A stretch of 34,422 bases of DNA from Fimbriimonadales bacterium. GTDB lineage: Bacteria; Armatimonadota; Fimbriimonadia; Fimbriimonadales; Fimbriimonadaceae. Below the pieces are notes generated by a model. That model was not told the DNA's origin. It saw nothing but the letters and a program-made list of their open reading frames with translations, and searched no databases. The stretch covers positions 1 to 34,422 of the forward strand of contig JAOACB010000026.1 in NCBI GenBank assembly GCA_026418055.1. Reading direction: 5' to 3'. The translations under genes and the position numbers were made by a program. This document shows, piece after piece, positions 1 to 34,422 of the stretch. The stretch's first letter is position 1. Every line of letters starts with the position of its first letter.

Positions 1-825
1 GTCGATGTGCCGCAGAGTCTCCTCGACCCCCCGCTGGACATCGGCAGCGACCCTCCTCGTATCCTCGACGATCTTCGCGAGCTGCTCGACCGCGACGTTG
101 AAGTAGTGCGTCAGGCCTCCGTGGGCCGCCGACTTCACTCTCACGCTCAGGTCGCCCCTGCCCAGCCTCTCGAGCGCGGAGACGAGGTCCGACATCTGTG
201 TCTTGAGTGCGAACATCTGGTCCGAAATGTCTTCCTCTCGGCTTGGGACTTCCAGAGACCGCACGTCGGTGCCGAAGCTGGCGCACAAGTCGATGAGGTA
301 GCTCTCCACGATCGCCTGCATGTCGTAGTTGAACACCTTGCCGAGCGCGGACTCCACCTTGCGCCGCAGCCAAGGGTTCCAGAACAGCGCCCGGCCAAGA
401 TGGCGGCTCGCCAGGGCCGTGTAGGTGGTGTAGCTGCCGACGTACCACTTGAGCGGGAGGTCGATCTTGTTGTGGATGGCGCCGACCTTCAGCCGCTTCT
501 CGAAGTAGTCGGGGCCGAACATGCCGCCAGACGCCGCCTCCTCGAAGATCTCCACGAGGTACTGCGTCTGGGTTCGCTCTAAAGCCTCGCGCAGCTGTCC
601 GAGCGGAATGCCCTTCCGTTCCGCCATGCCCTCGAAGAACTGACGGGTCTTCGGGAAGGCGAACTGGTGGTCGTAGAAGCTCTTGGCGATCTTGGGCGCA
701 GCTCGCCTGGCCCAGCCTCGCATCATTGCCATGGCTCGCACATCGCCACGCGTCAGGCCGATGAAGCTCTTCCGCAGCGCGAGGTTGTCCTCATTGATCC
801 GGTAGATCTCGCAGTAACCGTTCAT
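1..825 (-). CDS. Globin-coupled chemotaxis sensor (HemAT-like), 3' end missing
   Basis: The first 275 codons of a gene cut by the left edge. Residues 1-185 look like a protoglobin/globin-coupled sensor domain. The decisive segment is residues 115-132, where His118 followed by KIDLPLKWYVGSY matches the proximal haem-ligand helix of this family; HemAT of Bacillus has His123 in the same place. After it, around residues 205-230, comes a HAMP-like linker (ALERLGRGDLSVRV) and then a helix that should lead into a methyl-accepting signalling domain outside the window. Family knowledge: such proteins bind O2, CO or NO at haem in the cytoplasm and signal to CheA. A cyclase or kinase output cannot be excluded because the C-terminus is missing. 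No membrane segment is seen. The ATG at 825 is supported by AGGAG (plus-strand 833-837) seven bases upstream. No chemotaxis genes are visible nearby. Confidence 0.85.
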   Translation of the reverse strand, partial: MNGYCEIYRINEDNLALRKSFIGLTRGDVRAMAMMRGWARRAAPKIAKSFYDHQFAFPKTRQFFEGMAERKGIPLGQLREALERTQTQYLVEIFEEAASGGMFGPDYFEKRLKVGAIHNKIDLPLKWYVGSYTTYTALASRHLGRALFWNPWLRRKVESALGKVFNYDMQAIVESYLIDLCASFGTDVRSLEVPSREEDISDQMFALKTQMSDLVSALERLGRGDLSVRVKSAAHGGLTHYFNVAVEQLAKIVEDTRRVAADVQRGVEETLRHID

Positions 826-880
826 CACGGGGCTCCTAGCGGAATTGTTGGCAGGAAGCCTGACGATCTCAGGTTCGACT

Positions 881-2185
881 CTAGCGAACCTTGGCGGTGG
901 ATTCAAGCTCGGAGCGAATCTTGAACTCCGCCGGCAGGGACCGGAGCGCGTGCACGTTCAGCGCGAGCAACGCCAGAGCCGCCACCCCCAACGGCCACAG
1001 CCTGGCCCGCGGCGAAGTCGCTCCGAACGCGATCCAGACGGCGAAAGCCGCGATCGCCGGGTGAAGGTACCTTCCCTGCGCCTGGAAATACTGCAGGTTG
1101 AACCGAACGAAGAGAGCCAGAACGCAGACTCCGAACACAGCGGCCACCCAAAGTCCAGCGGGACGCTCGAGCCTGAGCCGAACGAGGGAGGCGGCCAAGC
1201 CGAGCGCCGCTGCCAAGGCCGACGCTGCATAGAGCCTCGGGTCGAGCCAGATGTCCCAGTAGCCGAAGACACCGACGAAGCTGCACCACGTGCCCTTGAC
1301 CACCTCGAGCCAGTAGCCCGCGACGCCGACTCGTTCCATCCCTTGGGAGGCTTGCATCGCGCCCGTGAACGCCTGCTGGAAAGCCCTCGCGGCAAGAGGA
1401 TCCCCATAGAGCAGGCTGTTGCGGATCCACCAAGGCAGAACCACCGCTACCGCCAACAGCGCGGGGCCCAACGCTCGGAGCCAGCCTCGCTTCTCGGGCC
1501 GCCTCCTCCCGCTCCACCAAGCTGCAAGGGCCAGCCCTGGCAAGAGGGCGACTCCGGAAGTTTTGGTGAGCATCGCCAAGCCCGCGAACAAGGCGGCCCA
1601 CCACAGGTCGTACCGTCCTGCGCGCTCCGAGGTCGCCCGAATCTGGAAGGCGAGGCTGAACGTGCAGAGCGCGATCAGCAGAGGGTCGTTCGACACCGCT
1701 CCGCTGAGGGCGCAACCCATGGGCAGCAACCCCCCGATTGCGGCAGCCATCAAGCCCGTACGGTCGTCCATCGTTAGCCATCGGCCCGCTAGGAACAGGC
1801 CCCACACTCCGAGCGACCCGATCAGCACGTTCAGGAGCCGCAGACGGAATCCCGCCTCGGGATCCACGGCGCTGGCCAATCCCACCAGCCGCGACCAACC
1901 TGCTGCAAGCGCGTAGTACAGCGGCGGCTGATGGCTCTGGTAGCTCTCGTACAGGTTGGGATCCTCGGGGTTGAAGACGGGCAAGCCCGAGCCTTCCAGC
2001 AGGCGCTGCACGTAGTTGGCGTGTTGGCGCTCGTCCGGCGCACCGATGTCGAGCGCTGGGGCGTTTCCCTGCATCAGAACCCGCCCAGCGGTTCGATAGG
2101 GCGTCAGGAGCGCGTACCCGGCGGCCAAGATCGCGTGCAACGCCGCCAACACCAAAGCCGCCTGCCAAGCCCTCATCGAGGCCAT
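881..2185 (-). CDS. Polytopic membrane glycosyltransferase-like protein
   Basis: A 434-residue protein with a first membrane helix at residues 5-27, then a loop containing a DERQHANYV motif and SHQPPLYYALAAGW, followed by about ten hydrophobic helices. An acidic DE in the first extracytoplasmic loop followed by PPLYY before the second helix is the layout of GT39/ArnT-type and DUF2142-type integral membrane glycosyltransferases, which use polyprenyl-phosphate sugars on the outer face of the cytoplasmic membrane. The exact donor and acceptor cannot be told. The frame is open upstream to 2248, but that extra 21-residue stretch is Arg/Cys-rich and unlike a membrane N-terminus. I therefore start at the ATG at 2185, which has a weak AGAAG upstream; the ATG at 2176 is an alternative. 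It is divergent from the thioredoxin gene and ends 55 bases before the chemoreceptor start. Confidence 0.75.
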   Translation of the reverse strand: MASMRAWQAALVLAALHAILAAGYALLTPYRTAGRVLMQGNAPALDIGAPDERQHANYVQRLLEGSGLPVFNPEDPNLYESYQSHQPPLYYALAAGWSRLVGLASAVDPEAGFRLRLLNVLIGSLGVWGLFLAGRWLTMDDRTGLMAAAIGGLLPMGCALSGAVSNDPLLIALCTFSLAFQIRATSERAGRYDLWWAALFAGLAMLTKTSGVALLPGLALAAWWSGRRRPEKRGWLRALGPALLAVAVVLPWWIRNSLLYGDPLAARAFQQAFTGAMQASQGMERVGVAGYWLEVVKGTWCSFVGVFGYWDIWLDPRLYAASALAAALGLAASLVRLRLERPAGLWVAAVFGVCVLALFVRFNLQYFQAQGRYLHPAIAAFAVWIAFGATSPRARLWPLGVAALALLALNVHALRSLPAEFKIRSELESTAKVR

Positions 2186-2268
2186 TTTGCATCTTCTGCG
2201 GGTTTCGGCCACGGCCCGACAACCTGGTGCCGGCCGACACGCGTCCAATGGTGTGTGAGGTGCGGGAG

Positions 2269-3267
2269 ATGAAGAAGGGAACGATTCTCGCCGTGGCCGT
2301 CGCCATGGCGGGCACGGGTTTGGCGTTGCTCCAAGGCGGACCCAAGGGCCTGCTGGATCGGCACGCCGCGGCCCTTGCCGAATCGCAGAGCCTGCAGGCC
2401 GAGTTGACGATCCAGCCGATCGGCGGCGCGCCGCAAAGGTTGAGGATTGCTCTTGCGAAGCCGAACCTGTTTCGCCTCGAGTCCGATGAGGTGCTGATGG
2501 TGAGCGACGGCAAGGAGCTCGTCACTCTGGACAAGAAGGAAAACCGGTTCGCGAGGCAGCCGCTGAGCGAGGCGTTGTTGGCAAGCAGCTTCGACAAATC
2601 CGAGTGGGCGCTCTGGTTGCCGTTCTTCCAGAGGGGAGCCTTGGAGAAGGCGTCGGCCGTTCGGAGCGTCGCGCCGCGGGTGCGGCGGGGAGTTTCGTTG
2701 CAGGGCGTGGAGGTCGATTGGCCCGGCAAGCTCGGCCGCGCCACGCTCTACTTCGATGCGAAGGACGGCGTTCTGCGGCAGGCGGAGTGGTCGGTCCAGC
2801 AGACAGATGGACGGCGGACCTTGGTCATGGATGCGAGGTCCCTCGCCTTGGGAGGGTCTCTGGCCGTTGCCGCCTTCGCCTTCGAGCCGCCGTCCGGAAG
2901 CCGCCAGGTGGCGCCGGAGGAGCTGAGCGCGCCGAAGTGGTACAAGGACCACAGCCAAGCCCTGGCCGCCGCTTCGAAGGCCAACAAGTTCGTTTTCATC
3001 GACTTCTACACGGAGTGGTGCGGCTGGTGCAAGGAGCTGAAAAAGAACGTGTTCCCGTCGGCGGAGTTCCAAGCGATGTCGAAGCACTTCGTGTTCGTCG
3101 AGGTCGACGCGGAGGCGAACCCGCAGCTGGCCCAGACGTACGGCGTGGAGGCTTACCCGACCTGCGTCATCACGGACGCGCAGGGGAGGCTCGTGCACAA
3201 GATCGTCGGCTACAAGGAGAAGGCCGAGTTCGTGGCGGAGATGAAACAGGCGATCGGGTTGCGCTGA
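2269..3267 (+). CDS. Exported LolA-like/thioredoxin fusion protein
   Basis: 332 residues. Residues 1-23 are a signal peptide or signal anchor (MKKGTILAVAVAMAG...). Residues 25-220 look like the LolA/DUF2092-type beta fold: the stretch reads SLQAELTIQPIGG, then PNLFRLESDEVLMVSDGKELVTLD, which resembles the typical lipid-binding lipoprotein-carrier pattern. Residues 225-332 are a thioredoxin domain with the active site W250-C-G-W-C254 and a cis-Pro segment (EAYPTCVIT). The second half resembles DsbD-gamma/thioredoxin-like disulfide reductases that work outside the cytoplasm. The ATG at 2269 is preferred over the upstream in-frame GTG-type start because it begins a signal peptide and has GAGG about ten bases upstream. 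A 15-bp hairpin follows the stop. The role of the LolA-like part, whether binding the client or a cofactor, is unknown. Confidence 0.8.
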   Translation: MKKGTILAVAVAMAGTGLALLQGGPKGLLDRHAAALAESQSLQAELTIQPIGGAPQRLRIALAKPNLFRLESDEVLMVSDGKELVTLDKKENRFARQPLSEALLASSFDKSEWALWLPFFQRGALEKASAVRSVAPRVRRGVSLQGVEVDWPGKLGRATLYFDAKDGVLRQAEWSVQQTDGRRTLVMDARSLALGGSLAVAAFAFEPPSGSRQVAPEELSAPKWYKDHSQALAAASKANKFVFIDFYTEWCGWCKELKKNVFPSAEFQAMSKHFVFVEVDAEANPQLAQTYGVEAYPTCVITDAQGRLVHKIVGYKEKAEFVAEMKQAIGLR

Positions 3268-3283
3268 TCCAGCCGTGCGGTCC

Positions 3284-3318
3284 GCGCCGGGGTCGGCTTT
3301 TCCAGCCGACCCCGGCGC
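3284..3318 (+). terminator. Long perfect GC hairpin after the thioredoxin gene
   Basis: Perfect 15-bp inverted repeat (3284-3298 and 3304-3318) with a TTTCC loop, 16 bases after the stop codon at 3267. No T-tract follows, so it is terminator-like but not a classical intrinsic terminator. Confidence 0.6.
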
Positions 3319-3411
3319 CATTCCGCAGGGTCCCTCGTAGAACCTAGGAGGTTAAGAAACCGATAGGTACAATGCCGGGTACCCCGAAAGGCCCAACAGG
3401 AGTTGCAAACC

Positions 3412-4554
3412 ATGTCCAGTCTGTCCGCCTCTGCCGCCCCCGCCGAAGCGGCAGAACCATGGGGCACGGACCAACGGCCTAGCTCGTCGCTGGCTCCGCA
3501 AGACCTCGTTGAGATCCTGAACCAGCTCTTTCTAGCTCGCTATTTCGACGTTCGGCTGATCAAGGAGAAGAAGCGCGGGCACCTTCGGGGCACCCTGTAT
3601 TCCAGCCACAACCAAGAGGCGATCCTGGTTGGTGCGCTGTACGGTCTCGAGCCGTTCGACTGGATCAGTCCGATCCACCGAGACATGCCGGCTTTCTTCC
3701 TGAAGGACCTGAAGAGCGGTTGGCGGAACCCGGACCGCATCGGAATGAGCATCCAGGAGGTCTGCGCTCAGATCTGGGGCAAGGCGGCCTCACCGGGGCG
3801 GGCCCGGGACAACTGGTCTCACATCGGTTCGCGGAAGAAGCGGATCATCCACTCCACTTCGATGCTCGCGAGCACTGTGCCTGTGGCCGCGGGAGTGGCC
3901 TACTCGGAGAGGCTGAGAGGCTCGAAGGCGATCGTGCTGACGTTCAACGGCGAGGGAGCCACCGCGCGGGGGGACTTCCACGAGGGTCTGAACTTCGCCG
4001 CCGTGCACAAGTTGCCGATGGTGACGGTGATCGAGAACAACATGTGGGCCTACGGGACCCCTTTGGAGCTCGGCTGTCCGACGCCGTTCGTCGCGGACCG
4101 GGCGAAAGGTTACGGGATACCGGGCCTGGTGGCGGACGGTCAGGACGTGTTCGACGTGTACGACAAGGTGCGCTGGTGCATCGACTACGCCCGTGCGGGA
4201 CACGGCCCCACTGTGGTCGAGTGCCGCACCTACCGTGCCTACGGCCACGGGGACCACGACGACGACCGGGCGAACAAGTACCGTAGCCCGGAGGAGGTTG
4301 CAGAAGGACGCCGTCGTGACCCGATCGCCATCTGCAAGGAGCGCCTGGTCGAGCTCGGAATCTTGGCCCGGGAGGAGGCGGATCGCTACCAGCCCGAGGG
4401 CAAGAGCGCGTCGGAAGTGCGAGACGAGGACTTCCCGCCCGATGTGGTGGCGTACGTCCGGGAGGGGGTCCAGTTCGCCATCCGCAGCCCGTATCCGGAC
4501 GCCGAGGAGGCGGGCTGGTGGGTGTTCCATGAGGAGGGGGAGCCGCAACCGTGA
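3412..4554 (+). CDS. pdhA: Pyruvate/2-oxoacid dehydrogenase E1 component, alpha subunit
   Basis: 380 residues, the usual length for the alpha subunit of heterotetrameric E1. It decarboxylates a 2-oxoacid on thiamine diphosphate and passes the acyl group to the lipoyl domain of E2. The thiamine diphosphate/Mg motif is present as GEGATARGDFHEGLNFA (residues 180-196), ending in IENN near 207-210. The SHIGSRKKRIIHSTSMLAS segment is the phosphorylation-loop region of the family. Pyruvate versus branched-chain 2-oxoacid specificity cannot be decided from the sequence. The ATG at 3412 is chosen because AGGAG lies at 3398-3402; an in-frame TTG at 3403 sits inside that spacing. A TACAAT hexamer at 3368-3373 could be a -10 element, but no good -35 is seen. 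The stop overlaps the pdhB start (GTGA, 4551-4554). Confidence 0.93.
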   Translation: MSSLSASAAPAEAAEPWGTDQRPSSSLAPQDLVEILNQLFLARYFDVRLIKEKKRGHLRGTLYSSHNQEAILVGALYGLEPFDWISPIHRDMPAFFLKDLKSGWRNPDRIGMSIQEVCAQIWGKAASPGRARDNWSHIGSRKKRIIHSTSMLASTVPVAAGVAYSERLRGSKAIVLTFNGEGATARGDFHEGLNFAAVHKLPMVTVIENNMWAYGTPLELGCPTPFVADRAKGYGIPGLVADGQDVFDVYDKVRWCIDYARAGHGPTVVECRTYRAYGHGDHDDDRANKYRSPEEVAEGRRRDPIAICKERLVELGILAREEADRYQPEGKSASEVRDEDFPPDVVAYVREGVQFAIRSPYPDAEEAGWWVFHEEGEPQP

Positions 4555-5564
4555 GTCTCGCCGCTGAATCCGCCGTGGGAGCGAAGCGCAACTATCTGCA
4601 GGCGCTGAACGAAGCGTTGCACGAGGAGATGGCGAGGAACCCGGACATGATCTGTCTGGGTGAGGACATCGGCCTGTTGGGCGGCGCCTTCGGAGTGACC
4701 GAGGGCCTGCTGGCCCGCTTCGGCTCGGAAAGGGTGATCGACACTCCGATCAGCGAGAGTCTGATCGTTGGTGCCGCCGTGGGCATGGCGCTGGAAGGCC
4801 GCACGGTGATGGCCGAGATGCAGTTCATCGACTTCATCTCCTGCGGTTTCGACCAGATCGTGAACAACCTTGCAACCTTCCACTACCGATCCGCGGGAGA
4901 GGTGAGCATGCCCGTGGTGATCCGCGGCCCCGCCGGAGCCTACGGTGGCGGTGCCCTCTACCACAGCCAGATGAACGAGGCATGGTTCTGCCACTCCCCA
5001 GGACTGAAGGTGGTTTGCCCCAGCAGGCCCTACGACGCCAAGGGACTCTTGAAGGCGGCTTTGCGGGATGGCAACCCTGTCGTGTTCTTCGAGATCAAGG
5101 AGCTTTACCGGAGACGAGAGTTGGAGGAGGCCGTTCCCGGACCCGATGAGATCGTTCCGATCGGCAAGGCCGCCGTTCGGCGCGAGGGAAGGGACGTCAC
5201 GCTGATCAGCTACGGTCAGAACGTGTACCACTGCCTGGCCGCCGCGGACAAGCTGCAAGAGGAAGGGATCCAGGCCGAGGTCATCGATCTGCGCAGCCTC
5301 GTGCCTCTGGATGAGGACACCATCTTGGCGTCGCTGGCCAAGACCAGCCGGGTCGTCGTGGTCAACGAGGCTCCTCGGACGTGTGGTTTCGCGGGAGAGG
5401 TTCTGGCCCGCATCGCGGAGCTGGGCTTCGAGTATCTGGATGCGCCACCCGTCCGCGTCACACGCCTCGACACGCCGGTCCCGTGGGTCAAGCCCCTCGA
5501 GTCGTACGTGTTGCCGGACGTGGAGAAGGTCGCGCTGGCCTGCCGCAAGGTGTGCTCCTACTGA
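4551..5564 (+). CDS. pdhB: Pyruvate/2-oxoacid dehydrogenase E1 component, beta subunit
   Basis: 337 residues that align end to end with E1-beta. They include the N-terminal NYLQALNEALHEEMARNPDM start, the GEDIG and GGAFGVTEGL segments, the EMQFIDFI stretch, and the C-terminal transketolase domain with VIDLRSLVPLDEDTI and VVVNEAPRTCGFAGEV. It forms the alpha2-beta2 E1 with the preceding gene. It starts at a GTG (4551) that overlaps the pdhA TGA by four bases, which implies translational coupling. No E2 (lipoyl acyltransferase) or E3 gene follows: the next gene is an unrelated membrane protein 25 bases downstream. The rest of the complex must be encoded elsewhere. Confidence 0.93.
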   Translation: MSLAAESAVGAKRNYLQALNEALHEEMARNPDMICLGEDIGLLGGAFGVTEGLLARFGSERVIDTPISESLIVGAAVGMALEGRTVMAEMQFIDFISCGFDQIVNNLATFHYRSAGEVSMPVVIRGPAGAYGGGALYHSQMNEAWFCHSPGLKVVCPSRPYDAKGLLKAALRDGNPVVFFEIKELYRRRELEEAVPGPDEIVPIGKAAVRREGRDVTLISYGQNVYHCLAAADKLQEEGIQAEVIDLRSLVPLDEDTILASLAKTSRVVVVNEAPRTCGFAGEVLARIAELGFEYLDAPPVRVTRLDTPVPWVKPLESYVLPDVEKVALACRKVCSY

Positions 5565-5577
5565 GATCCCTCTGCGG

Positions 5578-5583
5578 TAGTCT
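5578..5583 (+). promoter_or_regulatory. TANNNT leaderless-type -10 (TAGTCT)
   Basis: TAGTCT sits exactly six bases before the ATG at 5590, and no Shine-Dalgarno sequence lies in the short gap after pdhB. This is the same spacing as at 12003, 13476, 15143 and 21647. No -35 is visible. Confidence 0.45.
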
Positions 5584-5589
5584 GTCGCC

Positions 5590-6123
5590 ATGGAAGACTC
5601 CTCCGGACATCGCTTCCTCGAATTGGAATATCGAACCCTGCGCGAGGAAATCCTGCAGAACGATCGGGTTGTTCCATGGCTGCTGGGCGTCGGCTTCTTC
5701 GCCATCAACCTCACGCTGCTGATCGCGGCTTCGTCGGAAGAGACCCGCGGCCTCGGGCTCCTCACCATCTTCGCGTACCTGCTGTTCTCACAGTTGATCG
5801 CTCACAAGGCGGAAGCGACGGCGCGCATCGGCAGCTACCTTGCTGAGTGCCTGGAACCGACGCTTCCGGGTGCGTCGTGGGAGCGCAGGCTTCGGCGCAT
5901 GGATCTGCGCCTTTGGTGGCTGAATCCCTCGCTGCTGCTCGCTTGGAACACGTCGCTGGGTCTTTTGGTCCTGTGGAAGGACAAGGGGCTTCTTGCCGTG
6001 GTTGGGGTGCTCGTGTTCGCGTACCTCCAGCACCGCTCGCTCAAAAGGCTCGCGGGACCGGATGGCTTCGCCCGGCGATGGCGCGAGATCGGCTCCGGCC
6101 TAGAGCAAGGATCGGATCGATAG
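5590..6123 (+). CDS. Conserved small membrane protein, unknown function
   Basis: 177 residues, not recognised as a named family. An N-terminal cytoplasmic stretch (LELEYRTLREEILQND) leads into two hydrophobic helices at about 30-46 and 53-68. A charged amphipathic middle follows, then two more helices at about 112-126 and 131-145, and finally a basic tail. This helix-pair layout resembles small polytopic proteins with unknown roles. It lies 25 bases after pdhB on the same strand and could be co-transcribed, but it also has its own TANNNT-N6-ATG element and no Shine-Dalgarno. A classical terminator at 6238-6269 closes the unit. Confidence 0.65.
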   Translation: MEDSSGHRFLELEYRTLREEILQNDRVVPWLLGVGFFAINLTLLIAASSEETRGLGLLTIFAYLLFSQLIAHKAEATARIGSYLAECLEPTLPGASWERRLRRMDLRLWWLNPSLLLAWNTSLGLLVLWKDKGLLAVVGVLVFAYLQHRSLKRLAGPDGFARRWREIGSGLEQGSDR

Positions 6124-6237
6124 CCCGATCTTTGCGAACGAAACGGGCTGGAGGATCCGTCCTCGTAGTGGCAACGCAAACAAGATGGCCTCCGATCGCG
6201 GCGAGCGACGAGAGGTAGAGACCTATCCTCCCCCTTT

Positions 6238-6269
6238 GGCTCCTCCTTCGCATCGGAGGAGCCTTTTTT
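6238..6269 (+). terminator. Intrinsic terminator with T-tract
   Basis: Nine-bp stem (GGCTCCTCC at 6238-6246, GGAGGAGCC at 6255-6263), 8-base loop, then six T. It is oriented to terminate plus-strand transcription from the pdhAB unit, between convergent genes. It is the only textbook intrinsic terminator I found in the window. Confidence 0.85.
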
Positions 6270-6272
6270 GTT

Positions 6273-7253
6273 TCAGAGCGGACGGGCCTCGACAAGGTCG
6301 TCCATCGTGCCCGGTCGGTCCAGCACCTCGGGTTCGCCGAAGCCCGCGTCGCGGAGCATCGAGGCAACCTCCGCCAGCGTGTAGGTTCGACCCCTTTCCG
6401 TCGCGACGAGCATGTTGACCGCGAACAGCGCGCCCGCGGCCGGTTCGGTGCGGTCCTCGGACATCAAGTGATCCCGAACGACGAGCCTTCCATTCGGCTG
6501 CAACGCCCGACGGCACTTGTGGAAGAGCCGCACGTTCTCCTCGGTGCCATTCATGTGGATGATCGCCGAGAGAAGGACCAGATCGTGGCCTTCCGGCAAG
6601 GGGTCCGTGCCGAAATCGCCCCCCACGGCGCGTCCGCGGCCGGCCAAGCCTTCTTGCTCGAAGCGACGGGCTGCCATCGTCGCAACGGCGGGAAGGTCGA
6701 ACACGGTGGCGGTCGCGTCGGGATTGGCTCGGAGGAAGGCGACCGAGTAGGTTCCCGATCCGCCGCCGACATCGAGCAGGCTCCGGGACTCGTCGGGGCG
6801 CAACAGGCCGATCGTTCTGTCGGCCCGCCGGCTCGCCAGTACGTGCATGGCTTCGATGAACGCAAGTTGGCGGCTCTCCTCCCTCCGGTCGCTCGGCAAG
6901 GGAACGACTTTCGCGGTGAGCCCGGCCCATCGCTCCCAGAGGTGGGCCATGTGCTGCAGGTACGGCAGCACGCTCTCCGATGAACCTCCCGTCAGCCAGC
7001 GAGCGCCGGCCGGGGTGTTCGCGTAGCGCCCGTCGGTCTTCAACAGCCAACCGGTCGCCGTCAGTGCGTCCAACAGGATTTCGAGGCCCCTCGGGTCGGC
7101 GTGGAGCCTGACTGCCAGCTCGTCCAGCCCGGTGGGCTCTCGGAGAGACGTCCACACGTCCAGCTCGGCAGCGGTCAGAAGGATCCTGGCCTCCATGAAG
7201 CCGCGAGCCGAAGCCAAAAGCCGGTCGAGATCGGAGCGATCCGCGTTCTCCAT
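6273..7253 (-). CDS. SAM-dependent O-methyltransferase (HIOMT-like, winged-helix dimerisation domain)
   Basis: 326 residues. Residues 15-90 form a winged-helix dimerisation domain (GFMEARILLTAAELDVWTSL, then LAVRLHADPRGLEILLDALTATGWL). The catalytic Rossmann domain follows, with SAM motif I D161-VGGGSG, an acidic residue ending motif II (TVFDLP), and SAIIHMNGTEEN at the position where plant and bacterial class members carry the catalytic His-Asp segment. This architecture belongs to the PF00891 family (hydroxyneurosporene, isoflavone and polyketide O-methyltransferases). The substrate is not predictable, and no biosynthetic cluster surrounds it. Upstream of the ATG is TAAGGT nine bases away and no clear Shine-Dalgarno. 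The gene ends just beyond the plus-strand terminator. Confidence 0.85.
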   Translation of the reverse strand: MENADRSDLDRLLASARGFMEARILLTAAELDVWTSLREPTGLDELAVRLHADPRGLEILLDALTATGWLLKTDGRYANTPAGARWLTGGSSESVLPYLQHMAHLWERWAGLTAKVVPLPSDRREESRQLAFIEAMHVLASRRADRTIGLLRPDESRSLLDVGGGSGTYSVAFLRANPDATATVFDLPAVATMAARRFEQEGLAGRGRAVGGDFGTDPLPEGHDLVLLSAIIHMNGTEENVRLFHKCRRALQPNGRLVVRDHLMSEDRTEPAAGALFAVNMLVATERGRTYTLAEVASMLRDAGFGEPEVLDRPGTMDDLVEARPL

Positions 7254-7306
7254 GCCGCAGGAACCTTACCTTCGGCCAATCCGTCTTTACGGTAGGGTTG
7301 ATCGGC

Positions 7307-7507
7307 ATGTGCTTGGACGGACGCTTCTGGCTCGGATTCTTCGCTGGTTTGGCCACCGTTGGCGCCGTTCTGGCGGTGCGCCGATCGGTGCACGGCGAGG
7401 ACCCCGAGCGTCTCTTGGAGGATCTCAGCCAGAAGCTGGCCGCGCTGGAATCGAATTTGGGCATCGGCGCGGTCACCGAGATGCTTGCCGATGAGCGCTC
7501 TGCCTAG
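7307..7507 (+). CDS. Small single-helix membrane protein, hypothetical
   Basis: 66 residues: a short N-terminus, one membrane helix (about 6-21, FWLGFFAGLATVGAVLAV), then a basic patch and a helical, Leu/Glu-rich tail (PERLLEDLSQKLAALESNLG) that could form a coiled coil. I do not recognise the family. The ATG at 7307 is used; an in-frame TTG at 7298 would add three residues. TAGGGT lies eight bases before the ATG. It is divergent from the methyltransferase, and its stop overlaps the stop of the convergent transporter by four bases. Amino-acid composition looks like a real membrane peptide, but short length keeps confidence moderate. Confidence 0.5.
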   Translation: MCLDGRFWLGFFAGLATVGAVLAVRRSVHGEDPERLLEDLSQKLAALESNLGIGAVTEMLADERSA

Positions 7508-8829
7508 AGAGCCCGTTCGGTGACGCCGCCGACGGCCTTCCCCAAGCTCCTTGTGGCGGACCACAGGAGAAGCGCCTCGAGGCCCTGGGATGCGGTCAGG
7601 GCCGCCGCGGCCAACACCACTCCCGGCAGGCCGGTCGCCGGCCCCCACACGAAGAGCAGGACGGCGAGAAGCGCCACGCCGGCCAGCATAGCCCACAGTC
7701 GGCTCGCAGACCTCAGCTCGGCAGCGAGCACCCCTCGGCAAAACCCGAGAGCCACGCCGACCGCCGGCAGAGCCATGCAGGCGAGCACGGCCGTGCGAGC
7801 ATCCGAAACGAGCGCCTCGGGCGCGTTGAGCATCTCTGCGAAGAACCAACGGTCGAAGCCGGCAACCCACAGGAGGAAGAGCGAACCGGACAGCGTCGCG
7901 GCGAGGAGCCAAGAAAACCGCAGCAAGGCCGGTCTCCCTCGGCGCTCGTCGTAGAGAGCGATCACGGCTTCCGGCAACGCGAACGGCACGATGCGGAACA
8001 GTCCGACCAGCGTGAGGGCCACCTGCCAGGCTGCGAGCGCGCGGACGCTGTCGGGCAGCCGCGCAATCGCCGCACCGAGCAAGGGTGTCGTGGTGAGACT
8101 GACCATCGTCGTGATGGTCAGAGGCACATGGAACCGCAAGATCGCCGCCAGGCGGACCTCCGGGGCCTCCGCCGCGGTGGCGTATCGCTCGGAGAGCACG
8201 GGGCGCACCACCCAGCTGACGAAAAGGCATTCGACCGCCACCGAGGCAATGAGAGCCATAGCCACGGCCTCCAGCGCGGCAAGGCCGAAGCCGAAGAACA
8301 GCGCCGACCCGGCGCCGCCGATCGTCGCCAGCCGCAGGGAAGTTCCCACGACGATCGGGCGGGTGGAGCCGTTGCGGATCAGCAGACCTTGTTGGAAGCG
8401 GCGCCATCCGATGAGCGCGCTCCAGGGCAGCATGATCTGCAAAGGGACATGCACCGCTTGGACCAGCTGCTCCGGCAGACCCAGCACCCATCGCATCAGC
8501 CAGCCGTACAGAGGGGTGAACGCCACGAGGAAATGCGCGACCGTCACCAGTGCCATGGTCGCCAGGGTGTAGGCCCTCACCCTCAGAAAGTCGCCCCGGG
8601 ACCGGGCAAGGGCGGTGCTCGTCGAGAGGAGGTCGATCACGGGGCTCTCGACCCAAATCGAGACCGCCATCAGGATGAGGAACCCCGCCGCACCGACTTC
8701 CGGGGCGGCGCTGCGCGAGACGATGGCCATCGCGATCGGCGTCTCGAGGCTCATGAACAGCCAGGAGACGGCGAGCGGCCAGAAGAGACGCGCCACGGAG
8801 CGGACGCCGATCGTTGACGGGGGATTCAA
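7504..8829 (-). CDS. MATE-like (MOP superfamily) multidrug/solute transporter
   Basis: 441 residues with about twelve hydrophobic helices in two similar halves. The first half starts LFWPLAVSWLFMSLETPIAMAIVSR and the second FHVPLTITTMVSLTTTPLLGAAI, the repeated pattern of MATE and related exporters. The spacing of short charged loops (RSRGDF, DERRGRPAL) also fits. Similarity to the ANK-type branch of the fold is possible. No substrate can be assigned. The only start codons near the N-terminus are TTG at 8829 and GTG at 8796; neither has a Shine-Dalgarno, and there is an in-frame TAA just upstream. The start region overlaps the Nramp promoter on the other strand, so the two divergent genes may be mutually regulated. 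Confidence 0.7.
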   Translation of the reverse strand: MNPPSTIGVRSVARLFWPLAVSWLFMSLETPIAMAIVSRSAAPEVGAAGFLILMAVSIWVESPVIDLLSTSTALARSRGDFLRVRAYTLATMALVTVAHFLVAFTPLYGWLMRWVLGLPEQLVQAVHVPLQIMLPWSALIGWRRFQQGLLIRNGSTRPIVVGTSLRLATIGGAGSALFFGFGLAALEAVAMALIASVAVECLFVSWVVRPVLSERYATAAEAPEVRLAAILRFHVPLTITTMVSLTTTPLLGAAIARLPDSVRALAAWQVALTLVGLFRIVPFALPEAVIALYDERRGRPALLRFSWLLAATLSGSLFLLWVAGFDRWFFAEMLNAPEALVSDARTAVLACMALPAVGVALGFCRGVLAAELRSASRLWAMLAGVALLAVLLFVWGPATGLPGVVLAAAALTASQGLEALLLWSATRSLGKAVGGVTERAL

Positions 8830-8841
8830 CGATGGTACAGT
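8814..8841 (+). promoter_or_regulatory. Sigma-70-like promoter for the Nramp gene
   Basis: TTGACG (8814-8819), 16-base spacer, TACAGT (8836-8841), about 40 bases before the Nramp ATG at 8883. On the opposite strand TAAACT (8844-8839) overlaps the -10 and could serve the divergent transporter. Confidence 0.55.
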
Positions 8842-8882
8842 TTACTCGGCTTGACGATCCGCGAACCCGGGGGGCATGTCGC

Positions 8883-10163
8883 ATGGGTCTGAAACGGAGA
8901 CTCAACGTCTTCCTTCAGACTCGCCACGCCTTGGGGTTCGGTGGGGCGCGCGAGATCCTTCGGTACGTCGGCCCGGGCCTCTTGGTGACCGTCGGCTTCA
9001 TCGACCCCGGCAACTGGGCGGCGAACGTGGCGGCGGGAGCCGAGTACGGCTATCGGTTGCTGTGGATGGTCACCCTGTCGACCATCATGCTGATCCTGCT
9101 GCAGCACAACGCCGCGCACTTGGGGATCGCCACGGGACTGTGCCTGTCGGAGGCCGCTTCGCGCCATCTGCGGCCATGGGTTGCTCGCGCGGTGCTCGGT
9201 TCGGCGATGCTCGCCGCGGTCTCTACCGCCCTTGCCGAGCTTCTGGGTGGAGCCATCGCCCTGCGCATGCTGTTCGGCATTCCGTTGAAGCTCGGGGCGG
9301 CGCTCGTTCTGGCTGTGGTCCTGTACATCCTTCTGAGCAACAGCTACCGGCGGATCGAGCGCCTCATCATTGGATTCGTGTCCCTCATCGGCCTGTCGTT
9401 CCTCTTCGAGCTGGGCCATGTGCGCGTGGAATGGTTGGATGCCGCCCGGGGGTGGGTGCTGCCCTCCTTTCCGCATGGAGCGATCGCGCTGATCATGAGC
9501 GTGCTGGGTGCCGTGGTCATGCCCCACAACCTGTTCCTCCACTCGGAGGTGATCCAAAGCCGCCAGTGGCAGCTGGAGAGGCCCGAGGTCATCGAGCGGC
9601 AGATGAGGTACGAGTTCGTCGACACCCTGTTCTCGATGGTGGTGGGTTGGGCGATCAACAGCGCCATGGTCCTGGTGGCGGCGGCCGTGTTCTTCCGACA
9701 TGGCGTGCAGGTCACCGAGCTGGAGCAGGCCGAGCAGATGCTGCGACCTTTGCTGGGACACGCGGCCGCGGTGGTGTTCGCGGTGGCACTATTGCTCGCC
9801 GGGCTGGCGTCGAGCGTGACCGCGGGAATGGCAGGAGGCTCGATCCTCGCGGGCATGTTCGATGAGCCCTACAGCATGCAGGACATGCACACCCGAGCCG
9901 GCGTTTGGTTCACCCTGGTTGGGGCCTTCATCGCCATTCTCTTCGTGGCGAACCCGTTCCAAGGTTTGCTGGTGAGCCAGATGTTGCTGAGCGTGCAGCT
10001 CCCGATCACCATCTTCCTGCAGATTCGCTTGACCTCCAGCGAGAGGGTCATGGGCCGGTTCCGGAACTCCCGCGCCGACTCGATTGGGCTGTGGGCCGTC
10101 GGGGCGGTCGTGTCGGCTCTGAATCTCCTGCTGCTCTGGAGCGTGCTGACCGGCGGAGGCTAG
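8883..10163 (+). CDS. Nramp-family divalent metal transporter (Mn2+/Fe2+)
   Basis: 426 residues with eleven hydrophobic helices. The metal site of the family is intact: helix 1 carries D41-P-G-N44 and helix 6 carries M213-P-H-N216 (VVMPHNLFLHSE). The Met in helix 6 favours transition metals over Mg or Al in the characterised members. It is expected to import Mn2+ or Fe2+ with protons across the cytoplasmic membrane. The frame is open further upstream (an ATG at 8832 and a TTG at 8814), but those lie inside the promoter and encode a polar, non-homologous stretch, so the ATG at 8883 with its nearby G-rich tract is preferred. No MntR-like box is recognisable. The stop codon overlaps the convergent accA stop. 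Confidence 0.92.
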   Translation: MGLKRRLNVFLQTRHALGFGGAREILRYVGPGLLVTVGFIDPGNWAANVAAGAEYGYRLLWMVTLSTIMLILLQHNAAHLGIATGLCLSEAASRHLRPWVARAVLGSAMLAAVSTALAELLGGAIALRMLFGIPLKLGAALVLAVVLYILLSNSYRRIERLIIGFVSLIGLSFLFELGHVRVEWLDAARGWVLPSFPHGAIALIMSVLGAVVMPHNLFLHSEVIQSRQWQLERPEVIERQMRYEFVDTLFSMVVGWAINSAMVLVAAAVFFRHGVQVTELEQAEQMLRPLLGHAAAVVFAVALLLAGLASSVTAGMAGGSILAGMFDEPYSMQDMHTRAGVWFTLVGAFIAILFVANPFQGLLVSQMLLSVQLPITIFLQIRLTSSERVMGRFRNSRADSIGLWAVGAVVSALNLLLLWSVLTGGG

Positions 10164-11140
10164 CCTGCCGTGCCGAAGACCCCCATGGAGCGGTACTTGC
10201 GGTACCGCTGTTCGCGGAGTTCCTCCGGGGTGAGGCCCGACAGTTCCTTCAGCGAGCGCTCGAGCTCGTCGCCGAGGCTCAGCGCCGCGACGTCCGGGGC
10301 CCTGTGGGCGCCCCCCTTCGGTTCGGGAACGATCCTGTCGATCAGGCCGAGCTCCATGGCCGACTGTGCCGTGAGCCGCAAGGCGGCCGCAGCTTCGTCG
10401 CCGCGTTCCGGTTGCCGCCAAAGGATCGCGGCGCAACCCTCCGGGGGAATGACGCTGTAGACCGCGTGCTCGAGCATGAGCACGTGGTTGCCGACGCCGA
10501 TGCCGATCGCTCCCCCAGAGCCTCCCTCTCCGATCACCGCGGCCACCGTCGGCACCCGGAGACCAAGCATGGTCAGGATGGAGTCGGCGATCGCCTCCGA
10601 GATCCCTCTCGACTCGCTGTCCACTCCCGGGTCCGCCGCGGGGGTGTCGAGCAGGGCCACCACGGGAAGCCCGAACCGATCGGCCATCTGCATCAGTCGG
10701 ATGGCTTTGCGGTAGCCCTCGGGCTTGGCCATGCCGAAGTTGCGGTACTGCCTCTGCTGGATGTTCCGGCCTTTCTGGTGGCCTAGGATCACGATCGGTC
10801 GGCCTCGGAACACCGCCGGCCCGCCGACGATGGCGGGGTCGTTGCCGTACCGTCGGTCGCCCTCGAGCTCGATGAATTCGGAGCAGATGGCTTGGATGAA
10901 GTCGAGCGTGTACGGCCTCGGCTCCGCACGGGCGACGAGCACTTTCTCCCAGGGCCCGAGCTGCGAATACTGCGTGTCGATGTACTTGGCCAGTCTCGCC
11001 TCGTACTCTGCGATCTTGGACTCCAAGGCCTTGCGCTTGGCCGAGTCGGCCTCCTTGGCGGCCATCTGACGGAGCTTGGCGATGCCGTCTTGCAGCTCCA
11101 GGACGGGGCCTTCCCACTCCTTCCACGTCTTAGCCGGCAT
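10160..11140 (-). CDS. accA: Acetyl-CoA carboxylase carboxyltransferase subunit alpha
   Basis: 326 residues, full length for AccA. It moves the carboxyl group from carboxybiotin-AccB to acetyl-CoA in fatty-acid synthesis, as a complex with AccD. It has the N-terminal helical hairpin, GHQKGRN (120-126), PEGYRKA (140-146), the oxyanion region GEGGSGGAIGIG and VIPPEGCAAILW. One departure from the usual sequence: the segment normally written DTPGAYPG is DTPAADPG (165-172), and the next turn reads SESRG in place of EERG. The ATG lies inside the 3' end of accD (11-base overlap), so the two subunits are translationally coupled. Confidence 0.95.
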   Translation of the reverse strand: MPAKTWKEWEGPVLELQDGIAKLRQMAAKEADSAKRKALESKIAEYEARLAKYIDTQYSQLGPWEKVLVARAEPRPYTLDFIQAICSEFIELEGDRRYGNDPAIVGGPAVFRGRPIVILGHQKGRNIQQRQYRNFGMAKPEGYRKAIRLMQMADRFGLPVVALLDTPAADPGVDSESRGISEAIADSILTMLGLRVPTVAAVIGEGGSGGAIGIGVGNHVLMLEHAVYSVIPPEGCAAILWRQPERGDEAAAALRLTAQSAMELGLIDRIVPEPKGGAHRAPDVAALSLGDELERSLKELSGLTPEELREQRYRKYRSMGVFGTAG

Positions 11141-11915
11141 AGCACCGTGCCCCCAGAATGCGCACCAAGGCGGCCAGAACGTCCCTCAACTCACCGCGAG
11201 CGACGATGCGGTCGATGAAGCCATGCTTGTGGGCGAACTCGGCCATCTGGAAATCGTCCGGCACCTTGCCGACCCCAGCCTGCTTGCTGACCCGGGCGCC
11301 CGCGAAACCGACCATCGCCCGCGGCTCCGCCAGAATCACGTCGGCCACGGAGGCGTAGCTCGCGAGCACGCCCGCCATGGTCGGATCGGTGAACACGGCG
11401 ATGTAGGGAACTCCTGCGTCGCGGCAACGCTGCACGCCCGCGTTGGTCTTGGGAAGCTGCATCAGCGACAGCATGCCCTCCTGCATGCGGGCTCCGCCCG
11501 AGGCGCAGAACTGGATCGCGGCGCACCGCCGCTCCGCCGCCCGCTCCAACGAGCGAACGATCTTCTCTCCTGCCACCGAACCCATGGAACCGCCCATGAA
11601 GGCGAAATCGGACACCGCCACGGACACGGGAAGACCATCGAGGCGAGCCATGCCGCTGACGATCGCATCCCGCAAGCCGGTCTTCTGCTCCGCCGCGGCG
11701 AGCTTTTCCCGGTACTCGGGGAAGCCCAGCGGGTCCACCGAAACCAGGTCGGCGTCCAACTCCTCGAACGTGCCTGGATCGAAGGTGGCCTCGATGCGCT
11801 CCCGAGCGCTGAGCCTGTGGTGCCAGCCGCAGTGCCCGCACACCTTCCACGACTGCATCAACTCGGTGTGGAACAGCACGCGGCCGCAACCGGAGCACTT
11901 GATGAATTCAGCCAT
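11130..11915 (-). CDS. accD: Acetyl-CoA carboxylase carboxyltransferase subunit beta
   Basis: 261 residues, somewhat shorter than E. coli AccD (about 300) at the termini. The N-terminal zinc ribbon is complete: Cys7, Cys10, Cys26 and Cys29. The crotonase-fold core follows with FMGGSMGSVAGEKI, the substrate-binding FCASGGARMQEG and DPTMAGVLASYAS. It pairs with AccA. The start is the ATG at 11915 because it begins the zinc-ribbon domain directly; the same frame is open far upstream only because it shadows pafA. It is divergent from pafA across 87 bases. Confidence 0.95.
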   Translation of the reverse strand: MAEFIKCSGCGRVLFHTELMQSWKVCGHCGWHHRLSARERIEATFDPGTFEELDADLVSVDPLGFPEYREKLAAAEQKTGLRDAIVSGMARLDGLPVSVAVSDFAFMGGSMGSVAGEKIVRSLERAAERRCAAIQFCASGGARMQEGMLSLMQLPKTNAGVQRCRDAGVPYIAVFTDPTMAGVLASYASVADVILAEPRAMVGFAGARVSKQAGVGKVPDDFQMAEFAHKHGFIDRIVARGELRDVLAALVRILGARCYAG

Positions 11916-11990
11916 CGGATTGGGGCGGCAGCCTGCCGCGCGCCAGAGGATACCTAGGCCCAGCGGCGCACGCGCGGGTCCGCTGGAGCG

Positions 11991-11996
11991 TAGGAT
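11991..11996 (+). promoter_or_regulatory. TANNNT leaderless-type -10 (TAGGAT)
   Basis: TAGGAT then ACGGTC then the ATG of the PafA-like gene at 12003, a spacing of six. The nearest GGAG (11985-11988) is 14 bases from the ATG, too far to act as a Shine-Dalgarno. No -35 is visible. Confidence 0.5.
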
Positions 11997-12002
11997 ACGG
12001 TC

Positions 12003-13466
12003 ATGGATGCCCTTCGACGCAGGATCGTCGGGGTCGAAACCGAGTTCGGTTGCCTCGTGTCGGACGAGGATCTGGGACGTCCGGAGGACGCCGTCGAGGC
12101 GATCAAGGACTACCTGTTCCTCGACGCGAAGGTCGGGGTTCTGGACGTCGTTGCCCGAGACGAGGTCTTCGAGCCGGCGCAGTCCGGGGGATTCCTGCTC
12201 AACGGTGGGCGCCTGTACATCGACGCGGTGGGATCGCACCTGGAGTACGCGACCGCCGAGTGCACGAACCTGCGCGATCTCATCGCCCACGACCGTGCCG
12301 GCCAGAGGCTGATCCTCCGCGCTCTGGACGAGCTCCGGCTCAGCGATGCCGTGAGCGTCTACAACAACTCCATCGACCACTTCGGTGGGCACACGTTCGG
12401 TTGCCACGAGAACTACCTTGTGGCAGGCGAGGAGATGATCGGCGGAGTGGCCGCCATGAAGCTTTTGGGCTTCCTGGCGACGCGTCAGATCTTCGCCGGC
12501 GTCGGCCGTGTGGGTGGCCACTTGCTCGTCGAGGGCGGTCGACCGAGCCCTCGGGAGATGGCCCGCAACCCCGTGGACTTCATCTGGGTGGGCCACGTCT
12601 ACGACGTTCTGCCGGACGACTCGGTGCGCTTCCAGCTCAGCCAGCGCGCCGATCACATCCTCAAGCCTCTGGCGAGCCGCGTGCGGTTCAACCGGGCGAT
12701 GATCAACCCCAAGTGGGAGCACCTGTACAGCTACGGCGGCACCACGCGCCTGCACCTCCTGTTCGGGGAGGCGAACCAGAATGAGTACGCCTATGCGCTG
12801 AAGGTCGGCACGACCATGCTCGTTCTCAGGCTGCTGGAGGAGGGTCGCATCGAGGATCGGTGGGTCGTGGCGAACCCGGTCCGGGCTTTGCGCGAGGTGA
12901 GCCGAGACGAGACTTGGCGCTGGGAGGTGCGGCTGGCTGACGGCATGGAGATCCGAGCCGTCGACCTGCAGCGCGAGTATCTCGATAGGGCGCAGGCCTT
13001 TCGCGGCTGGGACGAGGACACGGACTGGACGCTGGACGCCTGGGAAGAGGTTCTCGACGGATTGGAGAGGGACCCGATGGCCCTTGCCGATCGCTTGGAC
13101 TGGGTGGCCAAGCGCAGGATTCTGGAGCAGTACATCGAGGCGGAAGGCGCGACCTGGAGCGACGACGCTCTGCATTCGGTCGACCTCGAGTACCACAACA
13201 TCGATCCGGAAAAGAGCCTGTTCCACGCTTTCGCCGAGTCCTACGGAGTGCGGAGGCTCGTTTCGGAGCAGGACATCGTGCGCGCGATGGACGCCGCGCC
13301 TTGCGACACGCGGGCGGCCGCTCGAGCGGAGCTGATCCGCAGGCTTCTTTCCCTGAAGGGACGCAAGCTGTTCGCCGTGGACTGGAGCGGCGTCTCTGCT
13401 GGGCCCCGAACGTATTTCGACCTGAGCGACCCGTTCGATCCCACGGTGCCCGAGCCGGCAAGGTAG
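12003..13466 (+). CDS. pafA: Pup/UBact-protein ligase family enzyme (PafA/Dop)
   Basis: 487 residues of the glutamine-synthetase-like PafA/Dop family. PafA attaches the small modifier Pup (or Pup-like UBact) to lysines; Dop deamidates Pup and removes it. Visible motifs: GVETEFG (10-16, Mg/ATP glutamates 12 and 14), NGGRLYID (67-74, with Asp74 at the catalytic aspartate position), SHLEYATAEC (78-87), HDRAGQR, NNSIDHFGGHTFGCHENY, FQLSQRADHI, KVGTTMLVL, LDWVAKRRILEQY and a C-terminal VDW...SDPFDP. HDRAG, the AKRR segment and the DPF tail favour PafA over Dop. However, about 50 residues separate EFG from NGGRLY, against roughly 36 in actinobacterial PafA as I recall it, and LERDPM resembles Dop. 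Ligase is the better guess; deamidase is possible. No pup, mpa or proteasome gene is in the window. Confidence 0.82.
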   Translation: MDALRRRIVGVETEFGCLVSDEDLGRPEDAVEAIKDYLFLDAKVGVLDVVARDEVFEPAQSGGFLLNGGRLYIDAVGSHLEYATAECTNLRDLIAHDRAGQRLILRALDELRLSDAVSVYNNSIDHFGGHTFGCHENYLVAGEEMIGGVAAMKLLGFLATRQIFAGVGRVGGHLLVEGGRPSPREMARNPVDFIWVGHVYDVLPDDSVRFQLSQRADHILKPLASRVRFNRAMINPKWEHLYSYGGTTRLHLLFGEANQNEYAYALKVGTTMLVLRLLEEGRIEDRWVVANPVRALREVSRDETWRWEVRLADGMEIRAVDLQREYLDRAQAFRGWDEDTDWTLDAWEEVLDGLERDPMALADRLDWVAKRRILEQYIEAEGATWSDDALHSVDLEYHNIDPEKSLFHAFAESYGVRRLVSEQDIVRAMDAAPCDTRAAARAELIRRLLSLKGRKLFAVDWSGVSAGPRTYFDLSDPFDPTVPEPAR

Positions 13467-13469
13467 CTT
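13464..13469 (+). promoter_or_regulatory. TANNNT leaderless-type -10 made from a stop codon (TAGCTT)
   Basis: The TAG stop codon of the PafA-like gene (13464-13466) forms the first half of TAGCTT, which lies six bases before the GTG at 13476. No Shine-Dalgarno is present. Confidence 0.45.
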
Positions 13470-13475
13470 ATCTCC

Positions 13476-13838
13476 GTGGATCGGCGTTGGTTCGCGGTGG
13501 GGTGCCTGATGGCGGCTCTTGCGGTCGGGCTGGGCGCCTTCGGCGCTCATGGTCTGAGGCCCCACCTGGACGACCGAGGGCTGGAGCTGTATCGGACCGC
13601 GATCCAGTACCTCATGCTCCACTCGTTGGGGGTGATCGTTGCGGGCATGGTCCGTGTTCGGAGCTCCGCGCTCGCTGCGTCGCTGTTCGCGCTGGGGAGC
13701 CTGCTGTTCGGCGGGTCCCTGATCGCTCTGGCGCTGGGGGGTCCCAGATGGATGGGTATCGTGGCCCCGCTCGGAGGGATCTCCTTCGTCTTCGGTTGGA
13801 TCCTCTTGGCCGTCGGCGCGTTCGTGGGTAAGCCGTGA
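13476..13838 (+). CDS. DUF423 family membrane protein (YgdD-like)
   Basis: 120 residues with four hydrophobic helices. The family hallmark is at the N-terminus: a first helix, then LGAFGAHGLRPHL (20-32) and YRTAIQYLMLHSLGVI (39-54), followed by FALGSLLFGGSLIALAL. This is the standard DUF423/YgdD length and pattern. The family is widespread in the cytoplasmic membrane and its function is not established. It starts at a GTG nine bases after the PafA-like stop codon, with no Shine-Dalgarno but a TANNNT element. The stop overlaps the next gene's GTG by four bases. Confidence 0.88.
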   Translation: MDRRWFAVGCLMAALAVGLGAFGAHGLRPHLDDRGLELYRTAIQYLMLHSLGVIVAGMVRVRSSALAASLFALGSLLFGGSLIALALGGPRWMGIVAPLGGISFVFGWILLAVGAFVGKP

Positions 13839-15133
13839 GCGACGCCACCATCGAGCCGAACGTTCGCACCCACGCACCGCGCGGGTTGTGGCGCCAGCTC
13901 GCGGCGTTCGCCGGCGGGCAGGGCGCCTCCCAAGGTCTTAGCCTCGTGACGGGCTTGCTTCTGTTGCGGTGGCTGAGCGTCGAAGCCTACGCGCAGTACA
14001 GCGTCGCCTTCGCGTTCCAGCGCGTGCTCAGCGTGCTGACCGACCTCGGCCTGCAAGGCTCGATCGTTGCGCTCGTCGGCTCGAGAGCCTCCGAGCCCGG
14101 TGTCGTGGCGCGCTACCTCACCGCGGCTTCCCAACTCCGGCTGAGGTCGTTTCTCCTGGTCGCGTCTGCCTCTGCCGCCGCCTTCCCCTTGCTGACCGCG
14201 CGGCAGCCTTGGCCGTGGTCCGACAAGCTGCTGCTCTGGCTGGCCGTGCTTGCGTTCGTTTGGCTCGAGGGCGGTCTGTTGTACGGTGCGCCGCTGCTGA
14301 TTGCCGGGCGCGTCGGCGCCTACTACGCGGCGAAGACCATTCCGGCGGTGGCGCGGCTGATGCTGAGCGCGCTCGCCTGGTCGTTGGGATGGCTCACAGG
14401 CTGGCTCGCCGCTGGGATCGCCGCCCTCCAGACGGGCTTGACGTCTTGGGGCCTGCGTCGGGCTGTCGAGCGGGATCTGTCGCCACCTGGACGCGTCCCA
14501 CCACAGACCTATCGAGAGTTCTGGTCCTACCTGGGGCCGCTGCTTCCGACCACGGTGTACTACGCCTTTCAGGATCAGATCGTGCTCGGCATCGTCGCCT
14601 GGGTTGGCTCGTCGCAAGCCGTCGCCGAGGTTGGGGCGCTCGGTCGCCTTGCTCAGATCTTTCTCTTCCTGGGTGCCGCGAACCCCGTGCTGGTGGCGCC
14701 GAGGGTGGCGAGCGCTCCCTTGACGACCTTGCCACGGGTCTACGGCAGAGTCCTGGCGGCGTCCTGCCTCGTGGCAGGCTCGCTCGCGGGGCTGGCTTGG
14801 TGGGTGCCCGAGCCGTTCCTTTGGCTCCTTGGACCGAACTACTCCGGCTTGGCGGATTCCGTCGCTTGGGCGGTGACGGCAGGCGCGCTGTCGTTGGTGG
14901 CAGCAACGGCGTACACCATGAACGCGGCCCGAAGATGGGTGTTTGTCTCCGCAACCTCGCTCAGCATTCTGGCGACGCTGAGCACCCAGATCCTGATGGC
15001 GACCACGCTGGACCTGTCGGCGTCCTCGGGCGCGGCGCGATTCATGGCGGGCACCGCCGCTTCGCTGTTCGTGGGGGTCGGCCTCGCGGCGTGGCTGGGG
15101 TTCCGCCGCGACCGGAGCTCCACCGAAAGGTAG
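13835..15133 (+). CDS. Polysaccharide flippase-like membrane protein (Wzx/MOP superfamily)
   Basis: 432 residues with about twelve hydrophobic helices. The opening LWRQLAAFAGGQGASQGLSLVTGLLLLRWLSVEAYAQYSVAFAFQRVLS is the family pattern of Wzx/RfbX-like exporters, which flip lipid-linked oligosaccharides to the outer face of the membrane. The second half begins EFWSYLGPLLPTTVYYAFQDQIVLGIVAWVG. The N-terminal 20 residues are polar and cytoplasmic. It starts at GTG 13835, overlapping the DUF423 TGA. No glycosyltransferase cluster surrounds it, although a GT4 enzyme (25962-27056) and a membrane glycosyltransferase (881-2185) occur in the window. Confidence 0.8.
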   Translation: MSDATIEPNVRTHAPRGLWRQLAAFAGGQGASQGLSLVTGLLLLRWLSVEAYAQYSVAFAFQRVLSVLTDLGLQGSIVALVGSRASEPGVVARYLTAASQLRLRSFLLVASASAAAFPLLTARQPWPWSDKLLLWLAVLAFVWLEGGLLYGAPLLIAGRVGAYYAAKTIPAVARLMLSALAWSLGWLTGWLAAGIAALQTGLTSWGLRRAVERDLSPPGRVPPQTYREFWSYLGPLLPTTVYYAFQDQIVLGIVAWVGSSQAVAEVGALGRLAQIFLFLGAANPVLVAPRVASAPLTTLPRVYGRVLAASCLVAGSLAGLAWWVPEPFLWLLGPNYSGLADSVAWAVTAGALSLVAATAYTMNAARRWVFVSATSLSILATLSTQILMATTLDLSASSGAARFMAGTAASLFVGVGLAAWLGFRRDRSSTER

Positions 15134-15136
15134 CAT
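15131..15136 (+). promoter_or_regulatory. TANNNT leaderless-type -10 made from a stop codon (TAGCAT)
   Basis: The flippase stop codon TAG (15131-15133) opens TAGCAT; six bases later is the ATG (15143) of the esterase. The nearest AAGG ends 12 bases before the ATG. Confidence 0.45.
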
Positions 15137-15142
15137 GCCCGC

Positions 15143-16456
15143 ATGAGACCTCGCTTGCTTCTCGCCATGCTGGCCTCGGGAACCGTGGTTGCCGGGGCCC
15201 TCGCGCAGTCCCTCGTCGTCCAACCGTGGCCGGCATCCGGAATCGCCCCTGCGGGCTCCAAGGTCGGGTGGACGGTCCGTTTGGCGGAGGGAGCGCTCCG
15301 CCAGGACGTGACCCTTCGACTGAAGCTGAACGGCCTGGAGCCGTTCGCGGCTTGGTCGCAAAGGAAGTTGCCGGGGGGAGCGATCGCCGTGGAGACAACC
15401 CTCGACCGTCCGGGCTGGCTGTTGCTCGAAGCGGAAACCAAAGTGGGTGACAGGGTTGTCGCCGGACAGGGAGGCATGGCCTTCTCGCCTTGGCGGCTGA
15501 AGCCTTGCACCCAGCGCCCAAAGGACTTCGACGACTTCTGGCAGGCGAAGCTGCGGGAGCTGGCCAAGGTGCCGATGAACCCGCGGCTCGAGCGTGCGGA
15601 CTCCGGGTCGGAAGGCGTGGAGTACTACAGGGTCCAGCTCGACCATTTCCGCGGATCGAAGATCCACGGTCAGCTCGCCAAGCCGACCAAGGCGGGCAAG
15701 CTGCCTGCGTTGCTGATCGTCCAGTGGGCCGGCGTCTATCCTCTGCAGAGGGACTGGGTGGTGTCGCGCGCCAAGATGGGGTTCCTCACCCTGAACATCA
15801 TGGCCCACGATCTGCCCTTCGATCGTCCGAAGGAGTTCTACGACGAGCTCAGTCGGGGACCGTTGGCGAACTACGCGGCGATCGGCAACGACGATCGCGA
15901 GACGAGCTACTTCCTGCGCATGTACCTCTCGTGCTACCGAGCGGCCGAGTACCTTGTTCGTCGGCCCGACTGGAACGGTCGAACGCTGGTCGTGACGGGC
16001 GGGAGCCAAGGCGGCCTGCAGACGATCGTCACCGCCGCTCTGCACCCGAAGGTGACCGCCGGGCTCGCGGACGTTCCCGCGGGCTGCGACCAGAACGGAC
16101 CCCTGGCGGGAAGGGCACCCGGATGGCCGATGTGGCACTGGCAGACGCAAGGGAAGGATCCGCAGAAGGTTCGCCGCACGGCCGAGTACTTCGACGTCGT
16201 GCACTTCGCTCGGCGCGTTCGCTGCCCGATGCTGGTGGGAGTCGGCCTGATCGACACCGTCTGCCCGCCACCGGGTGTGTTCGCGATGGTCAACGAGCTG
16301 CGCGGCGCCAAGGAGACGGTGGTGATGCCGTCCGCCGCGCACGTGGGTGACCACGGTCCGTATTGGCGTCGGTCGGAGGAGTGGCTGCGGGACCTCGTTC
16401 GAGACAGGCGTCCGTCCGTCCGTCCCTGGGGCGAGGAGGCAGGTCGTGGTTCTTGA
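15143..16456 (+). CDS. Secreted acetyl xylan esterase family (CE7) hydrolase
   Basis: 437 residues with a signal peptide (about 1-21, ending ALAQ). An N-terminal beta-sandwich (25-118) precedes an alpha/beta-hydrolase domain with the family's PKDFDDFWQ motif at 126-134. The catalytic triad is visible: Ser288 (GGSQGG), Asp371 (GLIDTVCPP) and His400 (SAAHVG). CE7 enzymes remove acetyl groups from xylo-oligosaccharides and cephalosporin C; the true substrate here is not known. An extra N-terminal domain before the hydrolase core, as here, occurs in secreted members. Its last 11 bases overlap the prolyl oligopeptidase gene, so the two are co-transcribed. Confidence 0.88.
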   Translation: MRPRLLLAMLASGTVVAGALAQSLVVQPWPASGIAPAGSKVGWTVRLAEGALRQDVTLRLKLNGLEPFAAWSQRKLPGGAIAVETTLDRPGWLLLEAETKVGDRVVAGQGGMAFSPWRLKPCTQRPKDFDDFWQAKLRELAKVPMNPRLERADSGSEGVEYYRVQLDHFRGSKIHGQLAKPTKAGKLPALLIVQWAGVYPLQRDWVVSRAKMGFLTLNIMAHDLPFDRPKEFYDELSRGPLANYAAIGNDDRETSYFLRMYLSCYRAAEYLVRRPDWNGRTLVVTGGSQGGLQTIVTAALHPKVTAGLADVPAGCDQNGPLAGRAPGWPMWHWQTQGKDPQKVRRTAEYFDVVHFARRVRCPMLVGVGLIDTVCPPPGVFAMVNELRGAKETVVMPSAAHVGDHGPYWRRSEEWLRDLVRDRRPSVRPWGEEAGRGS

Positions 16457-18488
16457 GGGGCGCTATCCCGAAGCGAAGCGTTTGGATCTCGTGGAGACCC
16501 TGCACGGGGTTGAGGTCGCCGATCCCTACCGGTGGCTGGAGGAGTCCGACTCGGAGGACACCCGTCGCTGGATCCGGGAGCAGAACGAGCTCACACGGCG
16601 GGTGCTCGACTCCGTGCCCGAGCGTGCGGCCTTCGCTGCCCGGCTGAAGGAGCTGATGGACTTCGAGCGCTTTGGGTTGCCCGTCCGTCGAGGCGACAGG
16701 CTGTTCTACTCCTACTGGGACGGCAAACGCAGCCAACCCGTGCTCATGGTGGAGGAGAGCGGCGGCGAGCCCAGGCAGCTGCTGGATCCCAACTCCCTCT
16801 CGGAGGACGGCAAGGTCGCCCTCTCTTCTTGGTCGCCTTCCGAGGACGGCAGATGGGTGGCTTACGCGCTCTCCACCGGAGGCTCGGACTGGTTGGAGTG
16901 GAGAGTCCTGGACGCCGAGAGCGGCAAGGACCTGCCCGACCGCCTGCAGTGGAGCAAGTTCTCCGGCGCCTCGTGGTTGCCCGATGGAACGGGCTTCTTC
17001 TACTCCGGCTACGAGCCTCCTTCCGAAGTGGACAGGCTCCAGGCGAAGAACGAGGGTCAACGCCTGCTGCTCCACCGCCTCGGCACGCCGCAGGAGAGCG
17101 ACCTCGTGGTGTGCCAGAGGCCCGACCAGCCTCAATGGGGTTTCTCCGGAGGGGTCTCGGAGGACGGTCGGTGGCTCGTGGTAACCGTTTGGACGGGCAC
17201 CGATCGGCGCAACCGCGTGCTCCTCTTGGATCTGGCGGACGTTTCCGCTACGGCGATTCCGCTGTTCGACCGCCAGGATGCGCGGTACGGCGTGCTGGCC
17301 AGCGCGGGTGACCGGTTTTGGGTGTGGACCGATCGCGACGCGCCGATGGGCAAGATCTGCCTGGCCGACGCCCGCCGGCCCGAGGAGCTGGAGGATCTCG
17401 TCCCGGAGTGCGACCTGAAGCTGCAGTGGGCTTCGCTGGTGGGGCGGCGTCTGTTCGCCGTGTACCTGCGAGACGCCTGCTCGGTCGTGCGCGTGTTCGA
17501 GGAGGACGGGACGCCCGTCGCCGAATTGCCTCTGCCCGGGCTGGGCACGGTGGGCTCGTTCGAGGGCAGAAGGGCCGACGACGAGGCGTTCTTCGTGTTC
17601 ACCTCCTTCGTTCGGCCTCCGACGCTCTACCGGCTCGGCGTGGAGGACCTGTCGGTACGGGTGTGGCGCGCGCCCCAAGCACCGTTCGATCCCGAACGCT
17701 TCGAGGTGCGCCAACAGTTCTATGCGGGCAGGGACGGCACGCGCATCCCGCTGTTCCTCGTGCATGAGCGTGGCTTGAGCCTGGACGGCCAGCGTCCGAC
17801 GCTGCTGGGCGGCTATGGAGGCTTCGGGATCCCCGTGGTTCCGGCGTTCCAGCCGGCGGACGTGCTGTGGCTGGAGAGGGGCGGCGTGGTGGCGGTCGCC
17901 AACCTCCGCGGCGGCGGAGAGTACGGCAACGCGTGGCACGACGCGGGACGCTTGGCGAACAAGCAGAACGTGTTCGACGACTTCATCGCGGCCGCGGAGC
18001 ACCTGGTTCGCACCGGGGTCACGCGCCCGGAGAGGTTGGCGATCCGTGGAGGCAGCAACGGCGGACTGCTGGTGGGAGCCTGCCTCACGCAGCGGCCCGA
18101 CCTGTTCGGTGCCTGCGTGCCTTACGTGGGCGTCCTGGACATGCTTCGCTTCCACAAGTTCACGATCGGGTGGGCTTGGGTTTCCGACTACGGCGACCCC
18201 GAGGATCCCGAGGCCTTCCGCTGGTTGCTCGCTTACTCGCCCTACCACAACGTGCGGCCCGGAACGAGGTATCCGGCGACCCTGGTGGTGACCGGAGACC
18301 ACGACGACCGCGTGGTTCCGCTCCATAGCTACAAGTTCGCCGCGGCGCTGCAGCACTCCCAGGCTGGGAAGGCTCCGATTCTGATCCGCATCGAGACGAG
18401 GGCGGGCCACGGCGCGGGCAAGCCGCTCTGGCTGCAGGTCGAGGAGTCGGCCGACGTGTTCGCCTTCCTCGCCGAGGCGCTGCGCTGA
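16446..18488 (+). CDS. Prolyl oligopeptidase (S9A serine peptidase)
   Basis: 680 residues, typical for the family. The N-terminal segment (ADPYRWLEE) is followed by the seven-bladed propeller and then the C-terminal hydrolase domain. The catalytic triad is Ser537 (GGSNGG), Asp620 or Asp621 in GDHDDRVVP, and His655 in AGHGAGKP. It cleaves short peptides after proline in the cytoplasm; no signal peptide is seen. The frame is open to 16347, but that extension overlaps the esterase and is not homologous. I start at GTG 16446 because GAGGAGG lies at 16433-16439, six bases upstream, an ideal Shine-Dalgarno. The start overlaps the esterase stop by 11 bases. Confidence 0.93.
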   Translation: MVLEGRYPEAKRLDLVETLHGVEVADPYRWLEESDSEDTRRWIREQNELTRRVLDSVPERAAFAARLKELMDFERFGLPVRRGDRLFYSYWDGKRSQPVLMVEESGGEPRQLLDPNSLSEDGKVALSSWSPSEDGRWVAYALSTGGSDWLEWRVLDAESGKDLPDRLQWSKFSGASWLPDGTGFFYSGYEPPSEVDRLQAKNEGQRLLLHRLGTPQESDLVVCQRPDQPQWGFSGGVSEDGRWLVVTVWTGTDRRNRVLLLDLADVSATAIPLFDRQDARYGVLASAGDRFWVWTDRDAPMGKICLADARRPEELEDLVPECDLKLQWASLVGRRLFAVYLRDACSVVRVFEEDGTPVAELPLPGLGTVGSFEGRRADDEAFFVFTSFVRPPTLYRLGVEDLSVRVWRAPQAPFDPERFEVRQQFYAGRDGTRIPLFLVHERGLSLDGQRPTLLGGYGGFGIPVVPAFQPADVLWLERGGVVAVANLRGGGEYGNAWHDAGRLANKQNVFDDFIAAAEHLVRTGVTRPERLAIRGGSNGGLLVGACLTQRPDLFGACVPYVGVLDMLRFHKFTIGWAWVSDYGDPEDPEAFRWLLAYSPYHNVRPGTRYPATLVVTGDHDDRVVPLHSYKFAAALQHSQAGKAPILIRIETRAGHGAGKPLWLQVEESADVFAFLAEALR

Positions 18489-18559
18489 CGAGGCCGTCTG
18501 CGCGGGAATTCGATCGGTCCGTTTGTGCAGAATGGGGCCATCGAAACCGGAGGCATCCG

Positions 18560-20011
18560 ATGAACCTGAAAAAGATCAAGCTCGGCTTCATCCCGGCGAA
18601 CCGGGGCTTCTTCAGTTCGGCCTTGGCGGCCAAGATGCGCGGCCAGGCGATCGCCGCCATGGAGTCGCTGGGCATCGAGGTTGTGGTTCCCAGCGAGGAG
18701 CAGACGAAGGTCGGCTGCGTGATGAGCATCGCCGAGGCGGAGGTCGCCGCCCGCCTCTTCCGGGAAGCCAACGTCGACGGCATCGTGATCGGAGCGGTCA
18801 ACTTCGGCGACGAGCAGTCGGCGGCTTGGGCGGTCAAGAAGGCCGGCCTCAACGTGCCGGTGCTGATCTTCGGCTGCCAGGAGGAGGAGACGCTCACCAT
18901 GCAGACGCCGAGGCGCGACTCCTTCTGCGGCCTGCTGTCGATCGGCGAGGCTCTGCGCCAGATCGGTGTGGCGTACACGGTGGCGACGAGGCCCATCGTT
19001 TTCCCGACCGACGAGGCGTTCCGCAAGGACATCGATTGGTTCGCCCGGGTCTGCCGCGTCGTGAACGGCCTCCGCAACGCGCGGTACGGCCAGATCGGCG
19101 CGCGGCCCGAGGCGTTCTGGACGTGCCGCTTCGACGAGAAGCAGCTGCAGAAGCTGGGCGCCACGACCGTGGTGCTGGACCTCTCCGAAGCGCTCGCAGG
19201 AGCGCGCGCGATCTCGGACGACGACCCCGAGCTGGCACCCACGGTGGCTTCGATCCGAGACTACGCGGACGTGTCGAAGGTCAAGGAGGAGTCGGTGGTG
19301 CGCAGCGCCAAGCTGGAGCTCTTCCTGAAGCGGTGGGGCGAGGCCAACCAGATCGACGCCTTCGCGATCCAGTGCTGGACGAGCATCCAGGCCAACTACG
19401 GCGTGTGCAGCTGCACCACGATGAGCCGGTTCGGCGACCTGGGCAAGCCGAGCGCCTGCGAGGCGGACATCCTCGGCGCGATGTCCATGCATGCCCTGAT
19501 GCTCGCCGCAGGCTCCCCGGCTGGTCTCGCGGACTGGAACAACCTCCACAACGAGGACGACGAGCTCGCCAACATCTGGCACTGCGGCGTGTTTCCGGCT
19601 TCGTTCGCGCGCGAGAAGCCTCGGCTCGGGGTGCAGGAGATCATCGCCGGCAGCGGCGCGGCGAGGTACGAGGACAGCCAAGGGACGGTCGAGTTCGTGG
19701 CCAAGGCCGGCCCCATCACCCTCAGCCGCGTCACGCAGGACAGCGACGGCCTGTGGCGCGCGGTGGTCGCCGAGGGAGCCTTCGAGGACAACCCGGCGGT
19801 GACGTTCGGCGGCTACGGGTGGTGCCGCATCCCGGGCCTTCAGAGGCTGTACCGCGACGTGCTGCTGCGGCACTTCCCGCACCACGTCGGCATCGTCCAG
19901 GGCCATGTCGGCAACGCGCTCTACGAGGCGTTCGGCAACTACCTCGGGTTCAAGGTGCACCACGCGAACCAGGCCGTTCCCGGCGAGTACACGCCGGCGC
20001 TGCCGTTCTGA
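18560..20011 (+). CDS. L-fucose/L-arabinose isomerase-superfamily protein
   Basis: 483 residues. The N-terminal domain begins KIKLGFIPANRGFFSSALAAKMRGQ and has a Rossmann-like GIVIGAVNFGDEQSAAWAV segment (about 72-94). The C-terminal half has AIQCWTSIQANYGVCSCTTMSRF and CEADILGAMSMHALMLAAG, the fucose-isomerase-like active-site pattern with Asp/Glu and His metal ligands. The family interconverts aldoses and ketoses with Mn2+. L-fucose, L-arabinose, or a sulfo-sugar such as sulfoquinovose cannot be told apart from sequence. GGAGG at 18549-18553 is six bases before the ATG. A perfect hairpin follows the stop. Confidence 0.8.
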   Translation: MNLKKIKLGFIPANRGFFSSALAAKMRGQAIAAMESLGIEVVVPSEEQTKVGCVMSIAEAEVAARLFREANVDGIVIGAVNFGDEQSAAWAVKKAGLNVPVLIFGCQEEETLTMQTPRRDSFCGLLSIGEALRQIGVAYTVATRPIVFPTDEAFRKDIDWFARVCRVVNGLRNARYGQIGARPEAFWTCRFDEKQLQKLGATTVVLDLSEALAGARAISDDDPELAPTVASIRDYADVSKVKEESVVRSAKLELFLKRWGEANQIDAFAIQCWTSIQANYGVCSCTTMSRFGDLGKPSACEADILGAMSMHALMLAAGSPAGLADWNNLHNEDDELANIWHCGVFPASFAREKPRLGVQEIIAGSGAARYEDSQGTVEFVAKAGPITLSRVTQDSDGLWRAVVAEGAFEDNPAVTFGGYGWCRIPGLQRLYRDVLLRHFPHHVGIVQGHVGNALYEAFGNYLGFKVHHANQAVPGEYTPALPF

Positions 20012-20031
20012 GCCAGCCGCGGGAGAGGATC

Positions 20032-20060
20032 GGGGGCGGGGCGCGTCGAGCCCCGCCCCC
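20032..20060 (+). terminator. GC hairpin downstream of the isomerase-like gene
   Basis: Perfect 11-bp stem (GGGGGCGGGGC at 20032-20042, GCCCCGCCCCC at 20050-20060), 7-base loop, 20 bases after the stop. The following sequence is GTTGCTTCCT, with no real T-tract. Confidence 0.55.
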
Positions 20061-20065
20061 GTTGC

Positions 20066-20085
20066 TTCCTGCACAACGGCAGGAA
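20066..20085. repeat. Inverted repeat upstream of hsp20
   Basis: TTCCTGC (20066-20072), six bases, GCAGGAA (20079-20085). It lies about 120 bases before the hsp20 ATG and directly after the previous terminator hairpin. It could be an operator or part of the transcription end; TTGATA at 20101-20106 could be a -35. It is not a CIRCE or HAIR element. Confidence 0.35.
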
Positions 20086-20204
20086 ATTCGGGATTTTTCT
20101 TTGATAGTCCCGGCAACAAGGAACTTTAGCGTCTCACGCTCATGTTGAAGGGATTGGACGCGCGAAGCGCGGAGAAGACAGCAATCAGACGGAGGTGAAG
20201 CAAG

Positions 20205-20648
20205 ATGACGTCTCTTGTGAGGTTCAACCCGTTCGAGGAGATGCGGCAGATGTCCGAGATGTTCGACCGGCTGTTCGAGGGCTGGCCTTGGGATCGCTCT
20301 CCGATCGTGGAGCGCAGCGCGGTCGCTCCGATGGACGTGCTGGAGAAGGACAACAAGCTGATCGTCCGCGCGGCTCTGCCGGGTGTCAAGCCCGAGGACG
20401 TGAAGGTCAACATCGAGAACAACGTGCTGACGATCGAGGGCGAGGTCAAGCAGGAGCACGTGGATGAGAACACCCGCGTGTACCGCCGCGAGTGCGCCTA
20501 CGGCAAGTTCACCCGCTCGCTGCGCCTTGCAGACAACCTGAACCTCGAGCAGATCGACGCGCAGTTCCACAACGGCATCGTCGAAATCACGATCCCGAAG
20601 ATCGTCGAGGAGAAGAAGAGCATCAGCATCCCGGTGCGCACTTCCTGA
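20205..20648 (+). CDS. Hsp20-family small heat-shock protein
   Basis: 147 residues: a short N-terminal arm (RFNPFEEMRQMSEMFDRLFE), an alpha-crystallin domain (about 40-138, MDVLEKDNKLIVRAALPGVKPEDVKV, then the NVLTIEGEV strand) and a C-terminal tail with the I-x-I/V motif (SISIPV). It is an ATP-independent holdase that binds unfolding proteins in the cytoplasm. A strong Shine-Dalgarno (GGAGG at 20191-20195) is nine bases before the ATG. The 190-base region upstream is the longest in this part of the window. Heat regulation is expected for the family, but no recognised heat-shock operator is visible. Confidence 0.95.
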   Translation: MTSLVRFNPFEEMRQMSEMFDRLFEGWPWDRSPIVERSAVAPMDVLEKDNKLIVRAALPGVKPEDVKVNIENNVLTIEGEVKQEHVDENTRVYRRECAYGKFTRSLRLADNLNLEQIDAQFHNGIVEITIPKIVEEKKSISIPVRTS

Positions 20649-20671
20649 GCGCCTGGGTGAGGCGAACGCGT

Positions 20672-20699
20672 GGGGCGCCGGCCGGGAGGCCGGCGCCCC
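20672..20699. terminator. GC hairpin between convergent hsp20 and DUF4380 genes
   Basis: Perfect 12-bp stem (GGGGCGCCGGCC at 20672-20683, GGCCGGCGCCCC at 20688-20699) with a GGGA loop. It could terminate both genes. No T-tract on either strand. Confidence 0.6.
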
Positions 20700-20708
20700 C
20701 GCGCCGTG

Positions 20709-21602
20709 TCAGAGCTTCGGCTGGTCCGCCAGCCTCCAACGAACCTCCAGTTCGCTCGCTTCGCCAGGCTGCAGTTCGGAGAGGAACCCTGTGACCTCGA
20801 GCTCCACGTAGCGGTCCGGATCGGCGTTGCAGTACACCTGGAGCCCGGCACCTTGGTCCGGGAAGGTGCCGAACGGCGGTCGCAACAGAGCCCTCATTTC
20901 GAGCCAGCCCGAGGCCGTCTTGGCCCAAAGCGTTCCGTTGCGCAGGGCGGAGCCAACCTTGAACGACTGCTCTGGGTGTCGGGTGATGCGCAGCCACCTG
21001 CCCTCGAGACGCAGGTTGGCGTCCACCGAGCGTTGCGGAGGATCTCCCATCGGGATCCAGGACGCTGGATCGGTCGGTAGCTCCATCAGGATCTCCGAAG
21101 GATCGTTCAGCTGGGTGACCTGCCACACTGCCCAACGCACGGGCTTCGGCCCGGTGGCGATCATGCGCTGTCGGAAGAAGACGACGTCCGCTCCGGGTTC
21201 GAGCGTGATCGAGCGCTCGAAGCGAACCCCGTCCCTCGCCGCGGGCTGGCTGGCCATCCAAACCCCGTTCGCGATCGCCTTGGAGCGGTGCATGGAGCCG
21301 TCGAGCTTGGGGTCGGGCGGCCAACCCCAAGACTGAGGGCTGGGCCACAGCTTGTCGCCTCCGTAATTGGCCCACTCTCCGGGGGCGACGGCGCTCCTGC
21401 CCTCCACCAACGCCGGGTTCTCCCAAAGCAGGTTCGGCCCTCCGATCCTCGCGAGCCGAAGCACGCGACCGACCTGCGGCACCACCACGACCTCGATTCG
21501 GCCGTTGGAGATCCTCCAACATCCCGTCCACTTGGCGTAGGCCAAGCGCTCGACGCGCACCGGCTCCTGGAGCGCGGGAAGACTGAGCCACAGCGCAACC
21601 AT
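20709..21602 (-). CDS. DUF4380 family protein (galactose-mutarotase-like fold)
   Basis: 297 residues. A short hydrophobic N-terminus (LWLSLPALQEP) may be a signal peptide. The remainder resembles DUF4380: ISNGRIEVVVVPQVGRVLRLARIGGPNLLWENP is the mutarotase-like opening with a carbohydrate-binding fold, and WANYGGDKLWPSPQ (77-90) carries the aromatic/charged cluster of the family. Many such proteins are encoded near sugar enzymes; here the neighbour is an N-acylglucosamine 2-epimerase-like gene. No catalytic residue assignment is safe. The ATG at 21602 has GGAG just upstream, but with very short spacing. Confidence 0.75.
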   Translation of the reverse strand: MVALWLSLPALQEPVRVERLAYAKWTGCWRISNGRIEVVVVPQVGRVLRLARIGGPNLLWENPALVEGRSAVAPGEWANYGGDKLWPSPQSWGWPPDPKLDGSMHRSKAIANGVWMASQPAARDGVRFERSITLEPGADVVFFRQRMIATGPKPVRWAVWQVTQLNDPSEILMELPTDPASWIPMGDPPQRSVDANLRLEGRWLRITRHPEQSFKVGSALRNGTLWAKTASGWLEMRALLRPPFGTFPDQGAGLQVYCNADPDRYVELEVTGFLSELQPGEASELEVRWRLADQPKL

Positions 21603-21634
21603 GCTCCAGTGTGGCCCCCGAAACAGGCTTGATG

Positions 21635-21640
21635 TAAAGT
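21635..21640 (+). promoter_or_regulatory. TANNNT leaderless-type -10 (TAAAGT)
   Basis: TAAAGT, then GGGGGC, then the ATG at 21647. It lies in the 44-base gap between two divergent genes. No Shine-Dalgarno with usable complementarity is present. Confidence 0.5.
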
Positions 21641-21646
21641 GGGGGC

Positions 21647-22819
21647 ATGAGGTTCGCCGAGCTCGCCGAGGTCCATCGGCGCCTGTTGCTGGAAGACGTC
21701 GTGCCCTTCTGGATCCGCCACTCGCCGGACCGCGAGTGCGGCGGCTTCCTCACGTTCCTCGACGAGGACGGCTCGGTGTACGGAACGGACAAGGCGGTTT
21801 GGCTCCAGGGGCGCATCGCATGGCTCTTCGCGAGGCTGTACAACGAGGTCGAGCGCCGCGAGGAGTGGCTGGAGCTGTCGAGGCACGGGCTCGACTTTCT
21901 GGAGCGCCACGGCTACGACCAAGACCGGCGCATGTTCTTTCTCACGACCCGCGACGGACGTCCGTTGCGCAAGCGGCGCTACGTGTTCAGCGAGACGTTC
22001 GCTGCCATCGCCTTCGCCGAGTACGCCCGCGCCACGGGAGACGCGCGCGCGATTCGGCAGGCCGCCGAGACGTTCCGCACGGCCCATCGCTACCACACGA
22101 CGCCGGGCCTGCTGGAGCCGAAGGAGATCCAGTCCACTCGGCCCAGCAAGGGGCACGCGATGCCGATGATTCTGCTGGCCACCGCGACGATCCTCCAGCA
22201 GGTCGACTCCGACCCCCTCTACGAGCAGGTGATCGATGCGTCGCTGCGCGAGGTGTTCGAGCACTTCTGCCACCCCGAGTTCGAGGCGTTGCTCGAGACG
22301 GTCGGCCCGAACGGGGAGTTCATCGATACCCCCGAGGGCCGCACGATGAACCCGGGCCACGCCATCGAGACGTCCTGGTTCATCATGGACATCGGCCGCA
22401 GGCGGCGCGACCCTGCGCTCATCGAGCGGGGGGCTCAAATCTTGGGCTGGATGCTTGAGAAGGGTTGGGACGAGCGGTTCGGCGGCATCCTGTACTTTCG
22501 GGACGTCCTAGGCAAACCATCCACGCAATACGAGTGGGACATGAAGCTGTGGTGGCCCCACGTCGAGGCGATGGTCGCCTGCGCGATGGCCTTCGAGCTG
22601 ACCGGAGAGGGCCGTTGGATGGACTGGTACCGGAGGGTGCACGACTGGGCGTTCGCTCACTTCCCCGATCCGAAGCACGGCGAGTGGTACGGCTACCTGC
22701 ACCGGGACGGCACCGTCAGCCATCGGCTCAAGGGCAACGGCTGGAAGGGACCGTTCCACCTGGGAAGGTCCGCCTTGCTCTGCTGGAGGATCTTCGAACG
22801 GCTCGCCGCGACCGAGTGA
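21647..22819 (+). CDS. N-acylglucosamine 2-epimerase/AGE-family sugar isomerase
   Basis: 390 residues, the full (alpha/alpha)6-barrel length. The paired catalytic histidines are visible: His238 (NPGHAIETSW) and His305 (KLWWPHVEAM), with the family motifs GGFLTFLD and RYVFSETFAAIAFAEY. The family includes N-acetylglucosamine 2-epimerase, cellobiose 2-epimerase and aldose-ketose isomerases acting on mannose or sulfoquinovose; the specific reaction is not decided here. The protein is cytoplasmic. It is divergent from the DUF4380 gene and appears leaderless. It converges on the DNA glycosylase gene, with both stop codons inside one short palindrome. Confidence 0.9.
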   Translation: MRFAELAEVHRRLLLEDVVPFWIRHSPDRECGGFLTFLDEDGSVYGTDKAVWLQGRIAWLFARLYNEVERREEWLELSRHGLDFLERHGYDQDRRMFFLTTRDGRPLRKRRYVFSETFAAIAFAEYARATGDARAIRQAAETFRTAHRYHTTPGLLEPKEIQSTRPSKGHAMPMILLATATILQQVDSDPLYEQVIDASLREVFEHFCHPEFEALLETVGPNGEFIDTPEGRTMNPGHAIETSWFIMDIGRRRRDPALIERGAQILGWMLEKGWDERFGGILYFRDVLGKPSTQYEWDMKLWWPHVEAMVACAMAFELTGEGRWMDWYRRVHDWAFAHFPDPKHGEWYGYLHRDGTVSHRLKGNGWKGPFHLGRSALLCWRIFERLAATE

Positions 22820-22828
22820 GGCTCACTC
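22814..22828. repeat. Palindrome holding both convergent stop codons
   Basis: GAGTGAG, one base, CTCACTC. It contains the TGA of the epimerase-like gene (22817-22819) and, on the other strand, the TGA of the glycosylase gene (22825-22823). It may act as a weak bidirectional end signal or be chance. Confidence 0.3.
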
Positions 22829-23401
22829 CTCTTCCGCCAGAACGAAGCGCCAAGGCAGCTCGTGCCCCTTGCCCTCGGCCAGGCCGACCCGCGGGGTGAC
22901 CCGGATCCGTTCCCAGTCGGGCTCGTGGTCCGGCCGCCAGTTCTCGGGCGGAAGGAGGCGGAGCGGGGAGCCCTCGGAGAGAAGATCCAGCCCGCTGTGC
23001 GAGCCGTCGACCCTCAGGGCTTGGGCGAGCTTGCCCGGACCGTTGAGCAGGTCGCGGTCCGAGCGGGCCTTCGGTCTGCGCGAACGAAGGAGCGCTTCTC
23101 CTGCGAACGGAAGGGCGCCTCGGACCAGCACGGCTCCCGCCCTTCCAGGTTCGTGGGCGACGATGTTCACCATCCAGTGGTTGCCGTAGCAGAAGTACAC
23201 GTAGGCGTGGCCGGGAGGACCGAACATCGGGCTGTTGCGCCGGGTTGGTCTGCGGTGCGCGTGGCTGCCGGGATCCTCGAGGTCCGCGTAGGCCTCGAGT
23301 TCGATGAGCCGCACCTCGCAGCCGTCCTTGGCGAGCCGCCACCCGAGGAGGCGGGGGGCCACGATCAGGGGGTGCCTCGAGAGGTAGGCGCGAAGGTCCA
23401 T
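22823..23401 (-). CDS. 3-methyladenine DNA glycosylase (AAG/MPG family)
   Basis: 192 residues. It removes alkylated purines in base-excision repair. The family motifs are clear: LIELEAYADLEDPGSHAHR, with Glu36 at the catalytic position and Tyr38 as the base-stacking residue, RNSPMFGPPGHAYVYFCYGNHWMVNIV, and GPGKLAQALRV. The frame is open to 23542, but homology begins at the ATG at 23401, which I use. It is the last gene of the overlapping minus-strand operon; the ABC ATPase stop is eight bases upstream. Confidence 0.92.
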   Translation of the reverse strand: MDLRAYLSRHPLIVAPRLLGWRLAKDGCEVRLIELEAYADLEDPGSHAHRRPTRRNSPMFGPPGHAYVYFCYGNHWMVNIVAHEPGRAGAVLVRGALPFAGEALLRSRRPKARSDRDLLNGPGKLAQALRVDGSHSGLDLLSEGSPLRLLPPENWRPDHEPDWERIRVTPRVGLAEGKGHELPWRFVLAEEE

Positions 23402-23409
23402 CGGCAGGT

Positions 23410-24255
23410 TCAAGGACTGGGCAGGAGATCCAGCAGCGCGTCCAGCAGGCTGGGGTTCCGGACGGCCACGGCCTCCACCTCGCCGTAGCCCTCCGTGATC
23501 AGTCGTGCGGCGGTCTCCTGCCCGGCAGGGGCGATGAGCCAAGTGTAGCCGTCCCGCTGTTCCACCCGGACTTGGAAGGGCTCCATCAGCGCGCGCGCAG
23601 CCCGCTGCTCGTCCCGGGTCACCAAGGCCCGGATCTCACGGAGCCGGTCCCGCAAGGGAGCTATGGCACCGACGTACACCGGTCCGTTGGCCGCGATGAC
23701 GACGCATCCGTCCCAAGCCTCTGCAAACCTCGGTTGGCGGGTTGCCGCCACCAAGGCCATGCCGTCGGCGCACAACCGGTCGATCAGCTCGAGGGTGTTG
23801 CGAGCCGCCCAGGGATCCAGCTCCTCCAACAGACCGTCGACCAGCAGCACCCCGGGAGGAAGCGCCAGGAAAGGCAGCAGCTGGGCCGCGACCCTCTGGC
23901 TCGGACTCAGGCGCGAGATGGGGGTCTTGCGAACAGCCCAGAGGCCGAGGGCCGTGAGCGCCTCCGCCAGAGCGGACGGCGACGGCTTCGACCCACGCAC
24001 CTTCTGCGTCAAGCCCTGCGGAGTGGCCAAGGGGGGAATCCGAGGCAGCTCCGCGAGGACGGTTTCGACGGCCCTCTGCACGCACCCCCTCGGAGGCTCC
24101 GCGTGCGCCAAGGCTTGGAGGAGCGACGTCTTGCCGCCGCCGGCGGGCCCGAGAACAGCGACCCGGTCTCCCGGCTCCACGCTGAACGACAGCGGCGGCC
24201 AGCCGGGGCGCAGGCCGAGATCCTTGGCCGTGAGGACGCTCCGCGGACCGTTCAA
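23410..24255 (-). CDS. Degenerate stand-alone ABC-type ATPase
   Basis: 281 residues from a TTG that overlaps the peptidase TGA (TTGA). Walker A is intact at residues 36-44 (GPAGGGKTS). The signature motif is altered to LSPSQ (116-120, usual LSGGQ). Walker B (VLLVD140) is followed by Gly141 where the catalytic Glu is expected, and the switch-histidine region reads ATRQPRF without the histidine. The last 70 residues do not look like a known accessory domain. The protein may bind nucleotide but hydrolyse it poorly, or serve as a regulator. No permease or binding protein is adjacent. The TTG start is inferred from the overlap and from AAGGAG 14 bases upstream, a long spacing. Confidence 0.7.
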   Translation of the reverse strand: MNGPRSVLTAKDLGLRPGWPPLSFSVEPGDRVAVLGPAGGGKTSLLQALAHAEPPRGCVQRAVETVLAELPRIPPLATPQGLTQKVRGSKPSPSALAEALTALGLWAVRKTPISRLSPSQRVAAQLLPFLALPPGVLLVDGLLEELDPWAARNTLELIDRLCADGMALVAATRQPRFAEAWDGCVVIAANGPVYVGAIAPLRDRLREIRALVTRDEQRAARALMEPFQVRVEQRDGYTWLIAPAGQETAARLITEGYGEVEAVAVRNPSLLDALLDLLPSP

Positions 24256-25325
24256 GGCAGGACGAGCAGCTCCTTGGGAGACTCGGTGAGGATGACGGGG
24301 CCCTCTGCGGTGACCAGCACGTCGTCCTCGATCCGAACGCCGCCGAAGCCTTCGATGTAGACGCCGGGCTCGATCGTCCACACCTGTGCGGCCTCGACGC
24401 GCAGCTCGCTCGTTTGGTTGAGGCGGCCGTGATCGTGGACGACGGCCCCCAATCCGTGCCCCAGGCCGTGCGTGAAGTATCGCTCCAAGCCCTTCTCCGC
24501 GAGGGAGCTTCGCGCCGCCGCATCCACATCCTTTCCGATCGCGCCCGCGCGCAGCGCCTGAATGGCGGCCCGTTGGGCCGCCAGAACCGCCTCGTAGATC
24601 TCCCGCTGCCGTTCGTCGGCGCGACCCACGACGACCGTTCGGGTGAGGTCGGCGCAGTAGCCGTCGTGGCGCGCGCCGAAATCCATCGTGACGAAATCGC
24701 CGACCTCCAGCTTGCGCTCCGATGCCTTTCCGTGCGGCAGGGCGCTCCGCGGCCCGCTCACGACGATCGGCTCGAAGGCGAGGCCTGCGCCTTGCCGCTT
24801 GAGGAAGAACTCGAGCTCGAGGTGGATGTCCAGTTCGGCCACACCCGGTTGCACGAGTCGCAGAACGTGCCGGAAGGCGGCGTCGGTGAGTCTGCAGGCC
24901 TCCTGGATCTTCGCGATCTCCTTGGGCGACTTGACCATGCGCAACGCCGCGCAGGGGTCGTCCACGGGGCGCAGCTCGACCCCCTCCAGCTTCTCGCACC
25001 ACTGCCGGTGGGTGTTGACGGTGACGACGTCCCCGTTGAAGGCGATGGACTCCAGACCCCACTCGCGGGTCAGGGTCGCCAGCTGGGCGGCGAGAGGGGC
25101 ATCGTGCGTGGTGATGCGGACGGGCAGCAGCTCTCCCACCTGCTCGTTCGCTTGGATGGTGTAGCGGCCGTCCGTGAAGAAGCAGGCCCGATCCGCGGCG
25201 ACGAGCACGGTTCCCGCGGAACCTGTGAAGCCGGTGAGCCAACGCACGTCCGCGAGGTCGGTGGCCAGGTAGGCCTGCAGCCCGAGATCCGCGAGGCGAC
25301 GCTGCAGGCGCTGCAGGTTGTTCAC
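24252..25325 (-). CDS. pepP: Xaa-Pro peptidase (M24B, aminopeptidase P-like)
   Basis: 357 residues. A creatinase-type N-terminal domain (1-125) precedes the pita-bread metallopeptidase domain. All five metal ligands are visible: Asp215 ([10 protein letters not shown]), Asp226 (CADLTRT), His290 (GLGHGLG), Glu319 (TIEPGVY) and Glu333 (GVRIEDDV). It removes N-terminal residues before proline. The start is GTG 25325, overlapping the aroQ TGA, with AGGAG eight bases upstream; the further open frame shadows aroQ. aroQ followed by pepP is a common bacterial order, where efp, accB and accC usually come next. Here an ABC ATPase and a DNA glycosylase follow. Confidence 0.93.
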
Positions 25326-25783
25326 GACAGAGTCTCCTGGTGCAGCCGCACGAGTCCCTCCAAGGCCAGGCTGTAACCGGCCGCGCCGAGTCCCGAGATC
25401 TGACCGACGCACACGGGAGCGATCACCGAGTGCCTGCGGAATTCCTCTCGCGCGTGGATGTTGGTCAGGTGCACCTCCACCACCGGCAACCGAACGCTGG
25501 CGAGGGCGTCGCGCAGGGCGATGGAATAGTGCGTGAGGCCGCCCGGGTTGATCACGATGCCGTCCGCCCACTTCCGGTTCTCCTGAATGGTGTCGATCAG
25601 GATGCCCTCGTGGTTCGACTGGAGGATGCGAACCTCGACGCCCAAGCGTTTGGCTGTCGCCTCGATCTCGGCGTCGATCTCCTCCAAGGGGCGCTTTCCG
25701 TAGATTTCCGGCTCTCGGAACCCGAGCAGGTTCAGATTGGGACCGTGAAGGACGAGGATGTGCAACCGGGACTCTTGGATCAT
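25322..25783 (-). CDS. aroQ: 3-dehydroquinate dehydratase, type II
   Basis: 153 residues, the family length. It converts 3-dehydroquinate to 3-dehydroshikimate in the shikimate pathway as a dodecamer. Motifs: [17 protein letters not shown] with the catalytic Tyr28, [28 protein letters not shown] and [14 protein letters not shown] with His105 and His110. The substrate loop usually reads THTS; here it is THYS. The ATG overlaps the stop of the Trm112-like gene by four bases (ATGA). Confidence 0.95.
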
Positions 25784-25965
25784 GCTGGCTCCGTTTCCGT
25801 CGAGGGCTCCACAGCGGACTCAGGCAGCAGGTCCGGAATGCCGTCCCTCACCGGATAGCGCCGCCTGCAGACCGTGCAGACGAGCCAGCCGTCCCGCTCC
25901 TCCAACGGAGGACGCTCGGCGCAGATCGGACACGCGAGGAGCTCCAGCAACCTGGGATCGATCAC
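25780..25965 (-). CDS. Trm112-like zinc protein
   Basis: 61 residues with four cysteines, C12-x2-C15 and C30-x2-C33, in the [10 protein letters not shown]...[21 protein letters not shown] pattern of the Trm112/YcaR (UPF0434) family. In eukaryotes and archaea Trm112 stabilises methyltransferases; the bacterial role is not firmly known. It overlaps its neighbours on both sides by four bases (ATGA), between a GT4 glycosyltransferase and aroQ, so it is strictly co-translated. Confidence 0.9.
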
Positions 25966-27056
25966 GACAGGACCTCCTGGTAAACCTCGCAGGTTCGGCG
26001 CGCGGCATCCTCCCAGGAGAACTCCGCCGCCCGACGCCTGCCTTCCGTCCGCATGCGCTCCAATTTACTCGAATCGCCCAGCAACCCGAGGATGGCCCCC
26101 GCCCAGTCCTCTGGCTCCCAGCTCCGCATCACGGCTCCAGCGGACCCGGCGACTTCCGGCTGGGCGCCGCCCGACGAGCAGAGGACGGGGCACCCGCAGG
26201 CGAACGCCTCGAGAATCGTGATCCCAAAACCCTCGTAGCGGCTCGGCGCCAAGTACAGGTCCGCCGCCGAATACAGGGCCGCCAGCTGCGGCAGGGAAAC
26301 GTAGCCCACGGGTCGGCAGCGCGGACCGATCTCCTCGGGCCCCCAGCCGGGCTTGCCCGTCAGAACCAGGCGGTGAATCGTTTCCTCGGGCAGGAGTTCG
26401 ACGGCTCGGGTGGCCAGAGACAGGTTCTTCCGGGGCCAGCGCGTGCCGACGGTGAGCAAGTACGGCTCCTTGATCCCGAACTCCCGCTCGACGAGGCGCC
26501 GGGCCTCGCACCGTTCGACGGGGCGGAGATCCGGATGAGGGGCGTTGGGAGCGACGCGGACCTTGCCCCGAGCCGCCGGCAGGAACCGCTCGATGTCGGC
26601 CTTGGAGGTCTGCGAAACGGTGACCACCCGGCTGGACCAACGCGCGGCCAGAGGCACCAGGCTGCGCAGGAGAACCCGGTCCTTGGGTCGGAACCAGCTC
26701 GGCTCGATGAAGAAGGAGACGTCGTGAATCGTCGTAACCCCGATGCCCTTGGCCAGGGGGCTGAGGCTGTACTGCGTGTGCAGCACCGACGCGCGCGCAC
26801 GCCTGGCCTCCAGAGGGAAAGCAACCCAGCTCCACCAGCGGTCGGATCGACAGGGAAGGCGGATCCACGCGGCGTCCTCCGGCAGGGGAATCCCAGCGGG
26901 CCGCGGAGCGTTGGAAAAGAGGAGAAGATCGAAGCCGTGCCGGATCCGGCACAGGCCGTGGAGGAGCCCGAGCCAGTAGGTCGAGTCGCCCGTGTTCGAG
27001 CGTCCGATCAGGCGGACGTCGATCGCGACGCGAGGCCGGGTCCCTGCTCGTTCCAT
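25962..27056 (-). CDS. Glycosyltransferase, GT4-type
   Basis: 364 residues with the GT-B fold. The N-terminal acceptor domain opens VAIDVRLIGRSNTGDSTYW. The C-terminal nucleotide-sugar domain has YLLTVGTRWPRKNL, VGYVSLPQLAALYSAADLYLAPSRYEGFGITILEAFACGCPVLCS, which contains the E-x7-E catalytic motif (EGFGITILE), and a C-terminal helical latch. It most likely transfers a sugar from a nucleotide donor to a glycan or lipid; the donor and acceptor are unknown. It is first in the minus-strand operon. No convincing Shine-Dalgarno is present. A 13-bp palindrome (CGATTC-A-GAATCG, 27075-27087) lies in the 65-base divergent gap. Confidence 0.9.
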   Translation of the reverse strand: MERAGTRPRVAIDVRLIGRSNTGDSTYWLGLLHGLCRIRHGFDLLLFSNAPRPAGIPLPEDAAWIRLPCRSDRWWSWVAFPLEARRARASVLHTQYSLSPLAKGIGVTTIHDVSFFIEPSWFRPKDRVLLRSLVPLAARWSSRVVTVSQTSKADIERFLPAARGKVRVAPNAPHPDLRPVERCEARRLVEREFGIKEPYLLTVGTRWPRKNLSLATRAVELLPEETIHRLVLTGKPGWGPEEIGPRCRPVGYVSLPQLAALYSAADLYLAPSRYEGFGITILEAFACGCPVLCSSGGAQPEVAGSAGAVMRSWEPEDWAGAILGLLGDSSKLERMRTEGRRRAAEFSWEDAARRTCEVYQEVLS

Positions 27057-27121
27057 GGAAACGGAAACCTGCTACGATTCAGAATCGATGCTCGAAACGC
27101 CGAGAGGTTGAGCGAACCGTC

Positions 27122-27502
27122 ATGAAGAGAAGAAGTCCGCCCTACGCCCTCATCTCGTTGCTCGTTGTCGGATTGTGCGTCATTCTGGGGTTCGGCTTGA
27201 TGCAGCTGCGGGCCAATATGCCGCCTCCCGAGCAGACTCCGCAGGAACAGCCGGAGGCGGTGGGCGAGGAGAGGGAGGCTCCCTCGAAGGAGGAGCTGGC
27301 GGCCCAGATCCAGTCGAAGGCCGGCGCCGCGGATCAGGTGCAGGTGCCGCCGAAGGGGGTTCCTCCCGGCGCTCTGCCCCCCGGAGCCGGCGGATCGACC
27401 ATCTTCCTGGTGAAGCCAAGGATGGAGAAGCCGAAGGTCGACGAGTCCTCCACGGCGAGCCAGTGGTACACGGATGTTTCGAGGAAGCCCGATCAGAAGT
27501 GA
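27122..27502 (+). CDS. Small Pro/Gln-rich membrane-anchored protein, unknown
   Basis: 126 residues. One N-terminal membrane helix (about 9-27, ALISLLVVGLCVILGFGLM) precedes a low-complexity, Pro/Glu/Gln-rich stretch and a conserved-looking C-terminus with FLVKPRMEKPKV and SQWYTDVSRKPDQ. I do not recognise it. It probably sits in the cytoplasmic membrane with its tail outside. Its stop is only four bases before the dsbD GTG, so the two form one unit; it may be a partner or client of the DsbD-like reductase. GAGAGG is 15 bases before the ATG, a long spacing. Confidence 0.6.
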   Translation: MKRRSPPYALISLLVVGLCVILGFGLMQLRANMPPPEQTPQEQPEAVGEEREAPSKEELAAQIQSKAGAADQVQVPPKGVPPGALPPGAGGSTIFLVKPRMEKPKVDESSTASQWYTDVSRKPDQK

Positions 27503-27506
27503 GGCG

Positions 27507-29483
27507 GTGAGGGTCCGAGTGCGCTTGCTGGGGGCGACGCTGGTCGCCCTCTTGGCATGGGTTGCGCCAGCTTGGGCTCAGCCCAAGACGGACAAGGTCG
27601 CCTGGAGCGCGCGGCCCGAATCCAACGACGTCCGAGCAGGCGAGGCCTCGCGGGTGCTGCTGACCGTGCAGCCGCAGCCCGGCTGGCACATCTATGCGAT
27701 GAACCAAGCCGAGGGCCCCGTCTCGACCGAGTTCGAGGTTCTCGGTGGAGACGCGGTGTCGCCGGCGGGAGACCCCATCGAGCCGCCACCGTCGAGGAAG
27801 TTCGACAGGGGTTTCCAGATGGAGGTCGGCTACCACGAGGGGCCGACTGCGTTCGCCGTGCCTTTCCGGGTGGCTGAGGGCGCGCGCGGAACCGTGAAGT
27901 TCCGGGTGCGCGTGACCTCGCAGGCCTGCGACGCCACCAGCTGCGACATGCCCACGACGGTGGAGCTGCCCGTCGAGCTGGCTGTGGCCGAGGGGCCCGC
28001 ACGAAGCGACCGCCTGGAGGCCTCGAGGGAGGTGCCCGAGCAGCCGGAGGGGCACGTGGCCCCGAAAGCGGGCGATGCGGGCTCTGCCGAGGCGGGCGCG
28101 GTCGATTCGACCTCGCAGAGGATCGAGGAGGCGCGGGGCAAGGGCTTGGCGGCCTACCTCTGGCTGTCGTTCGTCGCGGGCCTGCTGGCGTTGCTGACGC
28201 CCTGCGTGTGGCCGATGATCCCCGTCACCGTCAGCTTCTTCAGCAAGCGGACGGAGGAAGGCGCCCAGCGCAACCTGAAGATGGCCTTGGCTTACTGCCT
28301 CGGGATCATGGGCACGTTCACGGCGCTGGGTCTGATCGTCACGTTGCTGTTTGGTGCGGCCGGCTTGCAGAAGTTCGCGGCCAGCCCGATCGTGAATCTG
28401 CTGCTCGCGGCGCTGTTCATCGTGCTGGCGCTGAACCTCTTCGGGGTGTTCGAGATCGTGGTGCCGTCCTGGTTGCTCAATCGCGCGCAGGCGGGCACGC
28501 GGCGATCGGGCTACGCCGGGCCGATCTTCATGGGTCTCGCGTTCAGCATCACGTCCTTCACGTGCACGGTTCCGTTCGTGGGGACGATCCTCGTCGCCGC
28601 CACCAAAGGCAACCTTTGGGATCCGATTCTCGGGATGCTGGCGTTCAGCCTGGCCTTCGCGATCCCGTTCTTTCTGCTGGCGATGTTTCCCCAGTACCTC
28701 GCCTCCATGCCCAGGTCCGGCTCGTGGCTCACCGCGGTCAAGGCGTACATGGGCTTCCTCGAGCTGGCCGCAGCGCTGAAGTTCTTGCAGAACGCCGAGA
28801 TCGTTTGGAGGCTGGGTTGGCTGACCAGGCCGGTGTTCCTGGCCGTGTGGTTCGGCATCTTCGCGGTCGCCGGACTCTATCTGCTCGGCTGGCTGCGGCT
28901 TCCCCATGGCGGAGCCCCGACGGTTGGGCCCGCTCGCCGCGTCTTCGGCCTGGCCAACCTGGGGATCGCCGTGTACCTGCTGGCGGCGATCGAGGGGGCC
29001 TCTCTGGGAGCGGTTTCCGGCTTCCTCCCCCCGGAGCGCTACCCCTACCGAGAGTCGAGCGCGAGGGCCGGCTCGCAACCGGTGGGGAAGATCCCCTGGG
29101 TCGGGAGCTACGAGGAAGGCCTGCGGAGGGCCGCCGGCGAGCGCCGGGCGCTGTTCATCAACTTCACCGGCTACACATGCACCAACTGCCGAGTGATGGA
29201 GGGAGAGGTGTTCCCGAAGCCCGAGGTTTCGCGACGCATCCTCGAGTTCGTTCCGGTCGAGCTGTTCACCGACAACGGCACTCCGGAGAACAACCGGAAC
29301 GCCGAACTGCGCGAGCGGCTGACCAACGTCTCGACGAACCCGACCTACGCGATCGTCGCACCGGACGGGACGGTGCTGAAGGTCTTCCAGGGTCTCGCTC
29401 TGTCGGACGAGCAGTTCATCCGGTTCCTGGACGAGGGCAAGCGGGCCGCCGACTCCTGGTTCTCGCGGCAGACCCGGGGTTGA
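27507..29483 (+). CDS. dsbD: Thiol:disulfide interchange protein DsbD
   Basis: 658 residues with all three DsbD parts. A signal peptide (1-24, ending PAWA) precedes the alpha domain (about 30-185) with Cys141 and Cys146 (QACDATSCDMP). The eight-helix membrane domain (about 212-530) has Cys233 (TPCVWPMIP) and Cys353 (SFTCTVPF). The C-terminal gamma thioredoxin domain has C558-TN-C561 (GYTCTNC). It carries electrons from cytoplasmic thioredoxin to periplasmic targets, perhaps including the LolA-thioredoxin protein at 2269-3267. The frame is open to 27474. I use GTG 27507 just after GAGG; GTG 27519, with GAGGG six bases upstream, is equally possible and also gives a good signal peptide. Confidence 0.93.
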   Translation: MRVRVRLLGATLVALLAWVAPAWAQPKTDKVAWSARPESNDVRAGEASRVLLTVQPQPGWHIYAMNQAEGPVSTEFEVLGGDAVSPAGDPIEPPPSRKFDRGFQMEVGYHEGPTAFAVPFRVAEGARGTVKFRVRVTSQACDATSCDMPTTVELPVELAVAEGPARSDRLEASREVPEQPEGHVAPKAGDAGSAEAGAVDSTSQRIEEARGKGLAAYLWLSFVAGLLALLTPCVWPMIPVTVSFFSKRTEEGAQRNLKMALAYCLGIMGTFTALGLIVTLLFGAAGLQKFAASPIVNLLLAALFIVLALNLFGVFEIVVPSWLLNRAQAGTRRSGYAGPIFMGLAFSITSFTCTVPFVGTILVAATKGNLWDPILGMLAFSLAFAIPFFLLAMFPQYLASMPRSGSWLTAVKAYMGFLELAAALKFLQNAEIVWRLGWLTRPVFLAVWFGIFAVAGLYLLGWLRLPHGGAPTVGPARRVFGLANLGIAVYLLAAIEGASLGAVSGFLPPERYPYRESSARAGSQPVGKIPWVGSYEEGLRRAAGERRALFINFTGYTCTNCRVMEGEVFPKPEVSRRILEFVPVELFTDNGTPENNRNAELRERLTNVSTNPTYAIVAPDGTVLKVFQGLALSDEQFIRFLDEGKRAADSWFSRQTRG

Positions 29484-29515
29484 GCGGCCGGCGGCGAGGG
29501 GATGGCCGGCCGCTC
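29482..29515. terminator. GC hairpin between dsbD and the lipoprotein gene
   Basis: Perfect 11-bp stem (GAGCGGCCGGC at 29482-29492, GCCGGCCGCTC at 29505-29515), 12-base loop, starting inside the dsbD stop codon. Convergent genes; no T-tract. Confidence 0.55.
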
Positions 29516-29532
29516 GACCCGTGAGCCCCGGG

Positions 29533-29841
29533 TCACTTCGTGCCGCTGGGCGCGGGGCTGGGTCGGTTGCCGCCTCCGAAGAAGTAGGCCATGCCCTCGG
29601 CCGCCTTCTCGAAGGCCTTGCGGGCCTTGGCCTCGTCTCCGTTGAAGCCCTTCATGAAGCGCTCCTTCTCCTCGGGCGTGAGCTGGTCGAACCCGCGACC
29701 CTCTCGGTAGGCGTTGGCCACGACGTTGTTCTGTTCCGTCAAAAGCCGCATCTCCTCCTCGGTCTTGACCGGTTCGGAGGCGCAGCCGGCCAGCAAGGCC
29801 GAGGCCAGGGCGGCGATCATCAAGGCTCTCATCCGTTCCAT
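29533..29841 (-). CDS. Small lipoprotein, unknown function
   Basis: 102 residues with a type II signal peptide: a hydrophobic h-region and the lipobox LLAGC with Cys20 as the lipid-attachment site. The mature part is helical and charged (EEEMRLLTEQNNVV, TPEEKERFMKGFNGD), then has a Gly/Pro-rich end. I recognise no family. It lies downstream of the pilin-like gene on the same strand, separated by a long hairpin (29878-29909), so read-through may be limited. The ATG at 29841 is chosen because it starts the lipobox peptide; GGAAGGA lies about eleven bases upstream. Confidence 0.75.
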   Translation of the reverse strand: MERMRALMIAALASALLAGCASEPVKTEEEMRLLTEQNNVVANAYREGRGFDQLTPEEKERFMKGFNGDEAKARKAFEKAAEGMAYFFGGGNRPSPAPSGTK

Positions 29842-29877
29842 CGTTCGAAAGTCCTTCCGTCGGCTAGGCGAGCCCTC

Positions 29878-29909
29878 GGGGGCCGGCCGCGCGTCGGCGG
29901 CCGGTCCCC
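29878..29909 (-). terminator. Long GC hairpin between pilin-like and lipoprotein genes
   Basis: Eight perfect GC pairs next to the loop (CCGGCCGC at 29883-29890, GCGGCCGG at 29897-29904) extend through a G-T pair to four more G-C pairs. It may attenuate read-through or stabilise the 3' end of the pilin-like mRNA. No T-tract. Confidence 0.5.
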
Positions 29910-29938
29910 CTTCGGAACCCCCATCGAAGGTGCAAGCG

Positions 29939-30727
29939 TCAGAAGTCGCAGTTGGCGCGCCCGTCGTACGCGTAGCTCGGGATGTTCGACACGTAGAAGT
30001 TCTCGGGCTTGAGCGAGCCGCGCTTGTAGTACTTCGCGCTGCCGTCGAACCTCGGGAAGCTCGCGCCATCCAGGTGCCGCCAGTCGAGCGACCACGGGAT
30101 CTGCGGGTCGTAGTGGTTCATCATCCACGGGCTGCCCAGCTTCTCGTAGTTCACGCAACGGATCGACCTGCGGGCGCCGTCCGAGACGTCCATCCCGGGC
30201 CAGATGTCGCGCCAGTCCCACGGGTTGACCGTGGACGCGGAGCGCAGCAGCGAGCCGTTGCCGAACCAGTCGCGGACGCCCGCCTCGGCCAGCATGATCA
30301 GCTCGCTGGGTCGCTCGGCGGCGGTCTCCGGGATGCTGTTGCCGGCGTGCCAGTTCATGGCGATGTTCGGACCCGCGGCGAAGTTCCGCGTGTCCCGCAT
30401 GTCCTTCGGGAAGGGCTGCGGCGTGCCGACGGAGTCGATGTAGAGCTGGCTGTTCTTCACATACGGGAAGATCCGCTGCGGCCAGTGGATCGCCTCGTTG
30501 TTCGGTCCGCCGATCCAGTCCCACCACGCGCGCACCGTCGTGTCGTCGTAGTCGGCGGCGTAGATCTTGAAGCCGATCGCCATCTGCTTCATGTCGGAGA
30601 TGCGGGCGGCCTTCTTGGCTGAGGCCTTGGCCTGCGCGAAGACGGGGAACAGGATGGCCGCCAGAATGGCGATGATGGCGATGACGACCAACAGCTCGAT
30701 CAGGGTGAAGGCACGGTTGCGGTTCAT
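29939..30727 (-). CDS. Type IV pilin-like/pseudopilin protein with H-x9-DG motif
   Basis: 262 residues. The class III signal peptide and methylation site are clear: a short basic leader (MNRNRA) then FTLIELLVVIAIIAIL, with Glu at position 5 of the mature protein. The continuation AAILFPVFAQAKASAKKAA and SDMKQMAIGFKIYAADYDD is typical of Armatimonadota and Planctomycetota. Near the C-terminus H-x9-DG is present (HLDGASFPRFDG). Such proteins are processed by prepilin peptidase and are numerous in these phyla, in unknown secretion or surface roles. The Shine-Dalgarno is excellent (GAGGAGGT, 30731-30738) although close to the ATG. No pilus assembly genes are present. Confidence 0.92.
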   Translation of the reverse strand: MNRNRAFTLIELLVVIAIIAILAAILFPVFAQAKASAKKAARISDMKQMAIGFKIYAADYDDTTVRAWWDWIGGPNNEAIHWPQRIFPYVKNSQLYIDSVGTPQPFPKDMRDTRNFAAGPNIAMNWHAGNSIPETAAERPSELIMLAEAGVRDWFGNGSLLRSASTVNPWDWRDIWPGMDVSDGARRSIRCVNYEKLGSPWMMNHYDPQIPWSLDWRHLDGASFPRFDGSAKYYKRGSLKPENFYVSNIPSYAYDGRANCDF

Positions 30728-30843
30728 AGGACCTCCTCGTCCGTAGTTGGAGCGGACTCAGCCTTCAGTCTAAGACCGAACGTTCGCCGCAGGGGGAATC
30801 CGACTGGAAAACGAAGTAGCAGAAACGGAACGATTCCGTCCAT

Positions 30844-31713
30844 TCAGGGGGAACGGAGCTCGTTGTCGGCCGGATCGGTGAACTTCCGTTGGTTGATCCG
30901 CCAGTGCGAGGGCGTGACGCCGACCTCGCGCACGAACGCCCTGGTGAAGTCGTTGTGATGAAGGTACCCCAGGCGGCTTCCGATCTCCTTGATCGAGAGC
31001 CCGGGGTCGGCCAACAGGATCTTGGCCCTTTCGATCTTCAGCCGAGTCAGCATGTCCCGAGGCGAGATCCCGTAGCACCGCCGGAACTTGTGCCGCACGG
31101 AATCGTAGTTCGGGCACTCGTCCTGGAACCGTATGTCGCTCGAGCCGTGCGCCAGCGCGGAATGGATCATCTGCCAAACCGCCAGCACCTCGGGGTCGTC
31201 GGGGCGGACGACCGGGCCGTGCTGCGCGGCGCTCTCCCGCCAACGGATCAGCGAGACGTGGATCAGCCGGAGAAGCGAGTCCACCGCCTCGGACTTGCAG
31301 GGCAGGTCGTTCACGTTTTCGGCGCTCAGGCGCGAGAAGAGGCTCTGGAAGGAGGCCGCCTGTTCGCGGGTGATGCACCAAACCCGCTTCCTCCAGGGCC
31401 AGTCGCGGATCGGCAGACCGTCGTAGAAGCCCGGTCGCGGGTGGTAGTGGATCGCCCAGATGCGGGGCTGGTTGCGGTCCTCGTTGCGGAACCCGTGCCG
31501 CTCTCCGGCGAACATCACGTACACCGAGTTCTCCCGCATGGGCAGCTCCTCGCCCTCCACCAGCAGCGTCGTGGGTGCGTCGGAGAACAGGCACACCTCG
31601 TCGTAATCGTGCGCGTGCCACGGCCAGATTTCACCGACCTTGGAGCTCCGGCACCCCATCGTGACGATGCCCGTGCGTGGGGCTTCGCTGGTGATTTCGA
31701 TACCGACGCTCAT
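30844..31713 (-). CDS. AraC-family transcriptional regulator
   Basis: 289 residues. A cupin-type effector domain occupies the N-terminus (about 25-95, WPWHAHDYDEVCLF, GERHGFRN), with His33 and His35 at the usual metal or ligand positions. The C-terminal domain has the double helix-turn-helix of the family (ISPRDMLTRLKIERAKILLADPGLSIKEIGSRLGYLHHNDFTRAFVREVGVTPSHWR). It is a ligand-responsive activator of sugar or stress genes; the target is unknown. The ATG at 31713 overlaps the stop of the hydrolase (ATGA), so the regulator is co-translated with it. The open frame continues far upstream only as a shadow of other genes. Confidence 0.92.
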   Translation of the reverse strand: MSVGIEITSEAPRTGIVTMGCRSSKVGEIWPWHAHDYDEVCLFSDAPTTLLVEGEELPMRENSVYVMFAGERHGFRNEDRNQPRIWAIHYHPRPGFYDGLPIRDWPWRKRVWCITREQAASFQSLFSRLSAENVNDLPCKSEAVDSLLRLIHVSLIRWRESAAQHGPVVRPDDPEVLAVWQMIHSALAHGSSDIRFQDECPNYDSVRHKFRRCYGISPRDMLTRLKIERAKILLADPGLSIKEIGSRLGYLHHNDFTRAFVREVGVTPSHWRINQRKFTDPADNELRSP

Positions 31714-32411
31714 GGACCTTCCCCGATGGTTTCTTGCAACCAGTTTAGGGTGAGCCTTGCGCAGGCGGTAGCCGACCGGCCCAGCAGCGGGCCCACGTGG
31801 CTGGCGTCCGGCAAGCGGACGACCTCGGCTCCGCACCAGGCGGCAACGGCCTCGCTGCAAGCGGGTGGAACCTCGAGATCCTGCTCGCTGACGAGCACGA
31901 GGCAGGGGCACGACGGCTTCGGAGCGGAGGCCCCGCTCCAAAGCTCGCTCAGGACCCGTCCCGACTCGTCGCGCCAGCGGGGGGCCGCCCACGCGGCGAC
32001 CTCCCGATCCGCGTCGGGAAGCGCCTCGATCGTTTCCTCGAGAGTGGTCTGGGACCAGCGTGCGAGCTCCGGCCAAGTGCGAGGGGGAAGCCGCGCGGCC
32101 GACTCTGCGGGCGGGACAGGATTGACGAGGATCAAGGCTCTGGGCCGCAGCCTCGAGCAGGCCTGCAGAGCGAGCAGCCCTCCCATGCTGGCGCCGATCA
32201 GAGCATCCGGTGCTTCGGCGCCCCAGGCGAGGACCTGATCGAGGTAGTCCGCCAAGCTGGTTCGGGCGAGTCCGGCGCGCCCGGGCGTGAGATCCTCCGC
32301 CAGAGTAGTCCAACCAGCGTCGTGGAAAGAGCTCCTCCAAAACCGGAACTCCCAGCCGCCTCCTCCCGCTCCGTGGATCATCACCGCCAGCCTGGGTCGC
32401 CGCTCGGTCAT
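31710..32411 (-). CDS. Alpha/beta-hydrolase
   Basis: 233 residues. The alpha/beta-hydrolase signs are MIHGAGGGGWEF (oxyanion), nucleophile Ser75 (GASMGG), acid Asp178 (SEQDLEVPP) and His205 (DASHVGP). The protein is cytoplasmic; the substrate is not known. It is the first gene of a two-gene unit with the AraC-type regulator. GGGAGGA touches the ATG, too close for a normal Shine-Dalgarno; TACGCT is seven bases upstream, near the leaderless spacing. A perfect palindrome lies in the divergent gap. Confidence 0.85.
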   Translation of the reverse strand: MTERRPRLAVMIHGAGGGGWEFRFWRSSFHDAGWTTLAEDLTPGRAGLARTSLADYLDQVLAWGAEAPDALIGASMGGLLALQACSRLRPRALILVNPVPPAESAARLPPRTWPELARWSQTTLEETIEALPDADREVAAWAAPRWRDESGRVLSELWSGASAPKPSCPCLVLVSEQDLEVPPACSEAVAAWCGAEVVRLPDASHVGPLLGRSATACARLTLNWLQETIGEGP

Positions 32412-32458
32412 TCCTCCCAGCGTACCGACGCCGATGGCGCCCGTCTAGTCTTTGTAAG

Positions 32459-32478
32459 GACGAAACATTTGTTTCGTC
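32459..32478. promoter_or_regulatory. Perfect 20-bp palindromic operator candidate
   Basis: GACGAAACA (32459-32467), TT, TGTTTCGTC (32470-32478), in the gap between the divergent hydrolase/AraC unit and the IPT-repeat protein. Such a length and symmetry suits a dimeric repressor (LacI or TetR type). TACGAT at 32494-32499 could be the -10 of the plus-strand gene. Confidence 0.6.
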
Positions 32479-32541
32479 TGCAGAGAATCGGAGTACGATA
32501 CGGTGGACGGGGCGCGGCAGCCCCGGCGAAGGAGGATGCCA

Positions 32542-34281
32542 ATGAGGAGGGGTGTGGCGGCGATCTCGATGGTTGCCGGGTTGGTCGCCCTCGGTGGGCC
32601 GCAGGTGGTCGGCCCGCCGCAGCAGGTCCGCTTCAAGAACAAGCCGCACGCCGGTTTGACCGCCAAGAGGCCTCCGTTGCAGCCTATCGAGCGGCTGCAG
32701 CGCGCCTTGCAGAGCGATCCTGCCGTCGCAGACATGGTTCGATTGGTCGCGCAGGCGCTCGCAGAGGGCCTCCAAGGATCCAACGGCCCGGCGGCGCGGG
32801 CGGCTCGCGCGTCGATCGCGCGCTACCCGCGGGTGGACCGCGAGATCCTCCAGAGGTTCATCCGAGACGTCGGCTCGATCGAGCCGCCGCCCGGCGCCAC
32901 GACCAAGTCCTTGCGGATCGGACAGCCGGGGGTGGTGCTGTCCGAGAGCCAGATCGACCAGGGCGTGGCTCGGTACCTGCGGGCGGTCGCGCAGCCCGGC
33001 AGGCCCGGACCGGCGTTCGCGTCGAGGGCCGCCAAACTCGATCTGAAGCTGGCGCAAGACCTGGTCCAGCGGATGGCGCACCCTTGCATCACGTCCATCG
33101 ATCCCCAGCCGGCCGGCGGCCATCAGCCCGGGCAGAGGGTCTCGTTCTACGGGTGGAAGTTCAGCCCGAACCGCTCGGAGAACAGGCTCGTCCTGTACAA
33201 GGTGATGGGCAACGGGTCGCTGGGCGAGCGAGCCCAGTTCCAACCCGCCGTGTGCTCCGACACGGCGATGGAGGCGCTGCTCCCGAACGACCTGGAGCCT
33301 GGCCACTATCGGATCAAGGTGGTGGTGTCCCAGTCGGGGTTCGTGGACGAGAGCCCGCTGGTTCCGTTGGCGATTGCGTCTCCGCCGCCGCCGGCTCCCT
33401 CGCTCGCTGGCTGGGCTCCCGAGCGGCCTGTGCCGGGCCGGGAGGTCCTGGTGAGCGGCGCGAACTTCGCGAGGCAACCCGATCGCACCGCGGCTGCGTA
33501 CCTCGCGCCGATGGAGGGCCAGCCGTTGCCGTTCGCCGTGAGGGTGAGCGGCAAAGACTGTCTCACCGCCACCGCCAGGGTGCTCAACGACAATCAGCTC
33601 GCTTTCCAGCTGCCGCGCGTGATGCAGCCGGGCAGGTACCGCATGGCGGTCTCGGTGGGTGGGTCGGTTTCGGCGTGGTCGGTGGTGGACGTCGCGCCTC
33701 TGCAGTACCGCGTGCGGTTCACGCAGATCCACTGCCTCGACGAGAGCAACCCGGAGCGGCTGGGCCACGACGAGGTGTTCACGGTGTGGTGCGTGGTCCG
33801 CGACGGGTTCGCCAAGGCGAAGAGCGTCGGCGACCACAGCGAGTACTACAACTGGGACGACGACGACTGGGATCAGTACCATCCCGACGATCAGAACGTG
33901 TTCCCGGACGCCGACGACGGATCGGTCCGGCAAGGTTTGGTCGTCTCGACCTCGCTGTTCGAGTGGGACGCGGGAGACATGAAGAGGGTGAGCGAGGCCA
34001 TCGGCCTGATCGGCGACGTGATGCAGGCTCTGCTGAAGATGAAGGGCGAGGACAAGTCCGCCGAGTTCCTCAAGGCTCTGACGCCCGTCATCCAAAAGGT
34101 CGTCTCCTGGTGCGGTGGAGATCCGGATCCGCTCGGCAGCGTCGCGATGGGCTGGACGGCGATGGAGCTCGCGGCCTACACCGACAATCCGAACCGCCGC
34201 TTCGTCGGTCGGAAGGAATTCCGGAACAGCGACGACACGGGCAGCTACGAGGGGTTCTTCGAGGTGTCGGAGAAGCTCTAG
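32542..34281 (+). CDS. Large exported protein with IPT/TIG-like repeats, unknown function
   Basis: 579 residues. A signal peptide spans about 1-24 (RRGVAAISMVAGLVALGG). Residues 25-185 are helical. Then come two IPT/TIG-like immunoglobulin repeats (ITSIDPQPAGGHQPGQRVSFYGWKF and LAGWAPERPVPGREVLVSGANF). The C-terminal 190 residues begin VRFTQIHCLDESNPERLGHDEVFTVWC, then an acidic patch (YYNWDDDDWDQYHPDD) that could bind calcium, and end in a helical and beta-rich domain with GDPDPLGS. I do not recognise the C-terminal domain. The start is ATG 32542, six bases after GGAGG; ATG 32536 would abut it. A 20-bp palindrome lies upstream. Confidence 0.7.
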   Translation: MRRGVAAISMVAGLVALGGPQVVGPPQQVRFKNKPHAGLTAKRPPLQPIERLQRALQSDPAVADMVRLVAQALAEGLQGSNGPAARAARASIARYPRVDREILQRFIRDVGSIEPPPGATTKSLRIGQPGVVLSESQIDQGVARYLRAVAQPGRPGPAFASRAAKLDLKLAQDLVQRMAHPCITSIDPQPAGGHQPGQRVSFYGWKFSPNRSENRLVLYKVMGNGSLGERAQFQPAVCSDTAMEALLPNDLEPGHYRIKVVVSQSGFVDESPLVPLAIASPPPPAPSLAGWAPERPVPGREVLVSGANFARQPDRTAAAYLAPMEGQPLPFAVRVSGKDCLTATARVLNDNQLAFQLPRVMQPGRYRMAVSVGGSVSAWSVVDVAPLQYRVRFTQIHCLDESNPERLGHDEVFTVWCVVRDGFAKAKSVGDHSEYYNWDDDDWDQYHPDDQNVFPDADDGSVRQGLVVSTSLFEWDAGDMKRVSEAIGLIGDVMQALLKMKGEDKSAEFLKALTPVIQKVVSWCGGDPDPLGSVAMGWTAMELAAYTDNPNRRFVGRKEFRNSDDTGSYEGFFEVSEKL

Positions 34282-34403
34282 GCGCCCGTCGAGCCCTCGC
34301 AGCCGATCCCTCGGTGGGCCAGCCTAGCCCTCCGAGCGCCTTCCCGGGGTGCCGGCGGCCGCTGGCTTCCGCTGGATCGAGGCCGAACGGACCATTCTGA
34401 GAC

Positions 34404-34422
34404 CTGTCTCTTATACACATCT
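34404..34422. other. Tn5/Nextera transposase adapter end (sequencing artefact)
   Basis: The last 19 bases read CTGTCTCTTATACACATCT, the reverse complement of the Tn5 mosaic end used in Nextera libraries. It is not chromosomal. Read in reverse, it encodes the well-known artefact peptide start MCIRD. Confidence 0.97.

Follow-up and report, generated by a model that had tools for sequence, protein, structure and literature searches.

The protein P0001 most probably is the ligase, in the role of PafA, of a UBact-proteasome system that is complete but has its genes dispersed, a reading to which we assign a probability of roughly 0.87. UBact is a small bacterial tag protein, a cousin of Pup, that marks proteins for destruction. 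P0001 belongs to the Pup ligase family and is orthologous to the gene that takes the PafA position in UBact gene clusters, and all its partners are present in the genome. Orthology, residues and gene content together suggest both the reaction that it would catalyse, ligation, and the direction of that reaction, and the separate Dop in the genome and the cluster position of the orthologues point to P0001 as the UBact ligase of a two-enzyme system. The gene, which has no partner beside it in the window, by which we mean the whole stretch of DNA analysed (34,422 nucleotides), is thus settled as part of a full UBact-proteasome system (Table 1). As a member of this known system, P0001 is ordinary, if distantly branching. 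Three points speak against a wholly ordinary verdict: its clade lies outside actinobacterial PafA, it has an NPKWExxY motif with Lys, and its alpha-loop is non-helical in the structure model.

Table 1. P0001, its neighbours and its distinctive segments, in window coordinates
Feature	Position	Strand	Basis
accD, divergent neighbour, outside the system	11130..11915	-	TIGR00515, 322.7 bits, over cut-off
UBact/Pup-type protein ligase (PafA-like), P0001	12003..13466	+	487 aa; PF03136 match; orthology with PafA-position gene of UBact clusters
Residues 17-66, 50-residue segment between EFG and NGG	12051..12200	+	Alignments, length comparison
Asp74, corresponding to the catalytic Asp64 of C. glutamicum PafA	12222..12224	+	Invariant in 31/31 orthologues
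Residues 235-238, NPKW in place of PafA/Dop NTRD	12705..12716	+	Alignment; K237 at the place of R227
DUF423 membrane protein gene, downstream neighbour, outside the system	13476..13838	+	PF04241, 83 bits

The gene and its neighbourhood

The reading frame begins at an ATG, and the GC content at its codon positions (0.70/0.42/0.85) argues that it is a real gene. P0001 matches the Pup_ligase family PF03136 over its full length (E 3.1e-123, 412.5 bits, cut-off 25). It scores 287.5 bits against the PafA equivalog TIGR03686, far below the curated cut-off of 551.3, and is therefore filed as a PafA-like UBact ligase and not as a canonical PafA equivalog; its score against the NCBIfam Dop model, 278 bits, is nearly equal and also far below the cut-off.

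The first-pass annotation had placed P0001 between accD and a DUF423 gene, and the TIGR00515 and PF04241 matches bear this out. The start codons of accD and P0001 are 87 bases apart, and accA lies on the far side of accD. A divergent accD is close by in 12 of the 80 loci, 11 of which also have accA, and is not beside the gene in the others; we therefore rejected accD as a functional partner of P0001 and take the adjacency to have been inherited by some members of the family.

Partner genes elsewhere in the genome

The window is the entire contig 53 of an assembly of 2.89 Mb in 135 contigs that is 97% complete. Searches of contig 53 found no UBact, Dop or proteasome gene, so that the earlier remark on the missing neighbours holds for this contig. 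It does not hold for the genome, where the search that the first-pass annotation had proposed yielded a second PafA/Dop-type gene, UBact, Mpa/ARC, PrcA and PrcB; the absence of Pup/UBact and of the proteasome was therefore rejected. The genome has two Pup_ligase genes, P0001 and one on contig 120 (match 4314-5645). The latter is a Dop homologue (4170-5657) with a full Dop-loop, and is followed by UBact and then PrcB. The UBact protein is 59 residues long, ends in YRQRSGQ and passes the cut-offs of both NF033388 (75.1 bits, cut-off 35) and PF20513. Contig 52 carries PrcA (TIGR03691, E 1.4e-26, below cut-off), and contig 96 carries the Mpa/ARC ATPase (TIGR03689, 431 bits, below the cut-off of 504.75), both proteasomal-ATPase OB domains of which score over cut-off. 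PrcB, PrcA and Mpa/ARC are below the curated NCBIfam cut-offs and above those of Pfam. Together with the ligase, the components are spread over four contigs of one genome.

Pup that ends in Gln requires a deamidase ahead of ligation. The C-terminal Gln of this UBact would imply the same requirement, which is consistent with a two-enzyme system. UBact would be made carrying the Gln, and the separate Dop would deamidate it to Glu. P0001 would bind ATP-Mg in its GxExE beta-cradle and phosphorylate the gamma-carboxylate of this Glu, and the resulting acyl-phosphate would be attacked by a substrate lysine. Proteins so tagged would be drawn by the Mpa/ARC ring into the 20S proteasome formed by PrcA and PrcB, and the tag would be taken off and recycled by Dop. 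Among relatives, the C-terminal residue of UBact switches between Gln and Glu, even between close ones, and hence it seems that the requirement for deamidation arose or disappeared on several occasions.

Orthologues, co-occurrence and gene order

Co-occurrence was assessed in 101 genomes, namely the genome itself and others ranging from the same genus out to the same phylum. Pup_ligase matches are present in 95 of them, with at least two matches in 79 and a single one in 16, and 12 of these 16 genomes are less than 90% complete. UBact was found in 85 genomes and is absent from all six that lack Pup_ligase; in 10 of the 101, Pup_ligase is present and no UBact was found. Two genomes of the same family (G030 and G048; 1.5 Mb, 97% complete) have neither, and the system seems to have been lost there with genome reduction.

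The alignments separate two clear orthologue groups, with 26 P0001-like and 22 Dop-like rows, and the orthologues of P0001 are 50-85% identical to it. In several further families of Armatimonadota, as well as in Bipolaricaulota, the gene order is (ARC-)Dop-UBact-PrcB-PrcA-PafA with the P0001 orthologue last. It follows Dop-UBact-PrcB-PrcA in L073, L075, L077, L150, L161, L164, L170 and other loci, some of which have ARC ahead. Dop and UBact adjoin the orthologue in 7 of the 80 loci, and PrcB-PrcA is present in one further locus, whose contig is short. No locus examined in the window's own family shows partner genes beside the P0001 orthologue, which counts for little because many of the contigs are short and a single-sequence search was used. 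One locus (L098), from a record named 'Methanoregulaceae archaeon isolate SJ84', has a UBact ligase that shares 64-65% identity with P0001 and probably belongs to a mislabelled or contaminated MAG.

Divergent Pup_ligase proteins in other clusters

A different cluster is present in other Armatimonadota families (L211, 850-8694 on contig 18 of G095; L210, 8396-12792 on contig 39 of G093). It encodes a JAB-like peptidase and an Mpa-like AAA+ ATPase that contains a proteasomal OB domain, along with a pair of divergent Pup_ligase proteins, of which one is fused to TPRs. A 101-residue protein that ends in GRGAGG and has a weak SAMP1 match (E 0.0066) was seen in L211 only. Judged from these sequences, the cluster looks like a Pup-ligase pair that works with a ubiquitin-like GG modifier. 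A search of 291 genomes from the phylum brought up close relatives (at least 44% identity) of one of these ligases in 5, and our literature search found nothing that plainly describes such a cluster. Further divergent Pup_ligase-like genes lie outside UBact clusters in genomes G092, G094 and G100 (L212, 7074-8414; L213, 10960-11892; L214, 7308-8807).

Residues that separate PafA from Dop

According to PMC7947786, 22 positions (its Table 1) discriminate PafA from Dop, and Dop becomes a ligase when 20 of them are changed and the Dop-loop is removed. At these 22 positions, as given there, P0001 has the PafA state in 12 (F39, S61, F64, the VGS insertion, G77, S78, A83, T84, A85, H218, S225 and D460), neither state in 10 (K35, Q60, I73, L220, K221, P222, A224, R226, F229 and N230), and the Dop-specific state in none. 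A. cellulolyticus Dop shares T84, and at A85, 18 of the 31 orthologues have Pro, which is the state found in Dop. K35 and F39 were read from the hmmsearch alignment; MAFFT misplaces C. glutamicum positions 37 and 41, which precede a gap. The mixture of PafA-like (HDRAG, SDPFDP) and Dop-like (LERDPM) motifs noticed earlier is real, but it is not diagnostic; none of the 22 positions is Dop-specific. GxExE, R70, Y72, D74, H79, E81 and R231 are kept in all 31 orthologues, and R231 is the counterpart of PafA R201, which pairs with the C-terminus of Pup. The suggestion of a diverged ligase is supported by orthology and by PafA-type residues with no Dop-specific state.

Actinobacterial PafA, actinobacterial Dop and UBact-Dop share the motif NTRDEPHA, where the P0001 clade has NPKWExxY. 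PMC8599861 describes R227 of A. cellulolyticus Dop as holding the catalytic phosphate. The equivalent position is Lys in 31/31 ligase orthologues and Arg in 27/27 UBact-Dops. C. glutamicum PafA keeps the Arg, and the Lys is therefore a mark of the clade and neither a mark of ligases nor a separator of Dop from PafA.

The segment between EFG and NGG

The segment had been estimated at about 50 residues in P0001, at about 36 in PafA and at more in Dop. Counted by the same measure, it has 50 residues in P0001, 36 in two actinobacterial PafAs and 74 in three actinobacterial Dops, in agreement with those figures; in the UBact-Dops, it has 76-81 residues in 26 of 27 (one unmeasured). P0001 thus lacks the Dop-loop (40-65 residues) and has only about 14 residues more than actinobacterial PafA. 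The description as an insert of intermediate length stands as to length, but the segment is a property of the clade, with 49 residues in 6 orthologues, 50 in 24 and 54 in one. An insert peculiar to P0001 was accordingly rejected, as it is present in all orthologues. The orthologue alignments show many invariant residues within its 50 positions (K35, F39, G45, D48, R52, F56-E57-P58 and G62-G63), so that the segment, conserved across the clade, is probably functional and no random insert. In the structure model, residues 48-60 are coil apart from a pair of isolated bridge residues, and pLDDT averages about 74 across positions 51-60; this lends slight support to the earlier alternative that the extra residues are just a surface loop.

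Structure model and the question of a single enzyme

The AlphaFold2 model of P0001 (40 sequences, mean pLDDT 88.4, pTM 0.92) aligns along its whole length with both Dop (Foldseek 1.0e-31) and PafA (Foldseek 5.4e-31), with Z scores of 41.8 to Dop and 37.8 to PafA. The A1 profile (hmmsearch) gives 315 bits to Dop and 288 to PafA, and both kinds of comparison thus slightly favour Dop. The alpha-loop forms an alpha-helix in PafA; in the model of P0001, where it spans residues 218-230, it is non-helical, with a pLDDT of about 70.

This mixed resemblance, the non-helical alpha-loop and the intermediate length of the EFG-NGG segment would fit a single enzyme responsible for tag ligation as well as tag removal, as the first-pass annotation had considered. 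We regard such an enzyme as highly improbable, because a separate Dop with a Dop-loop is encoded beside UBact and PrcB in this genome, at least two family members occur in 79 of the 101 genomes, none of the 22 discriminating positions is Dop-specific, and the phosphate-anchoring Arg of Dop is Lys in every orthologue.

Phylogeny

In a tree of 63 rows, the UBact ligases (100/100) and the UBact-Dops (84/84) each form a branch of their own, and actinobacterial PafA groups with actinobacterial Dop (92/85). A second tree, of 59 rows, agrees (100/100, 97/94 and 93/88, respectively), and the UBact-ligase clade is not nested in actinobacterial PafA in the best tree of either set. Both trees are unrooted and have long branches, and they sample actinobacterial PafA by only two sequences and Nitrospirota by none; the sequences of the divergent clusters, one of them on a very long branch, were no help in rooting. 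Of the findings that the first-pass annotation had named as speaking against its reading, a Dop elsewhere in the genome is present, and a placement firmly inside canonical PafA is at odds with the position of the clade in the best trees.

Taken at face value, the grouping of actinobacterial PafA with Dop would make PafA and the UBact-ligase clade non-orthologues, and ligation would have arisen or been remodelled separately in the UBact lineage, giving a third enzyme type. We consider this improbable: constraining all ligase-type sequences to one clade costs 5.06 log units and is not rejected (AU p 0.276), the branches are long and the sampling of PafA is as narrow as stated, and P0001 and PafA have the VGS insertion, H218, F64 and D460 in common. 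A more specific proposal, which we hold to be doubtful, is that the UBact ligases of Armatimonadota and Bipolaricaulota may form a third deep branch of Pup ligases with remodelled chemistry. The conserved 14-residue flap before strand beta-2 would replace the Dop-loop, and the Lys at the position of the phosphate-holding Arg, together with the unhelical alpha-loop, would steer ligation versus hydrolysis differently.

Comparison with known systems

In the portions of the literature retrieved by our search on UBact, no treatment of UBact enzymes was found, and the word mostly seemed to be used in other senses. The search also found nothing that links pupylation with Fimbriimonas, and no mention of UBact was found in the accessible part of PMC7203096. 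As far as these searches show, the UBact ligase is a known kind of enzyme that has been little explored at the enzyme level. The clade is distant from all solved PafAs, and its NPKW motif, 14-residue segment and alpha-loop offer a natural test of the residues that decide between ligation and hydrolysis.

P0001 has the same fold as the actinobacterial Pup ligase PafA (C. glutamicum, PDB 4B0T/4BJR; Z 37.8, 431 residues aligned), and shares with it the active-site residues, the lack of a Dop-loop, the VGS insertion after the catalytic Asp, and D460. It differs from PafA in about 14 more residues before NGG, NPKWExxY for NTRDEPHA, a different alpha-loop sequence, one extra residue after the catalytic Asp, and UBact instead of Pup as its partner. 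With the depupylase/deamidase Dop (A. cellulolyticus, PDB 4B0R/7OYH), it shares the fold (Z about 41-42), the catalytic Asp and an LERDPM-like stretch. Unlike Dop, it is without the Dop-loop and without Dop-specific residues at the published positions, and has Lys for the phosphate-holding Arg. UBact conjugation systems of Gram-negative phyla were reportedly described by Lehmann et al. in 2017. This genome resembles them in having UBact, Dop, PrcA, PrcB and the ATPase, and differs in that the genes are spread over four contigs.
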